Shown here: piece after piece, positions 1-64,000 of the stretch | Position numbering within the stretch: the first letter of the stretch is position 1 | Layout: each line of letters starts with the position of its first letter | Assembly (NCBI RefSeq): GCF_001625215.2 | Contig: NC_030384.2 | Location: 24,478,527 to 24,542,526, forward strand | From: Daucus carota subsp. sativus | Taxonomy: Eukaryota > Streptophyta > Magnoliopsida > Apiales > Apiaceae | Direction: 5' to 3' | Length of the DNA stretch: 64,000 nucleotides | Made by a program: the position numbers and the translations under genes | The notes under the pieces: generated by a model | The model's database searches: none | Told to the model about the DNA's origin: nothing | The model's input: the letters and a program-made list of their open reading frames with translations, nothing else

Positions 1-244
1 AGAATAATACTTATATGCGTTATTATATAATTCTTATAAAAAAGAATCTTGAATTATTGCTCTTTGAAACAAATTTTTTAACAGTAATGTGCAACGGAGA
101 AAGAAAATATGAAAATCAGTCATTTGTTTATTTTTCTTATCTGTTTCAGAATCAGTCGTGTCGTACTAAAAAATCAATTTTTCCATTTTATCTCTGAAAC
201 TAAAAGTGTTCTGTTTTTTGTTTGGATAGGACTTGAAACAAATA

Positions 245-3200
245 ATGGGCAGACTTGCAGTTGCTGTAATTGTTAGCTGCTGGGTTATTCCCATCTCTAT
301 CTCTGTCAATCGAATCGTCCCTGACCCTTACATGGTACCCCATATCATTAACAATTATATATATTGACAATTATATATACGTTTAATTTAATATTTGTGT
401 AGCTGATATATGTATTGAATTGTATGGTATATGTGCAGGATGAGATATTTCATGTTCCCCAAGCACAACAGTACTGCAAGGGAAATTTCACTAGCTGGGA
501 CCCCATGATTACTACTCCCCCTGGCCTGTGAATCCTTTTATTGCATATGCTAACTTAACTGTAACTCCTATTAAATGAGTGGTAATAGCAACTTTCAGGA
601 TTATGATTCATGACTTGCCAGCTAATCTCGTTTAGAAAATATGTGTTAAATCCTTTTACCGTATTGAGAAGATGTTCAAGTCAGTGAAGTAGCTAAATGT
701 GACCAACTTTCATTTCTAATTGAGTATTATCTATCTTTAATTTTTGCCAAGTGTCATTGTTAGTCACATGGATATGTCATTTGTTAAGATATGTTTCCAA
801 TGTTGCGGAAGTTGTTTGTTCTGGCTGCCAATTATGCTAGCGGACTATGCTCGTTTAGACGAAATGTGTTAAATCCTTTTCCCATACTGAGAAGATGTTC
901 AAGTCATTAAAGTAGCTTCTAGCTAGGTCAATATGACCAACATGCATTTGTAATTGAGTATTATCTTTCTGTATTTTGTTAAGTGATCCAAGTGTCATGT
1001 TAAGTGATCCAAGTGTCATTATTAGGCACATCAAGACGTCATTTTTTAAGATATATTTCTAATGTTCTGGAAGTTGTTTGTTCGGGTTGCTAGATCTTTG
1101 TTTTATTACAGGTTTAGTGTTGTTATATCTTAGTCTATGTCTTTCAGTGGTTTGTCTAACTTAGTGTTTGGGGGTATATAAATTAATAATTACTTTTACA
1201 TATTGGATAATTTACAACTTATGGATAGTAATTTGTGGATGATCTTCTGAATTTTATGAGTTCATTAGCTTCTTAAATGTAAATATGTGTTATTTGACAG
1301 ACTACAGAGGAGATGGACTGTCATACTATTAATTATTGATAATAGACCGTATTGTTCTTTCACATTACTTGAGAATGGAAAAGCTCTTCACAAAACCCTA
1401 AAGAATATAAAAGGTTACGGGGGAAGTGTTAACATTTACTTGAATCAATATTTTGCAGGTATTTTCTTTCACTTGCCCATGTTGCTTCTTTTTTTCCAGG
1501 CATGCTATGCATACAAGCAGTATCATCATTCTTTGATGCCTGCTCAACTGTAGCGCTGCGCTCCACCAACGGTGTCCTGGCTGTAATTTGCAGCATTGTG
1601 GTTTATGAAATAATTTCCCAGTTGCGGCCAGAACTAAATAAAAGAAGAGCCACTCTTTATACAGTTGTTCTAGCTCTATATCCCCTCCACTGGTTCTTCA
1701 CGTATCTTTATTATACAGATGTGGCATCACTTACTGCAGTGCTCACTTCATATCTTATGTGCATGAAGAAGAACTACCCATTGAGTGCAGTGGTAATGGG
1801 GTACTCTTTAGTTACTGATATCTGATTGTGGAAGCATGTGAACTACCCGTGTTTGTTTTACCAGATTATAATCCCAGAAGTATTAAGTTATTTTCTCTAG
1901 ATCTAAAGGACCATTATGCTATAAATCTACATATTCATCATCTTTTTAGTTTATATTAATGGGATTATAATACCTAGTGAGAGGAGGTATTACAATCCTA
2001 TATAAATGAATCAAATAGATGTTGAAATCTTATTCTAAGATGTTGATCCTTTAAAGTTAAAAAAAAAACAAGGTAATAGTTTACGGATAAAAATCCCTTT
2101 AAAAAAACATGGGCCTAATGTCTTAACTCTTATGTGATAGGTTGATGTCAACTGTGAGCCATAAATTACTTTTTTTTTCTCCCTTTTGTTATATATATTT
2201 TTGAGAACCTGTTCCTCAAAACAAACTAATTAGTTACCAAGGTAATGCTTACATTAGAGTCATAATAACCGAATATTCTACATTTTATCTAGTAGATACG
2301 TATGCAAAAAGAATTCAAACAACAGTTGTCATAAATGTTGACAAAAATGATCCATGTCTTCGCTAACTATTGTCTGGAGCATGGTTGTCATGTCGGTCGA
2401 CTAGTCGCGACTAGTCGACGACTAGTCGACTAAGCGGTGAATAGATGTCGACTCAACATGTCGACTAGGTGAATGTCAATATTTCGGTCGCTTGGTCGAC
2501 TAAGCGGTCGACTAGTCAACGACTAGTCGACTAGTCGAGTTTGGGCCACCGACTAGTCGACTGTTTTTCTACAATTTGTATTCTGCATAATTAATTCTGC
2601 ATTATTTTGTTATTTGTTTACTGTACTGCCACATCACATCACATCAGTATCACATAATTGATATTTATCGATTGTTAGCTTGATACATATTTTACTTGAT
2701 CGTGTGTAGTTTGCTTTGTTGTTAACTATTTTCGTTTTTCCATCATTCTCTTTAAGTATCCGATTCTTAATTCCTTAGAATCTGAAATAAAATTTTATGG
2801 AAGGTACATAATACAAATATATGTATGTGTTTATATGTATATAATATATTTTAATTTATAATAAATATATATATTTTTTAGCGACTAGTCTACGACTAGT
2901 CCACGACTAGTCGACTAGTCGACTAGCGGGAGGTCTATCGACTCGCCTCGACTCATCGACGTGACAACCATGGTCTGGAGTGAATATACCAGTCAGAAAA
3001 CATATTGTAGTCCTTGGTAACGTTGTTCTGCCGAGTTTAGTCAGCTTGTAGATTAGCACTGAATGTGAAGTATCTTTTGTGGTAGTCTGCTAATGCTTTA
3101 AAGAGAACTTAGGGTCTACTTATAATGTGATGTTTTGCGTAGTTCAGCACTAGAAAATTCTGTTTATTTTTTTAATAACAAAAAATGCTGTTTATTTTAT

Positions 3201-5503
3201 TTAGGTTTCTGTAGTTTGTGTTTCTAGTTTTCCGTATACAAAGTTGACATCAGGCGGTCAAATTTATTTCAGGATTGATCTGTTGGGGTTTGTCTGCTAT
3301 CCAAGTGCTAACTTCTGCTCGTTAATTAATATCCGCAGCTTGGCGCTTTGGCTGTTCTTGTACGACAAACAAATATTGTATGGATTCTATTTGTTGGATG
3401 CTCTGGCATTATTAATTATACCCTTGGCTTTCAAAAAGATAAACATAGTGAGCAACTAGATGACTCTAGTGTATTGGATCAAAAAGATGGTTGGTTAGTT
3501 TCGGGAAAAACTGCTGCTACTGGGTCAAACTTGAGAAGGCGAAGGTTGAGCAGTACTGTAGATTCTTCTGACCATTCAACTCCCAAAAATTTCTCTTCTT
3601 CGTCTAATTCATCAGGTGTCCCTTCTTTATATAATTCTTTTTGTCTTGTTAGTATTACGAGTGTCGTAACATAGTAAATGAAACATAACATGTATAGTTT
3701 TGTTCGTTTAAATCGATAAGGGACCACATCTTGTAGCAGGGTGCCCATTTTATATTTCCTATGAACTGGAGTTGGCAGTTCACGGAAGCAGTTATCCTAA
3801 TCTGGTTGTACATTATTTGTTGAACTTCAAATAATGTGGTTAAATGTGTGCTTAACATGACGATGAGTAAAAAGAGATTGCGGGAGGCAAAGACCTAGAG
3901 TAATATGTTTCAGCTGCAGAATCACATTATATGAACTAAGCTGTAAATTATTTTTCAATAATTGTTATCTTTAAATATGTTCATCACAAATTGAGTTGAT
4001 GAAGGATTTCTTAAATGAATTGAACTTGGTCTTGACAAGAATAATCCCCACATATATTTGTGTGTCGGTCCGAATGCTAAACCCAAATTTCTCTTGGCTA
4101 TGCTGATTGCAGATTTGATTGATGATATTAAGGAAATACTGGTAACTTCTTGGTATATCAAGTGGCGACTCTTACTTTTATTTAGCCCTTACGTTATGCT
4201 GTTGGTGGCGTTTGTTGGATTTGTTTACTGGAATGGGAGCATAGTTCTTGGTACTTACCATCTTGAATTTTAGTTCAACTGTTTTGTTGTTGTTTCTCTA
4301 AATTTAATATCAGATTCAAATTGCCCTGACTTATGACATTGCAGGAGCTAAAGAAGGACATGCTGTTTCTCCACATTTTGCACAGCTTATGTACTTTGGC
4401 CTACTTTCTGCTTTGCTCATGGTTCCTGTTCACTTCACGTTAAGTCAAACTGCAGTCTTGTACCAATCGTTGCGCAAGTTGAGGGTGCTGGGTATTGTGC
4501 TGTGCTTGACGGGTTTTACTACTGCATTCCTTTCAGTGAACTTTTTCAGGTTAGATCATTTTAAATGCCATGTAGTTCCAAATTTCGCAAAACAACCCCC
4601 CCCCCCCCCCCCCCCCCCCCCCCTTCCCCCTCCCCTTTATTCACTGGAGATGCATATGCTTGAAATGACTGGATGACATATGGCTTGCAACAGATATCTT
4701 TACCACTACCGAGATAGCACAAGTTTGCATGAGTTTATTACGCTATCGGGCATTTATATAATAGTTAGCTGTAGAGATGTCATTATTACTTGACGCAACA
4801 CAGTACCAACAGTTTGTGAATGTCTGTCAAGATGCTTTGAGTATTGTTTTATGACCTTTTGCTTTTGTTGAATCAATTCCTTTCTCATCAAACACCTAAT
4901 GGATGGAGACAGTTTTCTGTTCATAAACTTCAGAATTACAATGTATCTATACTATTGGGTGAGAAATGCGTAACAATATCGTGACCCCATAGTTGGTTAT
5001 TGCAGCATTGCTCATCCATATCTTCTTGCTGACAATCGGCACTATACATTTTACATATGGAGAAAGATCATCAACTTCCATTGGTCGACAAAGTACCTTA
5101 TGGTTCCGCTCTATGTTTATTCATGGTTTTCCATCTTCAGCATACTAGGTGAGTGTTTAAATATTATCCCTATATATCTGTTTGTTTATTTATTTTAATA
5201 TCTGTGAATATAATACATAACATGTTCATATTTCCAATTCCAGCTAAATTTTAGAAGAAAGTATGGGTGCTGGTATATTTCCTGGCATGCGCCGCTGTTC
5301 TAATTCCTTCTCCATTGATAGAGTTCAGATACTACACCATACCTTTCTTTTTCCTGGTTCTTCATTCCCATGTCAACAGCGACAGAAATTGGGTGCTCAT
5401 GGGTATCCTCTATACTGTTATCAACATCTTCACAATGGTTATGTTTCTGTTTAAGCCATTTAGTTGGCCCCATGAAGCCGGCATCCAAAGGTTTATATGG
5501 TAG
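245..5503 (+). CDS. ALG10: Dol-P-Glc:Glc2Man9GlcNAc2-PP-dolichol alpha-1,2-glucosyltransferase (ALG10), 8 exons
   Basis: This enzyme adds the terminal alpha-1,2-glucose to the lipid-linked oligosaccharide in the ER membrane, the last step before oligosaccharyltransferase recognises the glycan (family knowledge, GT59). Exons: 245-334, 439-527, 1459-1792, 3339-3615, 4113-4250, 4345-4549, 5006-5148, 5262-5503. They sum to 1518 nt, 505 residues plus stop, all phases agree, and the length fits plant ALG10. Visible marks are an N-terminal hydrophobic segment, the family signature [13 protein letters not shown] followed by [12 protein letters not shown] at the exon 2-3 junction, many membrane helices, and the C-terminal block [13 protein letters not shown]. 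The ATG at 245 opens a hydrophobic signal anchor directly before the DEIFH block. Intron 3 carries a hAT-type MITE and intron 6 a long C tract. Exon 8 uses an acceptor in GAAAG, the only nearby site that keeps phase. The gene looks intact. Confidence 0.93.
2380..2972. mobile_element. hAT-type MITE in ALG10 intron 3
   Basis: The element begins CATGGTTGTCA and ends TGACAACCATG, a perfect 11-bp terminal inverted repeat. It is flanked by the 8-bp direct repeat GTCTGGAG at 2372-2379 and 2973-2980. An 8-bp target duplication is the hAT signature. Both subterminal zones are packed with the palindromic motif CGACTAGTCG and variants (about 2386-2560 and 2880-2950), while the middle is AT-rich with no ORF. 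Non-autonomous. Confidence 0.88.
4596..4623. repeat. 28-base C homopolymer in ALG10 intron 6
   Basis: An unbroken run of C follows AAACAA and is followed by further C/T-rich sequence. It lies 47 bases past the exon 6 donor. Such tracts are length-unstable and prone to sequencing error. It falls in an intron and does not affect the coding model. Confidence 0.9.
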
Positions 5504-6506
5504 TTAGATGCTGAAGAAGGCAGTACATACCCAGTGTTGTTATTATAGTGATTGAGTTTTATAAATTTCTCCACAACACCACCACAGTTGGTTTTTCACT
5601 CTAAAATTTGCAAGGAGTTGAAATCCAAAAGATGTCTAATATCACATGAATTTTCAATTTTCCATCAGCCAACACTGCGTATCTGAAGGACCCCTAGTTT
5701 AAGTTCGAATATTGGAATCCATGGTTGAAATGCCCCATCTGCCATCTGACATTCATTTCTTACTTTACAAAACACGACCTGTAAACTAGTTTTAGAGCCT
5801 GCTTAGGCCCGGCTTTAAGTCGGGGGCTTAAACGTGTTTCTGACTTTAAACTGAAAATTGTTTATTTGTATAATAAGTCAAAAACTGATTTAAAATCGGA
5901 AATAAGTCACAGATTGATTTAAAACTATAAGTTAGTTTGAGGCAATTTTTCCCATCGTCAGGAACCATAAAGGCAAGGTGTTACAGGCTAGCTCAAAGTG
6001 TTCTATGGGCAACATAGCATCAGAAAATGCAGAGGCAACGAGAGTGCATGAAGCCCTGAGCTGGATCAAAGACAGCAACACAACAATGTAGTGGTAGAGA
6101 CGGACTGTGATTAATGAAATCATTCTCTTTCCGGCCAAAAAAAATCATCAAAATATCACAGATAATAAATTCTAAACAAGATAGCAACCACCTGGGGTGA
6201 CTCATTAGTGTTTATGAATTTGTTTATTTTTTTAAGATAAGTTATATCTACCTTGACATTATAGCATTCATGATTTGATATTTCGATCTAAATAATATAA
6301 CACAAATTTGATGGTTTTTTGATTCATAATATTTGACTTGAGTAATAACTTGTAAACAATCGCGGTTCCAACTATAAAATAACATGGCAATACATGTCAC
6401 TATATCGAACAATGTAGAATGACATCAGTTTAATATTTAACTTCTATTTTGAATCAACTTGAAATGATAAATATTCATTTCCGATTTTATGAATGTTACA
6501 AAATAA
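5504..6506. other. Intergenic, ALG10 3' flank
   Basis: AT-rich sequence after the ALG10 stop, presumably with its 3' UTR in the first few hundred bases. No coding exon or RNA gene is recognised. A short stretch near 5800-5930 (GCTTAGGCCCGGC followed by AT-rich simple sequence) may be a decayed repeat. The right edge is the target duplication of the Mutator-like element. Confidence 0.5.
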
Positions 6507-8692
6507 GGGAAAATATATTTTTTCGCCACCCAACTTATTGTTTGTTTAGAAATTTGCTACCGAACTATAAATTTTTTCTATTTTGTCACTAATGTTAGGT
6601 TCGGACTTTTTTTGGTCACTAACGTTAGGTTCGGATTTGATTATTAACATTATATTATTCTTTTTAGCATTATTGAAATATAATGGTAGTCCGCAATATT
6701 ATGGTGATCTGATATATGTCTATATCGTTATATGTCGTACTCCATATGTGCGCTAGGTAGTTTACCTTAGAAGACGAGAATTTGACACGTTTTTTGAAAC
6801 TTCTAAAGATTTAGTTTCATTAATTATTTTAATTTTTTTCTGAATAAAAATTTAACATTTGAATTTTTATACACAAAAAAGAAAATCTCAAAATTAAATT
6901 ATGGAACTATATTTTATAAGAAGTAGGAACCTTAAAATACATGCCAAACAGTGGAAAAGAACTATAAAAAAATGAGGACGGAGGGAGTAATAATAGCATA
7001 AATGAGCGGTAAAATCGGGAATAATTGTATATCGTCTACTTTTTTTTATATAGTATTCGTCCTTATTTTTGTACAATAGTATAGATGATTGTAGATGGCA
7101 TCTAACCTTGATTTTTATGAAACTATATATAATATAGACAATAGACAACAGACAATCATAACTTTTATTTAATAAAAAAATTAAAATAATTTATGAAACT
7201 AAATATTTTAGGAGTCTTAAAATACATGTCAAGCTCTCGTCCCCCAAGGTGAACTATCCAGGAGACATATGAAGTAATATATACAAAAATAAAGATATAG
7301 ATATACATCAGATCTTCATATAATATATTGCAGACTATCATTATATATATATATATTGCAGACTATCATTATATATACACGTAGATGAATTGTATTGAAA
7401 TACAATAAATCGCATCTGGGATATCTTTCTTTCAAGAAAGTTTATCATCTAACCGAAAGTCATGCAAGCACAACTCCGAACGCTTAGACAATAAAGCTTA
7501 GGTGAATTAGAAAAAAATACCCATGAAGGAAGTTACGGACACCTCGCTTCCAAAGTATCCTGAAAAAAGAAACAAACCAAACAAAACATAAATCAATATA
7601 CAAGAAATATATAATTTCAAAAACGAGGATAAGTCACTAATTTGGACCTAAGGATCCACAATTTGGCAGATAGATGTAACTTTGATAGAAAAATTATTTT
7701 AACTATTTGGGCCTAACGATTCAGAATTTAGAAAAAAAATTCACTATTTCATTTTTGTAGTTTCAAAAAAACATAATTTAGGCATTGGTATATAGAATCA
7801 ATTCCGGTTTTGAACAAAAATGTAATAGTCAAAAGAATATTATATAATGTATTAACAAAAAAATACTAACAAAAACTTTTGATTTCCTTTTTAATATGTA
7901 TGTTCGATGGAATGGGAATTTCTAATAAGTATGTTCGATGGAACGGGAACTTTCACAATTTGTTTTGAAAATAATCTAATATACTTATTTGGGCATGAGG
8001 ATCCACAGTGTGGCAATCAAAGTAACATTTGATAACAAATTGTTTTATTTATTTGAGCCTAAGGATCAAGAATTTATAATATTTTTTTTGCTATTTCATA
8101 TTTTGGATTTCATAAAAAAAATTTGACATGGCGACCTATAATCATTTCAGGTTCTAAAAATAAATGTAATAGTCAAAACTATATTATATAATATATTTTC
8201 AAAAAAAACACCAAGCACTTATGATTTAGTTTTTTAATAAGTATGATCAATAAATGTGTTGTCAAAAAAAAATTTGGACAAAAATTGAATTTTCGTTATG
8301 AATATGAACACCTTAATATACAAAATTATCTTAATAATTAGATTATTATATACTTCAATAATATTATTAAATGAAAAAATCATCGATTTCCGATGGGTAG
8401 GGGCATAAAATACTAGTGTAGATAAGACAGAGAACCAACACAATTAATCCAAAACAATACTTAACGAATGATCATCAAAATCCCTAACAAGGTTCATTTT
8501 CTTAAAATTTCTTCACACTTCACTACAATTTTACTAATTCATATAGTTAAAACCTCAATATATGAATTTAGAGATACAAGCCACACACAAACACAGATAT
8601 AGATATTGAAATAGGCTGTTCATATATTAATTCATCGAGATTATTCATTTATCGAGTTTCGACATAAAGAGAAGTTAGAGGGAGAAGTAAAC

Positions 8693-8857
8693 CTCGCGGT
8701 TGGAGAGATGAGATGAAGCAACAGTGGGAGAAGAAGGTTTCGAAGTTTCGTCATCGTCACCGGAGGAGGTCGGCGAGTGAGCTACCGGAATGAGAAGTTC
8801 TCGATCTCTATTATCACCTCTCGCCATCATTATCGAACTCAATGTGTCATCTCCCAT
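8693..8857 (-). pseudogene. Orphan first exon resembling COV1-like (DUF502) genes
   Basis: On the minus strand an ATG opens 55 clean codons (MGDDTLSSIMMARGDNRDRE, then LLIPVA and an acidic, Ser/Pro-rich stretch ending ASSHLSNRE) that stop exactly at a GT donor (CGCGAG/GTTTAC). The arrangement of a short start, RDRELLIPVA and a Ser-rich linker recalls the cytosolic N-terminus of LIKE COV membrane proteins, which act in vascular patterning. That match is from memory and only moderate. No downstream exon with the family membrane core (SWASKKFMTG) is seen in the following 2 kb. The exon lies between the arms of the Mutator-like element, so it is probably a captured 5' fragment with its original donor site, not a working gene. 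Confidence 0.5.
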
Positions 8858-9012
8858 CGCACACACTCTCTCTCGAATTCTAATAAACATGTTTGTTTAG
8901 TGTGATATCAAATGTGGAGTACAGTTTGACTATCATTATATTTTAAGTGACTAAGAAAAATCCGAACCTAACTACAAAAAAAAAAAATTATAATTCGGTG
9001 GCAAATTTCTAA

Positions 9013-9376
9013 GGGTCTGTTTGGGAGTGCTGTTAAAAATTGCTGTGCTGTCAGAAAAAGTGCTGGTAAAATAAGTGCTGTTGTAGAAATCAGATAACTG
9101 TTTGGTAATTTTTTGATATTACTTATTTTGAGTTATAAATTAAAAAAAAATAATGTTTTTGGTGAGGTTTTATAATGAAATCTATAACAGCTTTCTGCAA
9201 AAGCTGAAAAGCAGCTTTTTCCAAAAGCATGGGAGGACCTGCTTTTTCTAACAGCAGCTTTTCGGCTAAAAACTGCTGTTCAGAAAAGCTGCTTTTTGAT
9301 TTACCAAACAGTTTTTCACCTGCTTTTCAGCAAAAAGCTGTTGTTGCTGTCTGCAAAAGCAACCCCAAACAGTACC
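9013..9376. mobile_element. Tourist-like (PIF/Harbinger) MITE, copy 1
   Basis: The termini GGGTCTGTTTGGGAG and CCCAAACAGTACC are imperfect inverted repeats, flanked by TAA at 9010-9012 and 9377-9379. The 3-bp TAA duplication and the GTTTGG terminus are Tourist hallmarks. The interior is rich in AAAAGCTGCTTTT palindromes. A related copy in opposite orientation lies at 35854-36198. It inserted into the right arm of the Mutator-like element. Confidence 0.85.
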
Positions 9377-9393
9377 TAAATAAACAATAAACT

Positions 9394-10093
9394 AAGGGTT
9401 TGCAGTTTTGAGAGTCGACTTCCAAAATTCTAGCCGCCACTTCTCCGCTCTTCATCCTTCATCCCTCTTTCTGATTAATCATCTTCGATCTTCCATCTTC
9501 TCTTATATTTATCAGTTTTTTCAATAAAACCAAGATCTAATCCTTTTGGGTGAGTTCTTGTTGAGTACCTTGTCATCAAGGTTGTGCCCATCTTTTTGGG
9601 ATGTTTGTGTTTGTTTTGATGTTTTTGTGTGTCTTGTTATGGGTTTCGGTAACGTTTTCAAGAAGGTGTTACATGATATTTTGGGTGATCCGTATGGCTT
9701 GTATCAAATATGGCATGGTGGTAAATATCGCAAGAGCTCACCTTTCACGACATAATATTGTTCATGTTTTTGGGTCATTTTTTGATCCAATATCAGTGGA
9801 TGTAACTGATAATTCTGAACATTGGGTTACAGATGCTGCTGCTTATGTGAAGGTCGATTGTGATGCTACTATGTTCACAACTGATGTAGGTTGGATTGTT
9901 CAAGATTTGATTGTAATTCTTTTTGGTTCAAAGAATTTAAATATTCTACTTGTTAAACGATCTGAAAACAAAGCGGCTATATGTTTAGCTCGTTTTTTGT
10001 TTCTTAATCAGGTTGTAATTGACAGTTTGAGGGTTTGTCTCGGCTGGGTTTCAATTATTTATTAAATTCTTCGCATTTCGTCAAAAAAAAAAA
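9394..10093 (+). mobile_element. Short poly(A) retroposon with LINE RNase H tail, copy 1
   Basis: A 700-bp unit ends in TC plus a run of A and is flanked by a perfect 16-bp direct repeat (AAATAAACAATAAACT at 9378-9393 and 10094-10109), the mark of target-primed reverse transcription. The 3' half encodes a degenerate RNase H-like tail (KVDCDATMF, then LLVKRSENKAAICLARF and CLGWVS), as found at the C-terminus of plant L1-type LINEs. The 5' part looks like an mRNA leader with pyrimidine-rich sequence. It is about 99% identical to the copy at 46905-47601, differing at only six positions I could find. No reverse transcriptase is present, so it must move in trans. Confidence 0.82.
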
Positions 10094-10485
10094 AAATAAA
10101 CAATAAACTGGGTGACGAAAAAATCTATTTTCCCTCAAAATAATTATCAGCAATACTTTCAGAACTTTCACTTGTGACCGGAGCAAATCGAATGGGCCTA
10201 AAGTAGCCCATTTACACAGCCCAAGTAGCAAAATAGGCCCATAGTCCAAATAGCTGAGAAAGGCCTAATTGTCAACCTCTCAAGTCTCAACCTCAAGCAA
10301 AGCTTTCTCTTATCCTCCAATACATACACATTCATATATCTCTATCCATCCCACTGTTCCCCCTCCTTCATCTCTATCTATCTATCTAGATTCTTTTTTA
10401 TTCAAAGATTCATTCTTTTTACAGACACACCCACATGTTTATTTCTATGTATTTTAACATATGTATGTAAGAAGATACCAGAAGC

Positions 10486-13400
10486 ATGTCTTGTCTGCTG
10501 CCACAGTTCAAGTGTTTGCCTGATTCTTTCTCTATTCATTTCAAAACCCATCTTCAATCTTTCCCTTCTCAACCCTGTAAGTATCTTTATCTGTATATTA
10601 TATATAGTACATATAGTATGTGCTTATGTGTGTGTGTCACTGTGTGTTTCTGTTTATTAACAATGTAAAGTTTGAATTATGATGGTTGCTAATGTGTTGT
10701 GAATTGAGATGAATAATGGGTCTATATGGTTTTCGAGAATTATGATGTCAAGTGTATTGCATTGGTGATCTGTCTTGAATGTGAACAGATATATAGAAAC
10801 ATCACCGGAATTTGTTAAATTAATTTTAAATGCTGGTTTGATGGAATGAACTTGTAATGGCGAAAATGGTATCCTTAGGAAATTTGGCACGTATTGAAAA
10901 AGGCAGGACACGTGCGGCAAATGCATTGATCATGACTCCCTCCTTCCTACTTATTTGGCCCTTTAGACACCAATTCACTTATGTTTTATTTAATCACATT
11001 AATCACATTATGTGCTTATAGTTTCTAAAGCACGCAATAGAAAAATTTTCAACTAGTGCGAGCTTTAAATTTTTGTAAATGTTTTTTAATAGTTCAACTG
11101 TTCGGGTGCGAATGTCATAAAAAAGTAAGTGAGTTTGCTAATTTTGTGTTGTATAGTGGCTTAAATTGATGATGTAAGAATTATTATATGATTGTAGATA
11201 GCAAAACGAAATAAAATTGTTAGAAAGGTGATAATATGCTATTTAGGGTTATCTAAATTTGCATACAGTATCATTTCGGGGAGATGATGGAAGAACTAAA
11301 AAAACACATAATTTAAGGTGCAATAATAGAGAACATCTCTGTTGTGGATACTCTTTTTCTTATTGTGATATTAGTTTATAACAATATATTTTCAATTCTT
11401 AAAGTTACAATTGATTAAGATTTTAGGTGTACATCTAATTAATGTGTTCAAGTTTATTAAATGAATCAAAATATTCAATTTACCATAAGAGTGAATGTGG
11501 CGAAACATTTTGAAATAAGTGGAATGTGAAAGGGGCCACAATAAGTGAGACTGAGAGAGTACAGCCTTTCTTTACACCAAGACACATAAAAATGTTATTT
11601 AGCCAAAGAAATGCATTTAAACTTCTGGGCTGCTAAAGAGGCCAAGTTGTTCAGATTTACTATTTTGGGACTTGCACAGTTGCACGCTATTTTGGGAATT
11701 CTGCCATGAAATGAGCACATGAAACTGGATTGAGTTATGTGGTTGGATAAGTTAGTACATTTGCTAGAGATTGTACCCTTTAGGCTGTTTCAATCCTAAT
11801 TTCAGTGTACTTATTATTATCGTTTGTATCATTTTGTTAAGCTTGACTGCTTGAGGACTTAACGTTTAAGGTTTAAGTATGTATTTGTAATGCATTAGAT
11901 TTGAAGAGAGGATATATATATAGGCCTTAGCCACAATGAAGAGACTTTGAGGGAGAGCAATGAGATAGAAACTTGGGTAAAAGATACACGGCCTGAGATC
12001 AGTTCATAAGTGTCATAATGTTAAGTTTTAAGATAATATAAGAATATTTGCTGACAGTGATGTAGAAATTATTCTTTATTGAAGGGCACAGATAGTTGAA
12101 AAGATTGTTATTTACACATATACTAAGTTATCTATAATGCATCACAAGAAGTTCAAATGTGGTATTGAGTTATAATTTCGAAAGACTTGTCCAAATTATC
12201 TATTTAAGACTCGTGGAAACTAGATAGTAAAATTTTGTAGGGGACTCTGCTTTAGTACGTGTCTTAGAATTGTTCGCGCTCATATTCATAGAGGACTACC
12301 TAAACCCTTATCACATACATTTTAGTTAAGATCTATGATGAAGTTTCTGTTTGTTCATCATATCCATGGTCTACAGATATCTTATTTTATGACTCTTTTA
12401 ATTTCAGTAAAGTATAGGGAGACTATCTACTCTCGAGTGCAATGCTCAGCAACAGTGACAACCGTGCTTGATACACCATCTTTAGAAGCTCATTCAAATT
12501 CAGTTGCTGCGAACAGATCATGGTCCGAATCAACATCAAATGCAGTGCTCGATTTGGAAAAGCTACATTTAGCATCTTTAGAAGTTCATTCTAATTCTGT
12601 TGCTACAGACAGACCATGGACACATATCAGTGACATGGACCCTCCATCTGAGGTCAGTAATCTTCTAGACTTAAAATCACAAAAACAATATATGTATAGA
12701 TTTGAGCGGGCCAAAAAAGAAAAGGGTCACAGGGTCCCTGGGTCCTTTGCCTCAACTTTGTCATGAAATTTGTGCTTTCTTTTATTGTATTAGGAGTTCG
12801 TACAATCTATGTACTGGATAAAGTCTCTATTACGTTATAATATAGATATTACTTCTAATAAATGGAATAGTTAGGCTTTTATATAAATTTGGTCACCACA
12901 ACTATCAGCTCATCCCGGCAGGCAAAAGGTTGTTGCAGATGTATAACTTTATGGGTATTGTAAAGAATATGTTGCTATATATTTCTTTTTCTTTCTACAT
13001 CTAAGTTGTGATTTATTGGACGTCATACTTATTTTTTATCACTTTATAGTTTACATTTTGGTCAACAGAATGTAAGTAGTCTTTAAGTAAGAAGGTTCTG
13101 TTACATTTATAGTCCTTAAAACATAAAGTCTTACTTGCTCAGTGGAATATGTTTTTTACATTGTTGAAGACGAATTCTACCAAAATAATTATTTTATTCA
13201 GTAATTGATTCAATATACATGTGTAGTTGTTTGTGAGCACCAAGTTCTAAAATTATGTACAATAAGAAGTTTGGTAACATTTGAAGTAAGCTTTGTCCTT
13301 TGCCGTCTACAGATGTAATTTTTTCCTACATTCAGCACTCCTTCCAATTTTATCTCCTTCTGGCAAAAATGATATTTTTGTCTAGAGCATGTCTAATGGT

Positions 13401-16299
13401 CAGACCAGAGCAATATCATGATTAACCTTAGGCCCTAGTTTTGTGTTTGTACCATATTGGTTGTCGCGCTAATCGTGGAATGCGCAGTCACACCACTTTC
13501 CTTTCATCTCAGAACAGGATAGGCATTTTTTGAGGTCTTTATGCATATTCTGATTGGTTCAGATGCGTTATTGGAGAAGGAATTTTCTTGAACCTGAACT
13601 TGTGAATGGGCTTGCCATATAGTATGCAAGCTGCCTTTATATATAAGATCACTCCACAGCTGAAGCATTTAAGATGTATAACTAATTAACTATAAGTTCG
13701 TACTCGATCGAACACTTGAGCAAAAAACAGAAAATGTGGTCATTTGGTTAGATTACTTCACTCTCCAAATTAGATCTCGAAGTCCTTACAGGAGCTGCTA
13801 TTTTTGAACAGGCAACTTTGCCTATGGAAAATCTTCTTACAAGTGAAGAGGCTGTCATAGCTGCTGCAGCTTCGGAAGCAGTGGCTCTAGCGAGGGCAGC
13901 TGCAAAATCTGCAAAGGATGCTGCGATGATAAATAGCCATAAGAACTCAACAAAGATAGATGTAAAACCTACAGCACTCACATATGAAGCTGTAGATTCT
14001 TTATCCGAGAGGCCTGAGCTGACTCAATTGGGTGTAGCAGGAGTGTCCCAAATATCTCAATCTGAGGGCAGATCTGATGTTGAGGAGCCAACAGTTGAAG
14101 AACTTCAAATTCTGCAGGAAGAACTTGGAAAAAGTATTGCTGTAAGATCGAGTCGTCAACCAGAACGAAAAGCCAGACGAGCAAGAGCAGCTGAGAAGGC
14201 TTCGGCCACTGTAGTTTCTGTTAAATCTGGTTCCATGAGCAAGAAAAAGCGTGCTTCCCAAGAAATAGACCACTCTGACCCACTGCGGTACTTGAGGCAA
14301 ACCACAAGTTCTTCTAAACTTCTTACTGCAACTGAAGAACAAGAGTTGTCAGAAGGGATACAGGTTCTTTAACATCTATATACTCACCAATGTATATTTT
14401 TGGAATATTATTCTCATTATCACAATGCGTCTACCAACTGACCAACATTACATTGTGGAGGTGAATGACACGCCTGTTCTTAATGCAACTATGTATCATA
14501 TTTCAAACACGTAGTTTATTGAACTTTTATTAATTTTACTAAATATCTTCTTATATGTATCATCTTTAATTAAATTATAGATTGCTTGAGACAGAATATA
14601 ATAGTAAGCTACTTCTCGGAAATCTTAGTTATGATATATGATATTCTAGATTTTAGCCCTTTGCCAAGTCGATAATTTGACTTTGTAATATGAAACTATT
14701 ATTTTCTGAAACTATATATTCCCAATTTGTATAAAAGATAAATGTATTACAATAAAAATATATTATATGTATTTTCCTGATACAAGAAGTACTTGAGCAA
14801 ATTACTAACTCTTATGGAAGTGCAATTTTGTAGATAGAGGAAATATCTCATATTTTTAATATTAGCTTATCTATGGTGAAGATCTTGATTACTCTCTTCT
14901 GAAAGCAATTTTTTATTTGTGAAATTCAGGCTCTGTTAAGACTGGAAAAAATTTATAAGGAGCTTAGTGAACGTTATGGGGGTGAGCCTAGTTTCATTCA
15001 GTGGGCTTCCGCAGCTGGTGTTGATCAAATTACTTTGAGGAGACAAATAAATTATGGCAAGTTCTGCAAAGACAAAATGATTAAGAGCAATGTGCGGCTT
15101 GTTATTTCAATTGCCAAAAATTATCTTAAATCAGGCATGAATTTACAAGATCTTGTTCAGGTGCCAACCCAATATACAATTATACAGTTATAAGTTTTGT
15201 ATTTCATTTGATGGATTATTGTACCTCTTACGCTTTTCATCCAACGAAATGACACTGAACTGATTTTAATACTGTGGTGGTTTATACCTTCAATTCTCAG
15301 GAAGGGTGTCGAGGGCTTGTAAGAGGAGCTGAGAAGTTTGATGCTTCGAAAGGGTTCAAATTTTCAACCTATGCTCATTGGTGGATAAAACAAGCAGTTC
15401 GAAAGTTTCTCTCTGATCAGTCAAGAACTATTCGTTTACCTGTAAGCCTATCATCCAGAAATTATATATGCTCAAATATTTTAATACATGTAGTGCATAT
15501 GTATCTTTTTGCCAATTATGTGTGAATGTGTGTGCTTTGTGCTCTGAAAGGTTTAGATGCCCTTTTTCAGAAATGTCACAAAGAAGACTAGTTTTCAGAA
15601 AATGTGTGTTCCTGTATTGTAGTTAACTATGGAAAGTTGAGTAACATTTTGGGAGCCACTGATTAAACTTGTCAAATTTCTGCTCTACTTTGCATGCTTC
15701 TAACTTACTAATTTCTTTTTCATGCATCAACAGATATACATGGTAGAGGCGGGCTACAGGGTCAAGGAAGCAAGACAAAATCTGTACAATAAAAATGGAA
15801 GGCAAGCTAGTCATGAAGAACTTGCAGAGGCAACAGGGCTCACCATGAGCAGACTGTCTAATGTCTTACTAGCACCTAAACCTCCACGATCTCTTGACCA
15901 GAAGATCGGGTTTGACCTTGATCTTAAACCTTCGGTGGGTCCCATATTCTTTAACGCTAACAACAACATTCTTTTCTCAACCTCTAAGGCTAACTCTTTT
16001 GCTATCTCCTTCCATAGGATGTGATCGCAGACCCTGAAGCAGAAACTTCAGAAGAATTACTTATCAAAGAATTAATGAGACAGGACCTGAACAAGGTGTT
16101 GGATACATTAAAGCCCCGTGAGAAACAGGTGGTCAGATGGCGGTTTGGACTAGACGATGGGAGGATGAAGACACTGCAAGAGATTGGGGAGATCATGGGT
16201 GTAAGCAGAGAAAGAATACGGCAAATTGAATTATGCGCATTTAGAAAGTTGAAGAACAAGAGGAGAACGAAAAGTTTGCAGCAATACATAATTGGGTAA
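10486..16299 (+). CDS. SIG2: Plastid RNA polymerase sigma factor, SIG2/sigB type, 7 exons
   Basis: A nuclear-encoded sigma-70 that directs the plastid-encoded polymerase to promoters; in Arabidopsis SIG2 serves several plastid tRNA genes and chloroplast development. Exons: 10486-10576, 12408-12652, 13752-14363, 14930-15160, 15301-15441, 15734-15934, 16018-16299; 1803 nt, 600 residues, all phases consistent. The N-terminus ([15 protein letters not shown], Ser/Phe/Lys-rich, few acids) suits a transit peptide. An Ala-rich segment ([16 protein letters not shown]) and a basic linker follow. Conserved regions are 1.2 (DPLRYLRQ), 2 ([13 protein letters not shown], then [26 protein letters not shown]), 2.3-2.4 ([20 protein letters not shown]), 3, and 4.2 ([10 protein letters not shown] helix-turn-helix). 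Assignment to SIG2 rests on the Ala-rich block and the ending LQQYIIG; another SIG class is less likely. Intron 1 is about 1.8 kb. Confidence 0.92.
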
Positions 16300-17223
16300 C
16301 TTCCTACTGTAAATCAGAAAAATATATGAGCAGATAGACCCAGCCACAACCAATTCTTGAGGGACAGTGGATGTAATATGTTTCTTACTTTAACTATCTG
16401 TAGTACATCTTCCTTTTGGCCATAACTGTAGAATTTAATCTTGTATAGAAACAAAGAAGTTTTGGATAAGAGCATCTCCAAATCATTCTGTGTAAGCTGC
16501 TAGAAAAAGATGAGATATCTTTTTGAGTTGTTATATATTTTATATCTTAGACATTTGATTTCATTTTTAGATAATTGAGTAATAAGTTGACTCTGGACGA
16601 TGTAGAAAATCTATGTTTCAAATAACTTTCTGGGGTTTTCTCGGAAATAATCAAATTGCAAACTATTGGAATGGCAACGGATAAGGTCTGGATCTGGGTC
16701 GGGTTTCTTGAGATCCATACCCGATCCATTAGATTTCGCATTAGATTTCGGGTTAGTTAGGCTCGGATCTAGGTATTTAAAATGAAGATTCAAGTCTGAT
16801 CTGTCGGGTTTTTTCGGGTTTCGGTTTGGGTTCGATTTTAATTTGAATACTTAATAAAATAAAATTAAATAAAAATTAAAAATTATATACTTATAAAAAT
16901 ATGTGATGATTTTTTTTTAATTTAGGGATATTAAAAAGGGGTCTCACATGTTTCATTTAGTACAATAAATATGTAAAACATGCTAATTTAATTGTTTACA
17001 ATCATTCAACTTATCTTTTATATTTTTACTATATTTTGATTATTTAATGCATAATAATTAAGAAAAATACAATATTGATAGAATGATACAATAAAATAAA
17101 GTATTAATATACATAACTAATAATTCATAATAATTCAATATACACACACATAATATATTGTGTCGGGTTTAATCGGGCGGTTCATGAAACATGGACGGGA
17201 CAATAAAAATTTGAAACACATTA
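16300..17223. other. Intergenic with GGGTCGGGTT-type repeat
   Basis: Contains the SIG2 3' flank, then at 16680-17190 a repeat rich in CGGGTT/AACCCG words (GGTCGGGTTTCTTG near 16697; GTCGGGTTTAATCGGG near 17162) around an AT-rich core. This looks like an old fold-back element, but no clear target duplication was found. No coding sequence is recognised. Confidence 0.4.
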
Positions 17224-17526
17224 CTCCCTCTGTCCCTCTCATTTCTTTACAGTTACTATTTTGGGATGTCCCTCTCATTTCTTTATATTACCATAAATAG
17301 TAAGTTTTTTCAATCATTACACCCACTATCTTCTCCCACTATCTCATATTTAACAATAAAAACTACTATTACCCCCACTACCTTCCTCCACTATCTCAAA
17401 TCTATTATTAAATATTGATGGGTCCCACCACTTTACCCACTTTTCATCTAACTTTACTCATTTTTCATACATTGTCTTGGTCTCCGTGTCCCCTCGAATG
17501 TAAACAATTGAGGGGGACGGAGGGAG
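17224..17526. mobile_element. Stowaway (Tc1/mariner) MITE
   Basis: Starts CTCCCTCTGTCCCTCTC and ends GGGGGACGGAGGGAG, with TA on both sides (17222-17223 and 17527-17528). The TA duplication and the CTCCCTCCGTCC terminus define Stowaway. The interior repeats the words TCCCTCTCATTTCTTTA and CCCACTATCTC. It ends about 100 bp before the GeBP-like start codon, so it lies in the promoter or leader of that gene. Confidence 0.87.
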
Positions 17527-17626
17527 TATGAAAAAAAAAAAATTGAAACAAGTTCACGGTAATCGAGGAGGAGTGAGTGTTGGGGTTAAATGTCCATAGT
17601 ACTACTGTACTCTCCTCCAAACAAAA

Positions 17627-18334
17627 ATGCTTTCCGACGACAAGTCCGCGAACAGGCCTTCTGTGAAACGCAAACTCGCCATGGGCTCGCCGCGATCAAC
17701 TCGGAAGAAGGTTTGTTACGATGAGACCTCTACTCGCATCTGGAGCGACGAAGACGTGCTCGTGCTTCTCCAATCCATCCTCGACTATCGCATCGCTTAT
17801 AACAAGGAGCCTAACGCTGATTACTCGGCGTTTCTTCATTTTGTGAAGGATAAGCTTAATATGAATGACTTGTCCGTGAGACAATTGGGCGGTAAGGTTC
17901 GAAAGCTCAAGTATAGATACTCTGAGTCTTTGAAGAAAGGAGAGAAAGACGTGGGTGATGACAAGGTGTTTGAGCTTTTGCACAAGGTTTGGGGGAGGAC
18001 TAATGACAAGGATGAGGTTGTTGTAACTGAAAATGAGGGGGATGAGGTTGTTGTAACTGAAAATGAGGGGAAGGGGGAGGATCAGGGTTCGGGTTTCGAG
18101 GAGACTTACCCGTACTTGAGTGAGGCGTGGGGGTCTAAATTTGATTTACCGCAGCATTTGAAGGAGCTTGCAGTTGCCAATTTTATGATGATTGGAGGTG
18201 AAAAGCTGAGGGCATTGGAATGTGAGTGGAAGGGAGTGTCTGTCGAGGAGTTGAAGTTGGATGTCAAGAAGCTGGAATGGCGGGCCAAGGTTGTGAAAGC
18301 GGTGTTGGATGAGATGGAAGGTTCGGGGGATTGA
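17627..18334 (+). CDS. GeBP/STOREKEEPER-family (DUF573) transcription regulator
   Basis: Single-exon gene of 235 residues. Family members bind DNA with a plant-specific domain and act, for example, in trichome gene expression and cytokinin response (Arabidopsis GeBP). The DUF573 domain covers roughly residues 36-125: IWSDEDVLVLLQSILDY, then PNADYSAFLHFVK, the helix VRQLGGKVRKLKYRY and VFELLHKVWG. A 10-residue acidic unit (DEVVVTENEG) occurs twice in direct tandem at the linker. The C-terminus (EWKGVSVEELKLDVKKLEWR) has the heptad leucines typical of the family. The N-terminus is basic (KRK, RKK), possibly a nuclear signal. The ATG chosen is the first in frame and gives a complete domain. Intronless structure is normal for this family. 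Which paralogue this is cannot be told. Confidence 0.9.
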   Translation: MLSDDKSANRPSVKRKLAMGSPRSTRKKVCYDETSTRIWSDEDVLVLLQSILDYRIAYNKEPNADYSAFLHFVKDKLNMNDLSVRQLGGKVRKLKYRYSESLKKGEKDVGDDKVFELLHKVWGRTNDKDEVVVTENEGDEVVVTENEGKGEDQGSGFEETYPYLSEAWGSKFDLPQHLKELAVANFMMIGGEKLRALECEWKGVSVEELKLDVKKLEWRAKVVKAVLDEMEGSGD

Positions 18335-19866
18335 TTGTTTTGGCTTTGCCTGGAGAGGCCAACTCGTTGGAAGGTCTTGACATATGTATATTATTAGTAT
18401 TGCATATATTGCTTACATTTTGCACTGCAAGTATCGGTGACTAGGTTAACCGTGTTAGATGTGGGGTATTTTGTGGCTTTTGAATTGTTTTGGCAAATCT
18501 TATTAATCCCCCCTTTATGCTTTGGATTATGTGTCGGATTCTAGCTATAATGTTAATATTGACGGTATTTTCAAGCTTAATATCTTTATGTGGCAGCTGC
18601 TTTGATTTTAACATGTAATTTCCCTTATATAATTTGCTTGTTTTACTAAAAATTAGCTATTCCAGCTTTGATTTCTATATCCAAAAGTATGTTTGTGAGT
18701 TTGGAAAGTAGAATGTTGAAGTTTATGGTGATTACATTGATGATGCATATGTTTGTGTAAAATTTCATTCAGTATTGTGTTTGCTTTTATATCGGAAATA
18801 CAATGTATGTACTGATTATTTAATTGTGATTTTGATTTCGTAACTATTACTAACACTTAGGAACACGCCTTCTGTAAATGTATAGTGCAATTTTTGCCTC
18901 TAGATATATGCAAGTTTTTCATCGACTGAAGCAACTAAAGCTGCCTGCTTACTCTTTCTGCTGCCATACTGTTATATCGTCATTTTGTACTTGGATGTTC
19001 ATAAGAGGAAAAGAGTCTGGAAGGATATTAGTATCTATTAGACTGAATAACTTACAATTGGGAGGCTAATAAACCGTACATTGTATGACTACTTTAATAC
19101 AGGCAATGAAAAGGTTCAAAGCTAAACTGATGAAGTTATTACTTGCTATATTAAATTTATATTTAAATATATTATACAATATTTATAATTTATGTTCAAT
19201 TGTAGATGCATTTAATTTTAATTGATAGATAGAGAAAGCCATAATGATGTGTGTGTGAGTGTCTGTGTGTGTATTATCTACTGCATTGAAATGTTTAGGG
19301 CTGAATACATTGGAGAAGGTCAATGGTAATGTTAGGCCATGTTGTTGTGGTGAAAGTTTACTGGATGGGATAGGGTTGGGGGCAGGTAAACTGCCCTCAG
19401 TAGTGATATGATGCATTCATTATACATATATCAGGCCAATAGATGTTTGTTTTGTTTTTCATTTCTTCCGGCTTTACGTTCCTAGGCGAATTCAAGACTA
19501 CCAACATGAAGGTTCAAGGCTATAGGATGTAATCTGTACTTGCTTTCAAATTTATTATACTTTATTTTCAATTCTAAATGCATTTGGGAGAGTCCATTTT
19601 GTGCAAGTGTTTATGTGTTTATCATATGCTTAGCATCTAGATCCTTAGAGATAAACACCTTAGGACAGGTCCGGGGCAATGTTAGGCCACGTCGACATGG
19701 TGAAAGTTTACCAAAATGGTATTGCTTTCAGACATTCCCCAGGATAAAGCCATGATATCTTTTTTTTTTTTTTATGAATACTTCAGAGATGTCAGGATTT
19801 CAACCTTTTTTGGGATTGACACAGACATGGTAAGGCTTTTGGTTCTTCAGAATTCATCAAGACATT
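18335..19866. other. Intergenic, no gene recognised
   Basis: GeBP-like 3' flank and AT-rich DNA. A phrase near 18337-18440 (tttgcctg, gacagctc-like, then cttgacatatg, ttgcactgcaagta) recurs in decayed form near 20165-20270. This suggests a local duplication of the gene's 3' flank. The related words GTTAGGCCATG / GTTAGGCCACG at about 19332 and 19681 hint at a second old duplication. Short ORFs here show no family features. Confidence 0.4.
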
Positions 19867-20070
19867 GGGGCCGTTTGGCCAAGCTTAAAAAAATTGACTT
19901 CTTCCTTAAAGTAAAGAAGTGGAATAGAAGTGAGAAGTAGATAAGTTAATAATGTGTTTTGAAAATAAGCAGAAGCTAGGACTAGGAGAGAGAAGCTAGC
20001 ATTCTCAGCTTTTTAAAAGTGCTTCTACTTCTTTACACAAACGGGTCGAAGAAGCTAGAAGCAGTTTGTG
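19867..20070. mobile_element. MITE related to the one at 43838-44058
   Basis: Begins GGGGCCGTTTGGCCAAGCTT and contains AAGTAAAGAAGTGGA, GAAAATAAGCAGAAGCTAG, AGCTTTTTAAAAGTGCTTCTACTT and ACAAACGGGTCGAAGAAGC. The same words occur in reverse order and strand at 43838-44058, so the two are copies of one small family. The right end here is eroded and no target duplication is certain. The GGCC(N)GTTTG terminus recalls Tourist- or hAT-like MITEs; the class is undecided. Confidence 0.6.
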
Positions 20071-22146
20071 GATCCTAAACTTATAATTTGATTGGTTAGC
20101 CATGACAGGCATATGGACATCTTAAGAGGATATAGCATTGTCTGACCGGTAACCATTCTCTTGAATATATGCCTTTGCCTGTGGACAGCTCAAGCTCGTT
20201 GCAAGGTCTTAATATATACTAGTATTGCATATATTGCTTGTGTTTTGCACTGCAAGTACAGGTAACTAGGTTACACTGACGATACCTACATCTGTGTAAA
20301 AATTTCATTTTCTTTTGTGTTTTTCAACCCAAAACCAGCGGTTTGGGTTTGGTTTTTTAAACTTTGGATTTCAATTCAATTCGGTTCAGGTTCAGTTTTG
20401 GGAAAAAATAATTCGGTTCAGGTTTGGTTTTTGTCAAAACCGAATCATAATGACCGATTGTCATCCTAGATAGGAACATTTTCTTAACAATCTGCCCTAG
20501 ATTTTTACCAGATTCGGTTTTTTATTTCTCTTCACCACCACAAACATTTCATGATTTGTTTGTAGACATGTAAACAGGAAATTCTAATGTAAGTTCTTAT
20601 AAGATGAGAAAATAACAGGTTGACAAAAATTGTGGAGGAGGAGATTGGGGTAGAACAGGAGTATGGAAGATCATGTTGCATGGTAGAATTTGCGAGATAG
20701 CGATAAGCTAGGTCGCAATTCGATTTCCATACTAGCAGGCCCTGCTCAGTACTTTTGGATGCCCCAAAACTATTATTAATTTTTTAAGTGTAAAATTATT
20801 AATTTTAAGTATATTAATAGTCAAAATATAATATAATATATAATTTATGATTAGAAATAAAAATTATATATTAATTATCTACTAAGAATACTTGACAAAT
20901 TGATACAAAATACTTAAACAATAATTTAAATAATAATAATTAAATTCAAAATAAAACACCAAACACAAGAATGTATATCAACATACATGTAATGATAATA
21001 TTAAGAGTTAATTACACTTTGTAACCATTAAATTTGCTACAAACGCAATTTAGTACCTGAACTTTAAAATGTGCCAATACCTACTCTACACTTAACATTT
21101 CCGTGCAAGTTGTAACTCTTAGTCACTATTATGTTCAGATCTGCGGTTAACTTTAACTATTTGAAAAGTAACCGTGTGTATATTAGTTTCCAACAACTAT
21201 TTTACCCTCGTGACCCCTCAAAGTTTATGTATTATATTTTGAAATTATTTCTGAACACACACAATGATGTAAAAAAATTTAAAAGTGTTTGGATACTCAT
21301 GACTTCTTTTGTTATAATAAACTCCAAACTTAAAAAAAGCTAAGTTTCCTAACTTTTTTTTTTTCGGCTTTTAAACCTCATTTTAAGTACTTCTCTTAAG
21401 TTGCCAAACGCTACATAAATAAATTGAAGTAACTTCTCTTCCAAATAAGCAATAACTTAAGTTTGCCACACACCCATGTGATATAGGGCTACTTACACAT
21501 ATTATTTATCGCAATGTATACTAAGCCCGATTTCCATCCTCGTAATTATTCATCGATGTAATTAGACCATTTCCAATATGACATGAAAATGATGGGATTT
21601 TAACACCATTTTGATACGAAAACTTCAGCATCTCAAAAATTCACTCCAACTCATCATCACATTATTCTACGTCAAAAAAATCTTTTACACATAAAATATT
21701 CTCTCTTTATTAATTATTTTTATCAATATACAATTTGTATTTGAATTTAAGGTTAGTCACTTTAATGTATCATAAATTTTATTCATTAAGCACTTCAATT
21801 TTTTTTGGCTGAACGATACACAAGAAAATGAAGAAGCTTAAAATACTAAAATAAACACTTGTAACTCTAGCCGAAGATATCCTGTATATATCGATTTTTC
21901 TCTAAAACCAAGTGACAGCTGTGATAGACTGATAGTGATGCAACTTGAAACCGAGTAAATCAATAATTTGGGCCCCAACACGCCATGACACTTTCAAACT
22001 TATTCCATGGATTTTCACTTCCATGCACCAAAGTCTATACCAAAAAAAATATATAATCCTTCATTTTATAGTCTGGCTTTCTTATATTTAATCATCACAA
22101 TTCACAATAAAAGAATCCCAACACGAAGCTCAGACCATCTTCTGAA
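20071..22146. other. Intergenic, repeat-rich, no gene recognised
   Basis: AT-rich DNA. At 20325-20530 there is a block of GGTTTGGGTTTGG / ATTCGGTTCAGG words, an old fold-back-like repeat whose relative lies at about 41720-41830. From 21290 to 21470 there is a decayed MITE-like stretch (AACTTAAGTTTGCC). The last 200 bases form the leader of the PP2 gene. No RNA gene or intact ORF seen. Confidence 0.4.
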
Positions 22147-23310
22147 ATGAAAAAGAACAAGGCAGAAAAATACAGCAGCAGTGAAATTTTCCTGGAGCGC
22201 AAGACCAAGGTTTTACAGGAATTCCCTTTCGGTTTTTCGACATTTATCTGTACTTGTTATCACAATTTATTTTATGATATTTTTTTCCGTTTCAAGAGGC
22301 TGGAGTGAAACTCAGTTTGTTAATTGTGTGAATGCAGAAAAAATGGGTGGACAAAATTTCGGGTGAATATTGCTTCATGTTGTATCCGAGATCACTCTTT
22401 ATAACCAACATGGAGGACAGGTACTGGGATTGGAAATGCTTCAAGGAAACCAGGTGGGTGATCTTTATCCGTTTCTCATGTTCTTTCGGATACAATCTTA
22501 TTAATTTCGCCTACAAGCTAATATTTTTTAGTTTGGCGGTGTTCTAGTGTTCTTGGTGCACTTCAGGACTATGACTAGCGGTTTATAAATTTTGTAGGAT
22601 TATAAATTTGTAGTGGAATTTATTCTACTGTTGTTGGTGCACTTTAGTACTATGACTAACGGTTTGTAGATTTTGTAGGATTATAAATTTGTAGTGAAAC
22701 GTGATTTACTGATTTGTGAAATTTAGCGGTTTCTAGATTTTGTATGTTATAAATTGGTAGTGGAATGTGATTGGTGAAATTTAGCCTTAAATGATGGGCG
22801 CAGTATTGTTTCTTGATGTGATTTTGTAGGATTATAATTTTTTTAGAATATTATTCGTGAAATTTAGCCTTAAATGATGGGCGCTAATGAGTATTGCTTC
22901 GTCTGAGATGCAGCGAGGATAATGTTGAAGTCGTCAAATTGCTTACTGTCTGCTGGCTGGATGTGAGAGGTAAGTTCAAGATGTCTGACCTGACTCCTGG
23001 AATCACTTACAACGTTTCGTACGTTGTTAAGTTGACACAAAGCTCGTCGGGGTGGGAGCTCCCAATGACATTAAAACTCGGAGTTCCTGGCAGGACTGAG
23101 CAACGACGCCAAGTTAGTCTCCTGAAAAAGCCAAAAGGCGAATGGTTTGAGCTCAACTTGGGGAATGTATATGCAGTTGATAATGAAAATGGAGAGGTCT
23201 ATTTCGACATCTATGAGCATGGAGGCCACTGGAAGACAGGACTGCTGATTAAGGGTGTCATCATTAAGCCAATAGTCTTGACCCCTGACTTGAGTTCATC
23301 CTCTTCTTGA
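22147..23310 (+). CDS. PHLOEM PROTEIN 2-like A (PP2-A) lectin, 3 exons
   Basis: PP2-A proteins are carbohydrate-binding (GlcNAc-type) lectins of the phloem, moving with sap or acting in defence. Exons: 22147-22209, 22338-22453, 22914-23310; 576 nt, 191 residues, phases closed. The PP2 domain starts with KKWVDKISGEYCFMLYPRSL and continues YWDWKCFKET, VVKLLTVCWLDVRGKF, LTPGITYNVSYVVKL, GWELPM, EWFELNLG and YEHGGHWKTGLLIKGVIIKP, in family order. The N-terminal exon is short (21 residues, Lys/Ser-rich) and lacks both F-box and TIR domains, so this belongs to the plain PP2-A group. The start at 22147 is the first ATG whose frame joins exon 2 cleanly; a longer N-terminus from an upstream exon cannot be excluded. 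No signal peptide, as expected for cytosolic lectins. Confidence 0.88.
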
Positions 23311-24867
23311 TCCTGTGTTGATCATTCTATAACTAGCTTATTATTTACAAAGCTGATAACTTTTGTCTTGCTTCTACCAATGGATGCATCAGTTCACTAT
23401 TTTCTGGACTTGCTATGTAATACAATCATGATTATGGTTTCAGATTCCAGCCTTATTTTTCTATCATTTGTTGCATTGCTCATTGATATCTATTTTCTTC
23501 AAAACACAATCGGAATCGTGCAACACTTAACTCTGATACCATGTTGAGAACCAGTCCATCTAAATTCTTAAAGTGTTTAATATCCCAAATGGATCTTATG
23601 TTAAATTTCAACATTAGATACATAAAACCGAAAAAGAAAAGGCTGATATGATACTTCTTTGTGTCATAACTTTAGTTCAGAAGTAGCTGCAATCTCACTT
23701 TGAGTACTCAGCATCATTTTTTAAACTTTTCTTCCTAAGGCTAAGTGGCAAACCAGCTCTCAGACACAATGAAATCACTGAAACTAAATAGTAAATCAGA
23801 ATAAATCTATCAATACTAAATTATAATAAGTAAACCAGAATAATTTGTTTGTATCATTCTTAAATTACCATTTTCTCTATCTCTTTTAGAAAATAAATAA
23901 AAACTCTTATATAAATAATGAGAGACAGCCTAATATTTAGTCTTTTTTTTAATAATAGTGTATTGTACTCAGAATACAACACGAATTATGATGTAATTTT
24001 TCTTAACTATAATGTGTTGCAAGAGAAAGCAAGTCAATGTAACATATATAATATTTTTCTTCTTACAAGTAAAGAGTTAAAAAAATATGACTTAAAATTA
24101 ATCAAAAATCATATTAACACATATTAATATTAGGGAAATATTTATAGGTAGATGATGAAAATGTTTCTTATTAATACTACAAATTAATTGACGATTTATA
24201 AAGAATATTGTAAAATTTAAATTTCTAAAAGAAAATATAATCAATGCGGTTATTAATAGTCCATAGAATGTCAATTATGATGTTCAAAATTAAATTATAA
24301 ATAACAAATTTCGAAGTATATACTCGCCTTGAGGCTAGTGGTTGTGGGTGTAACACATAAATAAATAAAATTGTACATAGATCATGATGCTAAGTTTTTA
24401 AAATCTACAAATTCGTTATAATTTTAGTGTCAGAAGTAGAGAAGACTCGTCTTAGAGGCCGTTTGGCTCAACTTATTTATCATAAATAAAGTACATTAAA
24501 GTCTATTTGTTTCTAAAATAAACTCTTGTTTTTTTCCCGGTAATGAATATTAAAAACCTTCTTTAACATTAATATTCAAAAACATTATAAAAATACACAT
24601 TTAAAAAAAAATAAGTCCTTGATAAGCCCTTTAGTACCGAAAGATTCAGCAGCAGAAGAAGAAAGATGGTTTTATTGTTTCTGTAAACGAAAACTGTACA
24701 TGAGACATTATTTCCGTGTTGCATCACCATGGAAACTTCCTTTGTAGGTGCATCAACTAGGTTTGCGTAGAACTGAGAATCGTTCGTGGTTTGGTGTATT
24801 TTCATGCAGAACTGAGAATCGTTCGTAATTTCGTGTATTTTCTTGTTTCGTGTCACATTATTCAGTA
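23311..24867. other. Intergenic, no gene recognised
   Basis: PP2 3' flank followed by AT-rich sequence. A minus-strand ORF at 24569-24961 (130 codons) has no recognisable domain and overlaps the duplicated block described next, so I do not call it a gene. Confidence 0.4.
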
Positions 24868-25262
24868 GTTGGTTGCCGCGTTTGGTAAAGTGCTTTGAGA
24901 AATTAGCCATAGGCCCTAGCAACACGAAAAGATTATGAATGCATAGTAGATTTGGGGTCATATTGTTCCAAAGTTGATGCGCAAGACAGAATGTTTCCGC
25001 GTTGAAAAGTCGAAAGAGCCAGAGAGGAGGGATGAATTTTAACGGGCCCTAGTGTTTATACTCCACACATTCTACGAATTAATACTTCAGCAGGTGCATC
25101 AACTAGGTTTTGAGCAAGTAGTTGGGTGACGCGTTTAGTTAAGTGCTTTGAAAAATTAGCCATAGGCCCTAATGAAAAGATTATCAATGCATAGTAGATT
25201 TGGGGTTATATTTTTCCAACGTTAATGTGTAAGCAAGAATGTTTTCGTGTTAAAAAAGTTTA
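24868..25262. repeat. Direct duplication of a ~145-bp block
   Basis: Two related blocks, about 24868-25010 and 25118-25262, share in order GTGCTTTGA, AAATTAGCCATAGGCCCTA, AAAAGATTAT, AATGCATAGTAGATTTGGGG and AATGTTTTCGTGTT-like ends. The second runs straight into the tandem array at 25231. Similarity by eye is roughly 80-85%, so the duplication is not recent. Confidence 0.7.
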
Positions 25263-25435
25263 CAGACAAGAACAAAGGGTCGAAACTACCTGTAGATTAA
25301 GCAAGAATGTTTCCGTGTGAAAAAAGTTTATAGACAAAGAACAAAGGGTCGGAACTACCTGTAGATTAAGCAAGAATGTTTCCGTGTTAAAAAAGTTTAC
25401 AGACAAGAACAAAAGGTCTAAACTACCTGTAGATT
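25231..25435. repeat. Three tandem copies of a 68-69-bp unit upstream of the NLR
   Basis: Units at 25231-25298, 25299-25367 and 25368-25435. Each begins AAGCAAGAATGTTT and ends CTACCTGTAGATT, with AAAGTTTA-AGACAA-GAACAAA in the middle; differences are few. The array ends about 280 bp before the NLR start codon, so it may fall in its promoter. A Pol II promoter for the NLR is plausible near 25553 (CACTATATAAATTTATT), by sequence only. Confidence 0.85.
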
Positions 25436-25712
25436 ACGGAAAGAGGATCCAACATGTTAGACTATTTTTTTAGCCGTGTTGTGGAAAATGCATAGAAATT
25501 CACATAAGGGTCCTATTTCACCAACTGAAATAATACCTTGTACAGGCAGGCACTATATAAATTTATTAACTCAAGAACAGAAAACCAAAACAAAAATTCC
25601 AGTGAACATTGGTTTTTGTAAGAAAAATTTCTATTGCCTGTTGTTGAGTCACTGAATTTAGTCTTGCTTTCATTTGGCTATTCTACAAGTCACTGAATCG
25701 GAAAAGACAGCT

Positions 25713-26699
25713 ATGGCTGAGATACTAGTATCAGTGATTGCAGAACCCATAGTGGGGAAAGTCATTGATCTTGCAGCTTCCTTCATAGCAAGTCAGATTG
25801 ATCTGCTGCGGCATCTCAAAGGTGATGTAGGGAAGCTCAAAAGTAAGCTGACCATGATTCATAATGTGCTGAAAGATGCTGAGGAGAAGCAAACAGGGTC
25901 TCATCAGCTGAGAGATTGGCTCCAAAAGCTTCAAGAAGCATCTTATGATGCAGAGGACTTGCTGGAAATGTTTGAAACTGAAGCCCTGTTGTTGCAGAAG
26001 AAAAAGGAGGCAACAAAGCTGCCACTTATTCCCAGGGAAGCTTTCTGGAAACATAGTTCTGCAGGAAAGATCAAGAAGCTTTTATCAAGGTTGGAAGATA
26101 TTGCAAGAGAGAAAAATGACTTCGGCCTTGAAAATATTCATGCTGATGTTCCTTCTTATGATAGAACAACGACTTCGTTTGTGAACGAAACTGATGTTGT
26201 TGGTAGAGAAGAGGACATGAAAAAAATCAGTGACATGCTTTTATCTGAGGAACTCAACAGCCAAGGAGGAATATCCGTGATTCCCATAATTGCAATGGGA
26301 GGGATGGGGAAGACAACTCTTGCTCAATCAATCTACAACAATGAAACAATTCAAAGCCATTTTAAGGTTGTGATGTGGGCGTGTGTTGGCTACAAGTTTG
26401 ACATTAAAAGCGTACTAAAAGAGATGATAGAAACTCATTCCAAGATGAAGGTAGCTGAATTAGATGAGTTACCTCTTCACCTGTTGGAGTCTCGCTTGCT
26501 TAATGTTATCTCAACAAATTGCATTCTGGTAGTTTTAGATGATGTCTGGTCTGTGAATTACGATGACTATGAGAAGCTAGAGAGGCTGCTAAAAAGTGCA
26601 GGGAAAGGTTCTAGAGTTTTGATTACAAGTCGAGACAGTGGGGTTTTCTCTCTCAACTCTTCACAACCTGATTTTAAGATGCCAAGTAGGAGATCGTGA
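25713..26699 (+). pseudogene. Truncated CC-NB-ARC resistance protein (RGA-like CNL)
   Basis: The reading frame encodes 328 residues of a coiled-coil NLR, an intracellular immune receptor class. The coiled coil spans residues 1-~130, with the EDVID-like motif DAEDLLEMFE near 79-88. NB-ARC follows: VGREEDMKKI (163-172), P-loop GGMGKTT (196-202), RNBS-A (FKVVMWACVGYKFD), kinase-2 LVVLDDVW (272-279) and RNBS-B GSRVLITSR (299-307). It then leaves homology and stops about 20 residues later. GLPL, MHD and all LRRs are missing. The break coincides with the start of an oppositely oriented NB-ARC scrap (26700-26951). Loss of ARC2 and LRR argues against a normal receptor, but the open frame is long and clean. 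It could be expressed as a short CC-NB protein, or simply be a young truncation. Confidence 0.82.
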
Positions 26700-26951
26700 G
26701 TCACAGTTGTCCAGACACGAATGTAGAAATGATATACAATTAAAGGTTCATTAAAAAATTTTCTGACCAAAGTAGTCTTACCTAGTCCAACCATGCCAAT
26801 TGCCAACAACTGAAACAAAATGAAACTGATTTATCCCTCCCATAAGTTGCTCAACCAGTTTCCTTGCATCATCCTCAAAACCAACCACAGTTTGGCTTCC
26901 TGCATCATTTTGACTCATCACCTTCTGTATATTGCATTCCGAAGGTTCCAT
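26700..26951 (-). pseudogene. Reverse-strand NB-ARC fragment, R1-like CNL
   Basis: Read on the minus strand from 26951, the sequence gives TVVGFEDDARKLVEQLMGG and then, after a frameshift near 26815, GMVGLGKTTLVRKFFNEP and YHFYIRVWTTV. This is the VVGFED linker, P-loop and RNBS-A of a CNL of the R1/Rpi-like group, different from the RGA-like fragment next to it. It ends where the plus-strand truncated NLR ends, so the two are joined head-on at about 26697. Frameshifted and without flanking domains: a pseudogene fragment. Confidence 0.78.
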
Positions 26952-28563
26952 TTTCAGATGTTATGCATATCTGATTGGTAATAACCTTCTCTTCTGCGTG
27001 TATTTTGGGTATTCGACTTGATCAGGATCCAAAAAAAATCTGATCGAATTGCCTGCCTTGCTTACTCAGTGTCTCTTGGCAAAAGGTGCATCAGGCGTGC
27101 TTCCTATGTTGTCTTTTCTGGTGTTGTATCCACTTTCTTGTGTTAAATTTGATTCTATTTTAATCTTCCAGATTTATATAAAGGGTAAAAGAATTTACGG
27201 TAAAGAACTTCTCTAGCAGACTAATCTCATAAAATTTATAAATTTAACAATCTCTACATAATTTCATTCACGGATGAAAAGATCACGAAAATATAAGTAA
27301 AGTAGTATACAAAATTTCATTACTTGAAGAAAATTATTCCATAGTATTACGTTATCCTGAATAAAAATATCAAACTCAAAATTCTAGTTAGGATTCTTGT
27401 ATAAATTTTTGTAATTCTGATAGTTGTACTTTGAAATTAATATTAGATGAATTTAGCATACAATACATGGCTATCTATCCTGAAAATAAAACTATTGAGA
27501 ATTAATATTAGTGAAATTTAAATTCTCACCAGCATCAGCAGTCCAGCAAGTAGCTCTAGGAACAGCAGGAATAGCAGCTTGAACCCCTGTTCCACTAAGC
27601 ATCAGGAATTTGGCTGCTCCCCTGATTAGTTCCGCCAAGAGCAGGAGTGGAGTAATCTGCATAATCAGATAATGTCAAATACCTACTCACTGAAATACAC
27701 CTAATCAAGCCAACACAATAAACTATCTAATCACTCTATATCCTACTAATATCAACACAGATATACAACACATTTAACCAGTATCAACACAGATATAGAA
27801 TGAAACTAATTATGCATACTTCACGGGAGTAATAAACAACATATATCCGTAAACAGAAACCAAAAGTTAAATTTGGAGCCAACAATTTTTTCATTTATTA
27901 AAATTATTCATTTACCGAGATTAAAATTTCAATTTGAGCACAACATACCAAATATGTTTGGTTTAGTTTTGATTTATACAACGGATATAAGAAAGTGAAA
28001 AAACCAAAATGTGATGCAAAAAATGCCATCGTTACAACGGTTGCTTCAGTTCAGAGAGGAAATCTGCGGGGATAAAACCTGATTGATGCAATTCATATCA
28101 ATTCTTACCCTAAATAGCTTTCAAGTAAGCAAACAAAAATATTTGTAACCAACAAACAATAAGTTGGGAAAATAAAGAGTTAATTATTTTAAACAAAAGC
28201 AAAAATCAGCAAAATATAGAATTGCTAGAAAAAAGAAAATTAGAAGGAAAATTTTGAGAGATGCCACATCATTTCCTGATATCCTCCTTTATATAAACCA
28301 TGAACTATTAAAGAATCACTCAATCGTAAATCAAGAATGTGACAATAAAAAAGACAGCATATGACTAATGAGTATGGTAACTCAATCCCAGTTATGACCT
28401 CTAGAAGAACCAAGTGCAAGACAAAATGACAAGAGCAAAGGTACCAATAAAGGGTGTCATATCTGCAAAGCTTAGCATAGTGGATACCTCTTTTGGTGGC
28501 AAGAGATTAATGATTTAAGCGTCCACAGAGATTTGTGTGAGACTAAAAGTAGCAGGAAGTTAC
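26952..28563. other. Intergenic; possible minus-strand exon remnant at 27530-27660
   Basis: Mostly AT-rich. On the minus strand 27660-27531 is GC-richer and framed like an exon (acceptor-like TATGCAG, donor-like GCTG/GTGAGAA). It contains in-frame stops in two frames, and the open frame shows no family I recognise. It could be another gene scrap. The rest holds no gene that I can see. Confidence 0.35.
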
Positions 28564-28782
28564 ATTGAATGGCCGAATCAGATCAAGAGCATGATCATAG
28601 TATGGAACTTGGTTGCTTAAACCGCATAAATTAAAATCATCCTGAATATAATCCTCATCAACTTTACAAAAGAATTCATTTCCCCGCAAACTGCAAAAGC
28701 TAGAAATCCATGATGAGTCTACCCCATTAGAACCGCTAACACCTGATTCCTCGCTGTTGGTTTCAGATTCCTCTAATGTACA
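28564..28782 (-). pseudogene. Casein kinase 2 regulatory (beta) subunit fragment
   Basis: The minus strand encodes [39 protein letters not shown] and [18 protein letters not shown]. This matches the start of the conserved CK2-beta core (SWISWFC, [23 protein letters not shown]). CK2-beta normally continues through a zinc finger (CPxxxC...CPxC) for about 150 further residues; none of this follows. The upstream acidic, Ser-rich segment is only partly kept. It is a one- to two-exon fragment surrounded by transposon-like DNA and appears non-functional. Two substitutions relative to the usual motif (W to S, E to K) fit decay. Confidence 0.8.
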
Positions 28783-29858
28783 TGTACTGTAAATGAATAC
28801 TTTAATTGTTGGAAACATTTCTAAAATATCACATTTCTAAAATATCCGAAAATGAAAAGGCTGCAAACATACAAACGCCATCATAACAACAAAGAAAGTG
28901 CGCAATTAGATTCTTCAAAAGAAATTAAAAAGACCAAAATAAACATGTATCACATAACAGATTCAGTCATTATCACAATAAACTCTCAAATTAGCACAGT
29001 TTTCAGGCTAAGTACACGATTTAAGCAGACCGAAAGATAGATGACCAAGCCAAGGTTTTTATATAAAGCATCAAATAATTTTGTTTCAAAATATGAATAT
29101 TTCTCAACTTTCTTGTGAGTAGCGAAATTTGAACTCCAAAATGGACCCCAATTACTCCCACACAACTCAAGAAGTCATTCATAATCTCCTAATATATAAA
29201 ATTAAACTAAAAAATGAATGTTGATAAAAAAAAAAATGACTGCCTACATAAATATAGATCAAAACACCAACATTAATTGGGCATCAAAACAGAGTTCGAT
29301 AAACTAATTTTACCGTAACCTCTTAATAGTGATGCATGTCTTATAAGTTATATCCATCAGATTGAACACAAAAACTATAATATTTAATTTTATTGGTGAA
29401 TTCATACATACTTTTCCGGAGCATTGTAAGCATCTGAATCAGTACAAAACGCTTTAACTAATCAAAATGATTCCTAATCCAAAAAATAAAAATTGAAAAA
29501 AATACGATCCCACAATAAAAGATTAAGGTGGCACGTTCGATGATTGATTGGCATACTGTAAATTTCTTCAAATTCTATACATGTAATTAAACAATTTATC
29601 CGATAAGTAATGGGCAATCAAAAATATATGTATCTTACCTCCTACAAAAGATGAACGTGGCAGTAAAAGTTGATATATTCAGAAACCACAATCTTTAGAA
29701 AGAAGGCCCTCATCCTCAAAAAATAGGCAATAATGGACAAAATAACGTTATTGCAGAAAAAGGGCCCCATTAACATTTAGTGACGTTTTTCTAGTTTCGT
29801 TATTCTATTTAACTGGAAAGCTACACGATGTTCCGTTTAAGTTTTTATATTAAAAAAA
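28783..29858. other. Intergenic, no gene recognised
   Basis: AT-rich, low-complexity DNA with no long ORF. Nothing recognisable up to the Helitron-type terminus at 29859. Confidence 0.4.
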
Positions 29859-29890
29859 CTAGGTGAGAAAACGCGCTTCGCGCGTTTGTG
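29859..29890 (-). mobile_element. Helitron-type 3' terminus, minus orientation
   Basis: On the minus strand the sequence reads a GC hairpin (CGCGCGAAGCGCG, plus-strand 29872-29884), 9 bases, then CTAG followed by T. A short GC stem-loop about 10 bases before CTRR at an A/T insertion site is the Helitron 3' signature. The 5' end of this element must lie to the right; I could not fix it because of the repeats at 30951-35155. Confidence 0.7.
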
Positions 29891-30396
29891 AAATATTTTT
29901 TAAAAATATTTACAAGAAAAAGAATAAAATATACAAAACACATGATCAGAGTAAATACAAAACTCAATGCCAAGATTAGAAGCAACTCAATTTTTGAATA
30001 TGTATGAACATACGTCAAAGAATAGATTTTGCCAATAAACTTATTATTGATCGGCAGGAGAAGTTAATACACAAAAGCTGATAAATTTTTTACGAATATG
30101 TCATTCCATTTTCAATATCTTAATCCATCAAATCACAATTTCAAAGGCATAATAAGTTACAGAGAAATAAAAATGGTGATTTTAACCTATTTCTTTTCCC
30201 ACCAAGATTAATTAGAATGAATTGCAGAATAGAATCCCGTTGAGTGGGAGAATGTTATGGTAATTCCAGAAAAGAAAAGGGAAAAAGATAGCAACATATC
30301 TAGTTGATACTCAACATTTGGAGCAGATAGTTGCAAGCCTTAGCAGCAGCGGCAATCAACTCATCCGCTGCTTAGTTCCATTTCAAGGTCTCCAGA

Positions 30397-30700
30397 TTAC
30401 CTTCCATTTTTCCTTTTGCTGACATTCTTATTCGGCACATATTTTCTTGTTGAGGATCCTGAAGAAATTGATAGTACAACATAATCGGGTGATCTTCTTG
30501 CAGTCAAACCTCCGGACTTGAGAGAAGGCACGAAGTTAAACAGATATTCGGATTCACTTGTGTCCCTGTAATAATAAATGATCCGCCTGACATCACTATA
30601 GAGTTTCGAAGAACAAAAGTCTTGAATCATCTGATCAAGTCCAAGACAACTAAGAAGCTCAATAGCTCTTTCACACTTTTCATCACTTACTCCAAAACTC
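30397..30700 (-). pseudogene. Unrecognised coding-like fragment
   Basis: The minus strand carries a stretch with coding-like composition: CERAIELLSCLGLDQMIQDF, then SSKLYSDVRRIIYYYRDTSE, LFNFVPSLKSGG and a basic end (NKNVSKRKNGR). The open frame is 77 codons from the first ATG and extends upstream to about 30700, where frames break. I do not recognise the family. It lies inside the DNA bounded by the minus-strand Helitron terminus, so it may be captured host sequence. Confidence 0.4.
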
Positions 30701-30950
30701 CCTTGGCAAAATCTAGATCCCCATCTGCCTAACTATGGCCTTCCATATGTTGTGCAATACTGTGAAGCAACCGTAGATCCATATCTCCCATTGACGGAAA
30801 GAAGATGCCCGAAACCATTACAATGAATCAACCCATATAAAAGATGAGTGATGAACGAAAAATAAACAAACCAAATAATCCATGGTTGAAAATGAAATAC
30901 GAAGATGATGAAACACTATAAATTTTTAAGAATCTATATCTATCTATATA

Positions 30951-31232
30951 CCTATATAAAGGAAAATCCTAGGCGGCTGACGTGGCATAGCAAATTACTC
31001 CTGAATCATTATTAAAAATAAAAAGAATCCTAGCTACCAGGAGATCATAACTAAAGTTAATGATTGAACTTAATGATGATCGTTTGGAATTCTCAGAAGG
31101 TTTTAACGGGAGCTTTTAATTAGAGTGCGAGTAATTGTTTGATAACACAGTAGAGGGGCTCAAAAAACAGAGAAATGAGTTAGAAGAGTGCGAGTAATTT
31201 GCTATGCCATGTCAGCCGCCTAGGATTTTCCT
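30951..31232. repeat. ~285-bp repeat with inverted ends, copy 1
   Basis: Begins CCTATATAAAGGAAAATCC and ends GGATTTTCCTT. The first ~50 bases (through GGCGGCTGACGTGGCATAG) are the inverse of the last ~50, apart from a T for C in CATGTCAGCC. It is almost identical, in the same orientation, to 34866-35155, which retains the full right end. The TATAAAGG and TGACGTGGCA words also occur at the 5' ends of many plant Helitrons, so it may be a Helitron-derived terminal module. A fold-back MITE is the alternative. Confidence 0.75.
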
Positions 31233-32199
31233 TCTATATCTTTATATCTTTATATTTATTTAAAGGAGGTTCTCAGCAGGATGACATGGCATGCTTGAGA
31301 GTCCTTCCTTCAAATTCTCCTTTTTTCTGGACTTTTGCATTTTATTAATTAAATCTTTTTCTTAAAACTGAGAGCTATAAAGATCTAACGAAAAGTTAAT
31401 GACCTCTTTTTACATTTGTGTCTTTTTAGTGTCTTTCTTTGCGCCCGAGATAGCTTTTTCACTTGCAGAGCTCCCATCTCAATATCAGCCGGAGCTTCCG
31501 CCATGCATGTAGGTATTTTTTAATCATTTTTTGTATTTATCATCCATCCATAATGCTGATAAATTACTCAGTAATTTTTTGGGTGTTTTTTAAAGGCCAT
31601 CTGAGTTGTTGTTTGTGAATACGTCGCAGCACGGAGTCGGCCAGACCTCTAATCGCACCTTCGCTCGCCGTCTCGCCCCTTCTGAGGTATCTCGATAATT
31701 TGATGGAATAATGTATTTTAGAGTTGCATTGTTGGTTTTGATAAATTGATTAAAGTGTACTTGTAGCGTCCTGTGAATGTGAGTTGTGATTAATTGTTTT
31801 GCATTTATATTTCAGTGATGAATGTTCGACTTGATTATGATTTAAACCTCTAAGATTGTGTATACTTGTGTTTTTACTTATTAGTTTGCGTTTAATTAAC
31901 CACAGTTTGGTGTGTGGTTTGTCTATTTAGTCCTTCTCTTTGGGAAATGTTAGAATGTTATTTTTGTTGTTTTAATGTCAAGAAGTTGTGAATTAATGTT
32001 TCCCGGTCATTGAGAGGTTCCATGTGTTACTAATACTGTTTTTTTGGTTACAGGGGAATTTTAATTATTGGAGGCTACTGTTTTTTCACTCTGATACATA
32101 CTTTCAAGCCGAAATGACCTTCGTTTGGCAGATGGAAATCATTTTGGACAGCTGTCACGGAAAAGGCTCATTTAGTGGATTAGAGGTGAGAAAGATGAT

Positions 32200-32640
32200 T
32201 ATGTGACTTATCTGCAACATGTTAGATTCTGTTACTTATAGTGCCAAATATGAAGCTACAGGTGAGCTTAATCATGTTAAAGAGATCATTGAGTGGGGAA
32301 CTGATTATTTTCCCAAGACTTCTAATTCTACCGGTCACAGCATATACCGAACTGCGGCACAGGTAAGTAATATCTGTATATTGGTTTATTCAGTTACTAC
32401 CTTATGAATAATTGATGATAGACTACTCTTTCATGCTTGAAGTAATTGTGGATGTCAGATTATGTAGAAATAATCTATGAGGAATCAAATAAAAACATTT
32501 CTTTCTCTATTAGACAAGTAGGATCGGGTCAAATCTCAGCTGGAAGTACAATAGCTACTCAGACCTTGCTGCCCACATTGCAGCTGCTTTGGCTTCTGGA
32601 ACAATTATTTTCAAGCACAATAAAGCTTATTACAAATCAA
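32200..32640 (+). pseudogene. KORRIGAN-type endo-1,4-beta-glucanase (GH9) fragment
   Basis: Two exon-like pieces match the membrane-anchored GH9 enzymes of cellulose synthesis. First, VTYSAKYEATGELNHVKEII, EWGTDYFPKTSNST and IYRTAAQ, ending at a GT donor (about 32362). Then, after an intron (to about 32512), QVGSGQISAGST and, in another frame, YSDLAAHIAAALASGTIIFK plus HNKAYY. The family reads YSAKYEAAGEL, IKWGTDYFLKTFNS, QVGSGDTSGGST and CSDLAAEMAAALASASIVFK. About 20 residues between GGST and the SDLAAE block are missing and the frame shifts, and the catalytic Asp/Glu of GH9 are absent. This is captured, decayed exon sequence in a Helitron-like element, not a gene. Retained intron structure shows capture at the DNA level. 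Confidence 0.8.
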
Positions 32641-33374
32641 ACATTTAGTTATAAATATAATTCGCTGATTATTAAATTATAATGGCATGTTTGCAGAAGA
32701 GGGGATTTGGGTTTTTCATGCTGCTTGAGGCCATCTTCTGACTTGTGAGAAACCAGTGACAAAGAAGAGCGATGGTAGAGATTCTTGAGAGGATGACGTG
32801 GAATCTTTCAAGCCTTTCCACCTAATTTTCCTATTTTTGTAATTTAATTAATTAACTCTTTATTTTTCCAGCAGCTTATTAATTGTGATATGCATTGGTT
32901 GACTTAGAGTGCTTTACAGTGGTTTTTGGTGCCATCTGCATAGCAATCGGGTGTGCTATGATTCTCTGTTTTAACATGGTGTCGTCCGCAAGGGGAGGCA
33001 TGGTCTTACATGCGACATCTGTTATACTGCAATAGTATGTGTTGTGTTAAAATGGATTTAGATGGTATGTGTTTAGTGCCTCGGCTGGGATCGGGTTCTG
33101 GTTTGCACACATGGCTGGAATTTACTGTCAGATTTTCCCCGATCCCATGGTTACAGTGTTATTTCTGGTCAACAGGTCTGCTATCTTTTGGATCTTTGTG
33201 TGATGCAAATGGTGCTGCAAAGTTCTTTTCAGGCCTGGGGGATGGTTGCGAGGTTAGTGCATCTTTATGCATATTTTTCCTTAATTTTAAAATTATATGA
33301 GGTGTCACTCTCATTTACTCAAAAACTAAGTCAATTAAATTAAAAAATAGCTAAATGTTTATTCACTCTCATGC

Positions 33375-33725
33375 TCAGAAACAAACCTGCTGGAAAAAAC
33401 TGCATCGGAGCCTTTGGACTCGATCATGAAACAGTTAGTGGAAAGTAATGGTCGATTGCATGATGCAGAATTTGAAATTGTTTCTCTTAAAGAAAAAGTG
33501 GGATTACTGGAAATATCAATAGAATCACAGAGAGGTGATCTTGAGATTTCAGAGCGTAGTCTTAATATGGCCAATGATCAAGCTTCTGAGATGGAAAAGA
33601 AGGTTGAACCTCTTAAGTATGAGTGTGGTACTTTGAAGTATGAAAAAATCCAGGCTTTAAACAATGATAAATTATTAGAAGACCTAGGAAATTCTCATCA
33701 TAAGGCATTTTTACTTGCTAACTAA
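33375..33725 (+). pseudogene. WEB-family coiled-coil protein fragment
   Basis: An open stretch of about 115 codons gives SIMKQLVESNGRLHDAEFEI, VSLKEKVGLLEISIESQRGD, LEISERSLNMANDQASEMEK and KVEPLKYECGTLKYEKIQAL followed by NNDKLLEDL. This heptad-rich sequence resembles plant WEB-family (DUF827) coiled-coil proteins linked to chloroplast movement, which run to several hundred residues. The start and the remaining coiled coil are missing, and the frame ends in TAA soon after homology fades. It lies on the same strand as the GH9 fragment in the Helitron-like element and is most simply a second captured fragment. Assignment is by remembered motif and could be to a related long coiled-coil family. 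Confidence 0.7.
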
Positions 33726-34865
33726 GCCCTCGTTGATCAGTGCACTGTCTATGACTTCTGTGGAACAACAGCTTTGAATACTTTGGTATCAATTTAATAG
33801 AATTTTTTTTACATAGTTTTAGTAGAAGATAGTTATAAATATTAACAACCGGTCTTGCTATATTGAGCCAATTTTTAAAATTTCAGGCTAGGACTGGAAA
33901 TATTACTCTTTAATTGGCTTTGTTTTTAAAATTCTGATGCTTCAATCAATAGTGGTTGTAAATAGGAACAAAGATATATGGCTTGACAAGAACAAACATA
34001 ACTACATCTGCTCCGCAGTTTTATATTATTATAAGCATCATATCTATGTGCAATTGAGTGACTATGGTTGCAGTGTGGTGAGTTCTGCAACATGATAGTA
34101 CTTGTAAATTATATTGTGCACCTCAACCTCTACAGATCATCTCTGTGGACTTTGACGCCGACTAAATCATTACTATCATTTTCAAGGCATTTAAGCGTAC
34201 ACTGATTACATTACTGATGTCAATTATAATTATATACTCTTTATTTCCAAAATCCTTACTCCTTTATTGATAGGTCAACCAGAGTTTATAGAGGAAGCAA
34301 ATAGTTGAGATTAAACTAGATGAGCAAATTCATCTAATGCAGCGGATATTCATAATTAAAGTGGAAGATCAAAGAATGATCTGCTTGCAGCAATCAGAAG
34401 GCAAAGCAAAAGCTACGTAGATTCACTTGGTTTAGTTCTGGTTGAACTTTAATTTATGATGACAAATCTAAAGTATAGAAAGAGGTGGTACATGGGTATA
34501 AGAAGGAATTCAAGATTTAGAAAAACAAAAAATTGTGTGCACTAGTCTTGCCCAAGCGGGGCTTTACTTTCATAGTTTTTACATGTGGTTTAGATTCTGT
34601 TTATTTGCTTCTCTTTTTTTTGGGTGTTCCAAAGAAGGTGTTTGTTTTGTTTTAATTTGCATTTCCTAAAAAGGAATCAATTAAATTGCAATATAACTAA
34701 ATGTTTGAGTCAATCTTACACTCTTTATAACTATCAATATCTTTTTATATTCTCACAACAAACACAAAATAAAAAGACTTGGATATTATAGATCATAAGG
34801 ATGTTTAAAATATTTTATATTTTATATTTTTTTCACTCGCGCGAAGCGCATTTTTTTTACTAGTA

Positions 34866-35155
34866 CCTATATAAAGGAAAATCCTAGGCGGCTGACGTGG
34901 CATAGCAAATTACTTCTAAATCATTATTAAAAATAAAAAGAATCCTAGCTACTAGGAGATCATAACTAAAGTTAATGATTGAACTTAATGATGATCGTTT
35001 GGAATTCTCAGAAGGTTTTAACAGGAGCTTTTAATTAGAGTGCGAGTAATTGTTTGATAACACAGTAGAGGGGCTCAAAAAACAGAGAAATGAGTTAGAA
35101 GAGTGCGAGTAATTTGCTATGCCACGTCAGCCGCCTAGGATTTTCCTTTATATAG
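34866..35155. repeat. ~285-bp repeat with inverted ends, copy 2
   Basis: Complete version of the repeat at 30951-31232: CCTATATAAAGGAAAATCC at the left and its inverse GGATTTTCCTTTATATAGG at the right, with AGTAATTTGCTATGCCACGT inside. It starts two bases after the CTAG-T end of the Helitron-like element. Only a handful of differences from copy 1 are visible, so the two copies are young. Confidence 0.78.
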
Positions 35156-35853
35156 GTATATAGATATAGATATAGATATATAGATATACACCGAACGTTA
35201 CACAAATTAACGTTTTTCTGACACAAAATAAAAGCAATTTCATTAACCAAAACATAATACAGTTGGGACAAACTCACAACTGACCATACAACCAGATTGG
35301 AAAACAAATAACATATTAAAAACAATTAGCTGATTTGTTTCCTGATCGTTTGACACATAGAATTTAAAATTTCTTAAAGCTAAAAATGAAATCAAAGATC
35401 TTCCAACATCCAAATTGCACCAACATCACAGAATACAGCAACATCACAATTGACCTTATCACATAAAAGTCATTGTTAGAACAGTGTTTAAAAACCCTAA
35501 TCTCATAAACACTCCAAAAGGAGAGATAAACCAAACACAGTCCAAAAAGAGAGACACACAAATTCCCAAAAAAATGGGTTTTATTGAAAGAAAATCAACG
35601 AAGATGAAAGAAAACAAAGGGGTTGGGGCTTTGCACCGGAGAAGAAATCATGGGAAGCCCCTCAACTAGCTTGAAAGAGACGGCGGCTTTCTAAACCCTG
35701 ATTTTTGTGAGAGAGGAATTTACGTTTTATTAGATATTAAAAAATATATAAACCCAAAACGAAACACGAAGTAACGTTTTTACGTTTTTGTAAACCCTCG
35801 AGCCTAAACCCAAATTAGTTCGAGGCCCTCAAGTCGAGTAACCAGTTTAATAA
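35156..35853. other. Intergenic, no gene recognised
   Basis: A TATAGA microsatellite (35158-35188) is followed by moderately GC-richer sequence up to 35700 that resembles a promoter and leader (GAGAGAAAC-type words). No ORF with family features is present. The words AAACGCTAC / ACGTTTTTACG recur here and to about 36830, perhaps remnants of one old repeat. Confidence 0.35.
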
Positions 35854-36198
35854 GGTACTGTCTGGGGTTGCTGTTGCAGACAGCAACATCAGGTTTTTGC
35901 TGAAAAGCAGGTGAAAAACTATTTGATAAATCTAAAAGCAGCTTTTAGCTGAAAAGCTGCTGTTAGAAAAAGCAGGTCCTCCCATGCTTTTGGAAAAAGC
36001 TGCTTTTCAACTTTTGCAGAATACTGTTATAAATTTCATTATAAAATCTCACCAAAAACATTTTTTTTATATTATAACTCAAAATAAGTAAATATCAAAA
36101 AATTACCAAACAGTTATATGATTTCTACAATAGCACTTATTTTACCAACACTTTTTCTGACAGCACAGCAATTTTTAACAGCACTCCCAAACAGACCC
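35854..36198. mobile_element. Tourist-like (PIF/Harbinger) MITE, copy 2
   Basis: Ends GGTACTGTCTGGGGTTGC and GCACTCCCAAACAGACCC, flanked by TAA at 35851-35853 and 36199-36201. It is the same family as 9013-9376 in reverse orientation, sharing AAAAGCAGGTCCTCCCATGC and TTTTTAACAGCACTCCCAAA. Non-coding. Confidence 0.86.
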
Positions 36199-36921
36199 TA
36201 AATAAATTAACAATCGTTAATATTTAGGTTTTATATTTGGGTTTTAAAATGATTAATTTGTACTTGAAATTAAATTGACCGACGGTTAGTGTTTAGGATT
36301 GAGGTTTAGGCTCGTGTTTAGGATTGAGGTTTTAGGGCGAGCCTAAATCCTAATTAATTAGAGACTTCAGGGTCGCAAGGCCCTAAAGCCGAGTAACCAT
36401 TTTAATAATATAATTTCACAATCGTTAACATTTAGTGTTTATATTTGAGTTTTAGAATCATTAAATTTACTTGAAATTAAATTGACCGACGTTTAGGGTT
36501 TAGGATCTAAATCCTAATTATTTTGAGTCTTTAGGGGCGCCAAGGAACCATATTAATAAAGTAAATTAATAATATAGGAACGCTAATCTACGTGGCGTTT
36601 TGGTTGAAATTAAATAAGAAAAATGAAAACGCCATAAACGCTGCTGCGTCTTGAATTTGTGGATATAAACACACTGCCCACGACCAGCACCCCTAACCCT
36701 AAATCTAGCCTTAAACACTACATTGAGTAGCGTTTCATATTTTTACAAAAATATTAAACGCTACATAATGTAATGTTTTGGATAAAAATGAAAACGCTAC
36801 AAGGTGAGGCGTGACGAATTTCAACGCCATATATTCGGTATGTTGATATTTGAGGCATTAATCCTCCAAATTTTAATATTTAGGGCCAACACCCAATTAA
36901 CTAATAGTCTTAACATATATA
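36199..36921. other. Intergenic with decayed repeats
   Basis: Contains several scattered copies of GTTTAGG / ATCCTAATTA and TTTAATAA words (36215-36560), as in an old imperfect duplication, and CGCTAC/ACGTTT words to 36830. No coding sequence recognised. Confidence 0.35.
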
Positions 36922-37073
36922 CTCCCTTTTTGAAATGGGCTTCATTTTTTTAGCTTTTCATTTCCCTTCTCTTTTGGATGAATGAGGTGGTTTAGAAGGC
37001 GCTTTCCGATCTACGGTCCCAAGAACTACGAGATCATTCCTTTCATTCTGAGGAGGGGGCTCTTCTTCAGTCT

Positions 37074-37119
37074 GGGCCGATGCCCGAGCGGTTAATGGGG
37101 ACGGACTGTAAATTCGTTG
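37074..37119 (+). pseudogene. Plastid trnY-GUA, 5' half only
   Basis: The sequence from GGGCCGATGCCCGAGCGG through the GTA anticodon loop (ACTGTAAA) to TTCGTTG matches the acceptor strand, D arm and anticodon arm of plastid tRNA-Tyr. The variable arm, T arm and 3' acceptor are missing, and rrn18-like sequence follows at once. It cannot yield a tRNA. Confidence 0.82.
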
Positions 37120-37170
37120 AAGAGTGGAATTTCGTGTGTAGGGGTGAAATCCGGAGATCTACGAAGGAAT
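37120..37170 (+). pseudogene. Mitochondrial rrn18 fragment
   Basis: AGAGTGGAATTTCGTGTGTA followed by GGGGTGAAATCCG-AGATCTACGAAGGAA corresponds to the conserved ~700 region of small-subunit rRNA, in the wording of plant mitochondrial rrn18 and not of plastid rrn16. It is only about 50 bases long. Confidence 0.75.
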
Positions 37171-37267
37171 CCCTCACTTAGCCCTACCAAATCCGTCAAG
37201 GTTGCCCTACTTCTACCTGCAAAAGGAAATCCAATTGGAAAAATTATTTTTTAACACAAGGAATATT

Positions 37268-37335
37268 TCGCCAAGCGTGAGGGAATGCTAGATGTTTGGT
37301 AATTTCTCCTCCGGCTAAGATAAAAGATGCCATGG
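37268..37335 (-). pseudogene. Plastid clpP fragment
   Basis: The minus strand reads [20 protein letters not shown] then WR, matching the plastid ClpP protease segment (MxSFILxGGEITKRLAFPHA), which includes the residues just before an exon end. Only about 22 codons are present. Confidence 0.82.
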
Positions 37336-37453
37336 ACCTCTTCCAATGCCTATTTCGCAGCAAGCCGGCCCGGCTGCGAGGAAGCAAGATAATTTGTTAG
37401 GGATCGGCCAGATGAAATACATTGCTTTATAGTCAAGAAAGATGAAAAACCTA

Positions 37454-37594
<141 letters not shown>

Positions 37595-37962
37595 TCACGG
37601 AGGTTAAAAACTATGTATAAAGTAGTGGAAAAGAGAAAGAAAAACGGGTGAAGTGGTGGGGACCCATTGATGTTTAATGTATAAAAAGACAAATAATAGA
37701 GCAAAAGTAGTGTGAAAATGTAAGAAAAAGTGGAGAAGTGGTAGGATCCATTAACAATTTTTATAAGTTTTGAAAAATAAAAAATTGAATGGTACATCCC
37801 AAGAAGAAAAGTACATAGAAATGGTCGGGGAGGGAGTATATAAATATCTTCAAATTTTACGCAATTTATCCAATTTAGTAAATCAATTTTAGCTCTTAAT
37901 TTCAGAACCATGCTTGACTGACAGTATATATTTGTTTATAAAATATTTGCAAAAGATAATAG

Positions 37963-38254
37963 GGTAACGGTCCACAGCAGCCGGCTGCTGTGGACGCGTT
38001 AAACAACACCCAGTTTTTGGGCCGTTGGATGCATATCCAGCGGCCAGGATCATACTACAATTTTAATATGTCCAGCGCTTTTTTAGCGCCGTCCAGCGCT
38101 TTTTTAGCGCTGGACGGGGGAATCCCTGTCCAGCGCTAAAAAACCGCTGGACACATTAAAGTTTTAATAAGATCCTGGCCGCTGGATATGCATCCAACGG
38201 CCAGGAAATGGGCTGTTGGTTAACCAGGCCGTATGCCAGGGACCTGGTCCCAAG
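37963..38254. mobile_element. Fold-back element with strong hairpin
   Basis: GGGCCGTTGGATGCATATCC / GGATATGCATCCAACGGCC and CAGCGGCCAGGATC / GATCCTGGCCGCTG form long inverted arms. Between them are nested copies of TCCAGCGCTTTTTTAGCGC and its inverse. The outer ends (GGTAACGGTCC, GGGACCTGGTCCC) are weaker. It is non-coding and lies about 170 bp upstream of the LHP1 start codon. Its transposon class is not settled, since no clear target duplication was seen. Confidence 0.72.
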
Positions 38255-38423
38255 ATAATAATACTGCGCATAAAACAACACTTCAGAGTTAAGACTGTCT
38301 ATATACACAACTAGAAATTAGAATACGCATTTACATACAGAAAAGTTACAGGGATTTTACGGCGAGATAGTCGCCGGACACCGTACAACGCCGCCTGAAT
38401 CTCCCTCTACGACCACCAACACC

Positions 38424-41400
38424 ATGAACACCACTGAATCCATCAATTCCGGCGTGGCGGCGCCGGAAATCGACGAAATTAGAAGCGAAATCGACGATGA
38501 CGAGAGAGAAAATGAAGATATTGACAATGAATTTGGTGAGTTGAACTCACAGGATGGAGAAGAAGACGATGAAGAAGCTGAACTAAGCCCTAAGCTTGCT
38601 GAAGGCTTCTACGAAATCGAAACTGTTCGTCGAAAGCGAGTTCGAAAGGTGCTTTATATAATTATGTATAGTTAGTTCTTTAGTTGTTCTATAACAAAAT
38701 TCTAAGATTATCAAAAAGTGCAGAACAATTGTTCTCGCGTGTTTTTAAAATAAAACTGTTCTCCACTGAACGCGAGCGAGCTTAGTGTTTATATATACGT
38801 GTGTTATTATGTCACTGTTTGCTAAAATTGGGGCTTTTTTGTTTATGTGGCATGGAAATTTGACAAATGCTGGTTATTAAAGGGGCAAGTTCAGTATCTA
38901 ATTAAGTGGTAAGTGATTCAAGATTTGTTTTTTATTCTATTCGTGTTATTATTACTAGTGTTTTAGTTGCCTAATTGGAAGTGTGTTTTTGTTATTAAAT
39001 TTTTTTCTTTTTTTGGAGTGGTTTAACAGTTAAGGTATATTTATTGATGTGTTTAATGATGGTGTTTGATTATGGTGCTAAGATTTATGTGCTGTTTGTG
39101 ATAGGCGGGGATGGCCGGAGACGGCGAACACTTGGGAGCCGTATGAGAATCTTGTATCGTGTTTCGATGTTATTGAAGCATTTGAAGAGGGGTATTTTTT
39201 TTGTGTTGCTTATGTTGATTTCGGAGAATGTGGTTGGGATGGTTTTGATTTATTTATATTTTGATTTTTTTGGTGTGTTTTGATTGAAGCTTGCGGTCAG
39301 GGAAGCATAGATCACGCAAGCGTAAACGGAGGTCTACTGGCTTGGTGCCTCAAGGTAAGAAGAAGACACAGGGTACTCCTGGTGCGTCTACTTCTAGTCC
39401 AGTAACTGCTGGGAAGGTTAAGTTTGATGAGGGAAACTTTATCATTCCTTTTGTTGGTGATGTGAGTCACGAAGATGGTGGTTGGTCGGAAATGGGAGGT
39501 ATCATTAATGATGATGCAATAGGGCAAGGTAATGGAAATGGATCTGTTGGCATTCCTCCACATGTTGAAGAAGAGAAAGATGGGTATGAAAAGGATGTAA
39601 ACGTTGGTGAATCTACTGGCACACAATTGACCAATAGGGGCTCAGGTTTGTTGGACATAAATAATCTGGAGTCGCAAATTTGCTTTGAAAATGGACATCA
39701 AAGAGATGACAGTGAGGGACTAGACCAAGCTAACGTCCGCCTGAGGAAAAGAAGGAAGGCTGCATCTGTGAAAAGGTTTAGCCAAGAACAAACCGCACAA
39801 CCCGCACTTATAACAAATTATGCTGCAATAGATCAAGGAAATGGAAAGAAATCTGTTGATATTCGTCAACAAGTTGATGAGGGAAGAAATCACTATGACA
39901 TGGATGTAAACCATGGTGAATATGCTGGCACACCATTGATTAATTGGAGCTCTAACAGGGTTGCCGTAGATATTTTGGAGTTGAAGACATCAGAGGCAGT
40001 TTGCTTTGAAAATGGACATCAAAAGTTTGATGGGGTGGGACAAGTCCAAGCTAACGTCCGCTTGAGGAAAAGAAGGAAGGTTGCATCTTTGGAACGGTTC
40101 AGCCCAGAACAAACTCCGCAAACCACACGTGTAACAAGTTATGCTACAATAGAGCAAGGAAATGGAAATAAATCTGTTGATATTCCTCTACAAGTTGAAG
40201 AAGGAAGAGATAATTATGAAATGGATGTAAACCCTGGTGAATATGCTGGCACAACATTGATTAATTGGGGCTCAGGTAGGATTGGCGTAGATGTTTTGGA
40301 GTCGAATACTTCAGAAACAATTTGCTTTGAAAAAGGACATCAGAAGGTTAATGGGGAGGGATTAGTTCAAGCCAATGGCCGCTTGAGAAATAGAAGGAAG
40401 GCTACATCTGTTAAAAGGTTTAGCCAAGAACAAACCCCGCGTGTAACATATTATGCTGCAACAGGGCAAGGAAATGGAAATGAATCCATTGATATTCCTC
40501 TACAAGTTGAAGGAAAAGATCACTATGAAATGGATGTAAACCCTGGTGGATATGCTGGCACCCCAGTGATCAATGGGGACTCGAGCAGGATGGCAGCAGA
40601 TATTTTGGAGTCAAGGACATCAGAAGCATTTTTCTTTGAAAATGGACATCAAAAGGTTGACGGGGAGGGACTAGTTCAAGCTAATGGCCGCTTGAGGAAT
40701 AGAAGGAAGGCTGCGTCTGTGAAACGGTTTAACCAAGAACAAACCCCGTGTGTAACAAATTATGCTGCACAAGATCTGACAACAAAAAACACTCGTGCTG
40801 GTGGTATAGCTGGACAAAACTGGGATAAAAATTCTGTTCACAGGAGCACGTCTGACAATAGTGCAGATACATTTTCTATCACCGAGATTATCAAGCCAAT
40901 AAGCTTTTCATCTTCAGGATCTATAGCGGACATCTTAGTGACCTTTATGGCCAAGAGGTTTGTGACTTACCTTTGACTTCAGAAAATTCTTTTCTTGTTC
41001 TAACTGGCCTAACAAGAATTTATTGAGCATCATTGATCTGTTAGGTGCTATGCGTTTAGAACATATATGGTGAAAAATGAAATTATGACATGCTTTAGCT
41101 TTACTTGATTACCTGTATCTTGTATTTCATTTCCATGAATCAGTGACACCTATAATATAAGAGCTACTCTTTCTAGAAATCTTGATATAACTTTGGAAGA
41201 AACGTTTGAAGTGTGCAAACAAGTTGAGTGTATGAAGTCAGGACATTGTCTTGGACTTTCCGTAGTCTCTGAAGTATGGGCACAACTGTGCTCCTTAATT
41301 TAGGATATGATATATTGGGGGACACATTGTCTTGGACTTTCCGTAGTCTCTGAAGTATGGGCATTAGTGGCCTTGTTCGCCACTCCAACTTTGTCTTCAA

Positions 41401-42572
41401 TGACGAAAGGGTTCTCTTGCAGGAACTCATCTCATTTTCGTGTTTTTTCTTTGGTTTCTTCTGCCTATTTATGTGGTAATTATGTGGTTGAGGGATTCAT
41501 GATCAGAGCAAAGGACAATTTTTTATGAATTATATAGTGATGCCAATGCCAAAGTGCTTGCACTACCGTGTAATATTCCTTCTCATATGTAGTGTACCTT
41601 GACTTTGCATCGTTAAGCTTCTGATTGAGAAATGCTATAGGTTGGCCTTCTTGGCTAAGGATCAGTCCAGTATATACATATAATAAGCTCTATTAGTATG
41701 GTTCCGTTATTTGGCCTGTATATTTTATTAAAAGGAATTCAAAACCAATCGATTTTTGTATAATGAAAACCAAAATCAAACTGAGAAAGAACCGTAAATT
41801 TCAGTTTGGCTGGTTTATTCAGTTTTGGGAAAAATCGCTTAGCCCTATAGGCTATGTCACATATAATGATATTCTGTTCAATACATTATGCACTGAGTGT
41901 CTGAGTGGCTATTTGGACTTCAGGAACATCGACAATTACTAAATCTTGTGTGTAAATGGTGGTTAGTGGTTACAAATAACTAATACGGAGAATGAACTGT
42001 ACCTTAGCAACAAACAAATTTTAATTGGTCTTTCAACTTAGCAGATTTTCCAATTATAGCTTCAAAAGAGGTTTGTGAATTTAAGTGTGATGGAAGCTGT
42101 TTAAGCTTAAGGATAAGTTGGATCTTTATTGATTAAGCTGTAAAACACCTCAAGTACTTTATTAGTTGCGTTACAACTTGTTTGGTACTCCATGGCTATT
42201 TGAACTTTCAGAAGATCTTGTCTCTTATATTCTTATGCAGTTCACTGGTATCCTGAGAGTAATATTTCCCAATTATAACTAATTTTGTGTTATTTGGCAT
42301 ACAGATCCGATGGAAAAGAAGTGATGGTTGATAATAAATACCTCAAGGCTAATTATCCTCTTCTGGTGATTACATCTCTACTAATATTTCATGTTTTGTT
42401 TCCTCTTTCATCTTGCTATATTTTTTAATTTAACATCTATGTTAATTTCTAAGACCTGTCCAATGATATGTCTATAATTTCATGCCAGTTGATCAATTAC
42501 TACGAGCAACATCTGAACTATAATGCTACAGCAGGACCGGACAGATCTGGGAGAGAATATTTGACCGGATAA
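38424..42572 (+). CDS. LHP1: LIKE HETEROCHROMATIN PROTEIN 1 (LHP1/TFL2) with expanded hinge, 6 exons
   Basis: LHP1 reads H3K27me3 through its chromodomain and works with Polycomb repressive complexes in the nucleus to silence flowering and identity genes. Exons: 38424-38648, 38883-38908, 39105-39191, 39290-40957, 42305-42365, 42489-42572; 2151 nt, 716 residues, every junction in phase. The N-terminus is acidic. The chromodomain (about 62-112) reads [14 protein letters not shown], then [20 protein letters not shown], with the aromatic-cage residues present. A basic NLS-like stretch follows ([11 protein letters not shown]). The chromoshadow domain (about 643-708) starts [10 protein letters not shown] and ends [17 protein letters not shown]. 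The usual plant protein is about 400-450 residues; the excess is four tandem hinge repeats (residues 190-606). Exon 4 is correspondingly 1668 nt. All six exons are open, so the gene seems functional. Confidence 0.94.
39519..40769 (+). repeat. Four in-frame ~310-nt repeats in the LHP1 hinge
   Basis: Units at 39519-39827, 39828-40148, 40149-40460 and 40461-40769 (309, 321, 312, 309 nt; 103, 107, 104 and 103 residues). Each starts with (I/T)xQGNGxxS, passes through NxGExxGTxLIN-like and CFENGHQK blocks and ends with the basic motif RLR(K/N)RRKAxSVKRF followed by a Q-E-Q-T linker. All lengths are multiples of three and there are no stops. Units 3 and 4 are the most alike. The basic block is the hinge motif that I recall occurring once in other LHP1 proteins. 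Confidence 0.93.
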
Positions 42573-43289
42573 TTACAAATGTAGTCTTTCTCATTTTGTT
42601 GTACTGTTGCTTGAGACATTAGTGCAGTCAATTTTTAGTGCTTGAACTATGTATTAATACTGAAGATTTGTGATCGTGACTTGTTCCTAGGGTCTTGTGA
42701 AACGTATACCTTGTTACTATTATATGACCCTGTCTGTATCCTTTTAGTTGAGAAACATATTTTTCACAGGCTATATTTTAATTCAAAGAAGCCTTTCTTC
42801 ATGTAGAGACATGGGAAAGAACACCAGTTCTTGGAAGATTCTAATAGAACTTACCTTCAGGGCAGTTCTACTTACTTTTCGTGATGTTGACATGGCCTAT
42901 TTTTTAGGATCAATATTGTGATTTTTATAATTATCATAGATCATATCTCCTCTTAAAGTTATCGCAAAGCTGACTCATGCCATTTTTAATTAGTATCTAT
43001 GATTGTGATACTTTTAAACTTGTCTGTAAACAGCTTAACTTATTATTGTTTAATTTCACTAAGCAGGTTTGGTTGATATGAAAAGCGACATAATTTTGAA
43101 TATGTGTGAGTTGCATGCATGTATGACTGTGATTGTATCTATAATTATGCATATGTTTATGTATATTTTGATGGATATAACCACAGTTGAGCATCTACAT
43201 TGGTTTACCAGCTACAACTGCCATCAGTCTTCTATATCATTGTGCTCTCCAACACTTTCATCTGATCGGAGACAAACGAGTGAATTCAG
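42573..43289. other. LHP1 3' flank and leader of the next gene
   Basis: No coding exon is recognised. The first few hundred bases presumably hold the LHP1 3' UTR. The last ~200 bases before 43290 are open in one frame (43069-43329) but not coding-like, and are more likely 5' UTR or promoter. Confidence 0.4.
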
Positions 43290-43619
43290 ATGGGAAACAG
43301 AGGGCCATCACCCGTGGTTCCATTTCTGATGGTTGGAGTTCTTAGTCTGATCATCTTCGGGCCGACTTTACTGTACTTATCTGAATTCATAATACCTCTA
43401 TTTCTAGGAGATGAGGAAAGTGGCCTTTTTTCCTTCTTGATGTTGCTTCTCCCTATTGTTTTATTAGCTATAATACACTTGATTACTCTGTGCTTTCCTA
43501 CTCGGAGATACGGAGCTGGAAATGTTCAGAGTTTGAGTTCTGGCTACGATTCTGACGGGTTTGGAGTCGGAACTTTGCTCCTAGTTGTTCTTTTCTTTAT
43601 TCTGTATAATTTAGTTTAA
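43290..43619 (+). CDS. Small plant membrane protein of unknown function
   Basis: A clean 109-residue frame starts MGNRGPSPVVPFLMVGVLSL and ends LVVLFFILYNLV. Three hydrophobic segments are visible: residues about 9-33 (PVVPFLMVGVLSLIIFG), 43-66 (FSFLMLLLPIVLLAIIHLI) and 93-109 (GTLLLVVLFFILYNLV). Between segments 2 and 3 is a hydrophilic loop with RRYGAGN and SSGYDSDGFG. Codon use, amino-acid composition and a polished membrane topology speak for a real gene, unlike the AT-rich chance ORFs nearby. I do not recognise a named family and assign no role. It is single-exon as read; a 5' non-coding exon is possible. It lies about 720 bp downstream of LHP1 on the same strand. Confidence 0.68.
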   Translation: MGNRGPSPVVPFLMVGVLSLIIFGPTLLYLSEFIIPLFLGDEESGLFSFLMLLLPIVLLAIIHLITLCFPTRRYGAGNVQSLSSGYDSDGFGVGTLLLVVLFFILYNLV

Positions 43620-43837
43620 CCTTATTCCTCTCAGCTGGTTCTACCAATATGTATTGCTGCTGTGCAATGTGTTAATAAGGTTCATGTTTTTGCTATTTCT
43701 ATCTGCATGCTACATTGACTTAAGAAATGGCCCAGATATTTACGACACTTTTATGATTCAACCTGAACCCTATGTGCGGTAATGTTAGACAGAAAGTTTA
43801 TAAGAAATTACAGGGCAAAAGAAGACTTTGGCCCTGT

Positions 43838-44058
43838 TTGTTTGACAGAAGCAGAAGTTGCTTCTGTCTTCTGCTTCTCTTGACCCGTTTGTGTAAAAAA
43901 GTAGAAGTACTTTTAAAAAGCTGAGAATGCTAGCTTCTCTCTCACAGCTTCTGCTTCTTTTCCAAACATTTTATTAACTAATTTACTTCTCATTTCTGCT
44001 CCACTTCTCTAATTTAAGTAAGAAGTCAGTTCTTTTAAGCTTGCCCAAACGGCCCCTT
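43838..44058. mobile_element. MITE related to the one at 19867-20070
   Basis: Starts TGTTTGTTTGACAGAAGCAG-type sequence (after GGCCC) and ends GCTTGCCCAAACGGCCCC. Internal words ACCCGTTTGTGTAAA, GTAGAAGTACTTTTAAAAAG and CTGAGAATGCTAGCTTCTCT match the 19867 copy in reverse. The GGCC-type ends are inverted repeats. Class uncertain; non-coding. Confidence 0.65.
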
Positions 44059-45136
44059 TGACATGTCTTATAATTCATTTCATCTCTGTGGTGTAACTTG
44101 TAAGCTATTTTATAAGGTGTTCGGTTAAGCAAGGTAAACGCTAGTACAATTTTATTCTGGTTGTTAGTGAATTATGTAACATTTTAAGCAAGGTAAACGC
44201 TAGTACAATTTTAAGCAAGGTAAGCCTGTTGGTGCCTTTGCTGGACCACAATTGTATAGTGGATTATGTTGCACTACATTTATAATCAAAGATTAAAGAA
44301 CGAAGCATCAGTTAAATTGTTATAATTTTGCAAAATTTATCGAAGGAGAGATGCTAAAATACTTTACACACCGAGGAATCATTTCATTTGAATACAAAGA
44401 GATTTGGCTCGGGAATTGTACATGATTCATTATTGGCAGGCAATATGTACTAATGGAAAATTGGTATTTCCATTGTCCCATTTAATTATTTTTTATTTCT
44501 ATTATTTTAGAGCAACTTCAAGACTATCCTCTATTAGGTAAAAGTGCTCAGATGGCATTGAAAAATAAAGAAGTGCTCAGATGGCATTGAAAAAAAAAGA
44601 AATAGCCGTTTTCTCTTTAAAATTACTGCTGCAACAACCGTTCTCATCTTTTAGCTAAAAATTTAGATATTCACAGCTCCGACCGTTCTTATCTTCAAAT
44701 GATATTCAATTCAGATTATTTTAAATTTATTAAAATTAAATTGTATTCAAAAGCTGATGGATATTTTTGGACTTTTTAATAGATTTTATGAGATTTTTTA
44801 GTGTATTTTATTTTATTTTGAAATTTCACCAAATTTTATAAAATTTCAAAGTATTGTACTTAAATCCTAAAAACTGTACATCAACTCTACCACATTTTAT
44901 CTAGAATATGTATAAAATCAAAATCAAATACAATTTATTAAAATTTATAGATAATATATAATTCATTAAAATTTCAATTAAATACATCGTCTAAGTTGTG
45001 TTCACTTAAATGGAATGGTATAAAGGGAAAATGGAAGAAAATTTATACTCTGAATTTGGAGTTTTAGAGAAAACGTCATAATTTCATTTCTTCGTTCATT
45101 TCATTTCAGACCATTTGAAATTGAAATTTTAACCCA
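44059..45136. other. Gene-poor, AT-rich DNA
   Basis: Two short direct duplications are seen: GCAAGGTAAACGCTAGTACA (near 44129 and 44188) and AAGTGCTCAGATGGCATTGA (near 44543 and 44571). No coding sequence or RNA gene recognised. Confidence 0.45.
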
Positions 45137-45842
45137 TCTATACTATACTATAATAAGCCAACATGGGTATAATTTGTAGTCCAAGGTTTTAGTTATATTT
45201 TTTGGTTTGGTACTCTCCTTTTGGTACTACAAATCTACAAATCTAGAGTCTATTAGTATTATATTGTTAAACAGTTTCAAATCCTAAAAACACTCATAAC
45301 AATCCATTATCATATAATGTTTCATTAAAACAATTATAATGATGTTATAAATAAAATTATAAATATACAATTTTGAATATCTTCTTTTAACAAGAACTTT
45401 CATATAACTCTTTTTAACTTTAACATGTTTTATCTCAATATAAACACGAACCAATATAAAACCCTTTCCAAATCTAATCTTAAAAGTTATTGTTGTCAAA
45501 AAACCAAAATTACAAAATTATGTTGAAATTCGACTAATTTACTAAATCTTTCAAAGGTATTACACGACGGCTATGTTCGGAAAAAATTTAAATTTTCTGA
45601 TTTTTTATTTTTAAATCTACGTTACTAAATTCGGATTAAATGTACTAAAATCCTGTGTGTGTATTAGGGTTTGTCCATTTTCAAGTAATCGGGTGAAAAT
45701 ATAGTCAGTTGAATAATATAATTTAATTAAAATTCAATCCGTTAATACTAAAATACTAATAAAATGATATTAAAATTTAAATTATAAATAATAAATTACG
45801 AATTATATACCCGCCCCGTGCTTCGCACGGGTTAAAGGCTAA
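45137..45842 (+). mobile_element. Small non-autonomous Helitron
   Basis: The 5' end TCTATACTATACTATAATAA is preceded by A. The 3' end has the hairpin CCCGTGC-TTC-GCACGGG followed by CTAA and then T. This gives the A/T insertion site and terminal structure of plant Helitrons, with CTAA as the CTRR variant. Length is 706 bp, AT-rich, no ORF of note. Confidence 0.78.
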
Positions 45843-46858
45843 TATATTTTGAAAAGAATGTTCATTCAACTTAATCATCACACACACATACCATCTTCGT
45901 CACTGAAAATCTAGTCTCACTTATATTTAATCAGAATTTTATCATTTCTTTTTCTTTTTATATAAAACTCTTTCACAATTTTCCATTTAAATCCATCAAG
46001 GTGACCGCGATTTCTGATATATAATTTTTACAAAAAAACATAAAAAGGTTTTATAATTTTGACGAGCCTCCGGAAAATTGATTGAAATCAGGGCCGACTA
46101 CTACGATTTGCAAACAACCCAATAACACTGGGCTCCAAATTTTTCAGGGCCCCAAATTTAAAATCACATCAATCATCAATATATCAATATATATATATAA
46201 ACAAGTGCTCAAATACAAACTCCTTACAGTACAAATATACAAACAATCACTAAATGTGTTGAACATAATCACTAAATGTTTGAATAGAATCACTAAATCT
46301 ACCAGGCGGGTCTGATGGAGAGATAAGAGGAGGGAAAAGGGGAGGGAAGCACTTACGGGGCGGAGTAGCCGCGTGGTGATGCAGCGCGGCCAGCAGCAGC
46401 CGCGACGCCAACACAGCTGGTGCTAGAAACACGATTGAGGGAGAGGAGAAAAGCAGTGGTGATATCGTGTGCGTGTATAGCACTGCTCAGTGAAGACAAA
46501 CAACCAGAGAGAGAGCTGCTGGCATTGGTGGTGGTGGTGGGTGGTTGAGAGAGAAAGAGAGAGTGTGTGTGGCGTTAGTGGGCGGTGGTGGTGATTCGAG
46601 GTGACTGTGGTGGTGATGATGATGGATATATGTATGTATTTGTTAAATTAAAAACTGTTAATCACTAAATATTATTGTCATAATCACTGGTTTGTACGTT
46701 TGTATAGTAAGGAGTTTGTACTGGAGTAGGACCCTATATAAGTTGTTCGATTCAATATTCTGATTTTTCTTAAATTTCGGATTGGAAATATAATTATAAT
46801 TCAAAAATTCATGTTTAAGAATTCTAAAGGTAATACAATTCTTTTTTTATTGGATTCT
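45843..46858. other. Non-coding, with CT/GT-rich and repeat sequence
   Basis: AATCACTAAATG occurs several times (46240-46300, 46660-46680). The part from 46310 to 46620 is GC-richer with GGTGGTGG and GAGAGA microsatellite, like a plant leader or promoter, but shows no recognisable protein on either strand. It may be inside a Helitron ending at 47758. Confidence 0.4.
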
Positions 46859-46875
46859 AAAAGTAATACAATTCT

Positions 46876-47601
46876 AAACTAAAAGAAAACTTCAATAAAA
46901 AAATAAGGGTTTGCAGTTTTGAGAGTCGACTTCCAAAATTCTAGCCGCCACTTCTCCGCTCTTCATCCTTCATCCCTCTTTCTGATTAATCATCTTCGAT
47001 CTTCCATCTTCTCTTATATTTATCAGTTTTTTCAATAAAACCAAGATCTAATCCTTTTGGGTGAGTTCTTGTTGAGTACCTTGTCATCAAGGTTGTGCCC
47101 ATCTTTTTGGGATGTTTGTGTTTGTTTTGATGTTTTTGTGTGTCTTGTTATGGGTTTCGGTAACGTTTTCAAGAAGGTGTTACATGATATTTTGGGTGAT
47201 CCGTATGGCTTGTATCAAATATGGCATGGTGGTAAATATCGCAAGAGCTCACCTTTCACGACATAATATTGTTCATGTTTTGGGGTCATTTTTTGATCCA
47301 ATATCAGTGGATGTAACTGATAATTCTGAACATTGGGCTACAGATGCTGCTGCTTATGTGAAGGTCGATTGTGATGCTACTATGTTCACAACTGATGTAG
47401 GTTGGATTGTTCGAGATTTGATTGTAATTCTTATTGGTTCAAAGAATTTAAATATTCTACTTGTTAAACGATCTGAAAACAAAGCGGCTATATGTTTAGC
47501 TCGTTTTTTGTTTCTTAATCAGGTTGTAATTGACAGTTCGAGGGTTTGTCTCGGCTGGGTTTCAGTTATTTATTAAATTCTTCGCATTTCGTCAAAAAAA
47601 A
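46876..47601 (+). mobile_element. Short poly(A) retroposon with LINE RNase H tail, copy 2
   Basis: The unit from 46905 to the A tail is about 99% identical to 9394-10093. It is flanked by a perfect 17-bp duplication (AAAAGTAATACAATTCT at 46859-46875 and 47602-47618). Here 29 additional bases (46876-46904, A-rich) lie between the left duplication and the shared start, so the 5' ends of the two copies differ. Both keep a 154-codon open frame ending in LLVKRSENKAAICLARFLFL and GWVSVIY. Confidence 0.85.
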
Positions 47602-47719
47602 AAAAGTAATACAATTCTTAAATTTTTATATTATTTAATAATGATATGTTTAACAGAAACATGATTTAAAATAACTTTTATGCAATTAAAATATTAATTC
47701 ATTTCAAAATTTATAAAAT

Positions 47720-47758
47720 ATCCATAACGCCGCCGCGAAGCGCAACTTTATTCGCTAG
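47720..47758 (+). mobile_element. Helitron-type 3' terminus
   Basis: GCCGCGAAGCGC-like hairpin, 9 bases, then CTAG followed by T (CTAG at 47755-47758). The stem is weaker than at 34839 and 29872. The matching 5' end is not certain. If it were the TC at 45137, the small Helitron above would be nested or the two ends alternative. Confidence 0.5.
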
Positions 47759-48615
47759 TTATATTGTATAAAGGACATTGATATCGAGAAGAAAAAAACT
47801 CACAAGAAATACTGCTCTAAAAAAATGTATAATTGTCTGTAATATTCATCCTAAATTGAAAATGACGGCGTACTTTCAGGACAAAATATTTTAATAATAT
47901 TATGAGGTTGTTTGGCCTGACTTAGAAGTCCAATTTCCGAATTTCTACTTAATATGCAGTCCCTGGACCTAAACTAAAATATGTTTATAATATATGAAAG
48001 AAGAGCCTATCTCATTGATATTCAATGCTAGACGATTTTAGTCACATTACTCCATTGTGTTATCTCTCTCTTTTGTTGGTAAAAATTATTTAATATTTTC
48101 ATTAGGTTAATACACTTAATTATTTAATTTCCAAATAATTTTTTTATTTTTTTTTGCAGTCAAAAATGTTATTTATTTTGATTTCAGGTTCATATTAAAA
48201 TTAATTAAAGAAAATAATTGATTTTAGATTAGAAACTTGTTGAAATTTAAATTTGTGATCTTTATAAAAATAATTTTTAAATGTATGACTCATAATATTT
48301 ATTTGAGTATTAGTATTGTTTATGTCGACTATATTTGATTATTAATATTTTATTTTGATAATTTTTATTTCTCTTCAACTATTTTTGTTGAGAAAATAAG
48401 GAGAGATCTTGATCGTGACACATACACAAATTATTAATATATTATTTTAATATTCTTTTAGCACAGGACTCCATTTTGCTTGAGCGATTGAGCCGGGTCC
48501 GATTGAAATGCTAAACCCTAATTTTGAAGATATAAACTTCCTTGAAACCCAATTCGAAAAGCTCGCAGGTCATGTTATTACGGAAACTGACTACGTCCAT
48601 GTTCTAAAAACAATA
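47759..48615. other. Gene-poor, AT-rich DNA
   Basis: No recognisable gene, exon or repeat family beyond AT-rich sequence. Confidence 0.45.
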
Positions 48616-48866
48616 CTCCCTCTGTCCCGGTCAATAGTATACATTGGGGACGGGGCCGCGGCACGGACTTTAATGCTTTCAATATAGTATAATTCTGTAA
48701 ATTATTTTTAAAATTTTCTTTTTCTGTATAAAAGTATAATATTTATACTTTTATACAAAAAAAGAAAATCTTAAAAATAAATTGTACAACTATGTTTTAT
48801 AAGTGTCTTAAAAAGCGTGTGGAGCAGTGAAAAAGAAACGTATACAATTGACTGGGACAGAGGGAG
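48616..48866. mobile_element. Stowaway (Tc1/mariner) MITE
   Basis: Begins CTCCCTCTGTCCCGGTCAAT and ends ATTGACTGGGACAGAGGGAG, near-perfect inverted ends. TA lies on both sides (48614-48615, 48867-48868). It is 251 bp and non-coding. Confidence 0.9.
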
Positions 48867-49223
48867 TATTTATTTTTTCGGTAAGCAGATATAAATCCTT
48901 CTGGGAAGCTGACGCAGTATTTAAGTTAATTATATACTCGTACCAAATGTTTGTAAACATTTTGACATTATAAAATATAATTTTATAAATTATCTTTATT
49001 TGAATAAATAATTAATATTTAAATTTAGGTCAGAACTTTTTAAAGAAAATATAAATCATACTTGATGAAAATTTTAAAATTGGTGTCAAACAATGTAATA
49101 AAAATTAAATCTCACTAGTATTGACACAACACGACAAATAAACACAAAATGATACAAAAATTTTGTATTCAAGTTTGGATTTTGTGTACACAACGCGAAA
49201 ACTACATGAACAAGAAATACACG

Positions 49224-49264
<41 letters not shown>

Positions 49265-51075
49265 TATGTGAAAATATTTCATTCAAAAAAAAATTAACAA
49301 GCACACACATAAAATAATTAGTTGAGTAATAAAAGACCGCGAGATTGGAATCACAAATCACAAGCCTATTTAGAATGATGATTTTTATTTTTCAATAAAT
49401 AAGTTTTATGGTGTTTAAGATTGAATTTTTAATACATATAACATTTTTTATTTTTTAAATTTTGTATAATTTTCGTATTCATTTTCGTTTCATACCGTGT
49501 CATATCATATACATAAATATGAAAAATCTCGTGTCATTTTTGACTCGTGTCTGGATTTAGGCATGACTTGAATTTATGGCATTTTCATGTCAAATATTCA
49601 GGTTCACGAAATATAAAAATACATGACACAAACGATTTGTTATATTAAGAAAACTCTAAAAAAATTAGGAAGACGAATAGGGTAACTCACTAGCCAGGAA
49701 GTGCGAGTCATCAATTTGAAGGAGAATGTAAATTGCGAGTCATCAATTTGAAGGAGAATGTAAATTGCTTGCCCAAGGATAATTCATTGGTCAGGAACCG
49801 CGGGCGATCAATTTGAAGGAGAATGTAAATTGTTTGCACAAGTTTATCTCGAAAGTAATTTTAGCATTTGAATTGAAGTATATATATATTACTTTTGAAA
49901 TAATGAAATTCGCACTTGGAAGCAGAATACTAGAGTTTTGCATGCACTTGTTTGCTGTTTCCTGCAAGCATCAAGTTAAGGAAACTTTTAAGCTGAGGAT
50001 TAATTTCAAGTTAAAAGTGGCTTCATTAGTAACCCCCTACACTTAAATTGACTTAATTTCGAGGGCATCTTAACTCAATTTGTCCACTTGATGAATCATA
50101 AATAACAATGGTCATGTACTCATATCCTCCACCTATACACACGTACACACGTGCACCGATTCTCACCATTTGGACCACCTTACCATACGTACATGTACAG
50201 TTAGTCAGCAGAATCACCATTCGAAATGATTCAGAGCTAAAAATAATGTAATAATTATAAAATAAAAAATTGTCATGATTAACGGGTGTTCGAATCAAAA
50301 TCAAACAAAACATATTTACTATAATTTTTCAGTTCATCCGGAACTTGGTCACGAGACACTTCCTGATTCCGTCACTGTTTACAAATACATGGATTATGAG
50401 AATAATGTGCAAGCCTATGTGGTGTAGAAGCGTGGATAGAATTGACAAGGGGGAGTGGGGGACCTGGTGAGGTTCACAGGTTCAAGTATAGGGAAACTTG
50501 GAGACAAAAGCAATTATAGTGGAGCTTGGCATAGAGCTAGCAGACATGGAGCTCAAAAAGATTGTACTCTTTTTTTTTTTTCCATATCAATAAAAATTGC
50601 AAGAAGGCTTAGCATGTTACTTCATATTAATACAATGAAAAGGGGTTGCAGCTGAGTTAAATAGACAAAAGTGTCGTTACTGATGTAATATGATATATTT
50701 ACCTCATTTCTATTAACAACATTATAGAGATTTGATGAAAGAAATATTTACCTCATTTCTATTAACAACGTTATAGAGATTTGATGAAAGAACACAATCT
50801 GTGACGAGTTTTGAACTGTGGTATTGTATGTGATTGAAAAGATATATCTGAGTAGATTTAGTGATGGGACAGAAAAGAAAAAGGATGAGCTTAAACTAAT
50901 AAGAACTCTTTCTAAAAAACGTCATTTCGCATGGTCCTGATTAGCCGTAGACCCACGATCTTCCGATAAAAATTCATCGTCAATCTGATTGAATATTGTA
51001 GAGATATGAAGATCTGTGGTGTGAACTACTCTAGTTCTATCAGACTTGTTTGTAATATATAATATATATATATAT

Positions 51076-51109
<34 letters not shown>

Positions 51110-51945
51110 CTTTATTAGAAACATTTAATAATATTAACATTTTTATATTAGCTAAATAATAAATATAAACTTATTTGTCTTGATAAATTCTTCATAATTA
51201 TATTAACCAAATTTTGACTGAGTTTTTATATATTATGAGATTTATATTTATATTATATTAAAAGATATTTTTCATTGTTTGATATCCTACCTAAAATCTA
51301 ATATTAAAGTTAAAATACAAAAATTTGTTTGTTTATAACCCGATATAGTGCATTATGACCGTTAAATCACTTAATCAAATTGATTAGAACACTAGATTGA
51401 ATTGCATATCTCTATCGAAGATGTTATTAAAAGTTTAAGGTTGGAGTCCTATCAAGAGTATATTAAAATATTTATATTATATTTGTCATACCTAGATTTA
51501 AGATATGAGGATATAAGAATGGATCTTAGAAACACATAACATTTAGAAACACGTAATATATATGGGAGTAAAGCGAAATAAGATCTCACACATATACATG
51601 CACATATACATATAGAGTAAAATTGAAGAACACGAAGTATGCTAACAGTCACACGGTCGTAACTAGTGATTTACACGATGAAAATACGTGTTTAGGAGAC
51701 GAAAACAAACCTTAGAGTGGGGAGAAGTAATTGGCAATGGCTAAATTTGTAATACGGTGCTGAAACGACTTGAAATTGTTTAGAAAAAATCGGCGGCGAC
51801 GAAGATTTTTTGCACTGGGTAACCGTTATAAAATGGGGAAGAAAAAGAATCCGTGGTATTTATACTTCTAGAAAATGAAAATATTATTGATAAAAACAAA
51901 TAAGAAAATTGATTGGTAATGCGTGACATCTGTTACCCATTGAGA
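48867..51945. other. Gene-poor, AT-rich DNA with microsatellites
   Basis: Holds an AT dinucleotide run (49227-49262) and another with GTGTATAT variants (51056-51110). Two adjacent 34-bp repeats (GCGAGTCATCAATTTGAAGG start) lie at 49702-49769, with a partial third near 49805. A direct duplicate of TTACCTCATTTCTATTAACA sits at about 50698 and 50748. No supported gene. Confidence 0.5.
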
Positions 51946-53035
51946 AGTTGAATGGTCAGAGGCTCGGAGCAAGACGCGTCTCCATATTGGACGCGCCACA
52001 TGTTAAAGAATGTATATGTACACTAGTGCGTGCTAACAAATTCTTAAGAGAGATCGCATCAAGGCGCGTCTTGTGCGTTTCTCAAGATAAGGGCTTGAAT
52101 TTTGAAGATTTACAGAGTAGTTGTTATATCCAAAATTCACTACAGACTGATTTACATGGACCGGATTCATATAAAAGGTTGAAGACATGTTCATGCCCCT
52201 CTATATGGGCCAAGTATGGTTGCGAAGATAGAGGATGCGCCCTCTGTACATGCTGGGCGCGCCCATAAAGAATGAATAAAGAATGTCAAACATCCACAAT
52301 GATAAAAATGCACCATTAATAAGTTTGAAGGATGAAAGAGAATACTTTGTGCCTAAAGGGACATCCTTAAGTGTGAGTGAACTCAATCGTTAGTAAGTGA
52401 AGACATGTTTTGCATTCTGATGGGCTATCCTGATTAGGATGTATTGAATGAAGACTCAGGAAGCCTTGCTCTATATTCTGGCGGGTTTTTCTCATCAGGG
52501 AGCTTGTGGAATCTTCTCGAATACATAACATGGAAGGCTCCATCTCTGTAGTTTGTTGAGTAGTCCTTATTGGTGAGTAGAGACGCACCTTTGTATTTGT
52601 GGTAAATCATGGAGCGGCGGTTGCATTGAGTTGGGGAAAATCCTAATCCGAGTGAGGATCGATAAGTCCTGAGTCAATCAACATGCTTTGAGGCCCATAT
52701 CTAGGCCTCATCATATTGGGCCCCTTTTAGGAAGGCGACAGAAGGGGAAATCGAATCCGAGTAGATTTCTTAGGCGACTAGAACTATGTATAATTTGATC
52801 CCCTATGAAAAGGGGTACGTAGGCGCATTATTGTAGGCATTGACAATTCTTGAGAGCGAGAGACTTGTAGAGAAAATCCTAGTTCTCTTTGCAATCACGA
52901 ACCCTAGTCTACAGTCTCAGCCACCACTATATACATCACCAGCCCCAGTTCTGACGAGAAGTCGTCAGTATAGATCTTGATTTCTCCGTTAACAACCTCA
53001 ATCTTTTTAACTCCTAGATTTCTCCTTTAACAATA
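51946..53035. other. GC-richer block, possible retrotransposon LTR remnant
   Basis: Base composition rises and the sequence between about 52560 and 53030 resembles the end of a plant LTR (AAGGGGTACGTAGGCGCATT, then GAGAGCGAGAGACTTGTAGA and CAGTCTCAGCCACC). The frame at 51948-52268 shows no domain. No matching second LTR, primer-binding site or polyprotein is present, so at most this is a solo or truncated LTR. Confidence 0.3.
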
Positions 53036-53280
53036 GTATCCATCAAAAATATTATTCCTTTCGTCATTCTCTATTCTTTACCGTTTTTTTCAACTGTTTG
53101 ACACACATTTTATGGTATTTATAAAATATAATTTCATAAATTAATTGTAAAATTTTCTTTATTTGTATAAATATTTAAATATTATATTTTTATTCAGATT
53201 TTTTTTAATATTTATGAAACTATATCTAAAATACGTGCCGAATCCTTCGTCTCCAATATCAAGAGTCTAGTGGGACTACG

Positions 53281-53686
53281 GGTGTAATAGAGCCGAATCG
53301 AAACTCGGCTCGAGCTCGAGCTCGACGGAACCTTTAATTTTAAGCTCGAAACTCAGCTCGTGAAAGTTCGATAGGTTCGAGTTCGGCTAGAAAACTCGAA
53401 TGATTTCATAAAATACTAACAAAAACTCGAGATATGATCGGTTCGGCTCGAGTTCGATTTGATTAAATATATGAAAAAGATATAAAATTATATACTTTAT
53501 ATAGTAATATTGAAATAATATAAAAATAATTATAATAATATAAGCTCGATTAGGCTCGCGAGACTCACGAATAGAGTAATATAAAGCTCGAACTCGAGTT
53601 CGGCTCGATTATTTTCGAGCCAAATTCAAATATTTTACAAGTTGAGCTCGAGCAGTTTACGAATTGTTTGGCTCATTTACACCTCT
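53281..53686. mobile_element. MITE with GGCTCGAG repeats
   Basis: Left end GGGTGTAATAGAGCCGAA and right end TTTGGCTCATTTACACCT are imperfect inverted repeats. The interior is full of GCTCGAGCTCG / CGAACTCGAG words. This organisation (GGTGTAAATGAGCC terminus) is met in plant hAT-type MITEs. A target duplication could not be fixed. Confidence 0.6.
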
Positions 53687-53833
53687 AAATAAGATAGATG
53701 GAGTAACAAATAAGACTAGATTCATGTAACCAACATATTAAAATCGTATACTATATTATATTATATATCATGTTATTCAGATCAAATTTATTAGAATTAT
53801 TAAAAATTTATAATGCACCCGTAATATATAGTA

Positions 53834-54063
53834 CTCCCTTCGTCCCCACGGTTGTTTACATTCACTGTTTGCACGCATTTTGAGACTCCTATAAAGTATA
53901 GTTTCATATTTTTTTTTTAAATTTTCCTTTTTTAATAAACGTTTAAACATCAAACTTTTATTCAGAGAAAAAAATTTAAAAAATATATTATGGAGCTATA
54001 CTTTAAATGAATGTAGAAAAGCGTGCTAGAAATTAACGTAAAGAAATGAGGGCACAGAGCGGG
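53834..54063. mobile_element. Diverged Stowaway-like MITE
   Basis: Begins CTCCCTTCGTCCCCACGG after TA, and ends AATGAGGGCACAGAGCGGG before TA. The right terminus is degraded. The interior words GTTTACATTCACTG and TTAACGTAAAGAAATG are inverse-related. Older than the copies at 17224 and 48616. Confidence 0.6.
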
Positions 54064-54102
54064 TACTAACTAACCGTCAAAATCGGATCAATTGAAAACT
54101 TA

Positions 54103-54884
54103 GAGCATCTCCAACGTTGTTAGCTATAATGGTTCGCTAAATTGGACCTGTAAGACATTATGTAAAATTTGCTGAACCTGTAAGACATTTTGCTTTGATG
54201 GTATTGGCTATATTGGTTGGTTATAATTTAAAATAGTATGTTATTATTATTTTGAATTGTTATAAATAGAATATATCACTTTAATATAGTAATAAATGAT
54301 GCGAATCTTCCTACAAATTTTCTTACAGACCTGTAGCGGATCGACAAATATAGTCATCCATAGGAGGTTGACTATAATTATAGATAACAGGTGAGGATGG
54401 TTGGAGCGTGAATTTTTGATGTCATTGGATATAATTTTTATTTTTGATAGGACAACTAGGATTTTAGCTAAGGGGTCTTCATGGTCGGAGATGCTCATGA
54501 GAAGCCCTTAGCTAAAAGTTTAGGTGGCTTTCCAAAATTAAAAATTTTAGACAATGCCCACAAAAAACATCACTCCAACCATAGCAAGTCATTGTCTATA
54601 ATTATAGTCATCCCCCTATGGATGACTATATTTGTCGAACCACTACAAATCTGTAGTGAATTCTACGTCATCTCCCGCAATTTATTTTCCTCCTTCGCGC
54701 TAATTACATATAAAATATTACTATATTAAAATGATATATTCTATTTATAACGATCTAAACATTAATAACATACTATTTTTAAATTATAGCCAATACCATT
54801 TAAGCACAATGTCTTACAGGTTCAGCAAATTTTACATAATATTTTATACGCCAATGATTACAACCAACACCATTGGAGATGCTA
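54103..54884. mobile_element. ~780-bp palindromic fold-back element
   Basis: The left end GAGCATCTCCAACGTTGTTA is the inverse of the right end ACCATTGGAGATGCT. The two halves mirror each other around about 54490, where GGTCGGAGATGCTCATGAG is nearly self-complementary. Both halves, read outward, encode similar nonsense peptides (SIIIV-LLWMTIFV-PLQ), which shows how complete the inverted repeat is. It could form one long hairpin RNA. Non-coding; the family is unknown. Confidence 0.78.
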
Positions 54885-55527
54885 TTGAGACGTGTTCGGT
54901 GTGTAAATTTTCCACATTCTGTTAAATTTCCATTAAAAAATACAATACACCCAAAATTTAATATTGCAATAAAATTGACTAAGCGCTGATTATATTGTTG
55001 AAACGGTCCAAGTAGTTAAGAAAAATTGCTGCAATGATGAGATGGCAATACATACATGTAATAATTATTATTGTACCGACAATACATTAGATTATCATAA
55101 TCTCCAACTCAACCTATAATGATAATACTGTCACTGTCCTTGCATTTTTATATCTTGATTGGTAGTTACAGAATATGTATGGTCCACAAGTACAATATCA
55201 TAAATTAGAAATAATGCACCTCTATTTATTTTATTTTTTTTTCATATAATTACCCAGAACAAAAATGTAGCAACTGTTTCTAGTGGAAACCAATCAACCC
55301 CATTAATTTTTGCATTTTATTTTCCACCATGTTTGGTTCTTGTCTAGCATTTCACGAGTTAAATAGTCAGCAGCCTTTTCTTGGAGTTTCTTGATTTTTT
55401 TATATATTATTTGTTTCATGTATAGGTTAAGCTAAGTAACTGCATGGTTTGTTGAAGCTACATGTGCTGACTTGTTGGTTTGTTTTACTTTACCAATTAT
55501 TTGGGTGCTTGGGTTGGCAAGTGGGCT
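54885..55527. other. 5' flank of the first neprosin gene
   Basis: AT-rich promoter region. The segment CTAGTGGAAACCAATCAACC-CATTAATTT (55278-55320) recurs upstream of the second copy (near 60770-60800), so the duplication unit includes promoter sequence. No other gene seen. Confidence 0.6.
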
Positions 55528-55858
55528 ATGAAGATGAAGCTGCTGAATTGCTTGGTTGTGTTGGCTTTCTTGGTTTTTGTGCCTTATAGTTGTGCTGCTA
55601 GGATTTCACTGAGGAAGAGGGTTCAAGTTGAGAAGCATTTGAGGAGGTTGAATAAAGTTCCGCATGAATCCATCAAGGTTAGCTTGAGGCTTGTGTTTTG
55701 GTGTATGTTTGTGTGTAGATATGTGTGTGTTGGTTATTAATTGTGGTTGGAATGGTGGTTGTTTTGATAAACAGAGCCCAGATGGGGATGTGATTGACTG
55801 TATTCCTATCTCTCAACAGCCTGCTTTTGATCACCCTCTCCTTCAAAATCACAAAATT

Positions 55859-55894
<36 letters not shown>

Positions 55895-58536
55895 CCTCCC
55901 TCTGTATCTCTCTCTCTCTCCCTCTCTCTCTGTCTCCCTCTCTCTCTCTCTCCCCCTCTCTCTGTATGTGTGTGTTCTTTTGATACATCCAAATTTAGCA
56001 AAGATGTGATAATTTGGGAAATCGAAGTGATAAATTTTGTTCATGCTATGTTCTTTGATAGTTGGGGCCTAATTATCATCCAGAAGGGCTACTGGATGAC
56101 AAAAAAGTGAATTCTTTCAAGTCTGGTGAAGGGTTGAAACCAATTAAACAATTGTGGCATTCAAATGGTAAGTGTGCGGAAGGAACAATTCCGGTTAGAA
56201 GAACAAAGGAAGAGGATGTTCTTAGAGCTAGCTCTATCAAGAATTATGGTAAAAAGAAAAAGAATCTCAACATTCGTCGCCCAAATTCAGCTGAACCTCA
56301 ACCCGACATCGTCACTCAAAATGGGCACCAGGTAATACTCACCATATCGTGTGTATCTTTGACTAATTCAAGTTGAATTCTGTGTTTGAACTGAACGATA
56401 AAGTAGGTTTACCTCATTATTTGACATTAGTAGTAATGTAGTATATAATACTCCGTATTACCTAATGTGGAGATGCTAATTATGCAGAAAAAGAGCTCAA
56501 AAGTAGTTTTTTGGTTTTTACATTTATCATGTAGAACCCAAAACCTATAGAAAAATCTTGAAAATTTTCCAGGGAGTTAAGAGCATTAAAAATTGTTATT
56601 CTCTGTGTCTGTTCGTTTGGTTTCAGCATGCAATTGCTTATGTTGACGAGGACAAGTATTTTGGAGCAAAGGCAACTATGAATGTTTGGGAACCGAAAAT
56701 TCAACAATCAAATGAATTTAGTCTTTCTCAGATATGGGTTTTAGGAGGTTCTTTTGATGGAGATCTTAACAGCATTGAAGCTGGTTGGCAGGTAAATTCT
56801 TAACAAGATATGAGTTCGTTCATTTCCAAGGTTTTCATGACTGTTACTACCTAGTATTATCATTTGATATGATTGAACCATGTTATTCTCTTTCTGACTT
56901 GTATTATAAAAACAGGTTAGTCCAGATTTGTATGGGGACAATAACACCAGACTCTTTACTTACTGGACTGTAAGTCATTTGAAACTCTGCTACACACCTA
57001 CTATTTTTTAGTTAAATGCAACGCAAACGAACCCATATCCCAACACAAGTGTAATTTTTTTTTTCATAGTAACTTTGTATAAACATCATCTTGCTTTCAG
57101 ACTACAAGAAATGACATTTCATGTTACAGGACCAGGTTTACTTTTATATGACATGAACTCTGAGTATCATATTTATCATAGTCCGACTTTTCTTTTGGAA
57201 TATGTCTTCTGGTTGAGAATTTTACTTTGAATATATCACATACTTACGAATATAGTACTCCTTTCGGCCTGCTTAAAAAAGACGGTATATGCCAAGGAAT
57301 CAATTTCACTCATGTTTAGACAAGTTGGGGCACTTGAATATTAGTAACTGTTAATTGCATCATCAGGTTCTGAAAAATTTATAACTATGACAGAGTGACG
57401 CATATGAAGCCACGGGATGCTACAATTTGCTCTGCTCAGGCTTTATTCAAATTAACAATCAGATAGCTATGGGGGCTAGTATATTCCCAGTTTCGAGCTA
57501 TCATGGTTCTCAATTTGATATTACTATACTACTTTGGAAGGTAAGCCTTACTCTAGTACTATTATGGGCACCATTTTCTCACCCATTTTATTCTATTGTA
57601 CTGGTTATATGCTTTAAGGGGGAGTAAGCAGCTGAATTATTAGCACCTAAAACTAGGCAAATGTTGCTTAAGAGGCCTAATCAGCTTAAAATACTGTGAA
57701 GTTAGAAATTACTATAGAAGGACTTGGAGCTTCAAAAAGTTTTAGGGTAGACTAAGGGGAATCTTTAGAACTATATTAAGATCTCGTTTGATGCGTTGTT
57801 GTTTACTCTATTAACTATGCTGTTTGTATAGTTTACTTAGTAGCGGGAAGCTGCCTGCATTATTATTTATATGATCTGTACGTTATCTATAAAATACTGA
57901 CAGATGCAATATGCATATTCAATTACTAACATACCGGTTTTTGTTTCAAGTTGCTGAGATTCATAATAAAGAATAAAAGACAGTTTAATAAACATCATAA
58001 CATTACTGTAAGAAAGTAGTTATGCATGTGAACGAATACTCTGTCAGGAAACATATGCAATTGACGAAAGGAAGATGCAAATATCCTCTGACATTTTAGC
58101 TTTAAATATTTGACGTCAGAATTATTTATTGATTCTGTTGTATTTATCTTTGCAGGATCCTAATGAGGGTAATTGGTGGATGCAATTTGGGAATAGCAAT
58201 CAGGTCATTGGTTACTGGCCAGCCTCTTTGTTTTCAAATTTAGCAGATGGAGCAACCTTGATCGAATGGGGTGGTGAAGTAGTAAACTCGGCATCAGATG
58301 GACAACACACCACTACTCAAATGGGAAGTGGTCATTTTCCTGGAGAGGGATTTGGTAAGGCTAGTTATTTCAGAAACATACAAGTAGTTGATGGATCCAA
58401 CCAACTTAGGGTTCCTAAAGATGTTAAGACTTTCACCGAGCAGTCTAGCTGCTACGACGTTCAGACCGGGAAGAATGGGCAATGGGGCACCTTCTTCTAC
58501 TATGGTGGACCGGGAAGAAACCCGAAGTGTCCATGA
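55528..58536 (+). CDS. Neprosin-family secreted protein (DUF4409 + DUF239), copy A, 7 exons
   Basis: Neprosin-family proteins are secreted; the pitcher-plant namesake is a prolyl glutamic endopeptidase, while most plant members are uncharacterised. Exons: 55528-55677, 55775-55861, 56062-56331, 56627-56791, 56916-56969, 57394-57540, 58156-58536; 1254 nt, 417 residues, all junctions in phase. Signal peptide about 1-26 ([20 protein letters not shown]). The activation-peptide domain has [40 protein letters not shown] and RASSIKNYG. The neprosin domain runs from about 170 with [45 protein letters not shown] and [10 protein letters not shown], ending [16 protein letters not shown]. Glu in EAGWQ and in PGEGF are candidate catalytic acids (inference). 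A second ATG six bases on (55534) aligns with copy B and could be the true start. Intron 2 begins with a CT microsatellite. Confidence 0.92.
55862..55964 (+). repeat. CT-rich microsatellite at start of intron 2, neprosin copy A
   Basis: About 100 bases of TCTC and CCCT units start directly at the exon 2 donor (AATTCAG/GTCTCTCTC). The same intron of copy B carries a 250-base version. Confidence 0.9.
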
Positions 58537-58984
58537 TCAGAATGTACAAAATATTAAATCCATATTGTCCCTGATATTTATATATAGCGGTTTGGATGAA
58601 TTGAATACGGAGTTTAAATTTGTACAAAACAAGCTTCAATTTATGTCGACTGAATTGATCAATTCATGTAATTTGTCAAAAATTGGTAAATTAGTGAATG
58701 GTTTCGGCATTTTCATTGTTCATGTAATTTGGAATGTAAATATGATTTCTTCAATTGGCAATTTTGCTAATATAGGGGTTGCTCTGCCTGATTACCATAA
58801 CTGGAGCCTGGTTACATAAACTTCTGGCTTAATAAGAAACTGTTGATTCGAAGAATAATCATCCTAACTTTATGTCAGTCAGGAACCTTTTTTTTCCCCA
58901 CAGAAATGGTCAGTTTCAGAATTCTGAATAATTCACGAGACTTGGACCATCATATCACTTTCCGAAAACAAAGGAATAATTACT

Positions 58985-60540
58985 TAATTACAACACAGGG
59001 ATAACTACTTATTAACAGCGTTAAGACCTGTGAACAATAAGGTAATGCATCACTTTTTTTATGGAAATTTGATAAGGTTGATGGAAGGTTTCTCTGAATG
59101 TTATTCATCCGCCGATCAAACACTGAAAGGATAGTCAATTTTGTTGGACAAATCGGGTGTGGACCACTGAAATTGTTATGCGACAGATTTAGAAGATAAC
59201 GAGAGCTCAAATTACAGATCGAGTTGGGTAGTGATCCACTGAACATATTGGACTCAAGATCTAGATACCTTATTTCATTCCATGGACACTTAAGACCACC
59301 TGTTAGGTTATTGTGAGAGAGATTCAGATAGAACAATGAGTCCTGCCCCATTGATCCAAACCAGGGAGAAATTTCCCCGTCCATATGATTGTTTGACAGA
59401 TATAGGAATTGGATGTTTTTGGCGTTTTTTAAGAAATGTGGGAACTCCTTTATGTTGCAAGATGACAAACTCAAAGAGAAAAGCTCAGGGGGGAGTGTAG
59501 CCATGGGTTTACTTATCACTGATAAACTGTTATGAGAAAGATCAAAGAGGTATTCAAGGTATAAAAACACTTCAGTGTCAATAAAACCACTGAAGTTATT
59601 TGAAGAAAACTCAAGTTGCCAGAAGTTCACAACATCAGAGAATGATCTGATCTTGGAATAGAACCATGGAGTAAATCGTTTCTGCACAAAAAATATTGCA
59701 GCTGTGACTCGGAGGAATTGAATTCATATATCTGACCAGTGAACTGATTATCAGCTATATCTAAGGCTGTCAATGATGGAATCTCAAGCAACCGAGGTCC
59801 AGTTAGCATATTAGATCTCAGTTCTAACAGTTTGAGTTGTTTAAGGTGCTCAACCCAATAGGGAAATGGACTAATAAGATTGTTAAGAGAAAGGTCTATA
59901 TATCCAAGCTGTGTAACGTTTGCTAAAACTTTTGGAGTTTGGCTGTTGAGAGAATTGTTAAGGAGGTCTAATTCCATAAGTCGGCTAAGGTTCCCTATGG
60001 AGATCTTGGTATCGGCTCAGACAAATCACAGTTGGAGTGAGCCAAAGTGGTTAATGACTCCAGGAAGACTACTGAATCAGGTATACCATCCACTAACTTT
60101 AAGTCTTTGAGATTATGGTGTTTGAGACTATCACTGCTTCCCCACTTAACTTTGGGCAATCTAGCAGTGAGGTTGCCATACGATAAATCCAGTAGTTCCA
60201 AGTTAGGGAGGTGGAAAACCTCTTGGGGTAATACTCCATGTACCCCCGTACTCATAAGGTTAAGAACTCCTACAAATTCATAGGTATAATAGAGGATATG
60301 TCAATTCCTCTAAGGTTAACCGCTCTCAGTTGAGTAAAATTCTGCAGAAGTAACTTGAAGATACATGTTTGAGTTTAACAGAGAGTTTAGAAAGATCCTA
60401 AGTGGACTGACTCTGCCTGAAAATCCAGAATTAGAGAGGTAAAGCAGGCCTGAGAATCTGAGATTGCCATTCACGTCGCTGCATGGAACTGCTGCTTCTG
60501 AAGTTGGTGAGAGCAATAAAACGAGCACATGCATCAGAAG
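58985..60540 (-). pseudogene. LRR receptor-like protein (RLP, Cf/EIX-like) pseudogene
   Basis: The minus strand encodes leucine-rich repeats of the extracellular plant type over about 1.5 kb but in at least four shifted frames. From 60534: LLYLSNSGFSGRVSPL. Then LPNLELLDLSYGNLTARLP and SLTTLAHSNCDLSEPIP. Then LDLLNNSLNSQTPKVLANVT and LGYIDLSLNNL-LELRSNML. Then FSSNNFSGFIDTEVF, LSLSSCNIKEFPHFLKN, LYLSNNHMDGEISPWF, LNLSHNNLTGG and LDLESNMFSGSLPNSIC. The N-terminal cap, transmembrane segment and cytoplasmic tail are absent and stops separate the blocks. RLPs are cell-surface immune or developmental receptors; this copy is dead. It lies between the two neprosin copies on the opposite strand. Confidence 0.87.
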
Positions 60541-60910
60541 AGGTTAATATTTCATGCTTTACCAGAAGAGGAATGGAGAAGTCGTTAACTTCATTCAGAC
60601 CTGTTTATTTTTTGATCTTGATTGCTTGAAACAGAGTATGCAAATTGCAAAGTCTGCAAGTCAGTCCACAAGTATAAAAACATAAATTAAGAAATAACGT
60701 AACTGTAATTTTATTCCTTAAAATATTTACATCGAAGGAACTCATTCAGATTCAGTTAGTGTATGCAGTGGAAACCAGTTAACCTCATTAATTTCCAAAT
60801 TTATTTCAACCATGTTTGCTTCACGTCTCGAAATTTTATCAGTAGTCTTTCCTTTGAGTTTCTTCGCATATATATTCTGCATGGATGTATATGTGGTTTG
60901 TAGGTTAAAG

Positions 60911-61279
60911 ATGAAGTTGTTGAATTGCTTGTTAGGGTCGATTTTTTTGTTTCTTGTGCCATGCAGTTCTGCTGCTAGGATTTCTCCGAAGAAGGAACTT
61001 CAAGTTGAGAATCTTTTGAAGCGTTTGAATAAAACGCCACAGAAATCCATCAAGGTCTGAATGAAGCTCACCACTGTATATTTTTATGTGTGCATGGTAT
61101 TAATTGTACTCTGAGAATTTTATGTTATTTGTCTCTGTGAAAACAGAGCCCTGATGGGGATATTATTGACTGTATTCCTATCTCTCAACAACCAGCTTTT
61201 GATCATCCTCTTCCTCAAAATCATAAAATTCAGGTCTCTCTCTCTCTCTCCCCCTCCCTCTCTCCCTCCCTCTCTCTCC

Positions 61280-61313
<34 letters not shown>

Positions 61314-63352
61314 CCCCTCCCTCTCTCCCTCCCTCTCTCCCCCCCCCCCTCTCTCTCTCTCTCTCCCTCCCTTTCTCTCTCCCTCCCTCTCTCTCCCTCC
61401 CCCCCTCCCTTTCTCTCCCTCTCTCTCCCTCCCTCCCTTGCTCCCTCCCTCCCCTCTCTCCCTCTCCCTCTCTCTCTCTCTCTGTATGTAATTTACGTCC
61501 AAATTTAGTTAAAATGTGAACTTTGGGCATTTGAAATGATGATTATGTTTTACAATATCTCTTTTTTGTTATAATTTATGATAGTTGGAGCCTAGTTACT
61601 ATCCAGAAGGGCCATTTGGTGATAAAAGAGTGAACACCTCAAAGTCCAGGAAAAGGTTAAAGCCAATTAAGCAACTCTGGCATTTAAATGGAAATTGTGA
61701 TAAAGGAACAATACCAGTAAGAAGAACAACGAAAGAAGATATTCTTAGAGCTGGCTCTATAAAAAATTATGGCAAAAAGAAAGAGATTGCTAACATTCTT
61801 GGCCCGAATTCTGCTAAACCTCAACCTGATGCCTCTACAGAGCACGAGGTAATCCGCTAATACTTATTATCACTATATGTGAGCACGCCCATGTTTGACT
61901 TAATATTATTCAATTCTGAGTCGTGTGTTTAGTCTGAAAGGGTAAAGTTAGTTGGTTTCCCCATTATGCGACGTTAGTAATAGTACATTGTATTATCTAA
62001 GTGGAGAAACTAATTAGTATCTAGTAAGAAAGTTTAGCAGAAAAAAAACTCAAAATGAAGGTTTTTGTTTTGATGATAAAGCACAAAGTCATTGGGAACA
62101 TGTTGATAGATGTCTGGACTCTTTTGTGTCCATGTTTGATTTCAGTATTCATTCGCTTCTGTTATGGGGGAAAAGTATATTGGAACGAGGGCAATTATGG
62201 AAGTTTGGAAACCAGAAGTGGAGCAACCAAATGAATTTAGCCTTGCTCAGATATGGGTTCTAGGAGGTTCTTTTGATGGAAGTCTTAACAGCATTGAAGC
62301 TGGTTGGCAGGTAAATACTTAACAAAATACAGTAGATTCGTTTCCATGGTTTTCACAATTGTTACTACCTAGTATTATCGTTAGATATGACTGAACCTTG
62401 TTATTATGTTACTGACTTTTATTATAAAAACAGGTCTATCCAAATATGTATAGGGATGATAGCACAAGACTCTTTGCTTACTGGACTGTAAGTCATTAGG
62501 ATCTTTGCCGCACAATTTTAAAACTTTTAAATGCATGCAACTGAACCCATTAGGATGGATGGCTTTTATTTTTCAAGACATGTCTAGAAGAAATGTCACT
62601 CAGATCTGTACAAATTGGGCACTTGTATATTGAGTTTATCTGTATATGTTAAAACGTGTTATGAGGTTCTGAAAACATTACAATAATGGCAGAGGGACCA
62701 ATATAAATCCACGGGATGCTACAATTTGGTCTGCCCGGGTTTTGTTCAGATCAGCGAGAGGATAGCTTTGGGGGTTAGCTTCCAGCAAGTTTCGACCTAT
62801 CAAGGTTCCCAATCTAGTTTGACTTTACTAATTTGGAAGGTAATTGCCCCTTAAGTGTGCGTTTGAACATTTGCAGAGGTTATGCAATTGACAGAAAGAT
62901 TATACAAAATAGCCTTCAACGTTTAGCTTAATTATATCAATAGCAAAGAATTTATTTATTGTTATATCCATGGCAGGATCCTACTGAGGGTAAGTGGTGG
63001 TTGGCATCTGATGATAGAGAGGTCATTGGTTACTGGCCAACCTCTTTATTTACAAGTTTGGCTGATAGTGCAAAACATAATTCAATGGGGCGGTGAAGTT
63101 ATAAACGAGGCAACAGGCGGACAGCATACCACAACTCAAATGGGAAGTGGTCATTTTTCTGGTGAAGGATTTACCAGAGCTAGTTATTTTACAGAAATTC
63201 AATTAGTTAATGCATCAAAGCATCTAAATGTTGTGGAAACTGTACAGTCTCAATCGGATCATCCTGGCTGCTATGATATCCAAGTCCAAAACAGGCCACA
63301 GGGTGCCTTCTTCTACTATGGTGGACCTGGAAGAAACCCAAACTGTCCATGA
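60911..63352 (+). pseudogene. Neprosin-family gene, copy B, frameshifted in exon 7
   Basis: Tandem duplicate of the gene at 55528. Exons: 60911-61054, 61147-61233, 61585-61848, 62146-62310, 62434-62487, 62693-62839, 62977-63352, with the same junction phases as copy A. Signal peptide LLNCLLGSIFLFLVPCSSAA. All blocks of the activation and neprosin domains are kept (PIKQLWHLNGNCDKGTIPVR, SIEAGWQ, TGCYNLVCPGF). In exon 7 one extra base near 63079 (between SLADSAKH and IQWGGEVINEA) shifts the frame to a TGA at 63094-63096. Read literally, the product ends after 326 residues and loses the second conserved Glu (GHFSGEGF) and the [12 protein letters not shown] end. Downstream sequence is otherwise well kept, so the break is recent or a sequencing error. 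Confidence 0.85.
61234..61483 (+). repeat. CT-rich microsatellite at start of intron 2, neprosin copy B
   Basis: About 250 bases of CTCT, CCCTCC and C runs begin at the exon 2 donor, at the same place as the 100-base tract in copy A. It fills most of the first part of the intron and generates long spurious Arg/Glu or Ser/Leu/Pro ORFs. Confidence 0.92.
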
Positions 63353-64000
63353 CCAGAATGTCTATAGGACTGAGTCTATATTATCCCTGATATTCATGCA
63401 GAGCAATTTATATGAATTATACACTGGAGTTTCAATTTGTATAAAAGGAACTTCATTCTGTAATGCTTAACTGATCAAATTTATGCTATTTGCCAACAAA
63501 ATGAATGCATAATTTCTAGATTTTCCATTTTAACGTGATATGAGTCATCTTCTAATTTTGCATAAAAGTTGGTGAGTTTGAAACTTACATGTGATTTCTT
63601 CAAATTGACAATCTGACAAATGCAAGGGTTGCTCTGTGTGATTCAGAACAAAACTTTCATCCTAATAACATAGTGTTGAAGTGAAGAATATTGATCTTAT
63701 TTTATATATGGATTCCTTTTTGTGGAAATGGTTAGCTGCAAAAACCTATATATGTAGCCTATATGCAGAGTCTGAAATTAACAAGTCCCTCACGTATGCT
63801 TCCACAAAGTTTTGAACCTTTTATAAAGGGCTTCAGTGGAAGGGCTTCAACTTATTCTCTTCTTTTCCTCTCCATGATTATGTCCCCTCAACGAAGTTTG
63901 CCAAATGTTGGCCTACTCCGCCAGCCACTGGATGTATTAATGACCCGATTTTGTTGGTCCAGGCAAGACAGGGTTTTCTTTTCTTCTTTTTGAGCAAGAA
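63353..64000. other. 3' flank of neprosin copy B
   Basis: The first ~350 bases resemble the 3' flank of copy A (ATTATCCCTGATATT, GAATT-ATAC-GGAGTTT), so the duplication reaches into the 3' UTR. The frame at 63763-63993 shows no recognised family and is not called. The window ends without another gene. Confidence 0.5.

Follow-up and report, generated by a model that had tools for sequence, protein, structure and literature searches.

The LHP1 gene of the window

We analysed a window of 64,000 nucleotides that sits at 24.5 Mb of contig C4, and all coordinates are window positions unless another contig is named (Table 1). A spliced model placed an LHP1 gene of six exons on the forward strand. 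All five introns had GT..AG borders and every exon was open, which bears out the 716-residue product with open flanking exons given in a preliminary description of this DNA. The LHP1 identity proposed there was also supported. The protein matched the Pfam Chromo family (PF00385, 3.2e-16), and its top PDB match was the LHP1 chromodomain 8xag (1.1e-27), the next non-LHP1 chain being far behind (3.1e-13). The N-terminal chromodomain is thus of the LHP1 type. At the other end of the protein, the Chromo_shadow family (PF01393) was matched on residues 670-699 with 22.6 bits, barely above the cut-off of 22.4. Judged from the sequence, the gene most likely encodes an LHP1 family member in working form. 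By analogy with Arabidopsis LHP1 (PMC5749160), this protein would be expected to bind H3K27me3 and RNA and to act in Polycomb repression.

Table 1. Positions of the window LHP1 gene, its parts and its paralogs
Feature	Position	Strand	Basis and remarks
LHP1 gene, coding part	38424-42572	+	spliced model; six exons, 716 aa
LHP1 exons	38424-38648, 38883-38908, 39105-39191, 39290-40957, 42305-42365, 42489-42572	+	spliced model
Chromodomain	38610-39189	+	residues 63-112, exons 1-3; PF00385 3.2e-16; PDB 8xag
First basic hinge cluster	39291-39332	+	14 residues, single copy; spliced model, charge scan
Possible optional intron within exon 4	39355-40917	+	1563 nt, in frame; approximate splice matrices
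Hinge unit 1	39519-39827	+	103 aa; basic block QAN..EQT at 39726-39794
Hinge unit 2	39828-40148	+	107 aa; basic block at 40047-40115, with more changes than the other three
Hinge unit 3	40149-40460	+	104 aa; basic block at 40368-40436
Hinge unit 4	40461-40769	+	103 aa; basic block at 40677-40745
Chromoshadow domain and C-terminus	40875-42569	+	residues 642-716, exons 4-6; PF01393
C9 LHP1 paralog	C9:9474565-9477945	+	361 aa, 190-residue hinge, one block; SRRKKSAVVKRF
C7 LHP1 paralog	C7:26672820-26679953	-	534 aa, 348-residue hinge, one block; RLGSRKRKPSSVKRF

Several other features were seen in the window. A MITE-like foldback element lies at 37998-38224, some 200 bases before the start codon of the LHP1 gene; its 104-nt arms are 83% complementary with 19 nt between them, and it proved much more stable than shuffled sequence (z -17.4). 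Intron 4 of the LHP1 gene holds an exact 40-nt duplication (41243-41282 and 41324-41363). Further away, a direct repeat of 712 nt (9383-10094 and 46894-47605, 98.7% identical) carries a 154-codon open frame in each copy, and the first copy, when scanned, matched no Pfam family. A GeBP-like DNA-binding gene at 17627-18334 (PF04504, 3.4e-17) contains an in-frame 30-nt tandem duplication at 18002-18070, and an open frame at 25674-26699 has Rx_N and NB-ARC domains and is part of a resistance-type NLR gene.

Four tandem units in the hinge

The hinge between the two domains of the window protein is 529 residues long. The preliminary description had placed four in-frame tandem repeats in it, at 39519-40769, and we recovered them by Tandem Repeats Finder, by a repeat search and by cutting exon 4 in its frame, in which all units were, as claimed, multiples of three without a stop. 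Tandem Repeats Finder reported a single array, from 39677 to 40746, with 3.4 copies of period 321; its score of 1400 topped the 29 rows. The ungapped repeat search spaced the copies by 309, 321 and 312 nt. Self-alignment of the array reached a little beyond its edges, to 39507 and 40776. Across the six pairs of units, identity was 76-86% at the DNA level and 53-75% at the protein level, with length differences of only 3, 9 and 12 nt.

In each unit, a spacer that is polar and in part acidic precedes a single conserved basic block. The multiplication of the basic hinge module that had been proposed holds for one of the two basic clusters, present four times; the cluster beside the chromodomain has remained in single copy. 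The blocks are imperfect (RNRRK in units 3 and 4, LERF in unit 2) and, as far as their sequences tell, are decaying in part. A gain in basic charge was not found: 69 K/R stand against 69 D/E in the hinge, a net charge of 0, because every unit carries its own acidic residues.

A folded unit was considered and rejected, since AlphaFold gave one unit a mean pLDDT of 44.6 with one weak helix at residues 69-88. The unit is thus predicted to be disordered; as the alignment supplied had four rows only, this is weak evidence of disorder.

Two LHP1 paralogs in the same genome

The comparison set was the window's own assembly (441,086,747 bases in 11 contigs). It contained two further complete LHP1 genes, on C9 and C7, both with the six-exon layout of the window gene. 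Three LHP1 genes lie inside the angiosperm range, which is mostly one and 2-4 after recent genome duplication (PMC4397884). One copy of the basic block as the usual state, another claim of the preliminary description, agreed with both complete paralogs and with a survey of plant LHP1 (PMC4397884).

The nearest relative found was C7, with 88% identity to the window protein in the chromodomain and 89% in the chromoshadow domain (64% for the latter with C9). Between the window and C7 genes dN/dS was 0.05 in the chromodomain and 0.04 in the chromoshadow domain, values that are approximate as dS there exceeds 1. Both domains are strongly constrained, and therefore both genes look functional. Over the 276 codons outside the array dN was 0.187 and dS 0.92 (bootstrap 0.67-1.34).

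The hinges of the three proteins were compared by charge. When a basic cluster was defined as 15 residues with a net charge of +5 or more, the window gene had five, and C7 and C9 two each. The hinge K/R content per 100 residues was 13.0 in the window protein, 11.2 in C7 and 13.7 in C9, and the net charges were 0, -18 and 0, respectively, so that the window hinge retains the charge density and neutrality of C9 across 2.8 times the length. In C7 we observed an array of 18-residue repeats immediately preceding the single block (7.5 copies of 54 nt by Tandem Repeats Finder). Cutting by hand gave eight repeats, six of them net negative and two neutral. By eye, this repeat resembles a 16-residue stretch that is present once in each window unit. 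Its pN/pS was 0.92 (CI 0.67-1.35), with no detectable constraint. The two sisters thus enlarged different parts of one hinge, and, since the C7 hinge became longer with a single block, hinge growth here need not imply extra basic modules.

Elsewhere on C7 (29,446,955-29,579,814), LHP1 exon 5 was matched six more times in a cluster (L013-L018), in some cases together with exon 6. Within the 5-9.5 kb around these matches, no chromodomain or hinge match was seen at E 1e-4, and from their sequences they look like copied LHP1 gene fragments.

Selection on the units

Neutral drift was simulated in 20,000 runs that scattered the 130 departures from the majority sequence randomly. On average 4.8 stops were expected and 0.73% of runs had none (P 0.007), while the real array has none. 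Together with the dN/dS of the basic block given below, this supports the earlier suggestion of selection for the frame.

Uniform constraint across the units was not seen. For whole units (107 codon columns) mean dN/dS was 0.64 (95% CI 0.40-1.01, P 0.027), and only one of the six pairs (U3-U4) was individually below 1 at P<0.05. The dN/dS comparison between units gave a divided answer: the 23-codon basic block was under purifying selection (0.21, CI 0.17-0.27, P 0.003; four of six pairs at P<0.05 singly), whereas the spacer, the remaining 84 codon columns, was near neutral and not distinguishable from 1 (0.82, CI 0.50-1.34, P 0.19). The limits of the block were chosen after inspection of the alignment. 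It had the lowest pN among all 85 windows of equal size; a strict 14-codon core came third from the bottom among windows of its length, with 2.4% of random sets of columns matching it. At the sequence level, then, purifying selection between copies is acting on the basic block and none is detectable on the spacer, so that each duplicated copy seems to have retained its block, the spacers drifting in frame. The constraint on the block could come solely from nuclear import.

Age and origin of the array

The dS between units was 0.26-0.36, below the paralog value outside the array, and the window units clustered separately from those of C7 and C9 with a support of 91. These two results disfavour an array that predates the C4/C7 split, and the array most likely arose on the lineage of the window gene after it diverged from its C7 sister. 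At assumed rates of 5e-9 to 1.5e-8, the units would be 9-36 million years old. Two points blur the dating: the units differ from the C7 unit by a dS of only 0.41-0.53, and gene conversion between units could make the array look young. In an alignment read by eye, the parts most like the C7 unit were the start of unit 1 and the end of unit 4, which fits the expectation that the outer ends are the old flanks. The trees fixed no order of duplication (supports of 69-72 with C9 and 41-57 without it).

Splice-like sites around the array

An exitron is an exon-internal intron, marked by strong splice sites in a coding exon, a length that is a multiple of three and the lack of a stop. A donor-like site at 39355 (score 11.1) and an acceptor-like site at 40918 (9.6) were the strongest within exon 4. 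They outscored the gene's five real donors (5.9-9.9) and five real acceptors (4.9-8.3), and removal of the sequence between them would be in frame, without a stop, and would take out all four units. None of 500 shuffles contained a pair of this strength that was in frame and separated by over 1200 nt; singly, a comparable donor was present in 30 of them and a comparable acceptor in 149. A second splice-like pair (junction 39528/40465) would remove 936 nt in frame. Inspection by eye of the aligned places in C7 and C9 showed neither site of the first pair. A hinge-poor isoform of the window LHP1 is therefore possible from these sequences. We treat the sites as a lead only, because the matrices were approximate and the 39355/40918 pair was selected post hoc. 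The GC content of exon 4 was 0.43, against 0.27-0.35 across the five introns; this, the absence of stops and the constraint on the blocks disfavour an array that is wholly intronic.

Interpretation of the four-unit hinge

The reading that we prefer, with a probability of about one half, is that the window gene is a functional LHP1 paralog whose hinge module was tandemly duplicated to four, the blocks acting as a multivalent nucleic-acid tether. The module of spacer and basic block would have been duplicated in tandem, most likely after the C7 split. By analogy with Arabidopsis LHP1, four blocks on spacers of about 80 residues would then form a nucleic-acid-binding tether that links the chromodomain, the reader of H3K27me3, to the dimerising chromoshadow domain, and multivalency would raise avidity and reach with the net charge unraised. 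The four constrained blocks, the long spacers and the unchanged charge density fit a multivalent tether. On the same analogy, the four-module hinge may offer RNA or chromatin contacts, and the extra modules might affect valency and condensates. Several observations speak against the tether: dN/dS over whole units has an upper confidence limit above 1, with a single significant pair; in the C7 sister the hinge became longer through a neutral-looking repeat, with no gain of blocks; and the blocks are partly decaying and were delimited after alignment.

The main rival we hold to be a serious though somewhat less probable account. Hinge length may have drifted in a tolerated manner, in a disordered, repeat-prone and nearly neutral linker where in-frame duplications build up since purging hits only those out of frame; the blocks would then be redundant nuclear localisation signals. 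The near-neutral spacer agrees with this account, and nuclear localisation signals have been matched to the second conserved motif of the plant LHP1 middle region (PMC4397884). It is strengthened by the neutral-looking C7 array, through which that hinge grew separately. Redundant copies ought, however, to lose constraint, and the blocks have not; the charge density and neutrality of the hinge were also preserved. A further reading, in which the two sister Polycomb readers diverged through their hinges, is unlikely. The window protein would have multiplied the basic RNA-contact module fourfold with a neutral hinge, C7 would have multiplied the linker and become net acidic, and protein dosage or optional splicing of the array would tune Polycomb spreading or condensates.

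Quite unlikely in our judgement is that an exitron-like optional intron yields a main or second product that lacks the hinge units, which would leave the number of units of little weight. The high scores of the flanking pair, its in-frame 1563 nt, its rarity in shuffles and its absence from both paralogs speak for such an intron, but the approximate matrices, the post hoc choice and the frequency of single sites weaken the case, exon 4 does not have the GC of the introns, and skipping would also delete the start of the chromoshadow domain. The constraint on the blocks and the lack of stops further point to at least some translation of the units. An assembly artefact or a pseudogene is very improbable. 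Assemblies are known to go wrong at tandem arrays, but these units differ at 14-24% of bases and are therefore not false copies of one unit, which argues against a false duplication, and the window lies on a long contig of an assembly that places 441 Mb in 11 contigs. A pseudogene is opposed by the open exons with GT..AG introns and the strong constraint on both domains.

Comparison with known LHP1 and HP1 proteins

Among the PMC matches listed, judged by title and the start of the abstract, we found no LHP1 with hinge repeats; subscription papers lie mostly outside that set. We also searched viral and prokaryotic collections. The whole window protein matched 5 stretches of viral contigs by pattern and the unit alignment 120 stretches of prokaryotic genome contigs, none of which was confirmed, and the chromodomain DNA pattern gave no match in either collection. 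Given the nature of these collections, the negatives carry no information on plants.

In Arabidopsis LHP1, RNA binding in vitro (Kd about 200 nM, against a value two orders of magnitude weaker for the chromodomain with H3K27me3) depends on the K/R residues of the hinge, as do Polycomb target association and nuclear foci (PMC5749160). The HP1 hinges of S. pombe and of mammals have likewise been linked to RNA binding (told in PMC5749160). According to Berke and Snel, plant LHP1 has about 200 extra residues between the domains relative to its animal relatives, and this middle region holds two conserved motifs: the first (EYDPTLNELRG) in eudicots, and the second (RRKSGSV core) in all plants (PMC4397884). 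We observed the second motif in units 1, 3 and 4 (scores of 24, 22 and 24, above the 95% level of 20 set by shuffles), while unit 2 scored 18, under that level. For the first motif, the best score in the window protein, units included, was 16, equal to the shuffle median; the motif is typical of eudicot LHP1 and does not define the family.

The window protein thus resembles plant LHP1/TFL2 (Arabidopsis LHP1 and C9) in its chromodomain, basic-cluster hinge, chromoshadow domain and RRKSGSV-core motif (PMC4397884). It differs in having four modules instead of one and a hinge of 529 residues against 190 in C9, and every one of the four units has A or V in place of the first serine of the motif (RRKS). 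With the C7 paralog it shares the six exons, domains that are 88% and 89% identical, and a hinge enlarged by a tandem array, but C7 has one block, about eight 18-residue copies ahead of it and a hinge charge of -18. Animal and fungal HP1 proteins likewise have a chromodomain, a disordered hinge and a chromoshadow domain; plant LHP1 is about 200 residues longer between the domains (PMC4397884), and the window protein has 529 there in all, with an internal array.

This genome supplies, on a shared domain frame, an LHP1 with one module, one with one module and an acidic linker array, and one with four modules. In Arabidopsis LHP1, Berry et al. removed the hinge charge, and they speculated about a phase-separated compartment formed by the hinge (PMC5749160); the natural set is the reverse of that charge removal. 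A comparison of the three proteins could tell the effect of module number apart from those of hinge length and net charge.
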